Source: Kitasatospora cheerisanensis KCTC 2395 (GTDB taxonomy: Bacteria > Actinomycetota > Actinomycetes > Streptomycetales > Streptomycetaceae). Taken from it: 64,000 nt of DNA. The stretch lies in contig NZ_KK853997.1 in assembly GCF_000696185.1 (NCBI RefSeq), positions 7,185,806 through 7,249,805 of the forward strand, written 5' to 3'. Below are positions 1 through 64,000 of this stretch, piece after piece; position 1 is the first letter of the stretch, and each line of letters starts with the position of its first letter. The notes under the pieces are model-generated. The model did not search any database. It was not told the origin of the DNA and saw only the letters and a program-made list of their open reading frames with translations. The position numbers and the translations under genes were made by a program.

Positions 1-1811
1 TGCGCCGCCGGATCGACGGCCGCCAGCAGCGCCGCCGCCACCGCCATGATCGGCGCCGGGGTGCGGTAGTTGACGGTCAGCCGCTCCTCCCGCCAGCGGG
101 TGCCCAGGTGGCGGCCCAGCATCTCCTGCCAGTCGCGGGCGCCCGCCGCCGACGAGGTCTGCGCCAGATCGCCCACCACCGTCAGCGAACGGGTCGGGAT
201 CCGCCGCATCACCGTCCGCCAGGCCAGCGCCGACAGTTCCTGTGCCTCGTCCACCACCACGTGCCCGAAGGTCCACTCCCGGTCCGCCGCCGCCCGCTCC
301 GCCGTCGAGCGGTACGGGCCCTCCTCGGCGTGCCGGTCCGCCAGTGCCGCCGCGTCCAACTCGCCCTCCTGGCCGGTCACCTGGAGCACGCCCCGGGCGT
401 AGAGCTCGGCCTCGGACCGGGCCCGGCCCTGCTCGGCGGCGGCCCGGCGCCGCTCCGCGCCGTCGCTGCCGAGCAGTTCGGCGGCCTCGTCCAGCAGCGG
501 CACGTCCTCCACCGTCCACGGCGCGCCCGGGGCGCGGCGCAGCGCGGCGCGTTCGGCGGGGGAGAGGGACGGGGCGAGGCGGTCGGGGTCGGCGAGCAGC
601 GACTCGACGAGCCGGCGGGGCGTCAGCAGCGGCCAGAGCGCGTCCAGAGCGGCCCGGACCTCCGGCTCGGCCCAGAGTTCGCCCGGTGCCCAGCGGGCCT
701 CCTCCTCGTCCCACGGGCGGTCGACCGCGTCGGCGCGGAACCGGGCCAGGCCGGTCAGGGCGGCGCGCAGGAACTCGGCGCGGGCCGCGTTGTGCGGCAG
801 CCGCAGGCCGCGGGCGCGCTCGCGGGCGGCGGCCAGCAGGCGGCGGGGGAGCGGCAGGTCGAGCCCGGCGAGCCGGCCGTCCGCGGCGGGCAGCCGCTGG
901 TGCAGGCGCACCGCCTCGGCGAGGACGTCCGCCATCCGCTCGGAGCCCTTCAGGAAAGCGGTTTCCGGCCGGTCGGCGTCAACCGCCCGTACGCCCGGGA
1001 ACAGCTCGCCGAGGGTGCGCAGCAGCACCTCGGTCTCGCCGAGCGAGGGCAGCACCTGCTCGATGTAGCGCAGGAAGGCCCGGTTCGGGCCGATCACCAG
1101 CACGCCGCGCCGCTCCAGCACCTCGCGGTGGGTGTACAGCAGGTACGCGGCCCGGTGCAGCGCGGCCACCGTCTTGCCGGTGCCCGGACCGCCGTGGACC
1201 ACCACCGCGCCGTGCAGCCCGGAGCGGATCACCCGGTCCTGCTCGGCCTGGATGGTGGCCACCACCTCGCGCATCCGCCCGGTCCGGGCCCGGCGCAGCT
1301 CGGCCAGCAGCGCGGCTTCGCCGACCAGGGTGCGGCGGCCGTCGGCGTCCAGCGCGTCCAGGTCGAACGCCTCGTCGTCCAGGCCGACCACCCGCCGCTG
1401 CCGGGTGCGCAGGTGGCGGCGGCGCAGCAGGCCGGCCGGGTCGGCGGCGCTCGCGGTGTAGAACGGGCGGGCGGCCGGGGCGCGCCAGTCCAGCAGCAGC
1501 GGTTCGAACTCCTCGTCCAGCAGGCCGATCCGGCCGATGTGGCGGACGGCGCCGTCGCGGGCGTCGATCCGGCCGAAGCACAGGCCGCGTTCGACGGCGG
1601 TCAGCCGGGCCAGGCGGCGGGTGCGTTCGGCCAGCACCACCTCCTGTTCCAGCCGGGCCTGCCGGGTGCCGCCCGGCCCGGCGGGCGCGGTAGCGGCCTG
1701 CTCCAGCGCGGTGCGGGCCTGCGCGCGGGCGGTGTCCAGCCGGGCGTACAGCTCCGTCAACCGGTGCTGCTCGGTGCGGAGTTCGGCCGCCAGGACGGCG
1801 TCGCTTGCCAT
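1..1811 (-). CDS. helR: HelR/HelD-type RNA polymerase recycling ATPase, 3' end cut off
   Basis: About 603 N-terminal residues are visible; the C-terminus lies beyond the left edge. It is a UvrD-like superfamily 1 ATPase of the actinobacterial HelD class, which strips stalled RNA polymerase from DNA; HelR members give rifampicin tolerance. Seen: a Gln/Arg-rich N-terminal helical region suited to an antiparallel coiled coil (about residues 5-60), Walker A GGPGTGKT near 210, the Walker B DEAQE motif near 520 and a GDLAQT motif near 543. ATG at 1809-1811 has a purine-rich stretch (GAAGAG) just upstream. The frame was checked at both ends and in the middle and stays open. It is divergent from purB. 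No clear rifampicin-associated 19-bp element was seen upstream, so the HelR subtype is an inference from overall similarity. Confidence 0.85.
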   Translation of the reverse strand, partial: MASDAVLAAELRTEQHRLTELYARLDTARAQARTALEQAATAPAGPGGTRQARLEQEVVLAERTRRLARLTAVERGLCFGRIDARDGAVRHIGRIGLLDEEFEPLLLDWRAPAARPFYTASAADPAGLLRRRHLRTRQRRVVGLDDEAFDLDALDADGRRTLVGEAALLAELRRARTGRMREVVATIQAEQDRVIRSGLHGAVVVHGGPGTGKTVAALHRAAYLLYTHREVLERRGVLVIGPNRAFLRYIEQVLPSLGETEVLLRTLGELFPGVRAVDADRPETAFLKGSERMADVLAEAVRLHQRLPAADGRLAGLDLPLPRRLLAAARERARGLRLPHNAARAEFLRAALTGLARFRADAVDRPWDEEEARWAPGELWAEPEVRAALDALWPLLTPRRLVESLLADPDRLAPSLSPAERAALRRAPGAPWTVEDVPLLDEAAELLGSDGAERRRAAAEQGRARSEAELYARGVLQVTGQEGELDAAALADRHAEEGPYRSTAERAAADREWTFGHVVVDEAQELSALAWRTVMRRIPTRSLTVVGDLAQTSSAAGARDWQEMLGRHLGTRWREERLTVNYRTPAPIMAVAAALLAAVDPAA

Positions 1812-1950
1812 CTCTTCGGTCAACGTGATATCCTTGCGCTGAGAGAGTTTTTTGGCGGAGCTAATGAGCATGTGCAATCGACCATGCTACCCGTCCGCAC
1901 GGCGGAGGCGCTGCATTCCCGCCTGACCTCGACTGTTAGGCTTGCGAAGC
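1812..1950. promoter_or_regulatory. Divergent helR/purB promoter region
   Basis: This 139-bp gap is unusually AT-rich for the window, with a TTTTTT tract at 1850-1855 between divergent starts. A TAGGCT hexamer at 1937-1942 looks like a purB -10 box; it ends eight bases before the GTG at 1951, so the purB transcript may be leaderless. The -35 region is not convincing. No dyad was found that could be named as an operator. Confidence 0.4.
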
Positions 1951-3381
1951 GTGAGCGCGAAGCCCAAGATCCCCAATGTCCTGGCCTCCCGGTACGCCTC
2001 GGCGACCCTGGCCCAGCTGTGGTCCCCCGAGCACAAGGTGGTGCTGGAGCGCCACCTGTGGCTCGCCGTCCTGAAGGCCCAGCGGGACCTCGGCATCGAG
2101 GTGCCGCCCACCGCGATCGCCGACTACGAGCGCGTCGTCGACCAGGTCGACCTGGCGTCCATCGCCGCCCGCGAGAAGGTCACCCGGCACGACGTGAAGG
2201 CCCGCATCGAGGAGTTCTCCGAACTCGCCGGGCACGAGCAGATCCACAAGGGCATGACCTCGCGCGACCTCACCGAGAACGTCGAGCAGCTGCAGATCCG
2301 CCAGTCGCTGGAGCACGTCCGCGACCGCACGGTGGCCGTCCTGGTCCGCCTCGGCCGCCTCTCCGCCCAGTACGGCGAGCTGGTCATGGCCGGCCGCTCG
2401 CACAACGTCGCCGCCCAGGCCACCACCCTCGGCAAGCGCTTCGCGACCGCCGCCGACGAGGTCCTGGTCGCCTTCGCCCGCCTCGAGGACCTGATCGCCC
2501 GCTACCCGCTGCGCGGCGTCAAGGGCCCGGTCGGCACCTCGCAGGACATGCTCGACCTGCTGGGCGGCGACGCCGAGAAGCTCGCCGAGCTGGAGCGCCG
2601 GGTGGCCGGCCACCTCGGCTTCGAGAACGTCTTCACCTCGGTCGGCCAGGTCTACCCGCGCTCGCTCGACTACGACGTGGTCTCCACCCTGGTCCAGCTC
2701 TCCGCCGGCCCGTCCAGCATCGCCAAGACCATCCGCCTGATGGCCGGTCACGAGCTCGTCACCGAGGGCTTCAAGGCCGGCCAGGTCGGCTCCTCGGCGA
2801 TGCCGCACAAGATGAACACCCGCTCCTGCGAGCGCGTCAACGGCCTCGCCGTCATCCTGCGCGGCTACGCCTCGATGACCGCCGAGCTCGGCGGCGACCA
2901 GTGGAACGAGGGCGACGTCTCCTGCTCCGTGGTCCGCCGGGTCGCGCTGCCGGACGCGTTCTTCGCCTTCGACGGCCTGCTGGAGACCTTCCTGACCGTC
3001 CTCGACGAGTTCGGCGCCTTCCCCGCCGTCATCGAGGCCGAACTCGACCGCTACCTGCCGTTCCTGGCCACCACCAAGGTCCTGATGGCCGCGGTGCGGG
3101 CCGGCGTCGGCCGGGAGACCGCGCACGAGGTCATCAAGGAGCACGCCGTCGCCGCCGCGCTCGCCATGCGCGAGGGCGCCCGCGAGAACACCCTGGTGCC
3201 GGCCCTCGCCGCCGACGCCCGGATCCCGCTGGACCGCGACGCGATCGACGCGCTGCTCGCCGACCGCCTCTCCTTCACCGGCGCGGCCAGTGCCCAGGTC
3301 GGCGAACTCGTCCGCCGCATCGAGGCCGTGGCCGCCGCCCACCCGGAGGCCGCCAAGTACGCCCCGGGCGACATCCTCTGA
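1951..3381 (+). CDS. purB: Adenylosuccinate lyase
   Basis: PurB catalyses two steps of purine synthesis, releasing fumarate from SAICAR and from adenylosuccinate. The 476-residue product matches the actinobacterial family from the N-terminal KPKIPNVLASRYAS to the end. The lyase signature GSSAMPHKMN is present near residue 286, along with the HKGMTSRDLTEN segment (about 101-112) that contributes to the active site. I chose the GTG at 1951 rather than the in-frame TTG at 1942, because streptomycete PurB begins just before KP-x-IPNVL and because a -10-like TAGGCT ends just upstream, which would suit a leaderless message. It stands alone, followed by a hairpin terminator. Confidence 0.96.
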   Translation: MSAKPKIPNVLASRYASATLAQLWSPEHKVVLERHLWLAVLKAQRDLGIEVPPTAIADYERVVDQVDLASIAAREKVTRHDVKARIEEFSELAGHEQIHKGMTSRDLTENVEQLQIRQSLEHVRDRTVAVLVRLGRLSAQYGELVMAGRSHNVAAQATTLGKRFATAADEVLVAFARLEDLIARYPLRGVKGPVGTSQDMLDLLGGDAEKLAELERRVAGHLGFENVFTSVGQVYPRSLDYDVVSTLVQLSAGPSSIAKTIRLMAGHELVTEGFKAGQVGSSAMPHKMNTRSCERVNGLAVILRGYASMTAELGGDQWNEGDVSCSVVRRVALPDAFFAFDGLLETFLTVLDEFGAFPAVIEAELDRYLPFLATTKVLMAAVRAGVGRETAHEVIKEHAVAAALAMREGARENTLVPALAADARIPLDRDAIDALLADRLSFTGAASAQVGELVRRIEAVAAAHPEAAKYAPGDIL

Positions 3382-3397
3382 CGGTTCGCACGCCCAA

Positions 3398-3431
3398 CTG
3401 CCCGTCCCCGGCGTCGAGTCGGGGCGGGCAG
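3398..3431 (+). terminator. Hairpin terminator after purB
   Basis: CTGCCCG at 3398-3404 pairs with CGGGCAG at 3425-3431, and the stem continues for about four more pairs (one G-U). It lies 16 bases after the purB stop and has no long T tract, as is usual in this group. Confidence 0.55.
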
Positions 3432-3845
3432 GGTGCTGTGGGGCCCTTGGCAACGGTCGTCGAGGAGTCGTAGGGTCGGGACGCGGCCGCGCTGTGCGAA
3501 GCGATCGGCCACATTCGGAGCGGGGGCGGAGCGTTCCGGTCCGATTACGCGTTCCGGCCGACAAGCGGCCGGGGTGATTGCCCGATTCCCTCGGCGGGCA
3601 GGTAAGTTGTGCCGTGCACATGCATCTGATGCCTTGTCAGACGAAACGGGGGAATGTCTGGTGGGCCGATCTCAGTGTCCAGCGCTGTGCGTTCGCATCG
3701 AACCGCTTGCTCGCCCGGGCGTGGCCCCGTGACCGCCGGGCAGATCCGACGCCGGGGAGACGGCACACTACACGCACCGGGAACGCGTTGGGGGCAAACG
3801 GCCGGAATCGGTGACCGGGCACGCGGCTTGAAGGGTAGACAGAAC
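3432..3845. other. Intergenic region before the small membrane protein
   Basis: No convincing gene is seen in these 414 bases. An in-frame ATG at 3654, preceded by GGGGGA, would extend the next gene by 64 residues, but the added sequence has no family-like character. No RNA gene or clear promoter was recognised. Confidence 0.35.
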
Positions 3846-4187
3846 ATGTCCGTCATGACGTCGACAACGGAGACGCCGGCGGAGGTCTCGAACCCGCGCG
3901 GGGAGTCAGCGATGCGACCGACCAGGGCGACGCAGTCGACGGAGCAGGCAGCAGGGGCCGCTGCGGCCGGAACGCAGGTGCCGGGCAGCGCCGTGGTGGG
4001 CTACCTCGGGGCGCTCGGCACGCTCGACCTGCTGGTGTCGGGCGTGCTCGCCCGGGTCCTCACCGGGACGGCCGCCGGGGCCGCGACCGTGGCCGTGTTC
4101 CTCGCCTTCTTCGTCCCGCTCGGGGTCGCGTCCGTGCTCAGCGCGGACCGGGTGCTGGTGTTGATGGTGCAGCGCCACGGGCGTTGA
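3846..4187 (+). CDS. Small two-helix membrane protein, function unknown
   Basis: A 113-residue protein I do not recognise. The first 50 residues are Thr/Ala/Gln-rich and probably disordered. Two hydrophobic stretches follow, at about 51-76 and 80-100, fitting two membrane helices with a very short turn, and the protein ends in a basic tail (VQRHGR). ATG 3846 has GAAGGG about ten bases upstream; a longer in-frame start at 3654 is possible. It converges on a proline-rich membrane protein, and the two stop codons lie in the two arms of one hairpin. Confidence 0.55.
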   Translation: MSVMTSTTETPAEVSNPRGESAMRPTRATQSTEQAAGAAAAGTQVPGSAVVGYLGALGTLDLLVSGVLARVLTGTAAGAATVAVFLAFFVPLGVASVLSADRVLVLMVQRHGR

Positions 4188-4214
4188 GCCGGCCCGGCCT
4201 CCGGCTCAACGCCC
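4179..4214. terminator. Bidirectional terminator holding both stop codons
   Basis: A perfect 14-bp inverted repeat, GGGCGTTGAGCCGG at 4179-4192 and its complement at 4201-4214, with an 8-base loop. The left arm contains the TGA of the rightward gene (4185-4187) and the right arm contains the TGA of the leftward gene (4206-4208), so both genes end inside the stem. Confidence 0.8.
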
Positions 4215-4871
4215 CCGGCGGGCGCGGTTGTTGGCACGCGCCGGCGGCTGGGCGCCGCTGCCGCCGGCCTGGCCGCTGCTGTCGGCCTGGCCGCGCCGGC
4301 GACGGTTCGCCCGGGCCGTGCGGACCAGGCCCCAGCCGCCGAACAGCACGGCGCCGGCGCCGCCCGCGGAGGCGAGCGGGATGTTGTGGAGCACCAGGCC
4401 GGTGACGACCACCGCGGCCACCAGGGCGAGCAGCAGCACGGCGACCATCAGGATGAACCGGAAGGTGTCGCCGGTGTTCCGGGAGATCTCCCGCAGCAGG
4501 GTGAACTGGCGGTCGGCGAACGCCCAGAAGCCGTAGCCCACCTGCTCCGGCGGGACGGGCGCCAGCGGCTCGGACTCGCGGCGGGCCGGCGGCGCGGGCT
4601 GCGGGGGCTGCGGGGGTCGGCTCGACTGCGAGCGCTGCGGCGCCTGGGAGGACTTCGTCGGCGCGGTGCGCTTCCCGGCCTTGGGGGCCGGAACGGGGGC
4701 GGGCGCAGGCGCGGGTGTGCGGGCGTCCTGCGGTGCCGGGGCGGGCTGCTGCGTGTTCCGGCCGGACCGGTCCCGGTTGCGCGGCTGGCGCGGGACGCGG
4801 GGCGCCGGCGTGTCCGGCCGGCCGGCGGCGGACGGCTCCGGAGACGGAGGCTCGGTGGCACTGGTGGTCAC
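4206..4871 (-). CDS. Proline-rich membrane protein, function unknown
   Basis: A 221-residue protein. Residues 1-105 are a Pro/Ala/Ser-rich, basic and probably disordered cytoplasmic arm. A short conserved-looking block (VGYGFWAFADRQFTLLREIS, about 111-130) precedes two hydrophobic helices at about 138-160 and 163-185, and the tail is Arg/Gly/Ala-rich. No enzymatic motif is seen. The ATG at 4871 follows a purine-rich stretch. The layout (disordered arm, aromatic block, two helices) is typical of orphan actinobacterial membrane proteins; I cannot assign a role. Confidence 0.6.
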   Translation of the reverse strand: MTTSATEPPSPEPSAAGRPDTPAPRVPRQPRNRDRSGRNTQQPAPAPQDARTPAPAPAPVPAPKAGKRTAPTKSSQAPQRSQSSRPPQPPQPAPPARRESEPLAPVPPEQVGYGFWAFADRQFTLLREISRNTGDTFRFILMVAVLLLALVAAVVVTGLVLHNIPLASAGGAGAVLFGGWGLVRTARANRRRRGQADSSGQAGGSGAQPPARANNRARRGR

Positions 4872-5483
4872 GGGCGGGGGTCTCGCTTCGCGCTATGCGA
4901 GCCGACCGGCGGCCGGCTCGGGTCAGGAGCTGAATGACGGGGGCGCCGGGACCGGTGGTCGATCCCGGCCGGACCCCGAAGGAGAGCCGCCGTTCGGTGG
5001 CGTCCCCCGGGTGGGAGCGGCACGGCCACCGGCCGCACCCCTTCCAGCAACGGCCGGAGACGGTCAAGGATCCCGCCGCCGGCCGCATCTCGGTGCCGTC
5101 TCACTAGCGCCACTGGGTCGAACCGGCACCCTCGGTGGTGCCCGCCCGGCCCTTCGTCCCCGCCTTCGTCGTCGCGCCCGGAGAGAGAGCCTCCGGTGTC
5201 CTGCCACCTCAGCGCCGCCCGGTGCGGCCCGGGCCGGGCCGCAGGGAGCGGGTGCTACCTTACCGTCAACGCGCCGCAACTGCCCGTAACCCGTTCGGAC
5301 GCGCTGCGCGTGACCGGAGTCTAGCCCCTGGCCCCGACTCCGGCACCTGTCGGCTAGCGTCCGAACTGACGCAGCGTCAAGCACGATCCGGTGAAGATCC
5401 GTGCCCGGGCGGGAAGTTGACGCACCTGGGTGGCCGTGCTCCGGTTCGCGGCGGTTCGGGTTCACGCACCGTTCGCCGCCGTT
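4872..5483. other. 612-bp intergenic region without a convincing gene
   Basis: Several open frames cross this stretch, but none has a family-like protein or a credible start with a ribosome binding site. It contains one TGACG-N3-CGTCA palindrome (5367-5379) and a dyad with arms GAGCCG/CGGCTC near 4908. It lies between the starts of the proline-rich protein and the 3' end of the MFS gene. Confidence 0.4.
5367..5379. repeat. TGACG-N3-CGTCA palindrome, copy 1
   Basis: TGACGCAGCGTCA, intergenic, about 100 bases downstream of the frameshifted MFS gene. It is one of six copies of this 13-mer in the window. Confidence 0.5.
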
Positions 5484-6994
5484 TCAGGCCGTCCGGCCGG
5501 AACTCGCAGGTCCCTCGTCCGGGTGAATCGGGGGCGAGGTGGGGGCGCAGTACCAGTCGCAGTCGGGTTCGGCGATGGGGTGGGCCGGGGTGAGCGCGTC
5601 CGCCCGGACGGTGGCGAAGGCGAGGACGGCACCGGTGACCAGCAGGCCGGCGCAGATCAGCATGGACGTGCGGAAAGCGCTGTCCACCTCGGCCGGGATC
5701 CGGTACGCGTCACCGCTCAGCCCCGCCAGCGGGGGGATCGCCGCGACCGCGAACAGGCCGGCGGCGCGGGCGGCCGCGTTGTTCACCCCGGAGGCGATGC
5801 CCGCGCGGCGGACGTCCACCGCGGCCAGGACGGTGGCGGTGAGCGGCGCCACCAGCAGCGTCATGCCGGCGCCCTGGACGGTCACCGCGGGCAGCACGTC
5901 CAGCCAGTAGTTCGCGTCCGGGCCGATCCGCAGCATCAGCAGCACCCCCGCCGCGACCAGCAGCGGCCCGAGCGTCAGCGGCAGGCGGGGCCCGACCGCC
6001 CGGCCGAACTGCCCGGCCCGGCCGGAGAACAGCAGCATCAGCACCGTGATCGGCACCAGCGCCACCCCCGAGAGCAGCGGCGTGAACCCGGCGACGATCT
6101 GCAACTGCACCGTCAGCAGCAGGAACACTCCGCTGAACGCCGCGTACACGCACAGCGTGACCAGGTTGACCGAGGTGAACAGCCGGGAGCGGAACAGCGA
6201 CAGCGGCAGCATCGGATTCGGCGACCGGTGCTCGACCAGGACGAACGCCGCCGTCAGCGCGACGCCCGCCAGCCCCGCGACGACCGCGCCCGGGGTGAGG
6301 CCGGAGCCCGCCTCGGTCAGCGCGTACGTGATGCCGGCCAGGGCGAGCGCGGCGAGCAGCGCGCCCAGCACGTCGAAGCGGCCCTGCTCGTCCGGGTCGC
6401 GGCTCTCCGGGACATGACGGACCGTCACCCCGACGACCACCGCCGCGAGCGGCAGGTTCAGCAGGAAGATCCACCGCCAGCCCGGGCCGTCCACCAGCCA
6501 GCCCCGAGGAACGGGCCGACGGCCGCCGCCACCCCGCCCAGCCCCGACCACGCGCCGACCGCGCCCGCCCGGTCGTCCTCGTGGAACACCGCCTGGAGCA
6601 TCGCCAGCGAACCCGGCGTCAGCAGCGCGCCGCCGATGCCCTGGAGCGCCCGCGCCAGGATCAGCACCTCGACGTTCGGGGCCGCCGCGCAGCCCGCCGA
6701 CGCGACGGCGAACCAGCACACCCCGACCAGGAACACCCGGCGCCGGCCGTACCGGTCGCCCAGCGAACCGCCGAGCAGGATCAGCGCGGCGAGAGTCAGC
6801 ATGTAGGCGTTGATCGTCCACTGCAACGAGGCCAGGCTCGCGCCCAGGTCCTCGCCGATCCGCGGCAGCGCGACGTTCACCACCGTCCCGTCGAGCATCG
6901 CCATCCCGGACCCGAGCGCCGTCGCCGCAACGACCCACCGCCCGCGCCCGGTCCCCAACCGGATCCCACCGGCCGCCACATCCGCATCGCTCAC
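5484..6994 (-). pseudogene. DHA2-type MFS drug exporter, frameshifted by one missing base
   Basis: Read with one base restored this is a 503-residue, 14-helix major facilitator of the proton-driven drug exporter type. The N-terminal part shows motif C-like MLDGTVVNVALP and the loop motif GSLGDRYGRRR (about 80-90). The frame then breaks after GPFLG and resumes as GWLVDGPGWRWIF in the next frame. The break falls at a run of four C (6502-6505); five would restore the frame. The GTG at 6994 has GGAGG eight bases upstream. It lies 68 bases downstream of a diiron oxygenase gene, so the two may be one operon in which the pump exports the oxidised product. Real decay cannot be excluded, but five other genes here show the same defect. 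Confidence 0.8.
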
Positions 6995-7062
6995 AGACCG
7001 ATCCTCCGTCAGAACCCGCCCCCGACAGCAGACCGCCACGCCCTGCGGCCCGCCGGGGCGGG

Positions 7063-7989
7063 TCAGGGGAGGAGGGAGGCGCGGCGCCAGGGGCGGGTGG
7101 TGGTGGGGGTGAGGATGCCGAGGTCGGTGAAGAAGTCGAGGGCCTTGCGGGACCAGTCGATGCGGGCCTGGCGCCAGTGCGGGTTGGTGGCGGCGGCGCG
7201 GCGGGCTTCGGCGGGGTCGAGGCCGGCGAGGGTGTAGACGCGCGGGTGGACGAGTTCGGCGACGGCGTGGTGGGCGAGGTGAGCGAGGGCGCGGCGGAAG
7301 ATCGCTCGGCGGGCGGGCGTCATCGCGGCCCAGCGGCGCTCGAGTTCGGGCTTGGCGTAGCCGATGTGCCGGGCCTCCTCGACGACGTGGATGCGGGCGA
7401 CGGAGCGGGCCAGCGGCTGGAGGCTCTCGTCGCGGATCATCTCCCGCTGCATCGCGTCGGTGAACTCCTCGACGAATATCGCGCCGGCGAAGGTCATGGT
7501 GGTGTCGTTGAGCAGGAAGTGCAGCCGCCCGAGCAGGTCGGCGCGCCGGGTGGGGCGGGCGGACGGGTAGCCGGTGGCGGTGATGTAGCGGGCGAACATG
7601 GTGGAGTGCCGGCACTCGTCCGCGACCTCGGTGAGCGCGTACTGGGCGTGCCCGGTGGTCAGGTCGTTCGCGTAGACGTGCCGGATCAGGCCCTCCATCA
7701 GGACCAGTTCGAACCAGATGCCGGCGGCGGTGGTGGAGGCGAACTGATGGACGCTCAGCTGCGCCCGCTGCCGTTCGTCGAGGCGGTCCCAGAGCGGGGT
7801 GCCGTAGAGGGCGACGCGGTGGGCGGGGAGCGCGTAGTGGTCGGGGTCGACGGGGGCGGTCCAGTCGATCTCGGTGAGCGGGTCGTAGGAGTGCTTGGCG
7901 GAGGCGCGCAGCAGGCGGGCGGCGTTGAGTTCGCGGTCGGCGTTGCGCTGCTGGGCGAGCGTCCCGGTGGGGGTCGGGGTGGCGGGCAT
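7063..7989 (-). CDS. AurF-like diiron oxygenase
   Basis: A 308-residue protein of the p-aminobenzoate N-oxygenase (AurF/CmlI) type, which uses two iron atoms to oxidise amines or similar substrates. Metal-ligand motifs visible in order are ELVLMEG (about 110), EVADECRHS (about 140, E-x6-H pattern), EEFTDAM (about 185) and HVVEEARHIGY (about 215). ATG 7989 has GGAG about seven bases upstream; the longer in-frame start at 8079 would lie over the promoter. An MFS exporter follows in the same direction. The substrate is unknown, and no biosynthetic genes flank it, so a role in detoxifying an aromatic amine is only a guess. Confidence 0.8.
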   Translation of the reverse strand: MPATPTPTGTLAQQRNADRELNAARLLRASAKHSYDPLTEIDWTAPVDPDHYALPAHRVALYGTPLWDRLDERQRAQLSVHQFASTTAAGIWFELVLMEGLIRHVYANDLTTGHAQYALTEVADECRHSTMFARYITATGYPSARPTRRADLLGRLHFLLNDTTMTFAGAIFVEEFTDAMQREMIRDESLQPLARSVARIHVVEEARHIGYAKPELERRWAAMTPARRAIFRRALAHLAHHAVAELVHPRVYTLAGLDPAEARRAAATNPHWRQARIDWSRKALDFFTDLGILTPTTTRPWRRASLLP

Positions 7990-8042
7990 CGGCGGACTCC
8001 GGAGGGGTGGCGGCGGCAGGGACTCCAGGAGGAGTAAACCAA

Positions 8043-8058
8043 TGAGACGAAGTGTCAA
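8043..8058 (-). promoter_or_regulatory. Promoter and near-palindrome upstream of the diiron oxygenase
   Basis: On the minus strand a consensus -35 box TTGACA lies at 8053-8058, and a weak TACTCC-like -10 lies about 16 bases further on. The -35 overlaps TGAGAC-GAA-GTGTCA (8043-8057), a dyad with one mismatch, so a repressor could sit on the promoter. No regulator gene adjoins. Confidence 0.5.
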
Positions 8059-8165
8059 CAAGGGGTCGGGGCAGATCACCGGCCCCGGACCGCACCGTCG
8101 GGACCGGACGGCCGTCCGGCGGTGGCCCGCATGCGACCGCTCACGGCCCCGCGCAGACTGGCCGC

Positions 8166-9173
8166 ATGGATCCGGTCACCGCCCTGGAACGCATCGCCTT
8201 CCTGCTGGAGCGTGAACTCGCCTCCCCGTACCGGGTCAAGGCGTTCCGCACTGCCGCCGAAGCCGCCGCCCACCTGCCTGCCGGGCCGGTGGACGTCGCC
8301 ACCGCCGAACGCCTCCCGGGCGTCGGACCCGTCACCGCACGGGTGATCGCGGACGCCACGGCGGGCCGCACCCCGCAGTACCTGGTGGACACCGAGGCCC
8401 GGGTGGCCGCCGCCGAACCCACCCCCTCGGCCGCCGCGCTGCGGCTGCGCGAGAAGATCCAGGGCGACTGCCACCTGCACTCGAACTGGTCCGACGGTGG
8501 CGCGCCGATCGAGCAGATGGCCCGCACCGCACGCGACCTGGGCCACCACTGGGCCGTCCTCACCGACCACTCGCCGCGGCTGACCGTCGCCAACGGCCTG
8601 AGCGCCGAGCGGCTGCGCGAGCAGATCGACCTGATCGAGGAACTGAACGGCCGGCTCGCCCCGTTCCGGCTGCTCACCGGCATCGAGTGCGACATCCTCG
8701 ACGACGGCTCGCTCGACCAGGACGAGGAACTGCTCGGCCGGCTGGACGTGGTGGTCGCCTCGGTGCACTCCAAGCTGCGGATGGAGCGCGCGGCGATGAC
8801 CCGCCGGATGCTGGCCGCCGTCCGCAACCCGCTGGTCGACGTGCTCGGCCACTGCACCGGGCGGCGGCTCGGCGGAAAGCCTCGCCCGGAGTCGGAGTTC
8901 GACCCGGAGGCGGTGTTCGCCGCGTGCCGCGAGCACGACACCGCGGTCGAGATCAACTGCCGCCCGGACCGCCAGGACCCGCCGGACGAGCTGCTCACCC
9001 TCGCCGCCGACCTCGGCTGCCTGTTCGCGATCGACACCGACGCGCACGCCCCGGGCCAGCTCGACTGGCAGTTGGGCGGCTGCGAGCGGGCCGCCGCCCG
9101 GGGCCTGGACGCGGAGCGGATCATCACCGCCTGGTCGGTCGACCACCTGCTGGCCTGGTCCACCGCCCGCTGA
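8166..9173 (+). CDS. PHP-domain phosphoesterase with N-terminal helix-hairpin-helix
   Basis: A 335-residue protein with the layout of the C-terminal half of bacterial family X DNA polymerases. Residues 1-65 carry an HhH-like DNA-contact segment (LPGVGPVTARVI). From about residue 100 a PHP domain shows metal-binding motifs HLHSNWSD, TDHS (about 138), GIECDIL (about 179), SVHSKL (about 200), GHCTGRR and a late DTDAHAP. The polymerase fingers and palm are absent, so it is probably a metal-dependent phosphatase or nuclease in DNA metabolism; the substrate is not known. The ATG at 8166 fits the conserved start (DPVTALERIAFLLE). Confidence 0.85.
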   Translation: MDPVTALERIAFLLERELASPYRVKAFRTAAEAAAHLPAGPVDVATAERLPGVGPVTARVIADATAGRTPQYLVDTEARVAAAEPTPSAAALRLREKIQGDCHLHSNWSDGGAPIEQMARTARDLGHHWAVLTDHSPRLTVANGLSAERLREQIDLIEELNGRLAPFRLLTGIECDILDDGSLDQDEELLGRLDVVVASVHSKLRMERAAMTRRMLAAVRNPLVDVLGHCTGRRLGGKPRPESEFDPEAVFAACREHDTAVEINCRPDRQDPPDELLTLAADLGCLFAIDTDAHAPGQLDWQLGGCERAAARGLDAERIITAWSVDHLLAWSTAR

Positions 9174-9254
9174 CCCGCGCGCCCCGCCTCAATGATCCGC
9201 CGCCCGCCCCGCCTCGGTGATCGTCCTGTCGGACCGCCCCGCTACGCTGCCCGG

Positions 9255-9941
9255 ATGACGGATGATCATTCGCAGGTGAGTTCGGACAGCACGATCCGGC
9301 CGTTGGCGTTCCACGCCGCGCCGGGCACGGAGGACTGGCGGGTCCTGGGGGAGGGCGCCTGCGCGTTCTTCCGCACCGGGTCCTTCGCCGACGGGGCCCG
9401 GCTGGTGGCCGCGATCGCCGCCGCCGTCGAGGGCCTCGGCTCGCCGGACGTGGACGTGCGGCCCGAGGGCGTCACCGTCCGGCTGATCGCGGCGGGCGAG
9501 GAGTACTACGGCCTGACGGAGCGCCACATCGAGCTGGCCCGCCGGATCTCCGCGGCCGCCCGCGCCCTGGGCGCCGCCGCTGAGCCGCACGCCCTGCAGA
9601 CCGTGCAGGTCACTGTCGACGCCCTGGAGCGGCCCGCCGTGGTGGCGTTCTGGCGGGCCCTGCTCGGCTACCGCGACCGCGCCGGCAGCCCCGAGGACCT
9701 GATCGACCCGGCCCGCCGCGGCGCGCCGTTCTACTTCCAGCAGATGGACGAGCCCCGCCCGCAGCGCAACCGCGTGCACGTGGACGTGTGGGTGCCGCAC
9801 GACGTGGCCGCGCAGCGGGTCGCCGCCGCGCTCGCCGCCGGCGGCCGCCTGGTCACCGACGCGGACGCGCCGACGCTGTGGGTGCTGGCCGACCCCGAGG
9901 GCAACGAGGCCTGCGTCGGCGCGGCGGGCGCCCCGAGCTGA
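9255..9941 (+). CDS. Pterin-dehydratase-like/VOC domain fusion protein
   Basis: A 228-residue protein. The N-terminal half (about 12-105) resembles 4a-hydroxytetrahydrobiopterin dehydratase: DWRVLGEGACAFFRTGSF and then YYGLTERHIELARRI, a degenerate form of the THxxGGLTxxD signature. The C-terminal half (about 115-225) is a VOC/glyoxalase-like domain with HVDVWVP and DPEGNEACV. The dehydratase His residues look incomplete, so catalysis is uncertain. A TACGCT -10-like box at 9243-9248 lies six bases before ATG 9255, suggesting a leaderless message. The stop overlaps a TGACG-N3-CGTCA palindrome and the gene converges on a phosphatase. Confidence 0.8.
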   Translation: MTDDHSQVSSDSTIRPLAFHAAPGTEDWRVLGEGACAFFRTGSFADGARLVAAIAAAVEGLGSPDVDVRPEGVTVRLIAAGEEYYGLTERHIELARRISAAARALGAAAEPHALQTVQVTVDALERPAVVAFWRALLGYRDRAGSPEDLIDPARRGAPFYFQQMDEPRPQRNRVHVDVWVPHDVAAQRVAAALAAGGRLVTDADAPTLWVLADPEGNEACVGAAGAPS

Positions 9942-9951
9942 CGCTGCGTCA
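9939..9951. repeat. TGACG-N3-CGTCA palindrome, copy 2
   Basis: TGACGCTGCGTCA between two convergent genes; its first three bases are the stop codon of the VOC-fusion gene. Confidence 0.5.
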
Positions 9952-9959
9952 ACCTTTGG

Positions 9960-10760
9960 TCAGGCGGCCTGGACCAGACGGGAGCGCAGGCTGTCGAGGG
10001 TGTCCTCGCGCAGGCCCAGGCCGGACCGGGCGTAGTTCTCCGGGTCGCCCCAGTGGTCGGCGAGGGCGTTGAGGGAGGCGGCCAGGTACTCCGCGCGGAC
10101 CGAGAGGATCGCGTCGGCGATCTCCGGGTCGCCGCCCCCGGCGAGGAAACGTTCCAGCAGCGGCGCGTACCGGGCGTGCACCGCCGGGTCCACCGACAGG
10201 TACTCGGTGCGCACGGTCTCCTCGTCCGCGCCGAGCAGCAGCAGGACCAGCGAGGCGCCCCAGCCGGTGCGGTCCTTGCCGGCCGTGCAGTGGAACAGCA
10301 CCGGGCCGCCGCCCCGGTGCGCGAGGGCCGTCAGCAACTGCTTGTAGGCGCGCCGGGCCGCCGTGGAGGTGACGAAGGCGCGGTAGTCCTCGGTCAGCGC
10401 GAGCGCCGCCCGGCCCCGGCCGAAGGTGCGGTTCGCGGCGGCCGGATCGGCGAGCGCCGCGGTCAGCGCGGTCGCCACGCCGTTGCCCGCCCGGTCCGCG
10501 AGCACGTCGGCGACCAGCAGGTGCGCCCCGCCGGGCACCCGGTCCGGGAACGCTGCCCGCTCGCCGCCGCTGCGCAGGTCGATCACGGTGCGCACGCCGA
10601 GCGCGTCGAACATCGGGTCGCCGGACGGGTCGAGCCGGTCCAACTGGCCGGAGCGCAGCGCCAGTCCGGGCCGCACCCGGGAGCCGCCGGGCAGGTCGAT
10701 GCCGCCGAGATCGCGCAGGTTGGCGACGGTGGCGGAGTCAACGATGTGCGAGTGCTGCAT
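9960..10760 (-). CDS. Tyrosine-protein phosphatase (PtpB-like)
   Basis: A 266-residue protein-tyrosine/serine phosphatase of the bacterial PtpB/Iph type. It begins with the family hallmark NLRDLGG (about 14-20), followed by VRPGLALRSGQL and VIDLRS (about 70). The P-loop HCTAGKDRTG is intact near residue 167, with the catalytic Cys and the Lys/Asp that mark the subgroup able to act on phosphoinositides as well. No signal peptide is seen with ATG 10760, which has GGAGG at a good distance; a longer reading to 10904 would add a basic low-complexity extension. It is divergent from the PfpI gene and convergent with the VOC gene. Confidence 0.88.
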   Translation of the reverse strand: MQHSHIVDSATVANLRDLGGIDLPGGSRVRPGLALRSGQLDRLDPSGDPMFDALGVRTVIDLRSGGERAAFPDRVPGGAHLLVADVLADRAGNGVATALTAALADPAAANRTFGRGRAALALTEDYRAFVTSTAARRAYKQLLTALAHRGGGPVLFHCTAGKDRTGWGASLVLLLLGADEETVRTEYLSVDPAVHARYAPLLERFLAGGGDPEIADAILSVRAEYLAASLNALADHWGDPENYARSGLGLREDTLDSLRSRLVQAA

Positions 10761-10908
10761 GACGACCTCCCTGCCGGCGGGACTTGCCAGCACGCTAGGC
10801 GCGGCCCGGGCGGGTCGCCCCCGGAGTACCGCCGGGCGGGCGGGCCGCTGCACCGAGCGGCGGAGCGCGCGCCCCGGACGCACGCCGTGCTGCGCGCGCC
10901 CCATTGAT

Positions 10909-10921
10909 TGACGGGCCGTCA
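10909..10921. repeat. TGACG-N3-CGTCA palindrome, copy 3
   Basis: TGACGGGCCGTCA in the divergent gap between the phosphatase and PfpI genes, the only copy placed where a promoter operator would be expected. Confidence 0.5.
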
Positions 10922-10996
10922 GCGGGCAGGGTGGGCAGCGCCCGGCCCGTGGGGGTGGGCACCGCGCCAGGCGCGAGGCAAGGGACGGGAGCCCGA

Positions 10997-11563
10997 ATGA
11001 CAGCGAAGATCCTGATCGTCACCGGCGACGCGGCCGAGTCGCTGGAGGTGTTCTACCCGTACCAGCGGCTGCTGGAGGAGGGCTACCAGGTCGACATCGC
11101 GGCGCCCGCCAAGAAGACCCTGCAGTTCGTGGTGCACGACTTCGTCCCCGGCTTCGACACCTACACCGAGAAGGCCGGCTACACCTGGCCCGCCGACCTG
11201 GCGTTCGCGGACGTCGACCCGGCGCACTACGTGGCGCTGGTGCTGCCCGGCGGCCGGGCGCCCGAGTACCTGCGCAACGACGCCGAGGTGCAGCGGATCG
11301 TCGCGCACTTCGTCGCCGAGGACAAGCCGCTCGCGCAGATCTGCCACGGCCCGCTGATCACCCTGCGGACCGGCTCGATGGCCGGGCGCCGCACCGCCGC
11401 GTACCCGGCGCTGGAGCCCGACGTGGAGGCCGGCGGCGCGAGCTTCGTGGACGGCGAGGCCGTCGTCGACGGCACCGTGGTCTCGGCGCGGGCCTGGCCC
11501 GACCACCCGGGCTGGATGCGCGCCTTCGTCCAACTGCTGCGCGAGAAGGCCCCGGTGGACTAG
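10997..11563 (+). CDS. DJ-1/PfpI family protein
   Basis: A 188-residue flavodoxin-like protein of the DJ-1/PfpI superfamily (glyoxalase, deglycase or protease relatives). Conserved features: AKILIVTGDAAES at the start, ALVLPGGRAPEYLR near 75 with the family Glu-bearing pattern at the start of the domain, and the nucleophile elbow AQICHGPL near 115, in which the Cys is followed by His. The protein has the usual length. ATG 10997 has GGGA upstream. The stop codon TAG at 11561-11563 runs into the left end of a MITE, so the element inserted at or directly after the stop. Confidence 0.88.
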   Translation: MTAKILIVTGDAAESLEVFYPYQRLLEEGYQVDIAAPAKKTLQFVVHDFVPGFDTYTEKAGYTWPADLAFADVDPAHYVALVLPGGRAPEYLRNDAEVQRIVAHFVAEDKPLAQICHGPLITLRTGSMAGRRTAAYPALEPDVEAGGASFVDGEAVVDGTVVSARAWPDHPGWMRAFVQLLREKAPVD

Positions 11564-11789
11564 GCCCTCTCTTTCGGATCTTGTCGGATCAGCGTGCGGC
11601 TCCCCCAGCCCTGGCGGGCCGGGAGGTGCCCCCATTACGCGCCCGGCTGGGCGTGCCGGCCGAACGTCCTCGTACTGGACGTACTTGGATGTTTGGCCGG
11701 TGCGTCCAGGTGGGGGCACCTCCCAGCCCCCGGGCTGGGGGAGGATGATCCGGCGTCGCGCGCCCGGCAAGATTCGAAAGAGAGGGCCT
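11562..11789. mobile_element. MITE-like palindromic element with 22-bp terminal inverted repeats
   Basis: A 228-bp element with no coding capacity. The ends, beginning AGGCCCTCTCTTTCG at 11562 and mirrored at 11768-11789, match over 22 bp with one mismatch. The interior is also self-complementary: a GGGAGGTGCCCCCA block near 11620 pairs with TGGGGGCACCTCCC near 11711. It could fold into one long hairpin. Such elements are moved by a transposase encoded elsewhere; the IS701 element in this window has unrelated ends. No clear target duplication is visible. It touches the PfpI stop codon. Confidence 0.8.
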
Positions 11790-11814
11790 GGCCCGCACCG
11801 GATCCGGGGTGTCG

Positions 11815-11843
11815 GCTTGCCCGCCCCCGCCGGGCGGGCAAGC
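11815..11843. terminator. Perfect hairpin just upstream of the DinB-like gene
   Basis: GCTTGCCCGCCC (11815-11826) pairs perfectly with 11832-11843 around a 5-base loop. It ends eight bases before the next ATG and abuts its ribosome binding site. It may be the original PfpI terminator pushed away by the MITE, or a structure that limits translation of the next gene. Confidence 0.55.
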
Positions 11844-11851
11844 TGAGGCCC

Positions 11852-12457
11852 ATGACGACACACCTCGACGGTCAGGAACTGCTCGCGCTGCACGGCCGGG
11901 CCCTGGACCGCTTCGGCCGGCTGGTCCGCGCCGTCCCCGACGACGGCTGGCAGGCCCCCACCCCGTGCACCGACTGGACGGTCCGTCAGCTGGTCGGGCA
12001 CCTGACCTCCGAACAGCTGTGGGTGCCGGACCTGCTGGGCGGCGCCACGGTCGCCGAGGTCGGCGACCGCTACGACGGCGACGTGCTCGGCGACGACCCG
12101 GTGGCGGCCTGGACGGCCGCGGCCGACGCCGCCCGGGCCGCGTTCGCCGAGCCGGGCGCGCTGCGCCGCACCGTCGACCTCTCCTACGGGCGGCGGCGGG
12201 CGGACGGCTACGCCCGGGAGATGACGGTGGACGCGATCGTGCACGCCTGGGACCTCGCGCAGGGGATCGGCGCGGACGCCCGGATCGACCCGGCCGCGGC
12301 GAACTTCGCCCTCGACGAACTCGGCCCGCAGAGCGGCGCGTTGGCCTCCTCCGGACTGTTCGCGGACGCGGTGCCGGTGCCCGCCGACGCACCCCCGGGG
12401 GACCGGTTGCTGGGTCTGGTCGGCCGCGACCCGGCGCACCCGTTCGGCGACGAGTGA
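11852..12457 (+). CDS. DinB-like TIGR03086 family metal-binding protein
   Basis: A 201-residue protein of the DinB/YfiT (maleylpyruvate isomerase N-terminal-like) helical-bundle superfamily. Seen: the start LDRFGRLVRAVPDDGW, the strongly conserved PTPCTDWTVRQLVGHL (about 40-56), which supplies one metal-binding His, and VDAIVHAWDLAQG (about 127-139), which supplies another. Members often act as mycothiol-dependent enzymes; this one is unassigned. ATG 11852 has GAGG four bases upstream. It converges with a TetR gene. Confidence 0.83.
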   Translation: MTTHLDGQELLALHGRALDRFGRLVRAVPDDGWQAPTPCTDWTVRQLVGHLTSEQLWVPDLLGGATVAEVGDRYDGDVLGDDPVAAWTAAADAARAAFAEPGALRRTVDLSYGRRRADGYAREMTVDAIVHAWDLAQGIGADARIDPAAANFALDELGPQSGALASSGLFADAVPVPADAPPGDRLLGLVGRDPAHPFGDE

Positions 12458-12465
12458 CAGGAGGT

Positions 12466-12478
12466 TGACGGGGCGTCA
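12466..12478. repeat. TGACG-N3-CGTCA palindrome, copy 4
   Basis: TGACGGGGCGTCA between convergent DinB-like and TetR genes; its last three bases are the TetR stop codon read on the minus strand. Confidence 0.5.
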
Positions 12479-13075
12479 GGGGCGGGGGCGGATCCCGTCC
12501 AGGGCGATGGCGAGGACCTTGGCGCGCTGCGCGTCGTCGGCGAAGGCGACCGAGGCGATGCCGGAGACCAGGCGGAGCAGGTCGTCCATGTCCATGTCGG
12601 CGCGGACGTCGCCGGACCGCTGGGCGTTCAGCAGCAGCGGGGTGCCGGCGTCGAACATGGACTGGCGGCAGGCCAGGAAGACGTCGGACTCCTCGCCCTG
12701 GAGGGCCTCGCGGATGGCGCGCTTGGTCATCGCGTAGTCGACGAAGCGGTCCAGCCAGGCGATCAGCGCGTCCCAGGAGGGCCTGCCGGCCAGGCCCTCG
12801 GCGACCCGGCCGAGGTCCTGCACCTCGTTGGCGTAGACGGCCTCGAACAGGTGCCGGCGGGTGGGGAAGTTGCGGTAGAGGGTGCCGATGCCGACGCCGG
12901 CGCGGCGGGCGATGTCCTCCAGTGAGGCTTCGGCGCCGTGTTCGGCGAAGGCCTCGCGGGCGGCGGTGAGCAGCGCGTCGAAGTTGCGCGCGGCGTCGGC
13001 GCGGCGCGGGCGCTGGGCGGCGAGGTACTCGCCGACGGAGACCTGTTCGGGCACGGGGACCTCGTTTCGACACAT
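12476..13075 (-). CDS. TetR-family repressor of the adjacent MFS pump
   Basis: A 199-residue regulator. The N-terminal helix-turn-helix is clear: ALLTAAREAFAEHG, then SLEDIARRAGVGIGTLYRNFPTRRHLFEAVY (about 48-80). The C-terminal ligand domain is of the TetR_C_33-like kind (VSGIASVAFADDAQ). A GTG at 13054 with GAGG five bases upstream is an alternative start that drops seven residues and may be the true one. It is divergent from an MFS exporter, and the gap carries two dyads over the pump promoter, so repression of the pump is the likely role. Confidence 0.87.
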   Translation of the reverse strand: MCRNEVPVPEQVSVGEYLAAQRPRRADAARNFDALLTAAREAFAEHGAEASLEDIARRAGVGIGTLYRNFPTRRHLFEAVYANEVQDLGRVAEGLAGRPSWDALIAWLDRFVDYAMTKRAIREALQGEESDVFLACRQSMFDAGTPLLLNAQRSGDVRADMDMDDLLRLVSGIASVAFADDAQRAKVLAIALDGIRPRP

Positions 13076-13080
13076 CCGGA

Positions 13081-13122
13081 TTGAACCGGAGGCTCACCTC
13101 CGCTAATCTGGAGGCATGCCTC
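13081..13122 (+). promoter_or_regulatory. MFS pump promoter with two dyads (probable TetR operators)
   Basis: A rightward promoter reads TTGAAC (13081-13086), a 17-bp spacer and TAATCT (13104-13109). The spacer is filled by a dyad CGGAGG-CTCA-CCTCCG (13087-13102). A second perfect palindrome GAGGCATGCCTC (13111-13122) lies just after the -10. A bound repressor would block both sides of the -10. The TetR start is only a few bases to the left, so autoregulation is also likely. Confidence 0.65.
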
Positions 13123-13375
13123 GACTTTAGCACCGGGGCCACGGCTTCGGCCTGCCGCCCCGGCGGTGGCGGGCCACCCGTGTCACTTCCGTCACCCGTA
13201 CCGGCGCCCTCGTCGCCGACCGGGTCGACCCCATCGGCACCGACCGGTCGGACCGCCGGCCGCTCCCTTCCCGCACCACCGCCCGTCCGGGCGGCCGCTC
13301 TTTCGCTGCCCGCCCGTAGTGCGCCGCGGCGCGCCGTCGTTCCGTGCGCCGCGACCCGAGTCCCGAGAGGGTTCG

Positions 13376-14809
13376 ATGAACCGCCAGTCCCACCGCCTCA
13401 CCTTCGGCGTGCTCGCCGCCGGAGCGGGCGTGTTCGCGCTGCTCCAGTCGCTGATCACGCCGGCCCTGCCGATCGTTCAGGAGGCCATGCACACCTCGCA
13501 GTCCACCGTGACCTGGGTGATGACCGCCTACCTGCTGTCCGCCTCCGTGTTCACCCCGATCCTCGGCCGGGTCGGCGACCTGGTCGGCAAGAAGCGCACC
13601 CTGGTCGCGGCGCTGGTCGCACTGCTGACGGGGTGTCTGGTCGCCGCGCTGGCGCCCAACATCGCGGTGCTGCTGGTCGCCCGCGTCCTGCAGGGCATCG
13701 CGGGCGCGCTGTTCCCGCTCTCCTTCGGCATCATCCGCGACGAGTTCCCGCCCGGGCAGGTGCCGGCCGGCATCGGCAACCTGTCCGCGGTGATCGCCGT
13801 CGGCAGCGGCCTCGGCATGGTGCTGGCCGGCCCGATCGTCGGTGCGCTGGACTACCGCTGGCTGTTCTGGCTCCCCGTGATCGTGGTCGGCGCCACCGTG
13901 CTGCTCGCCTGGCGCTACGTCCCCGAGTCGCCGACCCGCAGCGAGGGCAGCGTCGACTGGGTCTCCTCGCTGCTGCTCTCCGGCTGGCTGGTCGCCCTGC
14001 TGCTGCCGGTCAGTCAGGCCGCCCAGTGGGGCTGGGGATCGGCCCGGGTGCTCGGCCTGCTCGCCGTCGCCCTGGTGCTGTTCGCGCTCTGGGCGCTCAA
14101 CGAGGCCCGCTCCCGCAACCCGCTGATCGACCTGCGGGTGATGCGCCTGCGCCCGGTGTGGACCACCAACGCCGCGGGCCTGCTGTTCGGCGGCGGCATG
14201 TACGCTCTGTGGGCCTTCTTGCCGGGCTTCGTGCAGATGCCGACCAGCGCGGGCTACGGCTTCGGGTCCAGCGTGACCGGCGCCGGGCTGCTGATGCTGC
14301 CGATGGTCGGCGCGATGTTCGTCGCCGGCATCCTTGGCGGACGGCTGGCCGGGCGGTTCCCCGCCAAGGCGCAGCTGGTCACCGGCGCGCTGCTGGGCGC
14401 CGTCGCCTGCGCGCTGCTCGCCGCCCGGCACGGCACGCCCGCGGACGTGGCGGTCGCGGCGGGGGTGTTCGGCCTCGGGATCGGCCTGGCGTTCGCCTCC
14501 ATGAGCAACCTGATCGTGCAGAGCGTCTCGCCCGCCCAGACCGGCGCGGCCACCGGCATGAACGCCAACATCCGCACCATCGGCGGCTCGCTGGGCGCCG
14601 CGCTGATGACCGGCCTGGTCACCGGCCACCTGCAGCCTTCCGGCCGGCCGCTGGAGTCCGGCTACACGCACGGTTTCGCGCTGCTCGCCGCGTGCTGCCT
14701 GGCCGCCTCGCTGGCCGCGCTGCTGGTGCCGGGCCGCCGGCGGCGGCCGGTGGCCGCGCCGGTGGAGCCCGCCGCCGCCCGGCGGGACGCCGAAGTCCCG
14801 CTCGGCTGA
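13376..14809 (+). CDS. DHA2-type MFS multidrug exporter
   Basis: A 477-residue, 14-helix major facilitator. Seen: the first helix FGVLAAGAGVFALLQSLITPALP, loop motif GRVGDLVGKKRTL (about 64-76), VARVLQGIAGALFPLSFG (about 102-119) and motif C-like GSGLGMVLAGPIVG (about 143-156). It would export hydrophobic drugs by proton antiport. The ATG at 13376 has GAGAGG about six bases upstream and lies 266 bases from the promoter, a long leader. It is paired with the divergent TetR repressor and ends at a perfect 42-bp palindrome. Confidence 0.9.
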   Translation: MNRQSHRLTFGVLAAGAGVFALLQSLITPALPIVQEAMHTSQSTVTWVMTAYLLSASVFTPILGRVGDLVGKKRTLVAALVALLTGCLVAALAPNIAVLLVARVLQGIAGALFPLSFGIIRDEFPPGQVPAGIGNLSAVIAVGSGLGMVLAGPIVGALDYRWLFWLPVIVVGATVLLAWRYVPESPTRSEGSVDWVSSLLLSGWLVALLLPVSQAAQWGWGSARVLGLLAVALVLFALWALNEARSRNPLIDLRVMRLRPVWTTNAAGLLFGGGMYALWAFLPGFVQMPTSAGYGFGSSVTGAGLLMLPMVGAMFVAGILGGRLAGRFPAKAQLVTGALLGAVACALLAARHGTPADVAVAAGVFGLGIGLAFASMSNLIVQSVSPAQTGAATGMNANIRTIGGSLGAALMTGLVTGHLQPSGRPLESGYTHGFALLAACCLAASLAALLVPGRRRRPVAAPVEPAAARRDAEVPLG

Positions 14810-14850
14810 ACGGAGTCGGGTGCCCGCCGCGGCGGGCACCCGACTCCGTT
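14809..14850. terminator. Very strong bidirectional terminator (42-bp perfect palindrome)
   Basis: A 21-bp arm starting AACGGAGTCGGGTGCCCGCC at 14809 is followed directly by its exact complement to 14850, so the whole 42 bp is one perfect palindrome. It starts at the last base of the MFS stop codon and ends five bases before the stop of the convergent gene. Confidence 0.9.
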
Positions 14851-14855
14851 CCGGT

Positions 14856-15245
14856 TCAGCAGTCGCGCAACTCCGGCGACTGGTTCAGCAGTTGGGCCCG
14901 CGGCGAGGTGAACTTCCGGTAGGTCTCGGTCCGTTCGGCGCCGGGGCGGAAGACCGCCACCCGGTGGCAGTTCTGGAAGGCCAGCTTGACCGAGAAGTGC
15001 CGCTCCAGCGCGCCGCGGATCGAGTCGCTGGCCAGCGCGCGCAGCAGCTGGCCCCGCTCGGCGTCGCTCGGGGCGACCGTGTTGTCCGCGAACTCGGCGC
15101 CGGTGGCCGCGAGTTCGGCCGTCAGGTCGTCGACCAGGCGGTACGCGTAGGGCAGCGAGTCCCGCACGGTGGCGAGGAAGTCGGCGTCGGCGACCTCGTC
15201 GCGCTCGGCCAGGGCCAGCAGGGAGGGGGAGACGTCCAGCGACAT
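14856..15245 (-). CDS. SCO5389-family conserved protein
   Basis: A 129-residue protein of unknown role that is conserved across streptomycetes (SCO5389 type). Recognised from MSLDVSPSLLALAERDEV at the start, the middle block LLRALASDSIRGALERHF (about 68-85), LAFQNCHRVAVF (about 90-101) and the C-terminal end LLNQSPELRDC. No membrane segment or enzyme motif is seen. The ATG at 15245 has AAAGG upstream. Its upstream gap is AT-richer than average and contains dyads. Confidence 0.85.
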   Translation of the reverse strand: MSLDVSPSLLALAERDEVADADFLATVRDSLPYAYRLVDDLTAELAATGAEFADNTVAPSDAERGQLLRALASDSIRGALERHFSVKLAFQNCHRVAVFRPGAERTETYRKFTSPRAQLLNQSPELRDC

Positions 15246-15274
15246 GGGGGTGCGCCTTTCCAGGTGAATGGAAG

Positions 15275-15297
15275 TGGGAATCGTTTTCAACAACGAT
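15275..15297. promoter_or_regulatory. Dyad upstream of the SCO5389-type gene
   Basis: ATCGTT (15280-15285) and AACGAT (15292-15297) form a perfect 6-bp inverted repeat with a 6-base centre. The overlapping TGGGAATCGTTTTCA (15275-15289) has a loose Fur/Zur-like look but only about half its positions are symmetric. An operator is likely; the regulator is unknown. Confidence 0.35.
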
Positions 15298-15433
15298 CCT
15301 GGCAAGACCCCTGACGCCCTGTCAATTACGCTCCCTCGTTCGGGGCAACGCACCGCGCCACGCCGGGCCGCCACGCCGATCCGCCCGCCCGGTTCCTACA
15401 GTGAGGGGGCAGACCACCACGAGGAGGGCCCCG

Positions 15434-15703
15434 ATGGACCAGCAGGACACGTCCGGCGGCACCGACCGCCGCATCCTGGACCGGATCAGCGACATGGTCG
15501 ACGCGGAGCGGAAGCTGCGCGCGGCACTCGCCGAGGGCCGCATCGACCAGCCCACCGAGCAGCGCGAACTCAAGGACCTGGAGGAGCAGCTCGACCAGTG
15601 CTGGGACCTGCTGCGCCAGCGCCGGGCGCGCGTCGACGCCGGCGAGGATCCGAACCAGGCCGGCGTGCGCAGCGTCGAGGAGGTCGAGCGGTACGAGTCC
15701 TAG
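15434..15703 (+). CDS. DUF2630 family protein
   Basis: An 89-residue, highly charged helical protein: ILDRISDMVDAERKLRAAL (about 14-32) and then ELKDLEEQLDQCWDLLRQRR (about 46-65), ending in an acidic tail. Length and pattern match DUF2630, which has no known role. ATG 15434 has GAGGAGGG upstream and a TACAGT box (15397-15402) could be its -10. The TAG stop at 15701-15703 lies within the CTAG target duplication of the following IS element. Confidence 0.85.
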   Translation: MDQQDTSGGTDRRILDRISDMVDAERKLRAALAEGRIDQPTEQRELKDLEEQLDQCWDLLRQRRARVDAGEDPNQAGVRSVEEVERYES

Positions 15704-17120
15704 TAGTGCTTTGTTATGTGGTGCGCGGGGTCTGGGCAGATCGAGTGTTCGGCAGTTCGCTGTCGGTGTGAATCCGGACGAACTGGCAGTGTTACGAGAT
15801 GAGTTGGAGGCGTTCGCGGCGGAGGTGTTCTCTCCGCTGCGACGCTCGGACCAGCAGGAGAAGGGCCTGGCCTACCTGCGTGGCTTGTTGCTGGACGGGC
15901 GGCGCAAGTCGATGCAGCCGATGGCCGAGCGCCTCGGCATCGACCACCAGCGCCTGCAGCAGTTCATCACCACCTCGACCTGGCCCCTGGACGATGTCCG
16001 TGCCCGCATCGCCTGCCGGGCCGTGCGGGCCCTGGAGCCGCAGGCCTGGGTGATCGACGACACCGGCTTCCCGAAGGACGGCAAGGGGTCACCCGGGGTC
16101 GCCCGTCAGTACTCCGGGACGCTCGGCAAGGTCGGTAACTGCCAGATCGGTGTGAGCGTCCACGCGGTGACCGATCGGGCGTCCTGCCCGCTCGACTGGC
16201 GGCTGTTCCTGCCCGCCGCCTGGGATCCGAAGCACGCCGACGACCCGGCCGCCGCAGCCCGCACCGGGTGGCGACGGGCCCGCTGCCGCATCCCCGACGA
16301 CGAGGGCCACCGCCCGAAGTGGCGCCCGGCCGTCGAGATGCTCGACGAACTCGCCACCTGGGGGCTCGCCCCGCCAGTGGTGGTCGCGGACGCCGGCTAC
16401 GGCGACAACGCCCACTTCCGCGCTGCCTTGGACGAGCGGGGGCTGCGGTGGATCGTGCAGGTCAAGGGCCTGGCCACCGCACATCCACTGGACGCGGTCA
16501 CCCGTCAGCCGGAATACGGCGGACTCGGCCCCCGCCCCAAGCCCCGCTACCGCACCCGACCCGTTCCGCTGGCTGAGCACGTCCGGACAGCCGGCCGCGG
16601 GGCGGCCCGCGCGGTGACCTGGCGACATGGCTCACGCGACCGGCTGACCGGCGAGTTCATCGCTCTGCGGGTGCGGCTGGCCGGCCGCCGCCCGCGACTG
16701 GAGCCCGACGGCACCCTGCCCGCGTGTTGGCTGCTGGCCCAGTGGCCCGCCCATCTGGCCGAGCCTTCCCACTACTGGGTCTCCAACCTGCCCGCCGACA
16801 CCCCGATCGAGGAACTGGTCCGCCTGGCGAAGATCCGCTGGCGGATCGAACACGACTACCGCGAGCTGAAGACCGCCCTGGGACTCGACCACTTCGAGGG
16901 CCGTTCCTGGACCGGCTGGCACCGGCACGTCACCCTCGTCACCGCCGCCCACCTCTTCGTGACCCTGGCCCGGAGCCGCCCAAAAGTGCCTGCTCGGGTA
17001 TGACCCTCTACCAGGCCGTCAGAACGCTCCAACACCTCCTGGCGACCTGGAACGGCACATGCCCGACCTGCAGACAACCCATCACAAAGCCAGAACCAGC
17101 CCCGACCTAACAAAGCACTA
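15704..17120 (+). mobile_element. IS701-family insertion sequence, 1417 bp, with CTAG target duplication
   Basis: The element is bounded by perfect 13-bp inverted repeats, TAGTGCTTTGTTA at 15704-15716 and its complement at 17108-17120. It is flanked by a 4-bp direct repeat CTAG (15700-15703 and 17121-17124), which matches the YTAR target preference known for IS701. It carries one transposase gene with the family DDE motifs. The left CTAG supplies the stop of DUF2630 and the right CTAG supplies the stop of the GH20 gene, so neither neighbour is truncated. Perfect ends suggest recent insertion. Confidence 0.9.
15768..17110 (+). pseudogene. IS701-family DDE transposase, frameshifted near the C-terminus
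   Basis: Read through, this is a 447-residue transposase. Motifs: VIDDTGFPKDGK (first Asp), VVVADAGYGD (second Asp) and IRWRIEHDYRELKTALGLDH followed by FEGRSWTGWHRH (Glu), all typical of IS701. GTG 15768 is the best start; an upstream TTG lies in the terminal repeat. The frame closes at 17003, but the family C-terminus (GMTLYQAVRTLQHLLATW, then CPTC) continues in another frame to a TAA at 17108-17110, inside the right terminal repeat. The break is at CCCAAAA (16979-16985); one more A restores the frame. The heptamer also fits a -1 slippage site, but one-base run losses recur elsewhere in this window, so a missing base is more likely. Confidence 0.85.
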
Positions 17121-18668
17121 CTAGCCGGCCGCCGACGTTCCGGGGGCGGTGTCCGGCAGGGGGCCGTGGGCGACGCCGAGGCGGTCGAGCCGGCGCAGGT
17201 GCGCGGCGAGGCGGACGGCGAACTCCGGGTAGTCGCCGGCGGTGCCCCACAGCACCTCGGCGAGCGCGCACAGGCGGGGGAAGGCCATGTACTCGACGTG
17301 CCGGGCGTCCGGCATCAGCTCGGTCCACAGGCAGCCCTGCCCGCCCAGCACGTGGGCGGCGGCCTCCGCGGGCAGCCCGGCCGGGACGGGGCGGTAGGCG
17401 TACACGTCGGCGGCGGTGAGCACCTCGGCGACCGCGAGCGGCTGCTCGACCAGCTCCGGGGCGGCCTGGTAGACGGTGAAGTACGTCAGCTGATGGGGCG
17501 TCATCACCACGTCGTGGCCGAGCCGGGCGGCCCGCGCGCCGCCCTCCTCGCCGCGCCAGGACATCAGCGCGGTGCCTGCCGGGAGGCCGTCCTCCAGCAG
17601 TTCGTCCCAGCCGATCGGGCGGCGGCCGCGGGCGGTCAGGAACTCGGCGAGCTGCCGGGTGAACCAGGCGGCCAGCGCCGACTCGTCGGGGAGGCCGAGT
17701 TCGCGCATCCGCCGCTGCACCCGGGGCGACTCCCGCCACTCGCGCTTGGGCACCTCGTCGCCGCCGAGGTGCACGTACGGGCCGGGGAAGACCTCCAGTA
17801 CCTCGGTGAGCACGTCGCGGCAGAACTGGAGGGTGGACTCCTCGACGTTGAGGATCTGCTCGGTGATGCCCCAGGTGGTGCAGACCGGGCGGGCCGGCTC
17901 CAGGCCGTTGCCGAGTTCCGGGTAGGCGGCGATCGCGGCCCGCATGTGGCCGGGCAGGTCGATCTCGGGGACGACCGTGATGCCGCGGGACTCCGCGTAC
18001 GCGACCAGGGCGCGGAGTTCGGCCTTGGTGTAGAAGCCGCCGTGCGGCGTTCCGTCGAACACCGCGTCCGGGTCGTCCTGGCAGGTGTAGCGGCCGACCA
18101 GGGTCTCGGCGCGCCAGGCGCCGACCTCGGTCAGGCGCGGGTACTTCTCGATCTCGATGCGCCAGCCCTGGTCGTCGGTCAGGTGCAGGTGCAGCACGTT
18201 GAGGCGGTGCAGCGCGGCCAGGTCGACCAGCCGGTGCAGGAACTCGACCGGGTAGAAGTGCCGGGCGACGTCGATCAGCAGGCCGCGCCAGCGGAACCGG
18301 GGCGCGTCCTCGATCAGCAGGCACGGCACGGTGACGCCGCCGCGTTCGTCCGGTGCGGCCCCGTCGGCGAGTTGACGCAGCGTCTGGGCGGCGACCCGGT
18401 GGCCGCCGGGGCCGGCGGCGGTGACGGTGGCGCCGGCGGGCGTCACTTCGATCCGGTACGCCTCGGGGGCGAGTGACGGGTCGGTGCGCAGGGTCAGCGG
18501 GGCGGGGCCGGCGGCGTCGGGCGGCAGCGGGAGGCCGAGCAGCTCGCGCAGCAGGCCGGCGACGGGTTCCAGGCCGGCTTCGAGGCGCAGCGGGGTGGTC
18601 GGGGCGAGGCGCCAGCCGCCCGGGCCGGTCGTCGTCATCGACGCGGGGCGGGGGACGAGGTGCGGCAC
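17121..18668 (-). CDS. Cytosolic GH20 beta-N-acetylhexosaminidase
   Basis: A 515-residue glycoside hydrolase family 20 enzyme that would release terminal GlcNAc or GalNAc by substrate-assisted catalysis. A small N-terminal GH20b-like domain spans about 15-120. The catalytic barrel begins FRWRGLLIDVARHF and carries the catalytic Asp-Glu pair in HLGGDEVPKREW (about 297-308), with WTELMPD near 441. There is no signal peptide, so it acts on imported sugar. The GTG at 18668 has GGAG five bases upstream. It is the last gene of the sugar operon. Its stop (CTA read in reverse, 17121-17123) is part of the CTAG next to the IS element. Confidence 0.9.
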   Translation of the reverse strand: MPHLVPRPASMTTTGPGGWRLAPTTPLRLEAGLEPVAGLLRELLGLPLPPDAAGPAPLTLRTDPSLAPEAYRIEVTPAGATVTAAGPGGHRVAAQTLRQLADGAAPDERGGVTVPCLLIEDAPRFRWRGLLIDVARHFYPVEFLHRLVDLAALHRLNVLHLHLTDDQGWRIEIEKYPRLTEVGAWRAETLVGRYTCQDDPDAVFDGTPHGGFYTKAELRALVAYAESRGITVVPEIDLPGHMRAAIAAYPELGNGLEPARPVCTTWGITEQILNVEESTLQFCRDVLTEVLEVFPGPYVHLGGDEVPKREWRESPRVQRRMRELGLPDESALAAWFTRQLAEFLTARGRRPIGWDELLEDGLPAGTALMSWRGEEGGARAARLGHDVVMTPHQLTYFTVYQAAPELVEQPLAVAEVLTAADVYAYRPVPAGLPAEAAAHVLGGQGCLWTELMPDARHVEYMAFPRLCALAEVLWGTAGDYPEFAVRLAAHLRRLDRLGVAHGPLPDTAPGTSAAG

Positions 18669-18720
18669 GGGGGCTCCAGGGAGGGGCGGGCGGCCCGGGG
18701 CGGGCCCCGGGCCGCGGGGG

Positions 18721-20709
18721 TCAGCGGGTACCGATCTCGTTGACGGCGAAGTTGCCCCACTGGAGGTTGGCCGCGCGGACCACCAGGCGGAGCTGACTCG
18801 TCGTCACCGGCGCGGGGAGCGTCACCGAACGGCGCTCCACCGTCGCGGAGTTGGACGACCAGGTGACGGCGGCGTCGGCGAGGGCGGTGACCCAGGCCGT
18901 GCCGTTCCAGTACTGCACGTCGAAGCGGGTGATGCCCTGGCCGGCGCCGAAGTGGGTGGCCAACTCGACCTGGGAGACGGTGCGCTGGTTCGGGTAGCCG
19001 AGGGTCAGGCTGCCGCCCGTGGCCACCCCGCTGGACGGCGAGGCCCAGCTGCTGGCGTCCGAGCCGTCGGCGACGGCCGCGAGCGTGCCCTGCCCGGTGC
19101 CGTAGGAGCTGCTCACCGTCGGCGCGGCCTCGACCGTGCCCGGGCCGGCGGTGCGCTGGAGCGCGCCGAGGTCGGGCATGCCCTGCGGCAGGGCGGTGCC
19201 GGCGGCGTCGCGGCCGCCGTCGTTCGGAACTTCCAGGCCCTGCTGGAGAACCGGCGAGGCGGCGGTGGGCCGGTAGCCGGCCAGGTCGGCGATCGAGGTG
19301 GCCGTGCCGGGCGCGGTCAGGCCCGGGTTGCCGGTGAGCGCGGCCCGGTCGGTGCCCGGGACGGGGCCGCCGTCGTACCAGTTCCGGTCGTAGGTGATCG
19401 CGCTGCCGGTGTTGTACGGCAGGTTGGCGCCGTTGTGGATGATGTTGTTGGACATCGTGACGCCCGCCGCGTTGTGGTAGACGGCCGTCAGCGCGGTCAT
19501 CGCGGAACTGCTGGGCGACACCCACACGGTGTTGTTGTAGACCTGCACCGAGGTGGTGTTGGTGGAGAAGGTGAAGATCTCGTTGCGGTCGTTCTGGCTG
19601 ACGTTGTACCGGACCACGGCGGTGGCGGGCGCGGAGTCGCCGGAGACCGAGATGAAGAAGCCGCCGCCGTTGTCGTGCGAGTAGTTGTACTGCACCAGGC
19701 TGCCGCGGCTGTCCTCGTCCGCGTCCAGCGCGTCGCCGTCCATCTGCGGCCCGTTGTACTTGGTGCCGGAGATCTCGTTGAACTGGACGGTGGTGTTGTC
19801 GGCGTCCGCCCACCAGATCGCCACGTTGCCGTGCGCCTGCGCGGTGTCCGCGACGGTGTTGTGCTCGACCAGGGTGTCCCGCACCACCAGCGGGGCGATG
19901 CCGCCCGCCGCGATGCCGTGCACGTAGTTGTTGCGGATCACCGTGCCGGTGCTGGGCGTGAACGCCCGGTACTCGGTGGTCGGCGCGCCCAGGAACGGCC
20001 AGAGCGAGTTCCAGCCGTCGCGCTGCATCCAGGTCGACCAGCCGGAGATGCCGTAGGAGGCGATGTTCGCCACCTCGTTGTCCTGCACCGTCAGGCCGGT
20101 GAAGTACGTGGGCGTGGCCGAGCCGCGCACGGTGTAGATGATGCCGCCCGAGCCCGGGTTGGAGCTGTTCGGCGGCGCGTCGACGTCGTGCACCCAGTTG
20201 CCGGTGATCCGGACGTTCGGCACCGCGCCGACGTCCTGCGCGAACACGTTGACGCCGATCCGGTACGGGGTCGAACTCGTGATCGGACCGGCCGAGTTGG
20301 TGATCTCGAAGCCGTTCACCGTGACGTCGTGCTGGTTGGCCAGCAGCACCACCGAGGCCACCGCGCCCTGCCCGTCCAGCTTCGGCCGGGCGCCGGCGCC
20401 GTACGAGGTGAAGGTGACCGGCGCGGACGCCGTGCCGGAGCCGTGCGGGGCCAGCTGCCCCGTCCAGGTGTCGCCGGCCCGGAACGCGATCGTGTCGCCG
20501 GGCTGGAAGGTCTGCTTGCCGACCTGCGCCAGCGACTTCCACGGCGCGGCCGCCGAGGTGCCGCTGTTGGAGTCGCTGCCCGTCGAGGCGGACACGTAGT
20601 AGGTGGTGCCGGCGGCGTGCGCGGCCGGGGCGGCGAAGGCGGTGAGCGCCGCGGCGGCCAGGGTGAGCGCGCCCAGGCCGCTCAGGCCTCTCAAGGGTGT
20701 GGTGGTCAC
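18721..20709 (-). CDS. Secreted right-handed beta-helix protein with C-terminal carbohydrate-binding-like domain
   Basis: A 662-residue exported protein. A signal peptide is clear (TLAAAALTAFAAPAAHA, cleaved after about residue 32). Residues 35-500 form a parallel beta-helix with many short N-rich coils (VRITGNWVHDV, VEHNTVADT, VQYNYSHDNGGGF, VQVYNNTVWV), the fold of polysaccharide lyases and glycoside hydrolases of the PL6/GH28/GH110 kind. Residues about 530-662 are a discoidin-like beta-sandwich (VAPTVSSSYG to QLRLVVRA), probably a sugar-binding module. The GTG at 20709 follows GAGAGG. The neighbours suggest it releases the oligosaccharide taken up by the transporter; its exact specificity is unknown. 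Confidence 0.8.
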   Translation of the reverse strand: MTTTPLRGLSGLGALTLAAAALTAFAAPAAHAAGTTYYVSASTGSDSNSGTSAAAPWKSLAQVGKQTFQPGDTIAFRAGDTWTGQLAPHGSGTASAPVTFTSYGAGARPKLDGQGAVASVVLLANQHDVTVNGFEITNSAGPITSSTPYRIGVNVFAQDVGAVPNVRITGNWVHDVDAPPNSSNPGSGGIIYTVRGSATPTYFTGLTVQDNEVANIASYGISGWSTWMQRDGWNSLWPFLGAPTTEYRAFTPSTGTVIRNNYVHGIAAGGIAPLVVRDTLVEHNTVADTAQAHGNVAIWWADADNTTVQFNEISGTKYNGPQMDGDALDADEDSRGSLVQYNYSHDNGGGFFISVSGDSAPATAVVRYNVSQNDRNEIFTFSTNTTSVQVYNNTVWVSPSSSAMTALTAVYHNAAGVTMSNNIIHNGANLPYNTGSAITYDRNWYDGGPVPGTDRAALTGNPGLTAPGTATSIADLAGYRPTAASPVLQQGLEVPNDGGRDAAGTALPQGMPDLGALQRTAGPGTVEAAPTVSSSYGTGQGTLAAVADGSDASSWASPSSGVATGGSLTLGYPNQRTVSQVELATHFGAGQGITRFDVQYWNGTAWVTALADAAVTWSSNSATVERRSVTLPAPVTTSQLRLVVRAANLQWGNFAVNEIGTR

Positions 20710-20809
20710 GTGCTGCCCTCTCCTGAAACGGGGGCCACGAGGGCCCGAAGTGAGGTCCACGGGGGCGGTGCGAGCAGCCGGGCCCGGCTGAACCCGGCTG
20801 CGGGGGCGA

Positions 20810-21700
20810 CTACTTGGTGGCGCCGAGGGTCATCCCGTCCATGATCCGCCGGCCGCACCAGAAGAACAGCGCGACCATCGGCGCGACCAGGATGGTGACG
20901 CCCGCGAACAGGCCGCCCCAGTCGGAGGTGTACTGCATGGTGCTGCTGAGCTGGTTCAGGGCCGCCGGCAGGGTGAACTTCGCCGGGTCGTGCACCATCA
21001 CCGACACCAGCAGGAACTCGTTCCACAGGCCGATCGCGTTCAGCACCGTCACCGTGGTCAGACCCGGGCGGGCCACCGGCACCATCACGGTCCAGAAGGT
21101 GCGCACCGGGCCGGCCCCGTCCAGCGCCGCCGCCTCCTCCAACTCGGCGGGCAGCGAACGGAAGTAGCCGGACAGCACGAACACCGTGAACGGCAGCGAC
21201 ATCGCCACGTCGACCACCACCAGCGAGATCCGGTCGTCCCACCAGCCGGTCACCCAGTCCACCATGAACTGGCTGACCGAGGAGGCCAGCGTCTGATAGG
21301 GAATCAGCACCGCCTGCACCGGCAGCGCCAGGCCCGCCGCGAAGTACGTCAGCGTCGGCCCGGCCGAGCGGCGCGAGGACCGCGCCAGCATGTACGCCGC
21401 CGGAGTCGCCACCAGCAGGATCCCGAGCAGCGAAACCCCCACCACCAGAACGGTGTTGAGCAGCATGCCGGCGAAGTCCGCGGCGTGCCAGGCCCGGGCG
21501 TAGCCGCCCAGGTCCAGCCCGTCCACGCCGAGCGGCGACGTCCATAGGGCGCGCGAGGTGCGCACCGAGGACAGGAACGTCCACGCCAGCAGCAGCACGT
21601 TGAACCCGGCCACCGCCCACAGCAGCGCCTTCACCGTGCCGGGCACCGCCAGATCGCCGAAGAACCGGCGCACGGTACGGAGTTGAGCCTTCGCGGTCAC
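20810..21700 (-). CDS. Carbohydrate ABC transporter permease, MalG type
   Basis: A 296-residue CUT1-family inner-membrane subunit with six predicted helices. The EAA loop that docks the ATPase is intact: LEEAAALDGAGPVRTFWTVM (about 196-215). The GTG at 21700 overlaps the TGA of the upstream permease as GTGA, so the pair is translationally coupled. No ATPase gene is in the operon; as in streptomycetes generally the shared MsiK ATPase probably serves it. Confidence 0.9.
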   Translation of the reverse strand: MTAKAQLRTVRRFFGDLAVPGTVKALLWAVAGFNVLLLAWTFLSSVRTSRALWTSPLGVDGLDLGGYARAWHAADFAGMLLNTVLVVGVSLLGILLVATPAAYMLARSSRRSAGPTLTYFAAGLALPVQAVLIPYQTLASSVSQFMVDWVTGWWDDRISLVVVDVAMSLPFTVFVLSGYFRSLPAELEEAAALDGAGPVRTFWTVMVPVARPGLTTVTVLNAIGLWNEFLLVSVMVHDPAKFTLPAALNQLSSTMQYTSDWGGLFAGVTILVAPMVALFFWCGRRIMDGMTLGATK

Positions 21701-22686
21701 GAGATCTCCAGTCGGTCGCTGCGGCCCAGCCGGCGCACCAGCACCACCAGCGCCACGGTGAGCACCGTCAGCAGCGTCGCCATCGCCGAGGCGTAGCCCA
21801 GCTCGGGCGCCCCGCCGCCGGTGGTGTGGCCGGCCGACAGCCACTGCTGCACGGCGTAGGTACGGGCGTTGACCGACGGGGTGCCGGCCGTGCCGACGAA
21901 GCCGATCACGATGTCGAAGGTCCGCAGGCTGTTCGCCGTCCACAGCACCGCCGCGATCGCGATCATGTCGCGGGACAGCGGCAGGGTGATCCAGCGGAAC
22001 TGCTGCATCCGGGTCAGACCCGTCAACTGGGCCTCCTCGTACAGGTGTTTGGGGATCGCGTCGACCGCCGTCATCAGCAGCACGATGTAGAAGCCCGACC
22101 CCATCCAGACCACGCCGACCACGATGCAGCCGAAGATGTGCTGCGGATCCAGCCAGGTCTGCTGCAGCGCCTCCAGGCCCAGCAGGCCCAGCAGCCGGTT
22201 CACCACGCCGTCCGGGTTCAGCAGGAAGCCCAGCGAGGTGCCGACCGCGATCATCGAGATGATCGACGGCAGGTACACCGCGGCCCGCACGAACGCCCGC
22301 CCGCGCATGTCGCGCAGCACCGCCATCGCGAGGAACGCCAGCGCGAACACCGCCGCGCCGCCCACCAGCACCACCAGCGCGGTGTTCACGAACGCCTGCC
22401 GCACCGTGTCGTCCCGGAACACCCGCACGTAGTTGCGCCAGCCCACCCAGGTCAGCGGCGCACCCGGCCCCGACCACTTGGCGAACGAGATCACCACGCC
22501 GTACAACGACGGACCGAGGAAGCCCACCGGGTACAGCAGCACCGCCGGCCAGGTGAACAGCCGGAACCAGCCCTTCGCATCGCGCTGCGACACCCCCTGC
22601 GCCGCCCCCGGGCGGGCCCGGCCCGCGGTGCGGAACGCGGGCCGGGAGGAGCGGGACGCGCCGCGCGCCGTCGAGGTGTCAGCCAT
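21697..22686 (-). CDS. Carbohydrate ABC transporter permease, MalF type
   Basis: A 329-residue CUT1 permease. After a basic N-terminal arm of about 40 residues there are six hydrophobic helices. The EAA loop reads YEEAQLTGLTRMQQFRWITL (about 217-236). ATG 22686 lies eight bases inside the 3' end of the binding-protein gene (ATGGCTGA), and the stop overlaps the next permease start by four bases, so the three genes are tightly coupled. Confidence 0.9.
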   Translation of the reverse strand: MADTSTARGASRSSRPAFRTAGRARPGAAQGVSQRDAKGWFRLFTWPAVLLYPVGFLGPSLYGVVISFAKWSGPGAPLTWVGWRNYVRVFRDDTVRQAFVNTALVVLVGGAAVFALAFLAMAVLRDMRGRAFVRAAVYLPSIISMIAVGTSLGFLLNPDGVVNRLLGLLGLEALQQTWLDPQHIFGCIVVGVVWMGSGFYIVLLMTAVDAIPKHLYEEAQLTGLTRMQQFRWITLPLSRDMIAIAAVLWTANSLRTFDIVIGFVGTAGTPSVNARTYAVQQWLSAGHTTGGGAPELGYASAMATLLTVLTVALVVLVRRLGRSDRLEIS

Positions 22687-24019
22687 TGGCCAGCGCATCC
22701 GCGGTCTTCTTCTTGCCCTGGGCGACGAAGTCGGCCGGCTGCAGGGTGCCGCTGAGCAACTGGTCGTCCAGCGGCAGGAACACGTTGTTCCACCACTTGT
22801 CCTGCGCCGTCGCGCCGTCGTACGTGGTGTTGGTCTCGGTCGCCTTCAGGATCGACTCCTGCGCCGCCTTCAGCGCGTCCGGCGCCTTCGCGTCCGCCCG
22901 GGACGGGATGTTCAGCGCGTCCGTGCCGATCCTCCCGATCACCTGCGAGCGCAGCAGGTGGCTCATGAACAGCTGCGCCGCTTCCGCGTGCTTCGCCTTC
23001 GCGCTCAACGACCAGCCCAGCGAACCCACTTCGACCGTCGAGTGGCCGCCCTCCACCATCGGGAAAGTGAAGCTGGACGGCTTCGCGTCGGCCGGCGCCT
23101 GCGGCCTGGTCTCCGACGGCAGCCACGTCCCGTTGATGTTCAGCGCCGCCTTGCCCTGCGCCCAGTCGTTCTGCGCCGCCGGGTACTTGGTGCCCATGAA
23201 GCCGTCCTGGAAGTACGGCCGCAGCTCGGCCACGCCCTGCGCCGCCTTCAGCACCTCCGGCCGGTCCCACGCCGAGGCGTCGGTGCCCAGTGCGGCGAGC
23301 GAACCCGGGCCCGCGTAGCGCATCATCAACTCGTAGAACCAGTAGGCGTTGTAGAAGTTCACCAGGCCGTCCTGGGCGATCGGGGTGGCGCCCGCGGCCT
23401 TCTGCTGCTGGAGCAGCGCCAGGAACTCCGTCCAGGTGGCCGGCTGCTTCGCGGCCAGCGCCGGGGAGCGCGCCGCGTCGTACCAGATCGCGGTGGAGAT
23501 CAGGGTGTGCGGGACGAACGCCAGCTTGCCGTCCTTGTCGGTGGCCGACTTCAGCACGTTCGGCGGCAGCACGTCGGCGACCGACTTGCCGTCCTCGCCC
23601 GGCACCGGGAGCTTCAGCACGCCGTCGATCGGCTGCGTCATGTGCTGGCCCGCGAACGCCGCGATGTGGTCGGTGCCGCTGTCGAACATGTCCGGGCCGC
23701 TGCCCGAGGCGATCGCCTGCGGCATCGTCGTGGTGCCGGACCGGCCCAGGTACTTGATGTTCACCTTGATGCCGGTCTGCGCGGTGAAGTCGTCCGCCGC
23801 CGCCTTGAAGATCGCGGCCTGCGGCTCCTTCTCGCCCCAGGTCGACCAGTAGTCGACCTGGCCCTGCGCCTTCGCGGCGGACACCAGGTCGGCGGCCGAA
23901 CCGCCCTGCGCGTGCTGCGCGTTGCCGGAGTTCTTGACGCCGCAGGAGGAGACCAGCAGCACGGTCGCCAGCGAGGCGGCGAGCGCGGCCGCGGCGGCCG
24001 GGGACGGGGTACGGGACAT
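22679..24019 (-). CDS. Sugar ABC transporter substrate-binding lipoprotein
   Basis: A 446-residue extracellular binding protein. The N-terminus carries a lipoprotein signal with lipobox LVSSC (Cys at about 26), so it is anchored outside the membrane. The mature part has the family 1 (MalE-like) fold: VDYWSTWGEKEP, a PDMFDSGTDH block (about 109-118), and PMVEGGHSTVEVGSLGWSLS (about 319-338), typical of CUT1 binding proteins. ATG 24019 has GGAG seven bases upstream. The sugar is unknown; the GH20 partner suggests an N-acetylhexosamine-containing oligosaccharide. Confidence 0.9.
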   Translation of the reverse strand: MSRTPSPAAAAALAASLATVLLVSSCGVKNSGNAQHAQGGSAADLVSAAKAQGQVDYWSTWGEKEPQAAIFKAAADDFTAQTGIKVNIKYLGRSGTTTMPQAIASGSGPDMFDSGTDHIAAFAGQHMTQPIDGVLKLPVPGEDGKSVADVLPPNVLKSATDKDGKLAFVPHTLISTAIWYDAARSPALAAKQPATWTEFLALLQQQKAAGATPIAQDGLVNFYNAYWFYELMMRYAGPGSLAALGTDASAWDRPEVLKAAQGVAELRPYFQDGFMGTKYPAAQNDWAQGKAALNINGTWLPSETRPQAPADAKPSSFTFPMVEGGHSTVEVGSLGWSLSAKAKHAEAAQLFMSHLLRSQVIGRIGTDALNIPSRADAKAPDALKAAQESILKATETNTTYDGATAQDKWWNNVFLPLDDQLLSGTLQPADFVAQGKKKTADALANG

Positions 24020-24066
24020 GACGTTTCTCCATCGAGGGGGCGTGGCGGTGGGGGAGGTCGGGTGGT

Positions 24067-25350
24067 TCAGAGAACGGGTGCGGCCTCGTCGGCGAGGGTG
24101 ACGACGGTGCCGGTGCGGCGGGCCCGCTCGGCGGCCCAGACGGTGCGGTGCGCGGCCAGGCTCTCCCGGCCGCTGGAGCGGATCAGGTCGCCGGCGCCGG
24201 TGGCGATCGCGTCCACGAACGCCTCCAGCAGGCGGTCGTCCGCGCCGCCGTGCCCGGCCGCCGCCGAGGCCTCGGCGTCCGGGACGTCGGAGGCGTCGAT
24301 GAACTCCCAGGTGGCGGTGGTGAAGTCGTGCACCGACAGGCGCAGGCCGTCGCCCTCGACGTAGCCGCGGGTGCCGAACACCCGGGTCTTGCGGAAGTCC
24401 AGCGGGGTGAACGCCGACATCGTGAACGAGGCGGTCCGCCCGTCGCCGAAGTCGAAGTCCACCACCTGGGTGTCGACCACGTCGTTGTCGCAGGCGTACA
24501 CGCAGCGCCCGTACGGGCCGGAGCGCAGCGCCCGGCGGACGCCGTCCTCGGTGCGGTCGGTGGTGACGGCGCCGAGCGGCCAGTACTCCTTGTCGGGGTC
24601 GCCGAGGCAGCCGAGGTACAGCCGCGGCGCCGAGTACGGGCAGTCCGGTTCGACCGGGCAGTCCAGGCAGTTGTCGGCCGCCCCAGCCGGCCGGTTGCGC
24701 TCGTTGAAGTGCACCAGGCCGCCGAACGAGGACACCCGCTCCGGCGGACGCCCCATCAGGTGCAGCAGCCAGTCCACGTCGTGCGAGGACTTGGCCAGCA
24801 GCATCGGCGAGGACTCGTCCTCGCGCCGCCAGTTGCCGCGCACGAAGGAGTGCGCCTGGTGCCACCAGCCGACCGGCTCCAGGTGCTGGATCGACACCAC
24901 CTCGCCGATCCGGCCGGAGTCGATCAGCTCCTTGAGGGTGCGGGTGTACGTGGTGTACCGCAGCACGTGGCAGACCGCGAGCAGCACCCCGGCGTCCTCG
25001 GCGGCCCGCACGATGCGCAGGCAGTCCTCCTCCGTGGTGGCCATCGGCTTCTCCAGCAGCAGGTGGTAGCCGGCCCGCGCCAGCGCCTCCACCGGGGCGG
25101 TGTGCTGGGTGTCCTGGGTGGCCACCACCGCGGCGTCGGCCAGCCGCGGCCGGGCGGCGAGTTCGCGCCAGTCGGCGAACACCGCCTCGTCGGGCACGCC
25201 GTACTCGGCGGCGAACGCGGCCCGCCGCTCCGGGTCGGGCTCGGCGACCGCGACGATCCGCGCCCGGCCGCCGCGGTGCGCGCTGCGGGCGTAGACGCCG
25301 CCCCGCAGACCCGCGCCGACGACGGCCAGCGTCACCTGCTTTCCTGGCAC
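24067..25350 (-). CDS. Gfo/Idh/MocA family sugar dehydrogenase
   Basis: A 427-residue NAD(P)-dependent oxidoreductase. The Rossmann motif is GAGLRGGVYA (about 12-21), followed by VVATQDTQHTAPVEAL and the family motif LLEKPMATT (Lys at about 101). KSSHDVDWLLHL (about 188-199) carries the usual catalytic His. An inserted Cys-rich stretch, CLDCPVEPDC and then a later C (about 230-255), may bind a metal and is seen in a subgroup acting on complex sugars. GTG 25350 is the chosen start. It is the first gene of a six-gene leftward operon with the transporter, beta-helix protein and GH20 enzyme. Confidence 0.87.
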   Translation of the reverse strand: MPGKQVTLAVVGAGLRGGVYARSAHRGGRARIVAVAEPDPERRAAFAAEYGVPDEAVFADWRELAARPRLADAAVVATQDTQHTAPVEALARAGYHLLLEKPMATTEEDCLRIVRAAEDAGVLLAVCHVLRYTTYTRTLKELIDSGRIGEVVSIQHLEPVGWWHQAHSFVRGNWRREDESSPMLLAKSSHDVDWLLHLMGRPPERVSSFGGLVHFNERNRPAGAADNCLDCPVEPDCPYSAPRLYLGCLGDPDKEYWPLGAVTTDRTEDGVRRALRSGPYGRCVYACDNDVVDTQVVDFDFGDGRTASFTMSAFTPLDFRKTRVFGTRGYVEGDGLRLSVHDFTTATWEFIDASDVPDAEASAAAGHGGADDRLLEAFVDAIATGAGDLIRSSGRESLAAHRTVWAAERARRTGTVVTLADEAAPVL

Positions 25351-25446
25351 AACGCACCCCGATTTCCCAGCAGTTGGTGAATTCCGGCCGGACGGCACAC
25401 CGAGCGTCCGGGCCGTGCGAAGATGACTCTCCGACGACTTTCCAAG

Positions 25447-25464
25447 GCCACTTATGTAAGTGGC
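25447..25464. promoter_or_regulatory. Perfect 18-bp palindrome, probable ROK operator
   Basis: GCCACTTA-TG-TAAGTGGC lies midway between the divergent Gfo-operon and ROK genes. An outer TTCCA (25440-25444) and TGGAA (25468-25472) flank it one base out of register. Position and symmetry fit the binding site of the ROK regulator, controlling both directions. No clear -10/-35 pair was identified. Confidence 0.65.
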
Positions 25465-25599
25465 TTGTGGAATGGAATCATGGGGATCGGAACCGGCCAC
25501 CGTCAAGACTTCGGCGGACAACGATCCTTGACGGAGCGACAGCCCCACCGGCCCGGCCGGGCCGCACCACCCAGGCGACTTACGAAAGGCAGGCGATAG

Positions 25600-26769
25600 A
25601 TGAGCGCGGGACATGCGACGACTTCGGCAGGCGGGCCGGAGGACGGCTCCGAGGGGGCGGCCGCCGCCCGGATCCCCGTCCTCCCGGCCAGCGCCGCCCA
25701 GGTGCTCACGGCCGTGCGCGCCGCCGCCGCGCCCGCCGTCACCGTCGCCGAGGCCGCCACCGCGACCGGGCTGTCCCGCCCCACCGTGGAAGTCGCCCTC
25801 GACCGGCTCGCGATGCTCGGCCTGGTCGACGAGGTCGCCCCCGACCCCGGCGGCCGCCGGATGGGCCGCCCCGCCCGCAACTACCGCTTCCGGCCGCGCG
25901 CCGGGCACGTCCTCGGACTCGACATCGGCAAGTACAAGGTGCTCGCCGTCCTCGCCGACCTCGACGGCAACGTGCTCGCCGGCCACCGCATCGAGGTCGA
26001 CCCCGCCCAGCCCCGCAAGGCCCGGCTCGCCGCGACCCGGGCCGCCGCGAAGGCCGCGCTCGCCGCTGCCGGAGTCACCCAGGACCGGCTGTGGGCGGTC
26101 ACCGCCGGCACCACCGGCATCGTCGACCGCGAAGGCCGGATCAAACTCAGCTCCGCCCTGCCCGAATGGACCGGCCTGCACCTCGCCCGCTCACTCGGCC
26201 GCACCTTCGCCTGCCCCGTCCTGGTCGAGAACGACTGCCGGCTCGCCGCCGTCGCCGAACGCTGGCTCGGTGTCGCCCGCTCGGTGGACGACGTCGTCTA
26301 CCTGCTGGCCGGCATGCGGATGGGCGTCGGCGTGCTCAACGGCGGCGTCCTGCAACGCGGGCACAACGGCTCCCTCGGCGAGATCGGCGCCCTGCCCGAA
26401 CTCGGCTGGAACACCGCCCCCGGACACCTGGTCGACGACCCCGACGCGGAATCCTCCGAACAGGCCGTCACCGCGCTGATCGCCGCCGCGCGGGCCGGCG
26501 ACGCGGCCGCCGCCGAACGGATCGGCCGCTTCCTCGACGCGATCACCCTCGGCACCGCGACGGTCGCCCTCGCCTTCGACCCCGAACTCGTCGTCGTCGG
26601 CGGCGGATTCTCCCGCGCCGACGACCTGGTCCGGGCCCGCGTCCAGAGCGCCCTCGACACCCTCTGCCCGATGCCGCCGCGGGTCGCCTCCTCCGAACTC
26701 GGCGAGGACGCCGTCGCGCTGGGCGCGGTGCGGGTGGCGCTCGACCACGTGGAGGCGCAACTGGCCTGA
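25600..26769 (+). CDS. ROK-family transcriptional regulator
   Basis: A 389-residue regulator. An N-terminal winged helix spans about 30-90 (VTVAEAATATGLSRPTVEVALDRLAMLGLV). The ROK sugar-kinase-like domain follows: VLGLDIGKYKVLAVLADLDG (about 106-125) and AVTAGTTGIVD (phosphate-binding-like, about 167-177). The usual ExGH and Cys-rich zinc motif are not seen (LGEIGALPELGW instead of LGHxxxxxxG), so sugar kinase activity is unlikely. ATG 25600 has GAAAGG upstream. Divergent from the sugar operon, it probably represses it until a sugar binds. Confidence 0.88.
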   Translation: MSAGHATTSAGGPEDGSEGAAAARIPVLPASAAQVLTAVRAAAAPAVTVAEAATATGLSRPTVEVALDRLAMLGLVDEVAPDPGGRRMGRPARNYRFRPRAGHVLGLDIGKYKVLAVLADLDGNVLAGHRIEVDPAQPRKARLAATRAAAKAALAAAGVTQDRLWAVTAGTTGIVDREGRIKLSSALPEWTGLHLARSLGRTFACPVLVENDCRLAAVAERWLGVARSVDDVVYLLAGMRMGVGVLNGGVLQRGHNGSLGEIGALPELGWNTAPGHLVDDPDAESSEQAVTALIAAARAGDAAAAERIGRFLDAITLGTATVALAFDPELVVVGGGFSRADDLVRARVQSALDTLCPMPPRVASSELGEDAVALGAVRVALDHVEAQLA

Positions 26770-26817
26770 GCGGGAGTGGAGTTCGGCGCACCGGGCGGGG
26801 CTGGGGGCGTCCCGGGA

Positions 26818-26872
26818 TCCGGTGGGCGAGCCGGGGCCCGGTGGGCGAGTCGGGGGCCGGTGGGCGTCCCGG
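26818..26872. repeat. Short tandem repeat between ROK and MarR genes
   Basis: About three degenerate copies of a 17-19-base unit (CCGGTGGGCGAGYCGGGG) lie between two convergent genes. No hairpin as clean as elsewhere is seen here. Confidence 0.5.
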
Positions 26873-26909
26873 GGTCCGGGACGTCAGCGGGCGAGAGCCG
26901 GCCGGGCCG

Positions 26910-27362
26910 TCAGTGCGCCGCGAGGCGGGCCAGCGGGCCGGCCGGGTCCGGGAGGCCGCAGGCGGCGCGGACGGCGGCGTCGTGCGCGGCCGCGAGGCCG
27001 TCGAGTCGGGACAGCCGGGTGCGGCCCTGCCGGGACAGGTGCGCGGTGATCCGCCGCCGGTCCTGGTCGTCCTGGCGGCGGTAGGCCAGGCCGGCGTCCG
27101 CCAGGGCGTCCACCAGCCGGCTCAGACTCGCCTGCGGGATCAGCAGCGCCTGCGACAACTCGCCCATCGCCCGGCCCTCGCCCTCCGCCAGCGCGCGCAT
27201 CACCCGCCACTGGTCGACCGTGCAGTCCTCCTCGGCGAGCGCGGCGGCCAGACCCGAGGTGAGCCGGCGGTGGGCGAGCGCGACCAGCTCCACCAGCAGC
27301 GGCGGCCCACCCGCCGTGCCCGGCGCGGCAGTCGCGTGCGCCGCGGCGCGCTTCGTGGTCAT
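26910..27362 (-). CDS. MarR-family regulator
   Basis: A 150-residue winged-helix regulator. Seen: CTVDQWRVMRALAEGEGRAM, then LSQALLIPQASLSRLVDALADAGL (recognition helix, about 75-98) and the wing RRQDDQDRRRITAHLS (about 100-115). ATG 27362 has GGGAGG five bases upstream. It is divergent from the AmiC-like gene with 80 bases between, and may control the amide cluster, though no operator stands out. Confidence 0.85.
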   Translation of the reverse strand: MTTKRAAAHATAAPGTAGGPPLLVELVALAHRRLTSGLAAALAEEDCTVDQWRVMRALAEGEGRAMGELSQALLIPQASLSRLVDALADAGLAYRRQDDQDRRRITAHLSRQGRTRLSRLDGLAAAHDAAVRAACGLPDPAGPLARLAAH

Positions 27363-27441
27363 CCGACCCTCCCGTTCCCAGGTCACCCCCGGCCCTGCGG
27401 TCTTTCCCGGGGCCGAGATCCCGACCATACTCGCACTGGTG

Positions 27442-28518
27442 ATGCTGGATGCCAGGCTGGTCGACCCGCTCGACGCGCTGCACCTCCCGCGCGAGGACGA
27501 CGCGTTCCGCGTGGGCCTCGTCGTGCCGCAGTCCGGCCCGCTCGGACTGACTGGCCCGTCCGCCCTCGACGGCGCCCTGCTCGCCGCGCACGAGATCAAC
27601 GCCCGCGGCGGCATCCACGACCGCCCCCTCGACCTCGTCCTGGTCGACGGCGGCGGCGAACCAGGCCCGGTCTCCGCCGACGTCGCCCGCCTGCTCGACG
27701 CCGGCGCCCTGGACGCCCTCGCCGGCTGCCACACGAGCGACGTCCACCGCGCCGTCGAGACCGTCGCCGCCGGCCGGATCGCCTACATCTACACCCCGCC
27801 CCACGAAGGCGGCACCCGTCGCCCCGGCGTGCTCTGCACCGGCACCGACCCGAACGGCCAACTCGCCCACGCGCTACCGCAACTGACGGAACATCACGCC
27901 CTGCGCCGATGGGCGCTGATCGGCAACGACTACATCTGGCCGCGCTCCGTCCACCGCACCGCCACCGCCCTCGCCACCCGGGCCGGCGCCCGGATCGTGC
28001 TGGAACGACGCCTCCCCTTCGGGACCGTCGAACGCACCGTCGAACCCCTCCTCGACGCGCTGCGCACCGCCCGCGCCGACGCCCTGCTGCTCAGCCTGAT
28101 CGGCCGCGACCTGGTCCACTTCAACCGCGCGCTGCGCCGCAGCGGACTCGACCGCCGACTGGTGCGCCTGTCCGGGGCGTTGGAGGAGAACGGCCTGCTC
28201 GCGCTCGGCGGCGACGACACCGGGACGCTGTACGCCGCGATGCCCTCGTTCGCCACCCTCGCCGAGGAGCCGCGCCAGTTGCTCGCCGAACGGCACCGGG
28301 CGCTGTGCGGCCCGTGGGCGCCCGTCCTCGACGCGTACGCCGTCGGCCTGTACGAGGGCCTGCACCTGCTCGCCGCGCTGGCGGACCGTCACGCACTGGA
28401 GCCGAACGGCCTGTCCCGGGCGGCCGGACGGCTGCTGCGCGGCGAGCGGCCCGGCGTGCACCTGGCCCGGGCCGAAGGTCTCGGTTTCGCCGTGCTGTCC
28501 GGCCCGTCCGCCCGCTGA
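27442..28518 (+). CDS. AmiC-like amide-sensing binding protein (cytosolic)
   Basis: A 358-residue type-1 periplasmic-binding-fold protein without a signal peptide, like AmiC, the cytosolic amide sensor of Pseudomonas. Seen: FRVGLVVPQSGPLGLTGPS (about 22-40), AAHEINARGGIHDRPLDLVL (about 47-66) and the later VLDAYAVGLYEGLHLLA. It precedes a permease and an acetamidase/formamidase in the same direction, which supports amide sensing. No AmiR (ANTAR) partner is seen. A GTG at 27439 is an equal alternative to ATG 27442; a CATACT box at 27425-27430 lies close upstream. Confidence 0.75.
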   Translation: MLDARLVDPLDALHLPREDDAFRVGLVVPQSGPLGLTGPSALDGALLAAHEINARGGIHDRPLDLVLVDGGGEPGPVSADVARLLDAGALDALAGCHTSDVHRAVETVAAGRIAYIYTPPHEGGTRRPGVLCTGTDPNGQLAHALPQLTEHHALRRWALIGNDYIWPRSVHRTATALATRAGARIVLERRLPFGTVERTVEPLLDALRTARADALLLSLIGRDLVHFNRALRRSGLDRRLVRLSGALEENGLLALGGDDTGTLYAAMPSFATLAEEPRQLLAERHRALCGPWAPVLDAYAVGLYEGLHLLAALADRHALEPNGLSRAAGRLLRGERPGVHLARAEGLGFAVLSGPSAR

Positions 28519-28576
28519 CCTGCACCGTCCCGGGGGTGTCCGGGTTCTCATCAGGCGGAACGGCAGCGCTAAACCC

Positions 28577-28605
28577 TTCCATATGGAAATAGTTGGCTCT
28601 ACAGT
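28577..28605 (+). promoter_or_regulatory. Promoter with palindrome over the -35, APC permease
   Basis: TACAGT (28600-28605) is a good -10. Seventeen bases upstream the -35 position reads TTCCAT, the first half of a perfect 12-bp palindrome TTCCATATGGAA (28577-28588). A factor bound there would meet the polymerase at the -35. Confidence 0.5.
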
Positions 28606-28647
28606 CTCCCCCAACCCCCGCAGGGTCCGTCACGGAGAGAGAGCACC

Positions 28648-30123
28648 ATGGCCGACACACCCGCGCCCCAGAGCATCGAGAGCTACGGCTACCAACAGGA
28701 GCTTCGCCGGTCCCTGACCTTCACCGACCTGCTCGTCTACGGGCTGGTCTTCATGGTGCCGATCGCGCCCTTCGGCATCTTCGGCGGCGTCTTCCAGGGC
28801 TCCGGCGGAATGGTCGCCCTGGCCTACGTCCTCGGCATGGTCGCGATGATGTTCACCGCCCTGTCGTACGCCCAGATGTCCCGGGCCTTCCCGATGGCCG
28901 GCTCGGTCTACACCTACGCCGGACGCGGCATCGGCGCGCCGGTCGGCTTCCTGTCCGGCTGGATGATCCTGCTGGACTACGTGCTGGTGCCCGGCCTGCT
29001 GTACCTGATCGCCGGCGTCGCGATGAACTCGCTGGTGCCGTCCGTCCCGGTCTGGCTGTGGCTGATCGGCTTCGTGCTGCTCAACACCGTCGTCAACTAC
29101 CTGGGCATCGAGACCACCGCCAAGGTCAACAAGGCCGTGCTGGTCGGCGAACTCGTCGTGCTGGCCGTCTTCCTGGTGGTCGGCGTGATCGCCCTCGCCA
29201 ACGGCAAGGGCCGCGGCTTCGACTTCACCCCGCTGTACAACTCGCACCACTTCTCCTGGAGCCTGGCCTTCGGCGCGGTCTCCATCGCGGTGCTGAGCTT
29301 CCTCGGCTTCGACGGCATCTCCACCCTCTCGGAGGAGAACCGCGACTCCACCAAGGCCATCGGCCGCTCCATGGTCGCCGCGCTGCTGCTCGCCGGCACG
29401 CTGTTCATCGTGCAGACCTGGGTCGCCTCGCTGCTGGTCGCCGACCCCGAGGCGCTGATCGCCGACGGCGACCCCAACGGCACCGCGTTCTACGACGCCG
29501 CCCGCACCGCCGGCGGCAGCTGGCTCGCCACCCTCACCGCCGCGTCCACCGCCGTCGCCTGGGGCTTCGCCAACTCCCTGGTCGCCCAGGCCGCCACCTC
29601 CCGGCTGCTGTTCGCGATGGCCCGCGACCGCCAACTGCCCAGGTTCCTCGCCAAGGTCCACCCCGTCCGGCGGGTGCCGGTCAACGCCACCCTGCTGACC
29701 GCGGGCATCTCGCTGGTGCTCGGCCTGTACATGGCCTCCCGCAGCGACGGCATCACCCTGCTTAGCACCCTGGTCAACTTCGGCGCGCTGACCACCTTCC
29801 TGGTGCTGCACGTCGCCGTCGTCGTCCACTACCTGATCCGCAAGCGCAGCAAAGACTACTGGCGGCACCTGATCGCCCCGCTGCTCGGCTTCGCGATCCT
29901 CGGCTACGTCGTCGTCAACGCCAACATCGCCGCCCAACGCCTCGGCTTCGTCTGGCTGTTGATCGGCGCGATCGTCCTGGCCGGCCTGGTCGCCACCGGC
30001 CGCAAGCCCCGCCTGGCGGTTGCCGACGGATCCGACGGCCTCGCTGTTGCCGGTTCCGACGGTTCCGCTGTCGCTGTTGCCGGTTCCGACGGTTCCGCCG
30101 TTGCCGAGGAGGAGCAGAAGTGA
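28648..30123 (+). CDS. APC-superfamily amino acid/amine permease
   Basis: A 491-residue transporter with 12 predicted helices. Seen: LTFTDLLVYGLVFMVPIAPFG (helix 1), the consensus SYAQMSRAFPMAGSVYTYAG (about 74-93) and FLGFDGISTLSEENRDSTKAIG (helix 6 and loop, about 227-248). The C-terminal tail contains a 30-base tandem duplication giving VAGSDGSAVA twice. ATG 28648 has GAGAGAG upstream. The stop overlaps the acetamidase start (ATGA-type overlap with GTG), so the two are coupled; it probably imports the amide or amine. Confidence 0.9.
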   Translation: MADTPAPQSIESYGYQQELRRSLTFTDLLVYGLVFMVPIAPFGIFGGVFQGSGGMVALAYVLGMVAMMFTALSYAQMSRAFPMAGSVYTYAGRGIGAPVGFLSGWMILLDYVLVPGLLYLIAGVAMNSLVPSVPVWLWLIGFVLLNTVVNYLGIETTAKVNKAVLVGELVVLAVFLVVGVIALANGKGRGFDFTPLYNSHHFSWSLAFGAVSIAVLSFLGFDGISTLSEENRDSTKAIGRSMVAALLLAGTLFIVQTWVASLLVADPEALIADGDPNGTAFYDAARTAGGSWLATLTAASTAVAWGFANSLVAQAATSRLLFAMARDRQLPRFLAKVHPVRRVPVNATLLTAGISLVLGLYMASRSDGITLLSTLVNFGALTTFLVLHVAVVVHYLIRKRSKDYWRHLIAPLLGFAILGYVVVNANIAAQRLGFVWLLIGAIVLAGLVATGRKPRLAVADGSDGLAVAGSDGSAVAVAGSDGSAVAEEEQK

Positions 30124-31138
30124 CCCTGCCCGAGATCGTCCGACTGACCCCCGGTCCCGAGGACTACGCCTACACCTTCGGCGGGCGCCCCCCGCTGACG
30201 ACCGTTCGGCCCGGCAGCATCGTCGAGCTGACCACCGAGGACTGCTTCGGCGGCAAGGTGCGCGGCACCGGCGACCTGCCCAGCCGGGTCTGCGTCTTCC
30301 CGTACCTCAACCCCGTCACCGGCCCGATCGCGGTGGCCGGGGCCGAGCCCGGCGACGTCCTCGCGGTGCACTTCGTGGAGATCACCCCCGCCCGCGACCA
30401 CGGCATCTCCAGCACCTTCCCGCACTTCGGCGCGCTGACCACCACCCACCAGACCGCGATGCTGCACCCCGCGCTGGAGGAACGCGTCTGGATCTACGAC
30501 CTGGACCCGGCCGCCGGACTGTGCCACTTCCGGGCCCGCACCGGGGACTTCACCGTCGCCCTGCCGCTCGACCCGATGCACGGCACCGTCGGCGTCGCCC
30601 CGCCGCAGGCGAGGTGCTGGCCTCGATCACGCCCGGCGCGCACGGCGGCAACTTGGACACCCCCGAGATGCGGGCCGGCACCACCGCCTACTTCGGCGTC
30701 AACGTCGACGGCGGAATGCTGGCCATCGGCGACGGCCACGCCCGCCAGGGCGAGGGCGAGGTGTGCGGCACCGCCGTCGAGGCGGCGATGCGCACCACCG
30801 TGATCGTCGACCTGGTCAAGGGCGGCGGACCGGCCTGGCCGCGGCTGGAGAACGACTACTTCCTGATCAGCACCGGCTCCGCCCGCCCGCTGGAGGACGC
30901 CTTCCGGATCAGCCAGCACGACCTGGTCGGCTGGACCGGCGAACTCCTCGGCCTCGACCAGCTCGACGCGTACCAGCTGGTCAGCCAGGCCGGCCTGGCC
31001 CCCGCCGCGAACGTCTGCGACACCAACTACACGATGGTCGCCAAGCTCCCGAAGTCCCTGCTCGGCCGGGCCCGCGCGTACGACGGCCTGCACGAGCGGC
31101 TGCGGGCCACCGCCGCGGCGTACCTGCGGCACCGGTAG
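30120..31138 (+). pseudogene. Acetamidase/formamidase, frameshifted by one missing base
   Basis: With one base restored this is a 339-residue FmdA/AmdA-type amidase that hydrolyses short amides to acid and ammonia. The first 161 residues (EIVRLTPGPEDYAYTFGG to MHGTVGVAP) are in one frame; [15 protein letters not shown] and the conserved [16 protein letters not shown] and [14 protein letters not shown] continue in another. The break falls on CCCC at 30598-30601; five C would give the expected VAPAAGEV. The GTG start overlaps the permease stop. Together with the AmiC-like sensor and permease it forms an amide-use unit. Confidence 0.85.
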
Positions 31139-31164
31139 GCCGCCGCCTCGCTGTGGCCGGGTGG

Positions 31165-31209
31165 CGCGGCCGGTGCCTGAGCGCGTTCGACGCTCAGGCA
31201 CCGGCCGCG
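31165..31209. terminator. Bidirectional terminator, perfect 19-bp stem
   Basis: CGCGGCCGGTGCCTGAGCG (31165-31183) pairs perfectly with 31191-31209 around a 7-base loop. It lies between convergent acetamidase and OhrR genes, and the OhrR stop (31194-31196) is inside the stem. Confidence 0.9.
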
Positions 31210-31687
31210 TCGAGGTTGGTGGTGAGGCGGTTGAGCAGTTCGCGCAGCGTGCGCAGGTCGGAGAGCGGGAGGCCGGCGGCGGCGCCGATCTGCCGGGGAC
31301 GGCGCGGGCCGGCTCGCGCAGGTCGCGGCCGGCCGGGGTGAGCGAGACGATCACCGACCGCTCGTCCTGCGGACTGCGTTCGCGCAGCACCAGCCCCGTC
31401 GCCTCCAGCCGCTTGAGCAGCGGGGAGAGCGTGCCGGAGTCCAGCCGCAGGCGCTCGCCGAGCTGCTTGACCGGCAGTTCGCCGTGCTCCCAGAGCACCA
31501 GCATCACGAGGTACTGAGGGTACGTCAGGCCCAGGTCCTTGAGTGCCGTGCGGTAGACGCTGCCGAAGGCGCGCGAGGCCGCGTTCAGCGAGAAGCAGAT
31601 CTGCTGGTCGAGCAGGAGCAGGTCCACGCCCACGCGCTCGGCCTCGTCCGTCGGGGCCCCGGTCCGGTTCTGGTCGTCCCTGGTCAT
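31194..31687 (-). pseudogene. ohrR: OhrR, MarR-type peroxide-sensing repressor, frameshifted
   Basis: With one base restored this is a 164-residue repressor. [20 protein letters not shown] (about 24-43) holds the reactive Cys typical of OhrR, followed by the Tyr-bearing [16 protein letters not shown] and the winged helix [19 protein letters not shown] with wing [16 protein letters not shown]. After LREPARAVP the frame breaks, and [18 protein letters not shown] continues in the next frame to a stop at 31194. The break fits a run GGGG at 31295-31298 that should be five. Divergent from ohr with a matching operator between, so it probably represses ohr until its Cys is oxidised by organic peroxides. 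Confidence 0.87.
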
Positions 31688-31711
31688 GGCTCCCAGGGTA
31701 GCAAGCGGTCG

Positions 31712-31746
31712 ATTCAGTTGTGCGCAATTGAATTGTGTGCTGTAGT
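31712..31746 (+). promoter_or_regulatory. ohr promoter with OhrR operator
   Basis: A 22-bp dyad: ATTCAGTTG (31712-31720), TGCG, CAATTGAAT (31725-31733), with one mismatch in nine pairs. It overlaps a promoter reading TTGTGC (31718-31723), a 17-bp spacer and TGTAGT (31741-31746). OhrR binding would hide the -35. Confidence 0.75.
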
Positions 31747-31799
31747 TATGGCGTTGCACGGATCTTTCGACGTGTTTTGGGACGACAGGAGAACCCGGA

Positions 31800-32210
31800 A
31801 TGGAACCGCTCTACACCGCAGTCGCCACCTCCAACGGCCGCGAGGGCCGCTCCGTCAGCTCGGACGGCAAGCTCGACCTCAAGCTCTCCCCGCCGCCCGC
31901 GCTCGGCGGCAACGGCGACGGCACCAACCCCGAGCAGCTGTTCGCCGCCGGGTACTCGGCCTGCTTCGCCGGCGCGCTCGGCCTGGTCGCCCGCCAGGCG
32001 AAGGTGGACGTCTCGGAGGTCTCGGTGACCGCCGAGGTCACCATCGGCAAGGACGACAGCGGCTTCGGCCTCTCCGTCGTCATGCGGGTGGAACTGCCCG
32101 AGGAGCTGGCCGGCGAGACCGGTGAGCTGCTGGTCAAGCAGGCCCACCAGGTCTGCCCGTACTCCAAGGCCGTCAGCGGGAACATTCCCGTGCAGCTGAT
32201 CGTCGAGTAG
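31800..32210 (+). CDS. ohr: Organic hydroperoxide resistance protein
   Basis: A 136-residue OsmC/Ohr-family thiol peroxidase that reduces organic hydroperoxides. Both catalytic cysteines are present: [10 protein letters not shown] (about 49-58) and [11 protein letters not shown] (about 118-128). The start [13 protein letters not shown] is typical. ATG 31800 follows ACAGGAG. It is regulated by the divergent OhrR and followed by a hairpin terminator. Confidence 0.96.
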
Positions 32211-32238
32211 GGCAGAGGCAGGGGTCTCGTCCGGGGGT

Positions 32239-32277
32239 CTGCGGGCCGCATCCGCGTGGGGGCGGAGCGGCCCGCAG
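32239..32277 (+). terminator. Hairpin terminator after ohr
   Basis: CTGCGGGCCGC (32239-32249) pairs perfectly with 32267-32277 around a 17-base loop that can itself pair in part. Confidence 0.65.
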
Positions 32278-32457
32278 CGCTGTCCGGGCTCACTGCCTCG
32301 GGCGCATTGTCTCGGGCCTCGGGCGCACTGCCTCGCGCTCGTCGTCGTGGACGTGCCGTGGCGGCGTCACTGCGTCGCGCTCGCTGCGCCGGACGTCCAA
32401 GTCGGCTTCGGGAAGCGGACGGTGGGGTCGGGCGCGGGCGTGTGTGGGGCGGTGCGC

Positions 32458-32508
32458 GTCGGAGCGGGAGCAGCGTCGGAGCGGGAGCAGCGTCAGAGCG
32501 GGAGCAGC
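32458..32508. repeat. Three tandem 17-bp repeats at the 3' end of an SGNH hydrolase gene
   Basis: Units GTCGGAGCGGGAGCAGC at 32458, 32475 and 32492, the last with one change (GTCAGAG) that creates the stop codon of the leftward SGNH gene. The third copy therefore encodes the LLPL end of that protein and the first two are untranslated. Confidence 0.8.
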
Positions 32509-33275
32509 TCCGGGCGCTTCGCCTCGATGTGGTCGCCGGACGACTCGCCGCGCAGGCGGCGGCCGACCCACGGCAGCAGGTAGGTACGGGCCCACTGCAG
32601 GTTCTCGCGGCGCTGGTCGGCCGGAGTGGTGACCGGCGCCGGCGGCCAGGCGGCCTCCGGGTCGCTCTCCACCGCCAGGCCGAGGGCGCGCGCCGCCAGC
32701 AGTGCCACCCGCTGGTGGCCCTCCGGCGACAGGTGCAGCCGGTCGTCCGACCAGGCCCGGCGGTCGTGCACCGCCCGCAGCGACCACAGGTCCGCGACCG
32801 CGAGACCGTTGCGGTCGGCGATCGCCCACAGGTGCGAGTTGTAGGTGGCGACCTTGCCGCGCAGGTGGCGCAGCACCGGCACGTTGCGGGTGTCGAAGCC
32901 GGTGCAGATCAGCACCCGCCCGGCGCTCTCGCGCAGCTGGAGCACGGCCGACTCGAAGTGCTCGGCGATCAGGTCCGGGTCGCTGCCCGGACGGAGGATG
33001 TCGTTGCCGCCCGCGCACAACGTCACCAGGTCCGGCTGGAGTTGACGGACCTTCGGGACCTGCTCGGCCACGATCTGGTCCAGCAGGCGGCCGCGCACGG
33101 CCAGGTTGGCGTACCGGAAGTCGGTCTCCGGCCGGCGTGCGGCCAGCATCCCGGCGAGCCGGTCGGCCCAGCCGGCGAACTGCCCGTCGGGGCCGGGATC
33201 GTTCAGGCCCTCGGTGAAACTGTCACCGAGCGCGGCGTACGAACTGAGGTCAAGGGTCTCCAGGTAGTCGGCCAT
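32493..33275 (-). CDS. SGNH/GDSL hydrolase (cytosolic)
   Basis: A 260-residue esterase/lipase-like hydrolase. Block I is ALGDSFTEG (about 16-24, catalytic Ser), block III is CAGGNDILRPG (about 88-98) and block V is DRLHLSPEGH (about 179-188, Asp and His). No signal peptide is seen. ATG 33275 follows GGAG-like bases. Its substrate is unknown. The upstream gap holds two dyads; the 3' end lies in a tandem repeat. Confidence 0.9.
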   Translation of the reverse strand: MADYLETLDLSSYAALGDSFTEGLNDPGPDGQFAGWADRLAGMLAARRPETDFRYANLAVRGRLLDQIVAEQVPKVRQLQPDLVTLCAGGNDILRPGSDPDLIAEHFESAVLQLRESAGRVLICTGFDTRNVPVLRHLRGKVATYNSHLWAIADRNGLAVADLWSLRAVHDRRAWSDDRLHLSPEGHQRVALLAARALGLAVESDPEAAWPPAPVTTPADQRRENLQWARTYLLPWVGRRLRGESSGDHIEAKRPELLPL

Positions 33276-33286
33276 GGAGGAGATAG

Positions 33287-33319
33287 TTCACTGTGTGAAG
33301 TGACCTACGCCACCGTAGG
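33287..33319. promoter_or_regulatory. Two dyads between divergent SGNH hydrolase and DUF6126 genes
   Basis: TTCAC-TGT-GTGAA (33287-33299) and CCTACG-CCAC-CGTAGG (33304-33319) lie side by side just upstream of the SGNH start. Both are perfect. They look like operator sites; CCTACG-N4-CGTAGG resembles sites of TetR regulators of lipid genes, but this is a loose resemblance. Confidence 0.45.
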
Positions 33320-33425
33320 TGGCCCTCACCGCCCCGTGATCTCCGCCACGGAACCTCCCGGCGCTACCCTTCAGGGGTCAGAACGGCAGGACGACAGGAC
33401 GACACAGGACGACAGGAGGACCGGC

Positions 33426-33557
33426 GTGACCACCGACGCCGTGCGCGAGGAGAAGTCCCGCCGCAAGCAGATGATGATCCGCGCGCTGATCTACATCGTG
33501 GGTACCCACGTGTTCGCCGGCTTCGTCCTCCTGCTGTTCGCCGTCGGCCACCGCTGA
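33426..33557 (+). CDS. DUF6126 small membrane protein
   Basis: A 43-residue protein with a charged N-terminus (REEKSRRKQ) and one hydrophobic helix (ALIYIVGTHVFAGFVLLLFA, about 19-38). Length and pattern fit the streptomycete DUF6126 family. GTG 33426 has GGAGGA six bases upstream, preceded by a GGACGACA-rich tandem stretch. Function unknown. Confidence 0.75.
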   Translation: MTTDAVREEKSRRKQMMIRALIYIVGTHVFAGFVLLLFAVGHR

Positions 33558-33563
33558 GTGCGG

Positions 33564-33598
33564 TCTGCTGTCTGCCGTCTGCCGTCTGCCGTCTGCTG
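33564..33598. repeat. Five tandem 7-mers (TCTGCYG)
   Basis: TCTGCTG, three TCTGCCG and TCTGCTG follow directly after the DUF6126 gene. No function is suggested. Confidence 0.75.
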
Positions 33599-33661
33599 CC
33601 GGCTGTAGGCCACCGCTCGGTGCTGTTCGCCGTCGGCCGGTTGCTGGGCCGCTGGCCCGGG

Positions 33662-34003
33662 TCAGTGCGAGGCGGGGTCCGTGACCGGGGCGGGCAGGGA
33701 GCGGGCGGCGACCTTGGCCAGGTGCGCGTCGAACGCGGCCGCCGGATCCGGGTGGACCCGGACCAGTGCGACCATCGCGGTGATCACCACATCGCAGAGC
33801 TCCCCGGCCACGTCGTCCCAGGTGTGCGAGTAGCCCTTGCGCGGGTTCTGGCCCATCGCGCCGATCACCGCCTCGGCGACCTCACCGGCCTCCTCGCCGA
33901 TCTTCAGGCACTGCAACACCCGCTGCATCTCCGGCGGTTGAGTACTGCCCTCGGCCAGCCAAGCCGCCAGCCGCTGCACCGTCTCCCACTGCTGCGCCTC
34001 CAC
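33662..34003 (-). CDS. MazG-like nucleotide pyrophosphohydrolase
   Basis: A 113-residue all-helical NTP pyrophosphatase of the MazG-like kind. The Mg-binding motif is visible as KIGEEAGEVAEAVIG (about 34-48) with the second acidic pair in ELCDVVITAMVAL (about 68-80). Such enzymes remove aberrant nucleotides. GTG 34003 follows GGGCGGGG. Confidence 0.85.
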   Translation of the reverse strand: MEAQQWETVQRLAAWLAEGSTQPPEMQRVLQCLKIGEEAGEVAEAVIGAMGQNPRKGYSHTWDDVAGELCDVVITAMVALVRVHPDPAAAFDAHLAKVAARSLPAPVTDPASH

Positions 34004-34119
34004 GTCCCCGCCCTTTCGCCGTCCTGGGGCACCTTTTGTGCCCTGCGGATCTCAACGACCGTACCCGGCGCGGGTGATGGCGCAGGTACGGTCGTTCGCG
34101 GCGCAGCCCGGGCGGGGGT

Positions 34120-34482
34120 TCAGCGCAGGCGCTGCTGCCAGTCGATCGGGACGCGCCCGGCCGGGCCCGGGGCGGGCTGGGTGATCGGGTGCGCGGACGG
34201 GCCGGCCAGCGCCGGGCCCTCGTAGAACTGCTCGGTCTCGATGTTCCAGAACCAGTCCTCGCCGGGCTCGAAGCTGGTCAGGAACGGATGGCCCGCCGAC
34301 CGGGCGTGCGAAGTGGCGTGCTGGGACGGCGAGGAGTCGCAGCACCCGATGTGCCCGCACGTCGCGCACCTGCGCAGATGGAACCACCAGCCCTGGCCCT
34401 CACCGGCCAGGCACTCCACGCAACCGTCGCCACTCGGCGGCACCGTCGGGTCGATACCGGGGATCGTCGTGTCGTCACTCAT
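34120..34482 (-). CDS. UBP-type zinc finger protein
   Basis: A 120-residue protein. The zinc-finger pattern is CVECLAGEGQGWWFHLRRC, CGHIGCCDSS and HATSHARSAGHP (about 21-65), as in the bacterial UBP-type finger, which in eukaryotes binds ubiquitin tails. The tail DWFWNIETEQFYEG is family-typical. I chose ATG 34482 because GGAGG lies eight bases upstream; a start three residues earlier is possible. Confidence 0.88.
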   Translation of the reverse strand: MSDDTTIPGIDPTVPPSGDGCVECLAGEGQGWWFHLRRCATCGHIGCCDSSPSQHATSHARSAGHPFLTSFEPGEDWFWNIETEQFYEGPALAGPSAHPITQPAPGPAGRVPIDWQQRLR

Positions 34483-34868
34483 CTCGGGCACCTCCTCGGA
34501 AAGGGTATGCCGACCCCGGCGGCAGAGGCCGGTAGGCGGCTCCGGCGCGGCGGAGTGATCGTCGGGGCGGAGCGATCGGCTGCGGCGGCGCGTGTGATCG
34601 GTGAGTGGCTATCGGTGAGTGCGATGGGTGCCTGTGGTCGGTGCGGTCGGTCCGGGCGGTTGGGCGGGCGGTCGGGTGTGTGCGCGGGCGGGCGGGGCGG
34701 ACGCGAGGACGTGGCGGACATGGGGGCGTTCTTGGTGCGGAGGCGGATTCCGTCCTGATCTACAGTGCTGTAGATTCAACTGCGGGGTTCGGGCCCGCAG
34801 AAGCGATCGGGTGCCGGCCGCCGGGCCGAACTGCCGGGCCCGGTACGGGGATACCACAGGAGGGCAAC
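34483..34868. other. Intergenic region upstream of terD
   Basis: No gene is seen in these 386 bases. Much of it is low-complexity GGTCGG/GGGCGG sequence. The notable site is the perfect palindrome at 34758-34775, listed separately. Confidence 0.4.
34758..34775. promoter_or_regulatory. Perfect 18-bp palindrome upstream of terD
   Basis: ATCTACAG-TG-CTGTAGAT, about 95 bases before the terD start and in an AT-rich island. The core TACAG-TG-CTGTA resembles BlaI/CopY-type dyads; the regulator is not in the window. Confidence 0.6.
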
Positions 34869-35444
34869 ATGGGAGTCTCGCTCGCCAAGGGCGGAAACGT
34901 CTCGCTGACGAAGGAGGCCCCGGGGCTCACCGCCGTCATCGTCGGCCTCGGCTGGGACGTCCGGGCCACCACGGGCGCCGACTTCGACCTCGACGCCAGC
35001 GCGCTGCTGTGCAACGAGGCCGGCCGGGTCCTCAGCGACCAGCACTTCGTCTTCTACAACAACCTGCGCAGCCCCGAGGGCTCGGTCGAGCACAGCGGCG
35101 ACAACCTGACCGGTGGCGGCGACGGCGACGACGAGCAGATCAAGGTCGACCTGACGGCCGTTCCGCCGCAGGTCGCGAAGATCGTGTTCCCGGTGTCGAT
35201 CTACGACGCCGAGCAGCGCCGCCAGAGCTTCGGCCAGGTCCGCAACGCGTTCATCCGCGTCGTCAACCAGGCCGACGGCGGCGAGGTCGCGCGCTACGAC
35301 CTGAGCGAGGACGCGTCCACCGAGACCGCGATGGTCTTCGGCGAGCTCTACCGCTACGGCAGCGAATGGAAGTTCCGCGCCATCGGCCAGGGCTACGCCT
35401 CCGGCCTGCGCGGCATCGCGCTGGACTACGGCGTCAACGTCTGA
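34869..35444 (+). CDS. terD: TerD-family stress protein
   Basis: A 191-residue TerD-type calcium-binding protein linked to tellurite and general stress resistance. The family start [20 protein letters not shown] is exact, and the acidic calcium-site loops [12 protein letters not shown] (about 36-47) and [16 protein letters not shown] (about 79-94) are complete. ATG 34869 has GGAGGGC upstream. No other ter genes adjoin, as is common for dispersed streptomycete copies. Confidence 0.95.
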
Positions 35445-35532
35445 GCGGACCCGCACATCTGACGGGTGCTCGCCTCGCGGTCTACGGCCTCGTGGTCCTC
35501 GGCCGGCGGGGCGGGCGGAACGATCGACCGGG

Positions 35533-35567
35533 CCGCCCCGGTGCCCTCGGGCGCCGGGGCGGTCTTT
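35533..35567 (+). terminator. Hairpin terminator downstream of terD
   Basis: CCGCCCCGGTGCCC (35533-35546) pairs with 35549-35562 with one G-U pair and is followed by TCTTT. It lies about 90 bases after the terD stop. Confidence 0.65.
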
Positions 35568-35606
35568 CGGTTTCCGGTCTTCCGGGCTTGCCGTCTTCCG
35601 GCTCCG

Positions 35607-35683
35607 TCCGGTCGGTGCGGTCGGCGTGGCCGATCTGGTCGGTGCGGTCGGCGTGGTCGCTGCGGTCGGTCCGGTCCGGGAGT
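35607..35683. repeat. Low-complexity CGGTCGGTG-type tandem stretch
   Basis: Repeated CGGTSGGYGYGG units upstream of the aldo/keto reductase gene; similar sequence occurs near 34640 and 47040. Confidence 0.55.
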
Positions 35684-35726
35684 GTCGGGGGTTGGGCGGC
35701 GCGGGCCGGTGTGGCAGGCTCGGCGC

Positions 35727-36710
35727 ATGGAACAGCGTGTACTCGGCCGGACGGGCCGTCCGGTGTCGGTGGTGGGTCTCGGGACGTGGCAGCTCGGCGC
35801 CGACTGGGGCGTGGTGCTGGAGGACGACGCGCTGGCGGTGCTGGACGCCGCCGCCGACGCCGGGGTGACGTTTTTCGACACCGCCGACGTCTACGGGGAC
35901 GGCCGCAGCGAGCAGTTGATCGGCCGTTTCCTGAAGGCCCGCCAGGGCGAAGGACTGATGGTCGCCACCAAGCTCGGCCGCCGACTGCCGCAGCTGCCGG
36001 ACAACTACACCCTCGCCAACTTCCGCGAGTGGACCGACCGTTCGCGCCGCAACCTGGGCGTGGACCGGCTCGACCTGGTGCAGCTGCACTGCCCGCCCAC
36101 CGCGGTGTACTCCAGCGACGAGGTGTTCGACGCGCTCGACACCCTGGTCGAGGAGGGCCGCACCGCCGCGTACGGCGTCAGCGTGGAGACCTGTGCGGAG
36201 GCGCTGACCGCGATCGCCCGGCCCGGCGTCGCCAGCGTGCAGATCATCCTGAACCCGTTCCGGCTGAAGCCGCTGGACGAGGTGCTGCCCGCCGCCGAGA
36301 AGGCCGGCGTCGGCATCATCGCCCGGGTGCCGCTGGCGTCCGGCCTGCTGTCCGGCAAGTACACCAAGGACACCCTGTTCGGTACGGACGACCACCGCAC
36401 CTACAACCGGGACGGCTCCGCGTTCGACCAGGGCGAGACCTTCTCCGGCGTCGACTTCGCGACCGGTGTCGAGGCCGCTCAGGAGTTCGCCCGGTTCGCC
36501 CCGCCCGGTGCCACCTCCGCGCAGACCGCGCTGCGGTGGATCATCCAGCAGCCCGGCGTGACCACCGTCATCCCCGGAGCCCGCAATCCCGAGCAGGCCC
36601 GGGCGAACGCGGAGGCCACCGCGTTCCCCGCCCTGCCGCCGCAGACCCTGCAGGCCATCCGCGACCTGTACGACCGGCGCTTCCGGGCCCAGGTGCACTC
36701 GCGCTGGTGA
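35727..36710 (+). CDS. Aldo/keto reductase
   Basis: A 327-residue NADPH-dependent reductase with a TIM-barrel fold. Catalytic residues: FFDTADVYGDG (Asp and Tyr, about 49-59), ATKLGRR (Lys, about 79) and LVQLHCPP (His, about 118-124). The cofactor-binding end reads TTVIPGARNPEQARANAEA (about 275-293). ATG 35727 is the only good start. The substrate is not known; its 3' flank holds five GGGAAAGCGCTTTCCC palindromes. Confidence 0.92.
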   Translation: MEQRVLGRTGRPVSVVGLGTWQLGADWGVVLEDDALAVLDAAADAGVTFFDTADVYGDGRSEQLIGRFLKARQGEGLMVATKLGRRLPQLPDNYTLANFREWTDRSRRNLGVDRLDLVQLHCPPTAVYSSDEVFDALDTLVEEGRTAAYGVSVETCAEALTAIARPGVASVQIILNPFRLKPLDEVLPAAEKAGVGIIARVPLASGLLSGKYTKDTLFGTDDHRTYNRDGSAFDQGETFSGVDFATGVEAAQEFARFAPPGATSAQTALRWIIQQPGVTTVIPGARNPEQARANAEATAFPALPPQTLQAIRDLYDRRFRAQVHSRW

Positions 36711-36720
36711 GACGCTTCCG

Positions 36721-36756
36721 GCCGGTGCCGGTGCCGGTGCCGGTGCCGGTGCCGGT
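36721..36756. repeat. Six tandem GCCGGT hexamers
   Basis: A simple hexamer array just after the aldo/keto reductase stop, leading into the palindrome cluster. Confidence 0.8.
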
Positions 36757-36777
36757 GGCGGCGTTCGGCGGGGAGCG

Positions 36778-36993
36778 GGAAAGCGCTTTCCGGTCGGGTC
36801 GGTGGGCGTCGCTGAGGTGTGTGCGCGGAAGCGGGTAAGCGCTTTCCCGCTGGGTCCAAGCGTTGTCCGGCAGTGGGTGGGAAAGCGCTTACCCGTCGGT
36901 TGGCCCGCTGGGTCCGCGAGCGTCACCGACGGCGGCGGCGTCGGGAGGGAACGGGAAAGCGCTTACCGGCCGTGCTCGGTAAGCGCTTTCCCG
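36778..36993. repeat. Cluster 1 of GGGAAAGCGCTTTCCC-type palindromes (5 copies, intergenic)
   Basis: Copies at 36778-36791 (GGAAAGCGCTTTCC), 36831-36850, 36879-36894, 36953-36968 and 36977-36993. All share the perfect core AAGCGCTT; four have one A/T swap (GGTAAG or CTTACC) on one side. The intervening sequence is mostly unrelated between copies, so the palindrome itself is the repeated unit. The stretch lies between the stops of the aldo/keto reductase and DUF6296 genes and has no credible coding sequence. Confidence 0.85.
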
Positions 36994-37046
36994 ATCCCCG
37001 TGGGCGCCCGCGCCGGGTGATCGGCGAGAGCGTGCGAGGGCGTGGA

Positions 37047-37277
37047 TCAGGGGAGCGGCTCGGCGTGAACGGGCGTTCGCAGGTTCTGGTGGCCGCCGCT
37101 GGCCAGCATCCGGACTTCGCCGGCATCGCTGATCTCGGCCTGCACGATGCCGGACGGGTCCGCGTACACGGGATGCCCGCCGGGGCCGCGGGTGCCGGTC
37201 GCCTCGACCACCACCACGTCCTGGGCGGCGTGGCCGCCGGGCTCCCCGGGGAAGGTGAGAGCGAATCGTCGAGCCAT
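37047..37277 (-). CDS. DUF6296 small protein
   Basis: A 76-residue protein: RRFALTFPGEPGGHAAQDVV, then TRGPGGHPVYADPSGIVQAE and AGEVRMLASGGHQ. It matches my recollection of DUF6296, a family seen mainly in Kitasatospora, and so hints at the genus. ATG 37277 has GGAGG six bases upstream. Function unknown. Confidence 0.72.
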   Translation of the reverse strand: MARRFALTFPGEPGGHAAQDVVVVEATGTRGPGGHPVYADPSGIVQAEISDAGEVRMLASGGHQNLRTPVHAEPLP

Positions 37278-37389
37278 GGCCGGCCTCCTTCCCGTCGTTC
37301 GTTCCATCGTAGGCAGCGCCGCAGCAGCGGTCGCTCCCGGACGGCGAGGTCGGACGGCGGGGTCGGACGGCGGGGTCGGACGGGAGCCG

Positions 37390-38289
37390 TCAGACCAGCA
37401 GGTGGAGGCGCTGCGCCGCCGGGCCGACCTGGACGGTCTGGCCCCAGGTGAGGTGCAGTGCGTCGGACTCGATGCCGTCGCCGAAGGCCACCAGGCGCTC
37501 GGACTCGACGGTCAGTGTCAGTCGCTCCTCGGCGGTCAGCAGCCCCTCCACCCGGGAGGTGCCGGTGACCGGCGACGGCCACGCCTCGCGGACGAACCAG
37601 GACAGGTGCGGCACGGTCGGCGCGGGCAGCGGCAGCCGGCTGGAGCGCTCCAGCCAGGCCGAGCGGCACCACCCGGTCGCGCCCGTCCCGGTGCCGACCA
37701 GCACCCCCGAGGACGCTTGCGACTCCGCTCCGCCGCCGGGCGCCGCCAGCCGGTAGCGGGCGGTCTGGTGACCGGGCTGCCCGAGGTAGATCTCGTTCAG
37801 GGCCAGCAGCCGCTGGGTGTCGTCCGCCACTGCCTCGACCATGGTGCGCAGCTCCAACCGCCGCTCCACGCCCGGCAGAACGGCCGCCCGCAGCAACGGC
37901 TTGGCCTGTTCGGAGCGGTGCCGCACCAGCACGCCCGGGTTGCGGCCCGGCTCCGCGTCGATGCCGATCACCGGCTGCCCGGCCAGGTACTTCGCGGTGT
38001 TGGCGACCAGGCCGTCCTGGCCGACCACCACCACCAGGTCCTCCGGCCCGAACAGGAACCGGTCCAGGTCGGCCCGCTCCACGCGGGTCTGCCGCCAGTC
38101 CAGCGGTACCGCCGCCGACACCTCCGCCAGCGCGGTCCGGGCCCGGTGGTGCCGCTGCTCCGCCTCGGCGAGGGAACGGCCCCGGCCGGCGAGGAAGAAC
38201 TCTGCCTGGCCGCGAGTCCCGTGATGGGCGATCAACTCCTCGTACTCGGTGCGCCGGTGGACCAGCACGACGCGCGGGGCGAGGGTCAC
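37390..38289 (-). CDS. NAD kinase-like protein
   Basis: A 299-residue protein of the ATP-NAD/AcoX kinase fold. The GGDG-type motif appears as [15 protein letters not shown] (about 88-102; first Gly replaced by Gln) and the second conserved block as [16 protein letters not shown] (about 185-200). The Gly-to-Gln change makes true NAD kinase activity uncertain. Its GTG start overlaps the SPFH stop by GTGA, so it is co-translated with the SPFH gene. Confidence 0.78.
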
Positions 38290-39368
38290 CGGGCCGACCC
38301 TTCGCCGCCCTCGGGCGCCGCGCCGGAGGCCGCCCGGCCGACCGGGCCGGAGAGCCGGGTGAGCAGCCCGGTCAGCACGTCGGGGGTGAGGGTGATGCTG
38401 TCGATCCGCGGCAGGTGCTCGGCAAGCCGGATCAGCGCCAGCGCCTGGAGGATCTCCGGCCCGACCTGCTGGTGCGCCGTCAGCCACGCCGCTTCGGCCG
38501 CCGCCTTGGCCTCGCCCAACGCCCGTGCCGCTTCCGCCTGTTGCACGGCCAGGGTGCCGGCCGCCTCGGCCTCCGCGGTGGCGAGCCGGGTGCGGCGGAC
38601 CGCTTCGGCGTCGGTGCGCACCGCGTCCGCGGCCGCCTTCTGCTCCGCCTCGCGGCGTGCGTTCGCACCCTGCTGAGCCACCAACTCCTCTTCGCGGCGG
38701 GCCAGTTCGATCTGGCTGGCGAGTTCGTTCTCGGCGATGGCGCGTTCCCGCTCGACCGCGACCGCGCGGCGCTCGTAGGTCGCCCGGTCCGCCTCCTGCT
38801 GGACCAGTTCCCGGGCCGGGGTGCGCAGTGCCCGCTCCAGTTCGGCCTCGGGCCGGACGGCGGTGACGCGCACCGCGAGCACCGTCAGCCCGATCTCGCC
38901 CAGTCGCGGTTCGGCGGCCAGGCCCTCGGCGATCCGTTCGCGGACCGCCGTCACTCCGTCAACCAGCGTGTCGGCCAGCGGAGTTCGGGCGATCAGCTGG
39001 AGCGCGTGCTGCTGCGCGGTCTCGGTGAGCAGGGTGGCGAGCTGGGCGAGCGGCTCGGCCCGCCAGGCGCCGGTGTCGGGGTCGATGCCGAAGTCCAGCC
39101 GGGTGGCGGCGATCGTCGGGTCGCTGATCCGGTAGGTGACGGTGGCCTGCACCGCGAGGTCCTGGAAGTCGGCCGTCCGGGCGTGGAACAGCATCGCCAA
39201 CTCGCGGTCGTCCGCCGGGACTTCGGAGATCGCGGCAGTGAGCGGCCGGAACCAGAAGGCCAGGCCGGTGCCCTCGTGGGCGAGTTGGCCGCCGCGCAGG
39301 TGGCGGATGTGGCTGGTCGGGGCGGAACGCAGGTGGCGGAAGCCGAAGCGGCGGGTGATGTCGGCCAT
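38286..39368 (-). CDS. SPFH/band-7 domain protein
   Basis: A 360-residue slipin/flotillin-like protein. The SPFH domain spans about 20-195 ([20 protein letters not shown], then [12 protein letters not shown]). A long charged coiled coil rich in Ala, Glu and Arg follows (about 195-310) and drives assembly. No clear N-terminal membrane anchor is seen, which is unusual. ATG 39368 opens a two-gene unit with the NAD-kinase-like gene behind a pair of matching operators. Confidence 0.88.
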
Positions 39369-39387
39369 GGGAGTCGCAGCCCCTCTC

Positions 39388-39448
39388 TTTTCGTCCCCAT
39401 GACGATAAGGGCAGTCCCCGCTTTTCGTCAATACGACGAAAAGCGGGG
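39388..39448. promoter_or_regulatory. Paired TTTTCGTC-N5-GACGAWAA operators upstream of the SPFH gene
   Basis: Two copies of one dyad: 39388-39408 (TTTTCGTC, CCCAT, GACGATAA) and 39422-39442 (TTTTCGTC, AATAC, GACGAAAA). Their centres are 34 bp apart, about three helical turns. The second extends to a perfect 14-bp stem, CCCCGCTTTTCGTC (39416-39429) with its complement at 39435-39448. A Nudix-type (NrtR-like) or similar NAD-linked regulator is a guess from the gene context. Confidence 0.7.
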
Positions 39449-39511
39449 TCGAGTAGCTGGCGGGGGCGGTCCTCGGGGGCGCCCGGCGAAGGCGCGCCGA
39501 GCTCCTTGCCG

Positions 39512-40477
39512 TCACAGCCGGAAGGCACCCAGCTCGCTGCCGAAGCCGACGGCCACCAGCCCGTCCGGCGCGAGCGCGACCGCGTGCACGGGGGCGGGAA
39601 ACGCCATCTCCGCGCCGAGCTGATCGCCCGTCAGCGCGTCCCACGCCCGCACCGTGGCGTCCCAGCTCCCGGTGACGGCGACCGCGCGGCCGTTCACCGT
39701 GCCCAGGGCGACCGCGTTGACCGTGTCGGCGTGGCCGCGCAGCGGCTCGCCGAGGGCCTGGCCGGTGCCGAGGTCCACGAGTCGCGCGGTCCGGGCGTCG
39801 CCGCCGAGCAGGGCGAGCGGGTGGTCGTCCACCGTCGCCGTGGCCAGCGAGCGCACCGGGAAGTGCCTGGTGGGCGGGTCGCCGATCTCGCGTCCCGTCG
39901 CGGCGTCCCACACCCGCACCGTCTGGTCGTCGCCGCTGGTGACCGCGACCGGACGGCCGTCCAGCACTGTCAATGCCACCGCCACGATCCGGTCGGCGTG
40001 GCTGCGGCGGCGGCCGGCCGGGAAGCTGCCGATCCGCTCGCGCGCGGCCACGTCCCACACCTGCAGGGGCCGGCCGCTGCCGTGTCCGCCGCTGGTGACG
40101 GCGAGCAGGCGTCCGTCGAGCGCCGTGACGGCCCGGGGGACGGTCCGCCCGTCCGGGTCGCTCAGCGGTTCGCCGATCGGTGCGCCCGAGGCCACGTCCC
40201 ACAGGCGGATCGTCTCGTCGTACGCGCCGGTGACGGCGACCGGGCGGCCGTCCAGCGTTCCGGTCGCCACCCGGTGCACCTCGGCGCCGTGGCCGGTCAA
40301 CGACGGGCCGAGCTGCCTGCCGGTGGCGAGGTCCCAGCGGCGGACGGTCCGGTCGGAGCTCGCGGTGACGGCGACGGAGCGTCCGTCGAGCGTCACCGTC
40401 GCGACCGCCGCCACGGTGTCGGTGTGTCCGGCCGGGCGATGTCCTGCACGGTCGTCCGGAGGAGTCTGAAGAGTCAC
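39512..40477 (-). CDS. WD40-repeat protein
   Basis: A 321-residue beta-propeller with about seven repeats; clear units end in VRRWDLATGRQLG, IRLWDVASGAPIG, LQVWDVAARERIG, VRVWDAATGREIG and VRAWDALTGDQLG, each preceded by LDGRPVAVT-like strands. No signal peptide or kinase domain is attached, so it is probably a cytosolic scaffold. GTG 40477 has only a weak ribosome binding site. Confidence 0.82.
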   Translation of the reverse strand: MTLQTPPDDRAGHRPAGHTDTVAAVATVTLDGRSVAVTASSDRTVRRWDLATGRQLGPSLTGHGAEVHRVATGTLDGRPVAVTGAYDETIRLWDVASGAPIGEPLSDPDGRTVPRAVTALDGRLLAVTSGGHGSGRPLQVWDVAARERIGSFPAGRRRSHADRIVAVALTVLDGRPVAVTSGDDQTVRVWDAATGREIGDPPTRHFPVRSLATATVDDHPLALLGGDARTARLVDLGTGQALGEPLRGHADTVNAVALGTVNGRAVAVTGSWDATVRAWDALTGDQLGAEMAFPAPVHAVALAPDGLVAVGFGSELGAFRL

Positions 40478-40528
40478 AGCGCCCGACGGTAGCGCCGCCC
40501 GCCGACGGTGCTACCGGACGGCCTTGCC

Positions 40529-40541
40529 TGACGGAGCGTCA
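40529..40541. repeat. TGACG-N3-CGTCA palindrome, copy 5
   Basis: TGACGGAGCGTCA; its last three bases are the stop codon of the HIBADH-type dehydrogenase on the minus strand. Confidence 0.5.
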
Positions 40542-41408
40542 GAGTGCGGCGCGAGTACGGGAGGTGGTGGAGATCGCGGCGAGGTCCTGCTCGCCGTGGC
40601 CGTGCGCGATGGCCTGGAGGAGCGAGTCCCGCAGCAGCGAGGCGAGCGGGAGCGGCACGTTGGTGGCCGCCGCGGTGTCCAGGGCGAGGCTGACGTCCTT
40701 CAGGCCGAGGGCGAGCCGGAACCCGGCCGGCTCGAAGGACTGCTCGGTGATCATCGCGCCGTAGCCCGCGTAAACGGGCCCGGGGAAGAGGGAGTTGGTG
40801 AGCACGTCGAGCAGGGCCGCCGGGGCGAGACCGTTCGCCTCGGCCAGCACGGCGGCCTCCGAGAACGCCTCGATCGCCGACACCAGAAGGAAGTTGGCGC
40901 TGACCTTCGCCACGTTCGCCGCCGCCGGATCCTCGCCGAGGTGCCAGGTGTGCCGGCCCATCGCGTCGAACAGCGGTGCCACCCAGTCCAGTTCGGCGGT
41001 CGGACCGGACGCCAGGATGTTCAGGTTGCCCGCCGCCGCGACGTCCGCCCGGCCCAGCACCGGCGCCGCGATGTAGCCGAGGCCGTGTTGGGCGTGCAGC
41101 TCGGCGGCGCGCCGGGCCAGCCCGGGCGAGACGGTGGCCATGTTGACGTGCACGGCGGCCCGGGCCCCGGACAGCAACTCCTCGTCCAGCAGCAGGCGTT
41201 CGACCACCCGGTCGTCCGCCAGCATGGAGATCGTCACCTCCGCGTCGAACGCCGCCGCGAGCGTCTCGGCCGGCGACGCGCCCTCCGCGACCAGTGCGGC
41301 CACCGGCTCCGGCGACCGGTTCCACACCCGCAGCGAATGCCCGGCGTCCAGCAGCCGACGAGCCATCGCCCGGCCCATCGCGCCCAGACCGACGAAACCG
41401 ACGTCCAT
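40539..41408 (-). CDS. NAD(P)-dependent 3-hydroxyisobutyrate dehydrogenase-family protein
   Basis: A 289-residue beta-hydroxyacid dehydrogenase. The Rossmann motif is VGFVGLGAMGRAMARRLL (about 2-20), the substrate block reads YIAAPVLGRADVAAAGNL (about 114-131) and the catalytic Lys is in NVAKVSANFLL (about 164-174). The substrate loop APVLGR differs from the HIBADH consensus DAPVSGG, which suggests a glyoxylate-reductase or imine-reductase-like subgroup. ATG 41408 is well placed. Confidence 0.88.
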   Translation of the reverse strand: MDVGFVGLGAMGRAMARRLLDAGHSLRVWNRSPEPVAALVAEGASPAETLAAAFDAEVTISMLADDRVVERLLLDEELLSGARAAVHVNMATVSPGLARRAAELHAQHGLGYIAAPVLGRADVAAAGNLNILASGPTAELDWVAPLFDAMGRHTWHLGEDPAAANVAKVSANFLLVSAIEAFSEAAVLAEANGLAPAALLDVLTNSLFPGPVYAGYGAMITEQSFEPAGFRLALGLKDVSLALDTAAATNVPLPLASLLRDSLLQAIAHGHGEQDLAAISTTSRTRAAL

Positions 41409-41479
41409 GCTCACTGCCTCCCAGCGGGGTCCGAACACGCTCCGAAGTGATGCTACGACGCCGACCCGCGGGTCAGCCG

Positions 41480-41576
41480 GTGCGGCGCGGCTGCGGCGCG
41501 GCTGCGGAGTGGCTACGGCGCGGCTGCGGAGCGGGCTGGTCGGCGGGTCGTGTCGGCGGGTCGTGTCGGAACCGGT
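41480..41576. repeat. GCGGCGCGGCT and TCGGCGGGTCGTG tandem repeats
   Basis: Four to five degenerate 11-mers are followed by two 13-base units. They fill the gap between the divergent dehydrogenase and DUF4241 genes, leaving little room for a standard promoter. Confidence 0.6.
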
Positions 41577-41630
41577 CCCTAGGGTGGGGCGACGGGCAGC
41601 TGATCCGATGAGCGGAACGAGGGGGACGTG

Positions 41631-42965
41631 GTGAGCGAGGCACCGCAGGGCAGGACGGCCGTCGCGGCGGTCTACGGCGACGGATGGGACGGCGCGACCC
41701 GCACGACCGTCCGCCCGCTCTCCAAGGCGGACGCCGCACGGCGGGACGCGGCGGGCGAGCCCTACTCCGTGGTGTTCCTGCCGGCGGGCCGGTCGGTGCC
41801 GACCGCGATCCTCCATGTCGCCCGCGCGGAAGGCTACTTGGAGTTCCAGCGACTCGACGCCGCAGGCCGCCGCGTGCTGGAGGCCGACCTGCGTGCCCTG
41901 GAATCGGGACGGCTGTTCCTGCGCCAACTGATCGAGTGGCGGTACGAGCAGGAGACCCTGCCCGACCGCTCGGACGAGGCGTGGCGGCGGACCGTCGACC
42001 TGTACCCGGACGGGCGCGGCGGCCAGGCCGTCCACCCACGCGGCACGCACGGCGGCTCGACGCACACCGCGGCCGAGCTGCCGGGTGCGCTGCGATGGCT
42101 TCCCGCTCCTGAATTCGACTGCTGGGAGCCGCTGTTGACGGCACCGCAGTTCGGGTTCCAGGACGGGCTCGCTGTGGTGGAGGAGGAACACTCGCCCGAG
42201 ACGCCGCCCTCGCTCGCCGCCGCCGAACCGTTCGGCTGGTGCCCGCCGAGGCCGCTCGACCCACCCCCGATCGACGAGCTGTTCACTCCCGGCCTCCGAT
42301 TCACGCACCCGCACCGGCCCGGCCCGCTCACCGTCGACCCGATCCGGACGGTCACCGAAATCTCCCTGCCGGACGGCATATTGGCGATCTGCGACCCCAG
42401 CTACCTGCCGCACGACACGGACGGCGACCCGATGGGGCTCCAACTCCCGCCCGGCGTCTACCCGGTGCAGGAGACCGGAGCCGAGTACCACGACGAGATG
42501 TTCGGCCGACAGTTCACCGCCCGCACCCGGTTCGCCGTCCGCCTGCTGGTGAGCGAACGGCCCACCACCACCTGGACGATGGCCGTCCCCGCGGGCGAGG
42601 ACGCGCGACTCCTGCGCGACGGCCACTGCTACGGCTTCGACGTCGACTCCGCCACGGGCTGCTTCGTCGAAGCCGCAGCACGGACCGGACTCGGCCAACG
42701 CCTCCGCCACGCCCTCACCACCGGCCCAGAGACCGGCGCAGAGACCGGCGTACAGACCGGCGTACGGACCTTCGACGGCGGCTACAGCCGACTGACCGAC
42801 GACGCGACCGGCGCCGACCTGGTCGCCTTCGCCCTCGGCGGCGACGGCGTCTACCCCGTCTGGGTCGGACGGGACAGCGCAGGCGACATCACGGCCGTCG
42901 TCGTGGCCGAGATCTACGAGATCGGCTGCCTGGAGCCGCTGGACCGCCGACCCGAACACCGGTGA
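41631..42965 (+). CDS. DUF4241-domain protein
   Basis: A 444-residue protein. The N-terminal 210 residues are unassigned and carry DDEAWRRTVDLYPDG-like sequence. The C-terminal half (about 225-440) fits DUF4241: LPDGILAICDPSYLPHD, LPPGVYPVQETGAEY, TTWTMAVPAGEDA, GFDVDSATGCFVEAAA and FALGGDGVYPVWVGRD, in family order. Function unknown. GTG 41631 has GGGGG five bases upstream; the preceding GTG is equally possible. Confidence 0.8.
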   Translation: MSEAPQGRTAVAAVYGDGWDGATRTTVRPLSKADAARRDAAGEPYSVVFLPAGRSVPTAILHVARAEGYLEFQRLDAAGRRVLEADLRALESGRLFLRQLIEWRYEQETLPDRSDEAWRRTVDLYPDGRGGQAVHPRGTHGGSTHTAAELPGALRWLPAPEFDCWEPLLTAPQFGFQDGLAVVEEEHSPETPPSLAAAEPFGWCPPRPLDPPPIDELFTPGLRFTHPHRPGPLTVDPIRTVTEISLPDGILAICDPSYLPHDTDGDPMGLQLPPGVYPVQETGAEYHDEMFGRQFTARTRFAVRLLVSERPTTTWTMAVPAGEDARLLRDGHCYGFDVDSATGCFVEAAARTGLGQRLRHALTTGPETGAETGVQTGVRTFDGGYSRLTDDATGADLVAFALGGDGVYPVWVGRDSAGDITAVVVAEIYEIGCLEPLDRRPEHR

Positions 42966-43011
42966 CCCAAGTCCCTGTCCGACGGCCCCGCCGGGCAGCG
43001 ATACTGGCCCC

Positions 43012-43329
43012 ATGGGGTTCATCGTCTTCCTGACGCTGCCAGGCCTGGTGCTGCTTCTCACCGCCCTCGCCGTCGTCGACCAGGTGCTGCTGCGCGCCGG
43101 GCGGGCCGGCCTGCTGCCCTGGCGACCGGGCAATCGGCAGGGACAGATCTCCGCGACCGGCTTCGAACAACTGCACGCCCAGTTCTCGGCCGGCAAGCAG
43201 AACGAACTCAAGGAACGGCAGTCGGCGCTCATGCTGCGCGACGAGGACGAGGACGGCGCCCCGCCGAACCGCAGCCGCATCGACCTGACACGCGGCTCGG
43301 CCGTCATCCGACTGCCGAAGACCGGCTGA
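43012..43329 (+). CDS. DUF6191 membrane protein
   Basis: A 105-residue protein with one N-terminal helix (FIVFLTLPGLVLLLTALAVV, about 3-22), then a basic stretch and the conserved SATGFEQLHAQFSAGKQNEL (about 47-66). It matches the actinobacterial DUF6191 family. ATG 43012 follows the DUF4241 gene by 46 bases in the same direction. Confidence 0.8.
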   Translation: MGFIVFLTLPGLVLLLTALAVVDQVLLRAGRAGLLPWRPGNRQGQISATGFEQLHAQFSAGKQNELKERQSALMLRDEDEDGAPPNRSRIDLTRGSAVIRLPKTG

Positions 43330-43372
43330 CGGTCGGAGATTGTTCCTGGGTACACGATGCGAGGGGCAGGGC

Positions 43373-43402
43373 ATGAACTGGTACGGCGTTCGATGGGCAT
43401 GA
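43373..43402 (+). CDS. Nine-codon leader peptide duplicated from the start of the next gene
   Basis: ATG 43373, with GAGGGG six bases upstream, opens the reading frame MNWYGVRWA, whose TGA (43400-43402) overlaps the next ATG (43399) as ATGA. The bases 43371-43389 and 43397-43415 are identical, so a 26-bp tandem duplication copied the gene start. The ribosome binding site now belongs to the short frame, and the real gene probably depends on re-initiation. Confidence 0.6.
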   Translation: MNWYGVRWA

Positions 43403-43713
43403 ACTGGTACGGCGTCCGCTGCGTGTTCCGGTGGACGGCCGGCGCGGGGCGGAGCTACGAGGAGCGGGTCACGCTCTGGCAGGCACCGTCGGCCGAGGAC
43501 GCGATCGCGCTGGCCGAGGCGGAGGCCGAGACGTACGCGGCCGAGAACGGCGTCGAGTACCTCGGGTTCGCCCAGTCCTACCGACTGGCCTCGCACGGGA
43601 CCCCGGGCGCGGGCACCGAGGTGTTCTCACTGCTGCGCGACAGCCGGCTGGAGCCGGACGCGTACCTCGATGCCTACTTCGACACCGGCTGCGAACGTCA
43701 GCAGCCACACTGA
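43399..43713 (+). CDS. DUF4288-like small protein
   Basis: A 104-residue protein starting MNWYGVRCVFRW, followed by SYEERVTLWQAPSAEDAIALAEAEAETYA (about 20-48), a pattern like DUF4288, and an acidic C-terminus (EPDAYLDAYFDTGC). Function unknown. The start is within a 26-bp tandem duplication that leaves it without its own ribosome binding site (see leader peptide). Confidence 0.65.
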   Translation: MNWYGVRCVFRWTAGAGRSYEERVTLWQAPSAEDAIALAEAEAETYAAENGVEYLGFAQSYRLASHGTPGAGTEVFSLLRDSRLEPDAYLDAYFDTGCERQQPH

Positions 43714-43734
43714 CCGCCGGGCGTCGGCAGGGGA

Positions 43735-44082
43735 TCAGAACGCCACGCGGAGAAGCCCCCAGACCAGGACGAGGCCCACCGCCGCGCCCAGCACCAGCGC
43801 CGCGACGGCCGCAGCCCGCCCGACTCCCTGCTCGAACGGCACGCTCGGCACGAGCTTGTGCAGCACGGGCGCCACCACCACGTGGAGCCCGAAGCCCAGG
43901 CCCAGACGCCAGTACGTCTCGCCCGCGCACGCCGCACGGAAGCGACCCCCGCACCCGCCCGGCTCGTCCGCGAACCCCGACACGACGAGAAACAGCCCAG
44001 CGGCATACACCGCCCCGAACAACGCCGTCACCCCGAAGTCGACCCGTCGCACCCTCCCGGCGTCCCTCCCGCCACCTGCCAT
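43735..44082 (-). CDS. Small multi-helix membrane protein, function unknown
   Basis: A 115-residue protein with three hydrophobic segments: about 15-37 (VTALFGAVYAAGLFLVVSGF), 55-72 (LGFGLHVVVAPVLHKLV) and 85-108 (AAAVAALVLGAAVGLVLVWG). Two Cys (GGCGGRFRAAC) lie in the first loop. ATG 44082 has GGCAGG upstream. I do not recognise the family. Confidence 0.6.
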   Translation of the reverse strand: MAGGGRDAGRVRRVDFGVTALFGAVYAAGLFLVVSGFADEPGGCGGRFRAACAGETYWRLGLGFGLHVVVAPVLHKLVPSVPFEQGVGRAAAVAALVLGAAVGLVLVWGLLRVAF

Positions 44083-44413
44083 CTCGCCCCCGAAAGCACC
44101 GAATTGAGAGCGTGGAGCATACCGTGACGGCCGGACGGCGCGCGGGTGGAGGCGCGGCCCACGACGCCTCGTGTGGAGCACCTTGCGGGCCGGTACCGGT
44201 CGTTGACACAGCGTTGGGCGTTGCTGTGCTGCTTTCGGCGGCGTCGCGGCCGAGGCGGGCGGCCGCCCTTGTGGTGGGTGGGGCCGGGCGGTTGGCGAGG
44301 AGTGCGCCTCATCGCCGGGGCGGCGGCCTGTCCGGCCCTGTGCTTGTGAGCGCGCCCGATCGTCGACCCGGCAGCGGTGGCGGGTCCTGGCCAGCGGCGG
44401 TACGGGCCAGCTC
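44083..44413. other. Intergenic region, no gene seen
   Basis: A 331-base gap between two leftward genes. A rightward TTGACA at 44203-44208 has no matching -10 and no rightward gene follows. Nothing else stands out. Confidence 0.35.
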
Positions 44414-45355
44414 CTAGCCTGCGGGGCGGGTGTCGGCCTTCGGTGGAGCGGCCTCCGGAGGAGCGGTCTGCGGAGGAGCGGTCAGCGGTGAAGTGGTCCG
44501 CGGGTGGGGGAGGGGGAGGGGCGGAGTCGAAGTCGGGGCGGTGAGGCGGGAGATGATGGCGGAGGTGGCGCGGGCCTCGGCCTGGTCGAGGCGGCGGGCC
44601 GAGCCGCGGAGGAGATGGCGGGCCTCGATCGCGGCGAGAGCCACCAGGCCGGGCAGCAGGTCCGTGGAGCGTGCCGCCACCCAGCGGGTGCCCTGGGTGG
44701 CCATCCACCACAGGTTCGCGCCGGGGCCGGGTGCTCGGACGGACAGTTCGACGGGCGGCGGGCCGACCGGATGGCCGGCCTCGGCGAGCAGCGTGTGGAA
44801 GCCGCGCGCGATCAACTGGTGCCCCACAGCGCTGGGGTGGAGCCGGTCCACGCTCAGCAGGGTGCGCTGCTCCGTCCACGGCAGGTCGGCCAGGTGCAGG
44901 TGCACGGCGTGGTGGTGCTCGGACAGGGCGTGGACCACCGCGTTGATGCCGCGCATCCGGCGCGCCAACGGACGGGCGAGCGGCGCCGGCAGCCGCAGCA
45001 GCCGGCCGGGGTCGGGCAGGCAGGCCGTCAGCGGGACGGTGCCCACCGCCGTCAACGAGGAGAGCACCGCCGCGACTTGACGCGAGGTGCGTTCCAGGTC
45101 GAAGGGCGCGCGCAGGGTGTCGTTGCCGCCGACGACCACGGCCGCGTACTGCGGGCGCAGGGCAAGGGCGGTGGGCAGTTGGGAGACCAGCAGGTCGCGG
45201 CTGAGCGCGCCGCTGCGGGCGAGGTTGCGGAAGTCCACGGGGCCTGGCGACAGGCTGGGCGCGAGCAGCGCCGCCCAGCCTCGCCAACCGCCGGGGACCG
45301 GGTCGCCGACGCCCTCGGTGAGGGAGTCGCCGAGCGCCGCGAACCGAACCGTCAT
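44414..45355 (-). CDS. SGNH/GDSL hydrolase with Pro-rich tail
   Basis: A 313-residue hydrolase. Block I ALGDSLTEG (about 7-15), block III VVVGGNDTLR (about 74-83) and block V DRLHPSAVGH (about 168-177) carry the catalytic triad. The last 45 residues are Pro/Thr/Ala-rich (SPLTAPPQTAPPEAAPP) and disordered. ATG 45355 has GGAGG six bases upstream, so I prefer it to the GTG three bases earlier. It is a second paralogue of the gene at 32.5 kb and follows two glycosyltransferases in the same direction. Confidence 0.87.
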   Translation of the reverse strand: MTVRFAALGDSLTEGVGDPVPGGWRGWAALLAPSLSPGPVDFRNLARSGALSRDLLVSQLPTALALRPQYAAVVVGGNDTLRAPFDLERTSRQVAAVLSSLTAVGTVPLTACLPDPGRLLRLPAPLARPLARRMRGINAVVHALSEHHHAVHLHLADLPWTEQRTLLSVDRLHPSAVGHQLIARGFHTLLAEAGHPVGPPPVELSVRAPGPGANLWWMATQGTRWVAARSTDLLPGLVALAAIEARHLLRGSARRLDQAEARATSAIISRLTAPTSTPPLPLPHPRTTSPLTAPPQTAPPEAAPPKADTRPAG

Positions 45356-45445
45356 CACGTCCCTCCGGTGGAGTTGGGGAGTTGGGGAGAAGGGATGTGG
45401 GCGTGGGGGAGTGGAGGAGTGGGGCGGAAGGGGAGCCGAGGGAAC

Positions 45446-45700
45446 CAGTAGCGGTCAGGCGGTGCGGTGACGGCCGGTCGGGCCGTCGGCGGTGGGGGTA
45501 TCGATGGTGGGGCCCGGTGGCGGCGGGGGTAGCGGCGGACACCGGGGTGCGTGGGGGGTGGCGAGAAAGGGGAAGTTGGCGGGCAGTAGCGGTCAGGTGG
45601 TGCGGTGATGGTTTGTCGGGCCGTTGGTGGCGGGGGCACCGGCGGACACCTGTGGTGCGTGGTGGGCGGCGAGGAAGGCGGCCGTGGCGGCTTCCCAGCT
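45446..45700. repeat. Diverged direct duplication of the 3' end of the downstream glycosyltransferase gene
   Basis: CAGTAGCGGTCAGG at 45446 recurs at 45584 (138 bp apart), and about 100 bases beyond each remain alignable with scattered changes and a gap. The right copy covers the stop and last codons of the GT4 gene; the left copy is non-coding debris between it and the SGNH gene. Confidence 0.65.
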
Positions 45701-46777
45701 GAACTCCTCGGCGCGGGAGCGGGCGACGGCCCGGCGCTCCGCTTCCGGACGGTCCAGCAACTCCCGGACGGCGTCGGCGAATCCAGCACCGGTGTCGGGG
45801 GCCGCGACGCCCGCGCCGCCGACCACCTGGGGCAGTGCGGAGGAACGGCTCACGGCGACGGGAGTGCCGCAGGCCAGCGTCTCCAGTGCGGCCAGGCCGA
45901 AGGTCTCGACCGGGCCCGGCGCGATCACTGCGTCCGCCGTGGCCAACAAGGCTGCTACGTCAGTGCGTTCGGCAAGATGGCCGAGGAAGGTGACCGGAAC
46001 GCGCAACTCGGCCGCCAGCCGTTCCAGCCGACGGCGCAGCGGACCCGTCCCGGCGACGGCCAGCACCGCCGGGATGCGGTGCCGCCGCCGCAACTCCGCC
46101 AGCGCCTGGAGCGCCCGTTCCGGACGCTTCTCGCCCGAGAGCCGCGAGCACATCACCAGCAACACCTGGTGCGGCTCCGCCAACCGCTCCCGCAACTCCG
46201 GGCTCCGGCGGCCGGGATGCATGGTCGTCAGATCGACGCCCAGCGGGGCCTGGGCGAGGTTGCCGACGCCGAGCCGCTCGAACTCCGCCGCCGCCCAGGC
46301 AGTGGTGCACAGCACCGTGTCGTACGCCCGCGCCGTACGGGAGTTGAGCGAGTCGGCGAGTCGGCGAGCCGCGCGGGGTGGCAGGCCCCAGGTGCCGAGC
46401 ACGCCCGTGGCGCTCTCGTGCGAGACCATCATCGACCGCACCCCGTGCGCCCTGGCCCAGTCACCGGTCCAACGGAGAGTGGTGCGGTCCGAGACCTCCA
46501 GCCGGTCCGGGGCCAAGTCGGCCAGGACCGAACCGAGTTCGCGCCGGTCCCGGAGGACCCGGTAGCCGCCGCTGCCCGGCACCCGGGGACCGGGCAGGGT
46601 GATCACCCGCCCCTGCTCGGTCCGTTCGTCGGTGCGGCGCGCCCCCGGGACCACCAGCACGGGCTGATGCCCCGCCGCCAGATAGCCGGCGCCGAGGTGC
46701 CGGAGCGCGGTCCGCAAGCCGCCGGACACCGGGGTGACGAAGTTCGCCACCCGCACGATACGCAGTGCCTCGCTCAT
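45593..46777 (-). CDS. GT4-family glycosyltransferase (mannosyltransferase-like)
   Basis: A 394-residue GT-B fold enzyme. The acceptor domain begins IVRVANFVTPVSGGLRTALRHLG; the donor domain shows VMCSRLSGEKRPERALQAL (about 207-225), VAGTGPLRRRLERL and the E-x7-E motif GPVETFGLAALETLACG (about 285-301). Members transfer mannose or glucose from nucleotide sugars to lipid or sugar acceptors. ATG 46777 overlaps the stop of the upstream glycosyltransferase (ATGA), so the two form a coupled pair. Confidence 0.88.
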   Translation of the reverse strand: MSEALRIVRVANFVTPVSGGLRTALRHLGAGYLAAGHQPVLVVPGARRTDERTEQGRVITLPGPRVPGSGGYRVLRDRRELGSVLADLAPDRLEVSDRTTLRWTGDWARAHGVRSMMVSHESATGVLGTWGLPPRAARRLADSLNSRTARAYDTVLCTTAWAAAEFERLGVGNLAQAPLGVDLTTMHPGRRSPELRERLAEPHQVLLVMCSRLSGEKRPERALQALAELRRRHRIPAVLAVAGTGPLRRRLERLAAELRVPVTFLGHLAERTDVAALLATADAVIAPGPVETFGLAALETLACGTPVAVSRSSALPQVVGGAGVAAPDTGAGFADAVRELLDRPEAERRAVARSRAEEFSWEAATAAFLAAHHAPQVSAGAPATNGPTNHHRTT

Positions 46778-48428
46778 GCCGGCTGCTCCTCGACCAACTC
46801 CCCGGCGGGCAGCACACCCGCCACGAGGAGGTCGGGGTCGGAGGGCGTCTCGGCGGCGGCCGGCGGTGCGAGAGGCGCAGGTGGTGCGGGCGGTATGGCG
46901 GGGGCGGGACCGGGGACGAGCAGCGGGGTCGGAGTCGGGGTCGGGGTGACGGACAGGGGCTGACGGGGCGTCGGAACCGGCGGGAGGGTGGGGGGCGCTT
47001 CGAGGGGGGACAGAGTCCGGGAAAGCGCTTTCCGGTCGGCGCGGTCGGTCCGGTCGGTGCGATCGGCGCGGTCGGGGGTATCGGGAAGTACGGGGAGGGC
47101 CGGGGTGACGGAAAGCGGTTTCCGGTTGGTCGGGGCGGCCGGCTCGGAGCTGCGGGAAAGCGGCTTCCCGATGGCGTGATCGACTGCGTCAAGGGTGCGG
47201 GAAAGCGGTTTCCCGACGGCCTGATCGGCTGGGTCAGGCGCGAGGGAAAGCGCTTTCCCGTTCCCCGTCGGAGTACTTGCGGCGAGGCGGGCGCGGTGTT
47301 CGGCGAGGACGTCCGCGTAGTGCTGGATCAGCTGGTCGCCGACCGCCTCCCAGGTGCGGTCGGTGACGTCGGCGCGGCCGGCCGCGCCGTAGCGGGTGCG
47401 GAGTTCGGGGTCGGCGGCGAGGGTGGCGACGGCGCGGGCGACGGCTCCGGCGTCGCGGGGGCGACCAGCAGGCCGGTGCGGTGGTGGCCGACCAGGTCGA
47501 GCGGTCCGCCGACGGAGGGGGCGACCACGGGGACGCCGCTGGCCATCGCTTCCTGGATGGTCTGGCAGAAGGTCTCCAGCGGGCCGGTGTGCACGAAGAC
47601 GTCCAAGGAGGCGAAGCAGCGGGCGAGTTCGGCGCCCGTCCGGCGGCCGAGGAAGACCGCGCCGGGCATCGCGGCCTTGAGGGCGGGGCTGCTGGGTCCG
47701 TCGCCGATCACCACGACTCGTACGCCGGGCAGTCGGGAGGTCTCGGCGAGCAGGTCGACCCGCTTCTCGGGGGCGAGCCGGCCGACGTAGCCGACCAGCA
47801 CTTCACCGCCGGGGGCCAGGGTGCGGTGCAGTGCTTCGTCCCGGTGGTCGGGGTGGAAACGCGCCGAGTCCACGCCCCGTGCCCAGATCCGGACTTGGCG
47901 GACGCCGTGGGCGGTCAGGTCCTGCGCGGCGGGGGTGGACGGGGCGAGGTTGCGGGCAGCGGAGCGGTGCACGGAGCGGATCCGCGCCCAGGCGAGTGCC
48001 GAGCCCAGTCCCCGGCCCATCCGGTACGCCTGCGCGTACCCGGCCAGGTCGGTCTGGTAGACGGCGACCGTGGGCAGGTCGAGGCGTTCGGTGATCCGGG
48101 CGGCCCGGGCACCGAGGATGAACGGACTGGCGAGGTGCACCACGTCCGGCTGGTGGGCGGTCAGTGCGGCGGCCAGCCGACGGCTGGGCAGCGCGATGCG
48201 CACCTGCGGGTAGCGGGGGAGCGGGACGGACGGAATGCGCACCACCGGCAGCGGTTCCCGGTCCGGGCCGAAGGACTGCGGCGGGCAGTGCGCGCCCCGC
48301 GCCGGCGCGGGCGTGATCACCAGCGGCTGGTGACCCCGCCGGACGAGGTGTTCGGCGGCCCGCAGCACGCTGTGGGCCACGCCGTTGACCTCGGGCGGGA
48401 AGGACTCGGTGACGATGGCGACTCGCAT
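46774..48428 (-). pseudogene. GT4-family alpha-mannosyltransferase with repeat-bearing tail, frameshifted by one missing base
   Basis: With one base restored this is a 551-residue protein. The catalytic part resembles GDP-mannose-dependent MgtA: AIVTESFPPEVNGVAHSVLR (about 4-23), YVGRLAPEKRVDLLAETS, GDGPSSPALKAA and E-x7-E in GPLETFCQTIQEAMASG (about 284-300). After GLLVAP the frame breaks at GGGGG (47457-47461; six would fit) and DAGAVARAVATLAADPELRT continues. The last 170 residues are a disordered Pro-rich tail that opens with a roughly 15-residue repeat GK(A/P)LSR, each unit encoded by a GGGAAAGCGCTTTCCC-type palindrome. It ends EEQPA, overlapping the next start. Confidence 0.83.
47020..47259. 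repeat. Cluster 2 of GGGAAAGCGCTTTCCC-type palindromes (5 copies, coding)
   Basis: Copies at 47020-47033, 47110-47123, 47153-47170, 47198-47215 and 47244-47259 (the last a perfect 16-mer). Three carry G for C in the centre (AAGCGG). On the minus strand all five are read in the same frame as (G/R)K(A/P)LS within the glycosyltransferase tail; the last four are spaced 43-46 bp. Confidence 0.85.
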
Positions 48429-48885
48429 GCCAACGTTGTGGCCAAGCCGGGCATGCGGCCGGACAAAGGGATCTTTCGCGCAGGCGAACGTCTGCCGCCA
48501 TTTCCGCACACCCGCTTGCTGCCACCGCCCGCGGTGGGCCGCGCTCGGGGCTGGTTCGCGCAAACGGTCTGCGCACTGTGCGCAAAGCTGCGCAGAACAA
48601 GGCTTGAACGAACACTTGACGGCATGTCGGGTTGCTGCTGCGATGTGTACCGCTCAACTCGCCGGATCGGCCCACCGTTCACCGCACGGCCCCGCAAGCG
48701 ACATGGCACAGCCCATCACCCCCACCCGGCCCGGCCCGTCCCGGTCGCTCGGCGACGCTCCGCTCTCGCACGCAAGCCCTCGCGCCCAGCACGCCCGCTC
48801 CCCGCACGCCCGCTCCCCACATGCCCCGCCCCTCGCAAGCCCTCGTCCCCGCACGCCCTCGCTCCCCCCGTTCAGGAGGAACCCG
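48429..48885 (+). promoter_or_regulatory. GH31 promoter region with TGCGCA dyads
   Basis: A rightward promoter reads TTGACG (48616-48621), 17 bases, TGCGAT (48639-48644). Upstream of the -35 lie a perfect dyad TGCGCA-CTG-TGCGCA (48570-48584) and CTGCGCAG (48588-48595), with GCGCAAA half-sites on either side. The leader to ATG 48886 is about 235 bases and contains repeated CCGCACGCCC-type stretches. The leftward glycosyltransferase start at 48428 shares the region. Confidence 0.5.
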
Positions 48886-51771
48886 ATGCGCTTCAGCCTG
48901 CGGATCCCATTGCCGAGGCGAGGACGGCCGCACCGGCCACCCCGCCGACCGCACGCGCCGGCCACGCCGAGCACGTCCCCTACGTCGCGCGGGCCGGGAA
49001 GCACCGGCCGCCGGCACACCGCCACCACGCTCGTCCTGCTGTTGCTGGCAAGCCTGTTCGCCGTCGTCGGCCCGGCCACCGCCGCGCACGCCACCACTGC
49101 CGGCAACGCCACCGGCGTGACCCGTTCCGGCGACACCTTCACCGTCGCCACCTCGGGCGGGGCCGCCGCCCGGATCCAGCTGGCCCGCGCCGACATCTTC
49201 CGGATCTGGCTGTCGCCGAACGGCGCGTTCACCAACGACCCGGCGGGCAGCGACCTGGCCGTCACCACCACGTTCGGCTCCGTCGGCGCCACCCTCGCCG
49301 ACGCCGGAAGCTACTGGCGGATCGACACCTCCGCGATCACCCTGCGGATCAACAAGGCCCCGCTGACCTTCGCGCTCTACCGCGCCGACAACGCCACGCT
49401 GCTCTGGGCCGAGTCCCAGCCCACGAGTTGGACCAACAGCCAGACCACCCAGTACCTCGGCCGCGCCGCGGACGAGCAGTTCTACGGCACCGGCCTGCAC
49501 CTCGGCGAATGGGCGCTCCGCGACAAGACCGTGCCGGTCGCCGTCTCCAACCAGTGGACCGAGAACAGCAACGCCAGCCCGGCCCCGTTCTACATGTCCA
49601 CCAACGGCTACGGCGTGATGCGCAACACCTGGGCCCCCGGCAGCTACAACTTCGGCGCCCCCACCCAACTCACCCACAACGAGAGCCGGTTCGATGCCTG
49701 GTACTTCGCCGGCAACTCGCTCAAGGACGTACTGAACGCCTACACCGACGTCACCGGCAAGCCGTTCCTCGCCCCGATCTGGGGACTCGAACTCGGCAAC
49801 GCCGACTGCTTCAACGCCTCCAACCCGGCCTACACCGGTGACCACAACCGGCTGCGCCACCAGACCACCCCCGACGTGGTCGGCTACGCCACCGACGCCC
49901 GCGCCGCCGACATGCCGTCCGGCTGGTTCCTGCCCAACGACGGCTACGGGTGCGGCTACACCGACCTGCCCACGGCGGCCGCCGGACTGAAGGACCGTGG
50001 CTTCCACACCGGACTGTGGACGTCCACCGGCCTCAGCAACATCAACTGGGAGGTGGGGACGGCCGGTTCGCGTGCCGTGAAGACGGACGTGGCGTGGATC
50101 GGCGGCGGCTACAAGACCGCGTTCACGGGCGTGAACCAGGCCGTGGCGGGCATCGAGAACAACTCCGACGGCCGCCGCTTCGTGTGGACCGTCGACGGCT
50201 GGGCCGGAACCCAGCGGAACGCCGTCGTCTGGACCGGCGACACCCACGGCACCTGGGACGCGATGCGCTGGCACGTCCCGTCCATCGCGGGCGCGGGCCT
50301 GTCCGGCCTCAACTACGCCTCCGGGGACGTCGACGGCATCTACGACGGCAGCCCGAAGACGTACGTCCGCGACCTCCAGTGGAAGGCCTTCACCCCGGCG
50401 TTCATGACCATGTCCGGCTGGGGCGCGAGCAATCCGGCCGCGGGCTACAACGATAAGCAGCCCTGGCGGTTCGCCGATCCGTACCTGTCGATCAACCGGA
50501 AGTACCTGCAGTTGAAGATGCGGCTGATGCCGTACATGTACACCATGAGCCGGGTCGCCACCGACACCGGCGTACCCGCCACCCGCGCCATGGTGCTGGA
50601 GTACCCGCAGGACCCGGTCGCACGCGGCAATCTGACGAGCGGTCAGTTCATGGCCGGTGACTCGTTCCTGGTCGCGCCGGTGGTCAGTGACTCCTCCGTC
50701 CGGGACGGCATCTACCTGCCCGCGGGCACCTGGACCGACTACTGGACCGGGAAGGCGTACACCGGGCCGGGCTGGCTGAACGGGTACAGCGCACCGCTCG
50801 ACACGCTGCCGCTGTTCGTCAAGTCCGGTGCGGCCGTGCCGATGTGGCCGCAGATGAACTACACCGGCGAGAAGCCCGTCTCCACCCTCACCTACGACGT
50901 GTACCCGCGCGGGAACTCCTCGTTCACCCTGTACGAGGACGACGGCACCACCCGCGCCTACCAGAGCGGCGCGTCCTCCCGGCAGCGGGTCGACGTCACC
51001 GCCCCGAACGGCGGTTCGGGCGACGTGACGCTCGCCGTGGCCGCCGCGAACGGCAGCTACGCGGGACAACTCGCAGCCCGGGACTACGAGTTCACCGTCC
51101 ACGCGGCCGCCGCGCCGAGCGGCGTCACGGTGGGGGCGACCGCGCTGACGAAGCTGAGCAGCAAGGCCACGTACGACGCGGCGAGCACCGGCTGGTACTT
51201 CGACGCCGCCGACCGCTCCGGCACCCTCTGGATCAAGGCCGGGAACCACGCCGTCACCGGCGCCTTCACCGTCACCGCCACCGGGCTCACCCTGCCGGCG
51301 GGCACGCCCGTCACCGCCAGCGGGCCCATCCCGCAGGCGAATTGGAAGGTCGTCTCGGCGGACAGTCAGGAGACCGCGGCGGAGAACGGCGCCGCCGCCA
51401 ACGCCATCGACGGCAACAGCGGCACCATCTGGCACACCCAGTGGTCCGGAACCGCCGCCCCGCTGCCGCACGAGATCCAACTCGACCTGGGCGCCCGCTA
51501 CAGCGTCGACAGCCTCGGCTACCTGCCCCGCCAGGACGGCGGCGTCAACGGACGGATCGGCGGTTACGAGATCTACGTCTCGGACAGCACCACCACCTGG
51601 GGGAGCCCCGTCGCCACCGGGACGTTCGCCGACACCGCCACCGCGAAGCGCGTCAACTTCGCCGCGAAGAGCGGACGTTACGTGCGCCTGCGGGCGCTGA
51701 GCGAGGCCGGCAATCGAGGGCCGTGGACCAGCGCCGCGGAGATCACCGCCACCGGAACCCCCGTGCCGTGA
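48886..51771 (+). CDS. Secreted GH31 alpha-glycosidase with C-terminal F5/8-type domain
   Basis: A 961-residue exported enzyme. A long basic N-terminus leads to a signal helix (TTLVLLLLASLFAVVGPATAAHA, about 47-69). The N-terminal beta domain spans about 75-270. The (beta/alpha)8 barrel begins near PFLAPIWGLELGNADCFN; a candidate nucleophile Asp is in TDVAWIGGGYK, and the acid/base region around FVWTVDGWAGTQRNAVVWTGD (about 425-446) is intact. The C-terminal beta domains follow, and the last 135 residues (about 825-961) are a discoidin/CBM32-like module. ATG 48886 has AGGAGGA. The catalytic Asp assignment is tentative; the substrate may be an alpha-glucan or another alpha-linked glycan. Confidence 0.87.
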   Translation: MRFSLRIPLPRRGRPHRPPRRPHAPATPSTSPTSRGPGSTGRRHTATTLVLLLLASLFAVVGPATAAHATTAGNATGVTRSGDTFTVATSGGAAARIQLARADIFRIWLSPNGAFTNDPAGSDLAVTTTFGSVGATLADAGSYWRIDTSAITLRINKAPLTFALYRADNATLLWAESQPTSWTNSQTTQYLGRAADEQFYGTGLHLGEWALRDKTVPVAVSNQWTENSNASPAPFYMSTNGYGVMRNTWAPGSYNFGAPTQLTHNESRFDAWYFAGNSLKDVLNAYTDVTGKPFLAPIWGLELGNADCFNASNPAYTGDHNRLRHQTTPDVVGYATDARAADMPSGWFLPNDGYGCGYTDLPTAAAGLKDRGFHTGLWTSTGLSNINWEVGTAGSRAVKTDVAWIGGGYKTAFTGVNQAVAGIENNSDGRRFVWTVDGWAGTQRNAVVWTGDTHGTWDAMRWHVPSIAGAGLSGLNYASGDVDGIYDGSPKTYVRDLQWKAFTPAFMTMSGWGASNPAAGYNDKQPWRFADPYLSINRKYLQLKMRLMPYMYTMSRVATDTGVPATRAMVLEYPQDPVARGNLTSGQFMAGDSFLVAPVVSDSSVRDGIYLPAGTWTDYWTGKAYTGPGWLNGYSAPLDTLPLFVKSGAAVPMWPQMNYTGEKPVSTLTYDVYPRGNSSFTLYEDDGTTRAYQSGASSRQRVDVTAPNGGSGDVTLAVAAANGSYAGQLAARDYEFTVHAAAAPSGVTVGATALTKLSSKATYDAASTGWYFDAADRSGTLWIKAGNHAVTGAFTVTATGLTLPAGTPVTASGPIPQANWKVVSADSQETAAENGAAANAIDGNSGTIWHTQWSGTAAPLPHEIQLDLGARYSVDSLGYLPRQDGGVNGRIGGYEIYVSDSTTTWGSPVATGTFADTATAKRVNFAAKSGRYVRLRALSEAGNRGPWTSAAEITATGTPVP

Positions 51772-51781
51772 CCGGACGCCG

Positions 51782-51815
51782 CCCGTCCCGTCCTCGGCTG
51801 CCGCGACGGGACGGG
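51782..51815. terminator. Hairpin between convergent GH31 and phosphatase genes
   Basis: CCCGTCCCGTC (51782-51792) pairs perfectly with 51805-51815 around a 12-base loop, about ten bases after the GH31 stop. Confidence 0.6.
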
Positions 51816-52007
51816 GCGGGCGGCGGTGGCGCGGAACTCGGCGGGTCCGTCAGCCGCCCGGCGGCTGGCGGACCCGCCTCGGCCCGTGAACCGCGGGGCC
51901 GGCGGACCGGCTCCCGAAGCTCGTCGGCACCACGGACTCGGCGAGCGCAGCGATCACCACGGTTGGCAGACAACCGACTTGCGGAGCGCTCCCGGTCGAC
52001 GACGCCG

Positions 52008-53714
52008 TCAGCGGTCGCGGTGGTGCACCCGGGCCGCGAGCAGGGCGATGTCGTCCTCGGCTGCGTGCGGGGCCAGCGCGGCCAGCGCACCGTCCAGCAT
52101 CGCGTCGAGCGGGCCGTCGACCGGGAGCCGTAGGTCGGAGAGCCGGGCGAGCGAGACGTCGATGTCCTCGCCGCGGCGCTCCACCAGGCCGTCGGTGTAC
52201 AGCAACAGGGCGTGGTCGGCGCGGAGTTCGACCGTCGTCTGCTCGTAGCCGCCGACGCCGGTGCCCAGCGGCGGACCGGTCGGCACGTCCACCAGCGCGG
52301 ACGCCTCGGCGGTGAGCAGCGCCGGCGGCAGGTGTCCGGCACTGGCGAAGGTCCAGCGGGCACGGGCCGGGTCGGCCAGGGCCAGCACGCAGGTGGCGGG
52401 GCGGGCGTTCGCCTGATCGGCGATCAGCGCGTCGAGTTGGCGCAGGATGCGGTGCGGCGGCAGGTCCATCACCGCGACATAGCGCAGCGTGGACCGGTAG
52501 TTGCTCATGTCCACGGCCGCCTCCACGCCGTGGCCCATCACGTCGCCCATCGCCAGCAGCGTGCGCCCGAACGGCAGCCGCACCGTCTCGAACCAGTCGC
52601 CGCCGACCACGGACGTGGTGCCCGACGGCAGGTAGCGGGAGGCGAGTTCGAGATTCGGATGCGGACTGCCCGGCTCGGCCAGCAGCGCCCGCTGGAGCTC
52701 CAACGCGGTGTTCTGCGAACGGGCGTAGCGCCGGGCGTGGTCGAGGGCGAGCGCGGCACGGCCCGCGACGGCCGCCAGCAGGTCGACGTCGTCCGGCGTG
52801 AAGCCGAGCGAACTCCCGCGCACGCGCGCCAGGTTGAGCACTCCGAGCCGGTGGCCCCGAGCCGTCAGCGGTGCAGCCAGCAGGCAGTCCACGCCGGCCT
52901 CGCGGTAGTCGGCGAGGGCGCTCTCGTCCGGTGCGAGTCGCGCCAACTCCTGGTCGGACAGCAGGTTCGCGGCGATCGGCCGTCCTTCGGCGAGCGCCCG
53001 GGCCGCCACCGATCCGGGCCGGTAGCGCACCGTCTCGCCGGGCCGTGCGGGAAGGTCCGTCGGGCCGGCGGTCGCGGCGCGCCGGAGTCGCTCGGGTGCG
53101 GTGCCCGTACCGCGAGGGGTGTCGGGGCGGGGCTGGTCCGGGGCGTCGAGCGGCAGCACGTCCACGAAGACCAGGTCGGCCGCGTCGGGGGCGGTGAAGG
53201 CGGCGAGTTCGGCGCAGGTGGTGTCCGGGTCGAGGGTGCTGCCGATCCGTTCGACGGCGGCGTCCAGCAGGGCGAACCGGCCCTGGGCGCGCTCCAGTTC
53301 GGCCCGGTGCACGTCCGCGCCGCCGGGCAGTACCAGCAGCAACGCCGGTGCGGCGCCCCCGAGTCGAAGCCGATGAAACTCGGCGGGTCGGCCGCCGAAG
53401 GTGCCCGTCCGGGCCCGCCCGTCCGCCAGTACGTGCCGGGCCTGCGTCGCAGCCTCCGCAGGCTGCTCCAGCGCCTCCGACGTTGACTCGCCAGTGAGTT
53501 GACGGAAGGCCGGATTGCGGAAGTGCCAGTGCAGTTCGGCGTCGAGCACCGCCACTCCGACGGGCAACTGCTCCAGCAGCGATCCGGCGAGCGCGCCCGG
53601 GGCGACGGCCAGGGCGGCGGCAGCCGCGAGCAGGGGATCCGTCGAGCCGTCGCCCGCCGCCGATTCGGCCCGCACCCGTGGCTCCTCCGTTCTTCGCATC
53701 CAGTGTTGAGCCAT
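52008..53714 (-). CDS. PAS/GAF/SpoIIE-type PP2C serine phosphatase
   Basis: A 568-residue signalling phosphatase of the streptomycete RsbU-like class. A PAS-like domain spans about 45-130 (LEQLPVGVAVLDAELHWHFRN), a GAF domain about 165-330 (CLLAAPLTARGHRLGVLNLAR) and the PP2C-SIGMA domain about 340-568, with metal-binding motifs VVGGDWFETVRLP, LLAMGDVMGHGVEAA, FASAGHLPPAL, LLLYTDGLVERRGEDID and AEDDIALLAARV. It would dephosphorylate an anti-anti-sigma factor to change sigma-factor activity. No kinase or anti-sigma gene adjoins. ATG 53714 has a modest ribosome binding site. Confidence 0.9.
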   Translation of the reverse strand: MAQHWMRRTEEPRVRAESAAGDGSTDPLLAAAAALAVAPGALAGSLLEQLPVGVAVLDAELHWHFRNPAFRQLTGESTSEALEQPAEAATQARHVLADGRARTGTFGGRPAEFHRLRLGGAAPALLLVLPGGADVHRAELERAQGRFALLDAAVERIGSTLDPDTTCAELAAFTAPDAADLVFVDVLPLDAPDQPRPDTPRGTGTAPERLRRAATAGPTDLPARPGETVRYRPGSVAARALAEGRPIAANLLSDQELARLAPDESALADYREAGVDCLLAAPLTARGHRLGVLNLARVRGSSLGFTPDDVDLLAAVAGRAALALDHARRYARSQNTALELQRALLAEPGSPHPNLELASRYLPSGTTSVVGGDWFETVRLPFGRTLLAMGDVMGHGVEAAVDMSNYRSTLRYVAVMDLPPHRILRQLDALIADQANARPATCVLALADPARARWTFASAGHLPPALLTAEASALVDVPTGPPLGTGVGGYEQTTVELRADHALLLYTDGLVERRGEDIDVSLARLSDLRLPVDGPLDAMLDGALAALAPHAAEDDIALLAARVHHRDR

Positions 53715-54121
53715 TTGCCGGATCCGAAGGACCCGAATGATCCGAATGACCCGGAGGGCCAGGCGGACCCTGAGGGCCGGAGAGCCGGAGAGCCGGAGAG
53801 GTGGAGGGTTCGGCGCGAGCGGGACGGCGAACCGCTGCACCGCCCGCGCCGGCCGGGGCCCGGGTGTCCGGGGTCCGGCTGCCCTGGGCTTGTCCGGTCG
53901 GGGCCGGTCACCCGGGGTCCGTCCGGTTGGTGTTCGATGGCTCGGTTTCCCGCTCGCGGGTTTCCGGTCGCCCGGATGATCCGCATCCGGGGACGGTACG
54001 GTACCCGGTCGTCCCACCGGCTCCCGCGGTCCGACATGCCGGTTTGCTGATCAGCTGCACGGATTTTGCCGGATCGTGAGCAGACCGCCCGCCGGGCGGC
54101 GGGGACCGTGCCGGTCGGCGC
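53715..54121. other. Intergenic region with short repeats
   Basis: No gene is seen in these 407 bases. Degenerate CCGAATGATC decamers (53725-53755) and GAGAGCCG units (53780-53800) occupy the left part, and a perfect GCTGATCAGC palindrome lies at 54046-54055. Confidence 0.4.
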
Positions 54122-54544
54122 TCAGGGGGACGGGTGCGGCAGCGGGCGGGCCAGCCGCCGGACCTCTTCCAGCCGGGCCGGATCAGGCTCCTGCCGGGTG
54201 AAGAGGTCGTGCCCGACCACCGTCGACTCCCATGCGTCGGGGGCCTCCGCGGACCGGGTCAGCAGCCAGGCCGCCGAGATCCACTCCGCCCCGTTCTCCT
54301 GGTACTGGCCGCTCCACGAGGTCACCGAACCGACGTCGCCGCGCTCGTTGTGCCAGGCCACCGTCCAGCCCACCGCCGTTCCGTGCCCGGTCTGCCCCGG
54401 TGCGACTAGCCGTCCCACCAGCGGGTACGTGCCGCTCGCCCGGCCCGTCGCCGAGACGTACGTCCCGGTCAGCGAACCGTCCGGACCCGCCACCAACCGC
54501 ATGTGCGAACCCAGTTCGCTGTACCAGTCGCCGGTGATGCCCAC
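54122..54544 (-). CDS. Streptavidin-like protein without a signal peptide
   Basis: A 140-residue avidin-family beta-barrel. It aligns along its length with streptavidin: GITGDWYSELGS, GSLTGTYVSATG, GWTVAWHNERG, TSWSGQYQENGAEW, AAWLLTRS and AWESTVVGHDLF. By this alignment the biotin contacts Ser27, Tyr43, Ser45, Trp79, Ser88, Thr90, Trp92, Trp108, Trp120 and Asp128 are kept (here S13, Y29, S31, W64, S73, T75, W77, W93, W105, D113), while Asn23 is Ser and Asn49 is Arg. The GTG at 54544 has GGAGG six bases upstream and starts directly at the barrel, so no secretion signal is present. It is divergent from a pentapeptide-repeat gene. Confidence 0.88.
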   Translation of the reverse strand: MGITGDWYSELGSHMRLVAGPDGSLTGTYVSATGRASGTYPLVGRLVAPGQTGHGTAVGWTVAWHNERGDVGSVTSWSGQYQENGAEWISAAWLLTRSAEAPDAWESTVVGHDLFTRQEPDPARLEEVRRLARPLPHPSP

Positions 54545-54825
54545 GTTGATCCTCCCGCCGCCTCGGTCGGCCCGTCGCCGCGTCCCGCCCGGACGCGCCA
54601 GCCCCCACTGTGCCGCCCCCGGCCGCCCCGGCGGCGGCGACGCGCGGACGGGCCGCGACGGATGACCCGAGCTGCCGACAGCCCGCCCGACGTGGACTGA
54701 CCCCCGGACCGCCCCCGGACCGACCTCCGGACCGACCTCCGGACCGGGCCCCGGGCGGGCGCGGGTGCGCGGCGAGGGAGAATGGTGTCCGAAACGACCG
54801 CCCGCCCCGCAGGAGACCCCGCACC

Positions 54826-55656
54826 GTGACCGACCAGCAGCCGCCCGCCCCGACCGGCCGCCGCCTCGACCTGCTCGCCGACTGCTCCTCCTGCTTCGGG
54901 CTGTGCTGCGTCGCGCTGCCCTTCGCCAAGTCCGCCGACTTCGCCGCCAACAAGAACGCCGGCACCCCCTGCCGCAACCTCGGCGCCGACTACCGCTGCG
55001 GAATCCACGCCTCGCTGCGCGACCGCGGCTACCAGGGCTGCACCGTCTTCGACTGCTTCGGCGCCGGCCAGAAGATCTCCCACCACACCTTCGACGGGCG
55101 CAGCTGGCGCGAGGACGCCGACACCGCCCGGCAGATGTTCGAAGCCTTCCCCGTGATGCGCCAGCTCCACGAACTGCTCTGGTACGTGACCGAAGCGCTG
55201 GAGCTGCCCCGGGCCGAACCGGTGCACGCCGAACTGCGCCGCGCGAGCGACGCGATCGACGAGCTGACCCGGCGGGACGCCGCCGCCCTGATTGCCGCCG
55301 ACGTCCCCGCGATCCGGGCCGAGACCAGCGAACTCCTGCTACGGGCCAGCGAGTTGACCCGCAACGCACTTCCCGGCAAGAAGCGCAACCACCGCGGTGC
55401 GGACCTGATCGGAGCCCGACTGAAGGGTGCGGACCTGCGCGGGGCCAACCTCCGCGGGGCCTACCTGATCGCCGCCGACCTGTCCGGCGCGGACCTGCGC
55501 AGCGCCGACCTGATCGGCGCGGACCTCCGGGACGCCGACCTGCGCGGGGCGGACCTGACCGGTGCGCTGTTCCTGACGCAGTCCCAGCTCAACGCGGCCA
55601 AGGGCGACTCCACCACCCGCGTCGGCTCCGGCCTGGCCCGGCCCGCGCACTGGTGA
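54826..55656 (+). CDS. Cys-rich pentapeptide-repeat protein
   Basis: A 276-residue protein. The N-terminal half has a Cys pattern suited to metal binding: [17 protein letters not shown] (about 20-36), [13 protein letters not shown] and [11 protein letters not shown]. Residues about 190-250 form a pentapeptide beta-helix, roughly a dozen A(D/N)L(R/S)G-type repeats such as [20 protein letters not shown]. This fusion is found in streptomycetes and its role is unknown. GTG 54826 has AGGAG about ten bases upstream. Confidence 0.85.
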
Positions 55657-55876
55657 CGTCGCGCCGGTGCAGCCGGTGCGGCCGGTGCAGTCGGCGGTGC
55701 CGGTGCTGCCGGTGGTCGTGCGGGGCTGTGGCCGTGACGCGTGTGGGTGGGCGTGATGGGTGGCAGGGGGCGCGAGGGGCGCGTGTGGAGCCCGGAAACG
55801 GGATTAATCACCTGCATCCCGTGTGGTCCGCGCGTATGGTCATGACCTCCCCGACGCGAGAGGAGGATCATCCGCG

Positions 55877-56149
55877 ATGGGACTGTTCAAAGACGCCCCG
55901 CCCCGCGAACACCCGGACTTCACCCAGCTACGGTTCATGGCCGCCGGTACACCCTCATGGTGGAAACGCAACCGCCACAAGGCACTTGGAGCCGCCGGTC
56001 TGCTGATCGGCTTCTGGCTGGCCGGCCACCACGACACCCCTGCACCCGCCGCGACCTGCACGACCAACACCTCCGGCACCGCCAACACGACCGGCACCGC
56101 CAACACGACCGGCACCGCCGGCGTCCAGGGGGTGCAGGCCGGCCACTGA
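55877..56149 (+). CDS. Small single-helix protein with NTTGTA repeats
   Basis: A 90-residue protein I do not recognise. An N-terminal soluble stretch (GLFKDAPPREHPDFTQLRFM) precedes one hydrophobic helix (ALGAAGLLIGFWLAGH, about 36-51). The C-terminus is a Thr/Asn-rich tail with tandem TNTSGTA, NTTGTA, NTTGTA units from an 18-bp DNA repeat. ATG 55877 has GAGGAGG upstream. A surface or membrane role is possible. Confidence 0.6.
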   Translation: MGLFKDAPPREHPDFTQLRFMAAGTPSWWKRNRHKALGAAGLLIGFWLAGHHDTPAPAATCTTNTSGTANTTGTANTTGTAGVQGVQAGH

Positions 56150-56191
56150 CCCGTGTCAGGCCGGGCCTCGACTCCGGGTCGGGCCGGGCGC

Positions 56192-56204
56192 TGACGCGAC
56201 GTCA
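56192..56204. repeat. TGACG-N3-CGTCA palindrome, copy 6
   Basis: TGACGCGACGTCA between two convergent genes, just before their shared terminator hairpin. Confidence 0.5.
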
Positions 56205-56241
56205 GGACGGCCGAGTCGAGGGCCGGTAGCGACGACAGGTA

Positions 56242-56285
56242 GGCCCTCGGTGCCGCCCGTACCAGGACGGGCGGCACCGAGGGCC
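56242..56285. terminator. Bidirectional terminator, perfect 19-bp stem
   Basis: GGCCCTCGGTGCCGCCCGT (56242-56260) pairs perfectly with 56267-56285 around a 6-base loop, between the convergent small-helix and rhodanese genes. Confidence 0.9.
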
Positions 56286-56296
56286 GAGTTCATCCG

Positions 56297-56869
56297 TCAC
56301 TTGCCGCCGTGCAGCGCGGCGAGCGTCGCCTCGAACGCGGCGCCGGAGTTGCGCGGACGGTTGTACGGCAGCTTGCCCAGCATCGCGCCCATGGCGCAGG
56401 TGTTGGTGGCCGCCGAGAACAGCAGGCCGGCACCGACCGCGGCAGAGACCCAGCGCACGCCGGGGACGGCCAGGTCGATCACCACGCCGGCCAGCACCAG
56501 GGAGCCCGCCACCAGCCGGACCTGGCGGTCCATCGCCCAGCGGACCTTCTCGCCCGGCACCCGGTTCAGCTGCTTGCCGCCGGCCGACCAGGCGGCGGTC
56601 CCGCCGTCGACCAGCAGCGCCGAGATGCCGGCGGCGGCCAGCTGCTCGCACGCGTTCATGGCCCGGGCGCCGGAGGCGCAGGTGATCGCCAGCTCGCCGC
56701 GGGCGGCGGCGGCGCGCAGCGCGGGCAGCGCCCGCGCCAGCTGGTCCAGCGGCACGTTGTGGGCACCGGGAATGTGGCCGCCGGCGAACTCGCCGGGCGA
56801 CCGCACGTCGATGACGGTCAGCTGCTGAAGCCGGGGCTGGAGCTGGTCGACAGTCAGGGGCGTGGTCAT
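56297..56869 (-). CDS. Rhodanese-like/DUF2892 membrane protein
   Basis: A 190-residue fusion. An N-terminal rhodanese domain (about 5-105) has IDVRSPGEFAGGHIPGAHNVPL and the active-site loop ITCASGARA with the persulfide-forming Cys near 63. A C-terminal DUF2892 part (about 115-165) has two helices (VRLVAGSLVLAGVVIDL, WVSAAVGAGLLFSAATN) and NTCAMGAML. Such proteins handle sulfane sulfur at the membrane. It lies 156 bases downstream of TauE in the persulfide cluster. ATG 56869. Confidence 0.88.
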   Translation of the reverse strand: MTTPLTVDQLQPRLQQLTVIDVRSPGEFAGGHIPGAHNVPLDQLARALPALRAAAARGELAITCASGARAMNACEQLAAAGISALLVDGGTAAWSAGGKQLNRVPGEKVRWAMDRQVRLVAGSLVLAGVVIDLAVPGVRWVSAAVGAGLLFSAATNTCAMGAMLGKLPYNRPRNSGAAFEATLAALHGGK

Positions 56870-57025
56870 AGGGGTGGGGGCCTTTCGGGCAGGAGTGACC
56901 CGGCGTGCGGTTGCCGCCGGGCAGGGGAGTGGAGGCGAGGGGGGCCACGCGGAGTGGACGGGCGCCGCGCGGCCGGGACGCTGCGGCCGCCGCGGTCGGA
57001 GCACGGCGGCCACCAGCAGCCGTGG

Positions 57026-58035
57026 TCAGAGCACGGCGTCCACCAGCATCAGGGCGGCCACCGCGAGCAGGGCGGCGGCGAAGATCCGCTGCAGGGCGCG
57101 GCCGGACAGCTTGGACGCCAGCCGCTTGCCGTCCCACGCGCCGAGGATCGCCGCGGCGGCGAACGGGCCGACCACGGACCACGGGATCTCGGCGGCGCCG
57201 CCGAGCCGGGGAAGCAGCGCGGAGAGCGAATTGAGCGTGATCACCAGCAAGCTGGTGCCGATCGCCTCGGCCATCGGGAACGCCAGGAACGACACCAGCG
57301 CGGGCACGGCGAGGAACCCGCCGCCGACGCCCAGCACGCCGGTCGCCGCACCCAGCCCCGCCCCGGCCAGCGCCGACCGCCGCGCGGAGGCGGGAACGGG
57401 TGCCGGAACGGGAGCGGCGGAGTCGGAGTCGGGGTTCTCGCCAGGAAGCGGGAAAGCGTTTTCCCTCTGCGGTTCGTCAACCAGCGGATCCGCGAAGCGA
57501 ACCGTTCCTGAGGCGCCGTCATCGGACGTGAGGACCACGGCAGTCTGCTTCGTGCCCGTCCCGGCCCGAGACAGCTGCGTGGACGCCTGCGCCCGGGCAG
57601 GCGCCGGAACCGCGACCTGGCCCGCGACCAGGCCCGTGGCCCGACCCGCGGCCGCGGCGGCGCGGCGCCGTCGCGGTGTGCCCGAGGCCAGCATCCGCCA
57701 GGCGGCCAGTCCGGCGAGCAGTGCGAACGCGGCGGTCAGGGCGGGCCGGGCAGGTGCCGGGAGAGCGCGCCGCCGAGGGCGGCGAACGGGAGTCCGGCGG
57801 CGCCGAACAGCAGGCCGCTGCGCCAGCGGACCCGTCCGGCCCGGGCGTGCGCGACCAGCCCGGTGAGGGAGGTCACGGCGACGATCAGCAGGCTGGCGGT
57901 GGTCGCGGTGCCGGGCGTCAGGCCCAGCAGGTAGATCAGGGCGGGGACGGCCAGCATGCTGCCGCCGCCGCCGAGTCCGCCGAGGGCCAGCCCGACCACC
58001 GCGCCGGCGATCAGGGCGAGGACGACGGCGGTCAT
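57026..58035 (-). pseudogene. TauE/SafE-type sulfite exporter with long central loop, frameshifted
   Basis: With one base restored this is a 336-residue transporter. The N-terminal half shows ALIAGAVVGLALGGLGGGGSML (about 7-28) and GTATTASLLIVAVTSLTGL; the second half repeats the motif as GLGAATGVLGVGGGFLAVP, followed by AEAIGTSLLVITLNSLSAL. The frame breaks after SRHLP at GGG (57748-57750; four would fit). Between the halves is a disordered loop of about 95 residues containing one GGGAAAGCG-type palindrome. ATG 58035 overlaps the rhodanese stop (ATGA). It probably exports sulfite or thiosulfate made by the cluster. Confidence 0.85.
57450..57465. repeat. GGGAAAGCGTTTTCCC palindrome, copy 11, within the TauE gene
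   Basis: A single copy of the palindrome family with one changed base. It is read here as ENAFP on the minus strand, a different frame from the glycosyltransferase copies. Confidence 0.65.
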
Positions 58036-58403
58036 ATCGCGGTGCCGCAGGGGCACGCGCCCTGGTGCGAGGGCAGCCCGGCCTCCAGCCAGGCGCGCAT
58101 CCCGCCCGTCACGTTGACCGTCCGGACGCCGCGCGCGTTCAGCACGTCGGTGGCGACCTGGGAGCGGTTCCCGGAACGGCACAGGGCCAGTACCAGCGGG
58201 CCTTCGGCGTCCGGGCCGTCGGCGCCGGCGGAACTGCCGAAGCCGTCCAGGCTGCCGAGCGGGACGAGCACGGCGCCGGGTGCGTGCACCTCGGCGTACT
58301 CCGCGGGCTCGCGGACGTCGAGCAGCAGCGCCTCGCCGGCGGTGGCCAGGCGGTGCGCCTCGGCGGGGTCGATCTGCGCGGGCGGCTGGTGGAACCGGGC
58401 CAC
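58032..58403 (-). CDS. Single-domain rhodanese
   Basis: A 123-residue sulfurtransferase. Seen: EALLLDVREPAEYAEVHAPGAVLVPLG (about 25-51) and the active loop LALCRSGNRSQVA (Cys at about 79). The C-terminal HQGACPCGTA adds two Cys, as in CstA-linked rhodaneses. GTG 58403 has GGAGG five bases upstream. It heads the leftward persulfide operon and overlaps TauE. Confidence 0.9.
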   Translation of the reverse strand: MARFHQPPAQIDPAEAHRLATAGEALLLDVREPAEYAEVHAPGAVLVPLGSLDGFGSSAGADGPDAEGPLVLALCRSGNRSQVATDVLNARGVRTVNVTGGMRAWLEAGLPSHQGACPCGTAI

Positions 58404-58519
58404 GGGGTCCTCCTGGGCGGTGGTGAGGGTGAGGCGGTGCGGCGTCGTGCGCACGGGGTGGTGCGGACGGATTCGTGCGGGTCCTGCGGCAGTTCGCGGC
58501 GGCGGGGTGCCCCGGGAAG

Positions 58520-58535
58520 ATACGGGCAGGGGTAT
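58520..58535. promoter_or_regulatory. CsoR/CstR-type operator 1 (ATAC-N8-GTAT)
   Basis: ATACGGGCAGGGGTAT in the divergent rhodanese/dioxygenase gap, nearest to the rhodanese gene. Together with operator 2 it forms a larger dyad of GGGGTATAT (58529) and ATATACCCC (58552). Confidence 0.7.
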
Positions 58536-58553
58536 ATCGTTGGTGTCGAGCAT

Positions 58554-58569
58554 ATACCCCCACCGGTAT
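58554..58569. promoter_or_regulatory. CsoR/CstR-type operator 2 (ATAC-N8-GTAT)
   Basis: ATACCCCCACCGGTAT, centred 34 bp from operator 1. Confidence 0.7.
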
Positions 58570-58607
58570 CGACCGGGATCCGCTAAGGTCGGGAACTGCC
58601 TGCAATA

Positions 58608-58623
58608 ATACCCATGGGGGTAT
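58608..58623. promoter_or_regulatory. CsoR/CstR-type operator 3 (perfect ATACCC-ATGG-GGGTAT)
   Basis: The best copy: six-base perfect arms around four bases, on the side of the dioxygenase gene, 54 bp from operator 2. Confidence 0.8.
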
Positions 58624-58665
58624 CGACGGGTCGAGGGACGGGCAGCGCCCGGACCCCCGCAGCAC

Positions 58666-58719
58666 CCGCGCCCGCATCCGGGTCCGCGCCCGCATTCGGG
58701 TCCGGGCCCGCATCCGGGT
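58666..58719. repeat. Three tandem 18-bp repeats in the dioxygenase leader
   Basis: CCGCGCCCGCATCCGGGT at 58666, with two near copies at 58684 and 58702, between operator 3 and the dioxygenase start. Confidence 0.8.
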
Positions 58720-58777
58720 CCGTACCCGAACCCCCACCCTCCAGCCGTGACCGGCCGACGCAGAGATGAGGACATCC

Positions 58778-60148
58778 GTGTTCTTCGCCCAGTACTACCT
58801 CGACTGCCTCTCCCAGGCCTCGTACCTGATCGCGGACGAGACCACCGGCCGCGCCGTCGTGGTCGACCCGCGCCGGGACGTGGACGAGTACCTGGCCGAG
58901 GCCGAAGCGCGCGGCTTCACGGTCGAGGGCGTCATCAACACGCACTTCCACGCCGACTTCCTCTCCGGCCACCTCGAACTCGCCGCCCGCACCGGCGCCT
59001 GGATCGGCTACGGCCGGCGCGCCGAGACCGAGTACCCGATCCGCAAGCTCGCCGAGGGCGAGCGGATCAGCCTCGGCACGGTCGAGCTGGAGATCCTGGA
59101 GACGCCCGGCCACACCCCCGAGTCGATCAGCGTGCTGGTGCGCGAGAACGCCGAGGACACCGTCCCGTACGGCGTGCTCACCGGTGACGCGCTGTTCATC
59201 GGCGACGTCGGCCGCCCCGACCTGCTGGCCTCCGCCGGCGTCACCGCCGACGAGCTGGGCCGGATGCTGTACGACAGCGTCCAGCACAAGCTGATGGGCC
59301 TGCCCGACGAGGTCCGGGTCTACCCCGCGCACGGCGCCGGCTCCGCCTGCGGCAAGAACCTGTCCACCGAGCGGCAGTCCACCATCGGGCAGCAGCGCGC
59401 CACCAACTACGCCTGCGCGCCGATGGGCGAGGACGAGTTCGTGGCCATCGTCACCGCCGGACAGCCCGCCGCCCCCGGCTACTTCGGCTACGACGCCGAC
59501 CTCAACCGGCGCGAGCGCGAGCTGTTCGACGCCGAGGCCCTCGCCGCCCCGCTGGACGCCGAGGCCTTCCTCGCCCGCCGCGCCGAGGGCGCCGTCGTGG
59601 TCGACGCCCGCGACCCGCTCGAGTTCGCCGCCGGCCACCTGGCCGGCGCCATCAACATCCCCGCCGACGGACGCTTCGCCGAGCAGGCCGGCACCGTCCT
59701 CGACCCGGCCTGGCCGCTGCTGGTGGTCGCCCCCGAGGGCCGCGAGCAGGAGACCGTCACCCGGCTCGCCCGGATCGGCTTCGACCGGGTCGCCGGCCAC
59801 CTCGCCGACCCGGAGACCGCGTTCCGCTCGGTGCCCGAGCAGATGCGCCAGGCCGCCCGCCGCACCGTCGCCGACCTGCGCGCCGAACTCGCGGGCGACG
59901 AACCGCCGTTGGTCCTGGACGTGCGCGGCGCCGGGGAGCGCGAGGGCGGCCTGATCCCCGGCTCGATGCACCTCCCGCTGGCCGAACTCCCGCAGCGCCT
60001 GGCCGAGATACCGCAGGACCGGCCCGTCGTCGTGCACTGCGCCGGCGGCCACCGCTCGTCCATCGCGGCGAGCCTGCTGCGCCACCACGGCCACCCGCAG
60101 ACCTCCGACCTGCTCGGCGGCTACGGCGCGTGGGAGACCGCGGTCTGA
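58778..60148 (+). CDS. Persulfide dioxygenase fused to two rhodanese domains
   Basis: A 456-residue protein. The metallo-beta-lactamase part (about 1-240) has THFHADFLSGH (about 47-57), ETPGHTPESIS and TGDALFIGDVGRPD (about 133-146), as in ETHE1-like persulfide dioxygenases. Two rhodanese domains follow: about 255-345 (VVDARDPLEFAAGHLAGAI; its active loop VVAPEGRE lacks Cys) and about 365-456 (LDVRGAGEREGGLIPGSM with active loop VHCAGGHRSS, Cys present). It would oxidise persulfides to sulfite. I chose GTG 58778 (GAGGAC upstream, typical FFAQYYLDCLSQASYL start) over ATG 58766. Confidence 0.9.
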   Translation: MFFAQYYLDCLSQASYLIADETTGRAVVVDPRRDVDEYLAEAEARGFTVEGVINTHFHADFLSGHLELAARTGAWIGYGRRAETEYPIRKLAEGERISLGTVELEILETPGHTPESISVLVRENAEDTVPYGVLTGDALFIGDVGRPDLLASAGVTADELGRMLYDSVQHKLMGLPDEVRVYPAHGAGSACGKNLSTERQSTIGQQRATNYACAPMGEDEFVAIVTAGQPAAPGYFGYDADLNRRERELFDAEALAAPLDAEAFLARRAEGAVVVDARDPLEFAAGHLAGAINIPADGRFAEQAGTVLDPAWPLLVVAPEGREQETVTRLARIGFDRVAGHLADPETAFRSVPEQMRQAARRTVADLRAELAGDEPPLVLDVRGAGEREGGLIPGSMHLPLAELPQRLAEIPQDRPVVVHCAGGHRSSIAASLLRHHGHPQTSDLLGGYGAWETAV

Positions 60149-60206
60149 CCGCGACCGACCCCACCCCGACCGGTGGGCGGGAATGCACCGCCCACCGTCC
60201 CGGTTG

Positions 60207-60543
<337 letters not shown>

Positions 60544-60565
60544 GCCGAGACTGCGAGGCTCGCCC

Positions 60566-60632
60566 TGAGCCCGCGAGGCTCGCGCCGAGTCCTCGGTGCC
60601 GGCGCTGAGTCCGCGAGGCTCGCGCCGAGTCC
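60566..60632. repeat. Two 27-bp direct repeats between the CstR copies
   Basis: TGAGYCCGCGAGGCTCGCGC plus CGAGTCC starts at 60566 and again at 60606 (40 bp apart, one difference). Each unit contains GCGAGGCTCGC, a short dyad. They lie between the two tail-to-tail repressor genes. Confidence 0.75.
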
Positions 60633-60779
60633 GCGGATGCTTGGAGTCCGTGCCCCGGGTGCGCAGTGGCCGCGCCCGGGGTCCGGCGTGCGTGCGTTCG
60701 TCGCCGGCCCGGTCGCTGGCCTGGTGGCCGGCCCGGTCGCCGGACCGATCAACGGACCGGCGCGTCCGCCGGGGCCGGG

Positions 60780-61079
<300 letters not shown>

Positions 61080-61177
61080 TCATACGGGAGCCGTACCGTC
61101 GCACCGCCGCCACCGCCGCAGGTGGGCCCACCCGCCCACCTGGCGCGCGGTGGTTCGACGCGTACCTGTCGGCCCGG

Positions 61178-62119
61178 TCAGCGGGTGATCCCCGCACGGT
61201 CGCGCGGGAGGTGCGCCGCGTCGGGCCGCCGGCCCGGAACGCGGACCGGCTGCTCGGACAGGTGGCCGCCGACGGCCGGACCGGGGTAGGTCGCGCAGCC
61301 GGAGACGGTGTCCGGCAGGCGCCGACGGTCCACCACCCGCTGGGCGGCGGCGGCCAGTTGGCGCCGGCCCGGGAACAGCGCGGGCGGCAGCTCCGGCAGG
61401 AACTCGACCTCCGCGGCAAGGCCGCGCACCGACACCACCCGCCACAGCGAGGGCAGCAGCCCGTCCTCACCGACGAACGCCGGCGCGGTGGTCGGGCCCT
61501 CCGCCGTGCGGTAGCGCAGCGTCAGCGGCTGCACGGGAACGTCCGCGCGCACCGCCGCCTCGAACAGCGCGGGCCGGAACCGCCCGCCGCCGCGCCCGCA
61601 CCACGTGGAGCCCTCCGGGAACACCACCACCCGCTCGCCCCGGCGCAGCGCCGCCGCGATCTCCTCGACGGTGCCGGGCAGTGCGCGCAGGCGGTCCCGG
61701 TCGATGAAGATGGTGCCGCCCCAAGAGGTCAGCGGGCCGAGCAGCGGCCAGCGGCCGACCTCGGTCTTGGCCAGCATCCGGCCCGGCCGGACGGCCGCGA
61801 TCAGCAGGATGTCCAGCCAGGAGATGTGATTGGCCACCAGCAGCGAACCGGTGGTGCCGCCAACCTGCTTGCCCGGTACGGCGATCGGACGCACTTGCAC
61901 GCCCAGCGCGGCCAGCAGCAGCCTCGCCCAGCAGCGCACCAGCCGCTCGGCCGGCAGCCAACTCAGCGCCCGCACCAGCGGCACCGCCGCGACACCGGCC
62001 AGCAGCACCGTCAGGCACCCCGCCACCCGCAGCACCCGGTGCGCCACTCCCGCCCGCGGCCCGGCGACCGTCACGCAGTCGCCGGGCGTGCACGGTGCGG
62101 ACGGCAGCCAGGCGCTCAT
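61178..62119 (-). CDS. 1-acylglycerol-3-phosphate O-acyltransferase family (PlsC/OlsA-like)
   Basis: A 313-residue membrane-associated acyltransferase. An N-terminal helix (VLRVAGCLTVLLAGVAAVPLV, about 29-49) precedes the catalytic NHISWLD motif (about 97-103), GGTIFIDRDR (about 134-143) and VVFPEGSTWCGRGGG (about 163-177). ATG 62119 overlaps the stop of the upstream GNAT gene by four bases. With that partner it fits OlsA, which adds the second acyl chain of ornithine lipids; a general PlsC role is the alternative. Confidence 0.85.
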   Translation of the reverse strand: MSAWLPSAPCTPGDCVTVAGPRAGVAHRVLRVAGCLTVLLAGVAAVPLVRALSWLPAERLVRCWARLLLAALGVQVRPIAVPGKQVGGTTGSLLVANHISWLDILLIAAVRPGRMLAKTEVGRWPLLGPLTSWGGTIFIDRDRLRALPGTVEEIAAALRRGERVVVFPEGSTWCGRGGGRFRPALFEAAVRADVPVQPLTLRYRTAEGPTTAPAFVGEDGLLPSLWRVVSVRGLAAEVEFLPELPPALFPGRRQLAAAAQRVVDRRRLPDTVSGCATYPGPAVGGHLSEQPVRVPGRRPDAAHLPRDRAGITR

Positions 62120-63003
62120 GCCGCCGTCGCCGTACGGTCCGAAGTGCGGGCGGCCTCACGGGCGTTGATCGCCGAGATCGGCAGGTCAGCGGCCGCGGCG
62201 AGGAAGTGGCGCAGGTAGCGCGGGTCGGTGCGCTCCAGCGACAGCAGCACGTACATGTCCGCGACGTCGAAGTCCGGGTCGTACGCGGGCTCCCCGCACA
62301 CCCACGCGCCCAGCCGCAGGTAGCCGCGCAGCAGCGCCGGGATCGGCGTCCGCCCCTGCCGGGCCACCCCGTCCGCCGACCACGGGCGCAGCGGCGCGAC
62401 CCGGTACTCCTGCGGCGCAAGGTACTTGGCGGACACCGCGTCCCACACCCCGGCCGCGGTCGCGCCGCCGTCGGCCAGCGGCACCGAGCAGCAGCCCGCC
62501 AGCCAGGCGTTGCCGGTGGCCGTCATGTAGCGCGCGATGCCGCCCCACATCAGGTTGATCACCGCGCCGTTGCCCCGGTGCGCCTCGGCGATGCAGGACC
62601 GGCCCACCTCCACCAGGTTGTCCCGCAGGCCGCCGAGCCGGCCCAGGTCGAACTCGGTGTCCGAGTACAACCGGCCCGCGCGGCGCGCCTGTTCGGGACG
62701 GAGCAGCCGGTACGTGCCGACCACCTCGCCGGTGGACTGCTCGCGCACCAGCAGGTGGTCGCAGAACTCGTCGAACGGGTCCGCGTCCAGGCCCGGCAGC
62801 GGCGAGTCCAGCACCGCTCCCATCTCCTGCGCGAACACCTGGTACCGCAGCCGCTGCGCGGCCCGCACCTCCTCCTCGGTGCGCGCGAACACCAGCTGGT
62901 ACGAGGGCTGTTGGCCGGCCGCGCCGAGCGCGGAGGACGACTCGACGGGTCGGGCGGGGGTGGCCGGGGACGGCTGGACGGGGCGGGCGGGGGCGGTGGT
63001 CAT
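62116..63003 (-). CDS. GNAT-like N-acyltransferase (OlsB-like, ornithine lipid synthesis)
   Basis: A 295-residue acyltransferase of the OlsB/autoinducer-synthase-like GNAT group. After a disordered Pro-rich start, VFARTEEEVRAAQRLRYQVFAQEMGA (about 38-63), FDEFCDHLLVRE (about 76-87), GTYRLLRPEQARR and the EVGRSCIAEAHRG block (about 133-145) are all family features. OlsB transfers a 3-hydroxyacyl chain from ACP to ornithine. ATG 63003 has GGAGAG six bases upstream. It is coupled to the following O-acyltransferase. Confidence 0.85.
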   Translation of the reverse strand: MTTAPARPVQPSPATPARPVESSSALGAAGQQPSYQLVFARTEEEVRAAQRLRYQVFAQEMGAVLDSPLPGLDADPFDEFCDHLLVREQSTGEVVGTYRLLRPEQARRAGRLYSDTEFDLGRLGGLRDNLVEVGRSCIAEAHRGNGAVINLMWGGIARYMTATGNAWLAGCCSVPLADGGATAAGVWDAVSAKYLAPQEYRVAPLRPWSADGVARQGRTPIPALLRGYLRLGAWVCGEPAYDPDFDVADMYVLLSLERTDPRYLRHFLAAAADLPISAINAREAARTSDRTATAA

Positions 63004-63367
63004 GGCGGGCTCTCCGGGATCTCGGGACGCGATACGGTGGCGACGAACGGCACGGGACGACACGCAACGACACGTTCGCCCGGCCCGGTCCGCCGGTCGG
63101 GCGGCGCCGGTCACGAGCGGCATGGGTATGTCTCCCCGACCCGCCTGGCCCGCAGATGGCCGTTCGACGGAGACCAGATGTGCACATGCTGAATGGCCGG
63201 TTCGGCAAGCGGAGCACGCACGGTCGCGGTCCGCGAGCGGCCCGGACCCGGCACCTTCCCCGACCAGGACGACGACGGACGGCCGCCCCGATCCGGACGC
63301 CCCCCGGTCACCCGCCGGACGCGGACCCGTCGCCCGGCCGCCACACCGCCGTGCCAGCGTTCCCGAC
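63004..63367. other. Divergent gap between olsB-like and mannosyltransferase genes
   Basis: No gene is seen in these 364 bases. A perfect ATGTGCACAT palindrome lies at 63178-63187. CACGGGACGACACGCAACGACACG near 63050 is a short repeat. No promoter pair was firmly identified. Confidence 0.4.
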
Positions 63368-64000
63368 ATGCCGAACACGGGCGCGAACGCCTACCCGAGC
63401 CGGTACCGGTGGCTCGGACTCCTGGGCTCGCTCGCCCTCGCCGCAGGCGCCCTCACCGCAGGCGCTCGACCCGCCGCCGACACCGGGCCCACCCTGCGCG
63501 CCTCCGGCGGCGCCGGCACCATCCTGGTGTTCGCGGGCATCGCCGCCCTCACTGCCGCCTGGCTGCTGCTCGGCCGCCCCGAACCAGGCCAACCCCCGCC
63601 CGGCACCCGCTGGTTGACCACCACCCTGGCCTGGTGGGCCGCCCCGCTGCTGCTCCTGCCGCCGCTGTTCAGCCGCGACGTCTACAGCTACCTCGCCCAA
63701 GGGGCCATGCTCGCCCACGGGTTGGACGTCTACACACACGGACCCGCCGACCTCGGCGGCCCGACCGCCGCCCAGATACCGCCGGTCTGGCAGCACACCC
63801 CCGCCCCCTACGGCCCCGCGTTCCTGCTGCTGGCCCGCGCCGCCGCCCCGCTCGCCGAACACCCGTGGGCCGGAACGCTGGTGCTGCGCCTGGCCGCTGT
63901 CCTCGCCGTCGCGGCCCTCGCCGCCCTGCTGCCCGCCCTCGCCCGCACCTTCGGCGCCGACCCCGCCGCCGCGCTCCGCCTCGGCGCGCTGAACCCGCTG
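63368..64000 (+). CDS. MptA/MptB-type GT-C alpha-1,6-mannosyltransferase, 3' end cut off
   Basis: The first 211 residues are visible; the gene runs off the right edge. It is a polytopic GT-C enzyme that uses polyprenol-phosphate mannose to extend alpha-1,6-mannan. Hydrophobic helices at about 14-32, 50-70 and 88-105 are followed by the catalytic-loop motif LFSRDVYSYLAQGAMLAHGL (about 104-123, with the acidic Asp) and TPAPYGPAFLLLAR (about 145-158), both typical of MptB. ATG 63368 lacks a good ribosome binding site, so the start could lie elsewhere. Confidence 0.82.
   Translation, partial: MPNTGANAYPSRYRWLGLLGSLALAAGALTAGARPAADTGPTLRASGGAGTILVFAGIAALTAAWLLLGRPEPGQPPPGTRWLTTTLAWWAAPLLLLPPLFSRDVYSYLAQGAMLAHGLDVYTHGPADLGGPTAAQIPPVWQHTPAPYGPAFLLLARAAAPLAEHPWAGTLVLRLAAVLAVAALAALLPALARTFGADPAAALRLGALNPL

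Follow-up and report, generated by a model that had tools for sequence, protein, structure and literature searches.

The window analysed here, a stretch of 64,000 nucleotides from Kitasatospora cheerisanensis KCTC 2395, encodes an avidin-family protein that lacks an export signal and carries, near its C-terminus, a conserved His-Pro dipeptide at the place of an Asn-Pro in streptavidin. We give about even odds (roughly 0.5) to the reading that the protein is a tetrameric avidin of the cytosol which binds biotin and uses its tail to close its own pocket. The gene is no oddity, since it is one of 19 intact leaderless proteins of the same kind, which we call type I (the window protein is counted in).

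A leaderless avidin-family gene

The open reading frame runs on the minus strand from a GTG at 54544 to a stop at 54122, the stop being included in the coordinates, and its product has 140 amino acids (Table 1). Genes were called with a home-made script, not with a standard gene finder. A sequence-only reading of this DNA had placed the gene at 54122-54544, which is correct, and had named no strand; it had also taken the start to be fixed by a GGAGG and to lie directly at the barrel, and both points are borne out by the GGAGG at 54551-54555 and by comparison with relatives. An AGGAGG or GGAGG stands at the equivalent position in the three closest orthologues. Among close orthologues the changes are biased to the third codon position, and whole-gene dN/dS is 0.10-0.18 (six pairs from four close Kitasatospora genomes). 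The genome of the host has a single match to PF01382 at E <= 10, which is this gene.

Table 1. Positions in the window of the avidin-family gene, its ribosome-binding site and the residues and segments discussed
Feature	Position	Strand	Basis
Leaderless streptavidin-like avidin-family gene	54122..54544	-	PF01382, PDB streptavidin matches, dN/dS, orthologues
GGAGG ribosome-binding site	54551..54555	-	Six bases 5' of the GTG
Ser9, at streptavidin position 23 (Asn there)	54518..54520	-	Alignment column
Arg35, at streptavidin position 49 (Asn there)	54440..54442	-	Alignment column
Predicted C-terminal helix, residues 122-131, at the site of the 'C-Lid' helix of streptavidin C1	54152..54181	-	AlphaFold2 model
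His137-Pro138, aligned with streptavidin Asn152-Pro153; candidate pocket plug	54131..54136	-	MAFFT alignments, site rates, spacing

The product matches the Pfam Avidin profile (PF01382) with an E value of 2.5e-25 and a score of 89.5 bits, where the cut-off is 24, over profile positions 2-116 of 116. PDB streptavidin chains match it at about 1e-34, and it is 48% identical to the streptavidin of genome G301 over 130 residues. An AlphaFold2 model built from 30 sequences has a mean pLDDT of 84 and consists of eight strands and a C-terminal helix; among the 50 structural matches listed, chains of streptavidin and tamavidin 2 reach Z scores of 18.5-19.1. Of the marks of the avidin family, a score above the profile cut-off, an eight-stranded barrel and ten contact residues including the four Trp are found, and Trp120, which is lent to the neighbouring subunit in the streptavidin tetramer, is among those kept. 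The score against the NCBIfam streptavidin equivalog NF047623 is 137.5 bits, under the cut-off of 300, and the secretion signal of streptavidin proper is absent. Every sequence test made classes the protein as an avidin, yet not as streptavidin proper.

The absence of an export signal is indicated by several observations. The three closest orthologues differ in their upstream DNA from the window and from one another, the gaps having lengths not divisible by three, and the reading frame is closed one codon 5' of the start in G929 and six codons 5' of it in G1066 and in Streptomyces sp. NBC_01562, so that a signal peptide is impossible in these three. In all 19 type I proteins the frames, as read, start three or four residues ahead of the barrel. 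Non-triplet gaps, closed frames and a barrel-adjacent start together support the cytosolic location that had been proposed from the window alone, and on the first two an N-terminal export signal is rejected. A misread start, with the true one lying upstream and adding such a signal, is very improbable: the frame does stay open far upstream (415 codons), as is common for G+C-rich DNA, but it contains no visible hydrophobic stretch, the GGAGG stands at the GTG, and both the gaps between close orthologues and the frames closed shortly before the start in relatives argue otherwise. Lack of an export signal is a minority trait among known avidins and is not new. About half of the putative bacterial avidins surveyed have a predicted signal peptide (PMC8033661), so a leaderless avidin is unusual yet precedented, and those surveyed proteins without a predicted signal resemble the window protein in this respect; the main text of that survey makes no mention of Kitasatospora.

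With mature streptavidin as the reference row, ten biotin contacts are kept (S27, Y43, S45, W79, S88, T90, W92, W108, W120 and D128), and Asn23 and Asn49 are replaced by Ser and Arg; the alignment confirms in full what had been noticed at first sight. The proposed search for orthologues with the same Ser/Arg pair gave a divided answer. Residue 49 is changed in all 19 type I proteins (Arg in 7, His in 11, Gln in 1), but Ser23 is present in only 7 and Asn23 is retained in the other 12, so Ser23 is confined to certain lineages; in the five secreted streptavidins both positions are occupied by Asn. Outside this contact table are G833, the fragment in G202 (internal stop), a weak partial match in G162, a frameshifted type I copy in G021 and two plasmid copies identical to the G1066 protein. 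The changes at 23 and 49 are thus real but not one linked change, and a basic residue 49 marks the leaderless type. Ser88 and Thr90, which are Ser73 and Thr75 in the window protein, are retained in 19/19 type I proteins; one type I protein, from G146, has lost Trp92. Residue 49 of streptavidin contacts biotin chiefly through its backbone, so Arg49 need not abolish binding. Because ten contacts including four Trp are kept, ordinary biotin is the simplest candidate ligand, and the data do not call for a changed one.

The C-terminal tail

The tail beyond the barrel had been missed in the sequence-only reading. The window protein has a C-terminal extension over the stretch equivalent to streptavidin residues 150-153, a mark of avidins with an intrinsic ligand, and the helix before it has its counterpart at residues 137-145 of a streptavidin control model. 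In MAFFT alignments an xHP motif occupies the Asn152-Pro153 column in 14 of the 19 type I proteins, and Asn-Pro occupies it in 5/5 secreted proteins. The five type I proteins without His-Pro have short tails (G067, G053 and G080) or other tails (G929 and G1022); in a second group of leaderless paralogues, type II, the tail is absent in 6/6.

Spacing was compared among nine leaderless representatives with at least 20 residues beyond Asp128 and four secreted ones. His-Pro lies 24 residues past Asp128 in five of the nine, at 23 and 27 residues in two and nowhere in the remaining two; Asn-Pro lies exactly 24 residues past it in all four secreted representatives. When the tails were shuffled, 18 of 20000 runs reached a dipeptide common to 7/9, a frequency from which shared ancestry is not removed. 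Site rates, which take the tree into account, were lowest, among the 23 columns of the window tail, at column 123 (0.49), Pro138 (0.52) and His137 (0.56), the other tail columns lying mostly at 0.8-2.3. Tail dN/dS is 0.06-0.22 (six pairs). By these values the tail evolves under purifying selection.

The motif recalls artificial ligands. HPQ and HPM are well-known peptide ligands of streptavidin, and the His and Gln of HPQ form bonds to Ser88 and Thr90 (PMC5608804). Strep-tag, Strep-tag II and the HPQ/HPM peptides share their His-Pro core with the window tail, but they are artificial and act in trans. The leaderless tails read PHPSP (the window protein), SHPS, SHP followed by the end of the protein, SHPH, SHPT, DHPA and SHPM; SHP is found in 9/19 leaderless proteins and SHPM in two of these. 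The window tail has neither Gln nor Met after its His-Pro, unlike the selected peptides. Four records carry SHPM, those of G1066 and G856 and of the plasmids from Streptomyces sp. NBC_01562 and NBC_01340; the protein is identical in three of them. SHPQ, the exact middle of Strep-tag II, occurs once only, in the tail piece of the type I gene of G021 (L064:9662-10149, minus strand), which is frameshifted or carries a sequencing error.

Structure prediction does not place the tail. Residues 135-140 of the window model are under pLDDT 50, and in the streptavidin control model residues 151-159 average about 50 although insertion of this tail into the pocket is established; since the control is equally vague here, AlphaFold2 neither supports nor contradicts a plug.

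Self-plugging is known from secreted relatives. Residues Asn150-Pro153 of full-length streptavidin fold back into the biotin site of their own subunit, where weak biotinylated ligands meet their competition (PMC3344845, PMC5398887). This full-length protein, from Streptomyces avidinii (PDB 2BC3), resembles the window protein in fold, in ten contacts and in its C-terminal extension, but it is secreted by way of a signal peptide and has Asn23, Asn49 and NP in place of HP. Streptavidin C1 of Streptomyces cinnamonensis (PDB 7CPZ and 7CQ0), whose C-Lid helix and tail enter its own pocket, likewise has NP where the window protein has HP; it was found in culture broth and its tail reads VTSANPPAS, whereas the window protein is leaderless and ends in PHPSP (PMC7924230). 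As described there, -NP- is the only part common to the tails of C1 and streptavidin and was proposed as the key; the C1 tail peptide binds with a Kd of about 49 nM and biotin with about 3 pM, and once biotin occupies the pocket the tail becomes disordered, and it reportedly has no effect on the binding of biotin (PMC7924230). Two C1-like sequences (G301b and G811b) have Tyr for Trp79 and Ala for Thr90, both of which the window protein keeps. Bradavidin of Bradyrhizobium has a C-terminal intrinsic ligand, as proposed here for the window protein, but it has a signal peptide and its Brad-tag is unrelated in sequence and bound to the neighbouring subunit; the tail was proposed to spare the biotinylated carrier proteins of its own cell (PMC3344845). 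The present analysis adds a group of leaderless proteins for which such protection would be needed and in which a conserved His-Pro replaces Asn-Pro. No description of such a group was found in the open-access papers searched.

A proposed self-plugging cytosolic avidin and its alternatives

According to the reading that we favour, the barrel and its contacts would hold biotin in the manner of streptavidin, probably with slightly lower affinity because of Ser23. The C-terminal helix and the xHP tail would fold back and put His-Pro into the pocket, much like the Asn-Pro of full-length streptavidin. Free biotin could displace this plug, and biotin attached to a large protein such as the biotin carboxylase carrier would compete poorly, so that the cell could hold an internal avidin without stripping its own carboxylases while free biotin is lowered or buffered. 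Family membership, the lack of a signal peptide, the changed residues and the conserved His-Pro tail with its homologous position are observed; the entry of the tail, the identity of the ligand, the tetramer and the role we infer. Action on biotinylated carboxylases, which had been suggested from the sequence, becomes less likely if the tail plugs the pocket, as self-plugging tails are reported to disfavour large biotinylated ligands (PMC3344845). The natural job of avidins is still described as an open question (PMC8033661), and an avidin that shares its cell with biotin-dependent enzymes would open that question to gene deletion in a harmless soil bacterium. A natural His-Pro tail resembling the artificial ligands of streptavidin could also lead to tunable, self-releasing affinity pairs.

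Other readings account for part of these observations. The protein might be an ordinary biotin trap, stored in the cell and released on lysis or grazing against fungi, bacteria or grazers, with a tail left over from a streptavidin ancestor; we think this rather unlikely. The secreted streptavidins C1 and C2 inhibit Fusarium, an effect abolished by biotin (PMC7924230), secreted streptavidins adjoin biotin-antagonist gene clusters (PMC13111796), and a patchy presence in genomes and on plasmids (see below) fits a defence gene. A leftover tail, however, should not stay conserved at His-Pro, five lineages of differing context have no recognised defence or biosynthetic neighbours, and the Streptomyces-type loci sit among stress genes. 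That the tail owes its conservation to packing or solubility and is never inserted into the pocket seems unlikely to us: the model lends no support to insertion and five of 19 proteins lack the dipeptide, but His-Pro stands at the site of the pocket-bound Asn-Pro in crystal structures of two relatives and is the very dipeptide of the selected pocket ligands.

That the pocket has been retuned to a different small molecule such as biotin sulfoxide, desthiobiotin or a biotin antimetabolite, along lines suggested from the sequence alone, is quite improbable. It would explain why Asn49 has become a basic residue or Gln throughout type I and Asn23 has become Ser in 7/19, and it finds an echo in the type II paralogues, where Phe replaces Tyr43 and Pro replaces Ser45 in 6/6. 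Against it stand the ten other contacts of the window protein, the Asn23 of the majority (12/19) and a neighbourhood in which no gene hints at such a ligand. Compensation for biotin auxotrophy was considered as a role and is ruled out by bioB, found in 69/70 Kitasatospora genomes including that of the host; with bioB present, the host makes and uses biotin.

Distribution and genomic neighbourhood

Matches to the window avidin were found in 12/70 genomes of its own genus, among them the relatives K. griseola, with its orthologue at locus L022, and Kitasatospora sp. CB01950, in 18/394 genomes of the family and in 10/392 Streptomyces genomes; in a sample of the phylum only one genome of 396, its own, had a match. 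The ten Streptomyces matches comprise five intact leaderless type I proteins, three secreted proteins, one fragment and one not classed. In the avidin tree the inner branches that would order leaderless and secreted proteins have support of at most 61. Plasmid matches fall in 84 records (45 from Xanthomonas, 37 from Burkholderia and 2 from Streptomyces). A phage or viral origin was rejected, as no phage genome matched the window avidin, 0/16 candidate stretches in viral contigs were confirmed and no PHROGs family was found.

Around the gene in the window, the neighbouring families are a SpoIIE-type phosphatase, a pentapeptide protein, rhodanese, TauE, a persulfide-dioxygenase-like protein and a CsoR-like regulator; no link to biotin was found among them. 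Positions 56297-61046 form a sulfur cluster of rhodaneses, TauE-type transporters and a persulfide-dioxygenase-like protein with rhodanese domains, flanked by two near-identical CsoR-type regulators in opposite orientation. Among the Kitasatospora type I contexts, the pentapeptide protein and sulfur genes recur in six genomes and another block is common to four. The persulfide-dioxygenase-like neighbour is present at 6/12 Kitasatospora type I loci vs 0/20 controls, which is one inherited locus and counts once.

Six stress families (USP, CBS, HSP20, PPDK, class II-like RNR and the S30AE C-terminal domain, all from Pfam) were scored near avidin genes. They occur at 7/7 Streptomyces-type loci vs 1/20 same-genome controls (Fisher p 9e-6), a value to be read with the facts that the markers were picked after reading the loci and that the seven loci make up three lineages. 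One of these lineages, G076 (Streptomyces humicola), was assigned to another genus by the genome grouping used. Kitasatospora loci show no excess (1/12 vs 2/20 controls), and the counts are 0/3 at secreted and 1/6 at type II loci; at the single locus from a further genus (G080) a CBS protein is encoded, and none of the six families was found in the window. A DevR-type box (GGGAC-spacer-GTCCC) was sought before 22 start sites, where it gave only two unconvincing G+C-rich matches, both before the G080 gene, and a looser pattern gave one, before that of G013. The stress and dormancy neighbours of the Streptomyces-type relatives suggest a use in slow or resting growth, which is not seen at the window locus. 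More tentatively, and with a low likelihood in our view, the proteins would form a streptomycete class of cytosolic avidins with a Strep-tag-like latch, a sink for free biotin that spares carboxylases and is on together with dormancy genes in the Streptomyces-type relatives, where biotin would be withdrawn or stored during a pause in fatty-acid synthesis; evolution would then have reached the same His-Pro core as peptide libraries did.

Several individual loci deserve mention. In S. humicola (L060:9637-10283, minus strand) the start of the avidin gene overlaps the stop of a gene for an S30AE C-terminal-domain protein of the ribosome hibernation type; an Hsp20 gene lies downstream and a ribonucleotide reductase gene nearby. 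A linear Streptomyces plasmid of 64 kb and genome G1066 share one avidin region (L091 and L088), which adjoins a group II intron reverse transcriptase; the region is mobile. The type II leaderless avidins, which have no tail, lie at around 10 kb in six loci (L065, L066, L067, L068, L069 and L070) of five Kitasatospora genomes; two of them have Glu for Asp128, and five of the six loci place the avidin next to a small gene, of which the one copy tested has no Pfam match. A plasmid avidin of Burkholderia glumae (L093:1402-1863) has an export-signal-like start and stands between genes for a type I polyketide synthase and an MFS transporter, as if it were part of a natural-product cluster.
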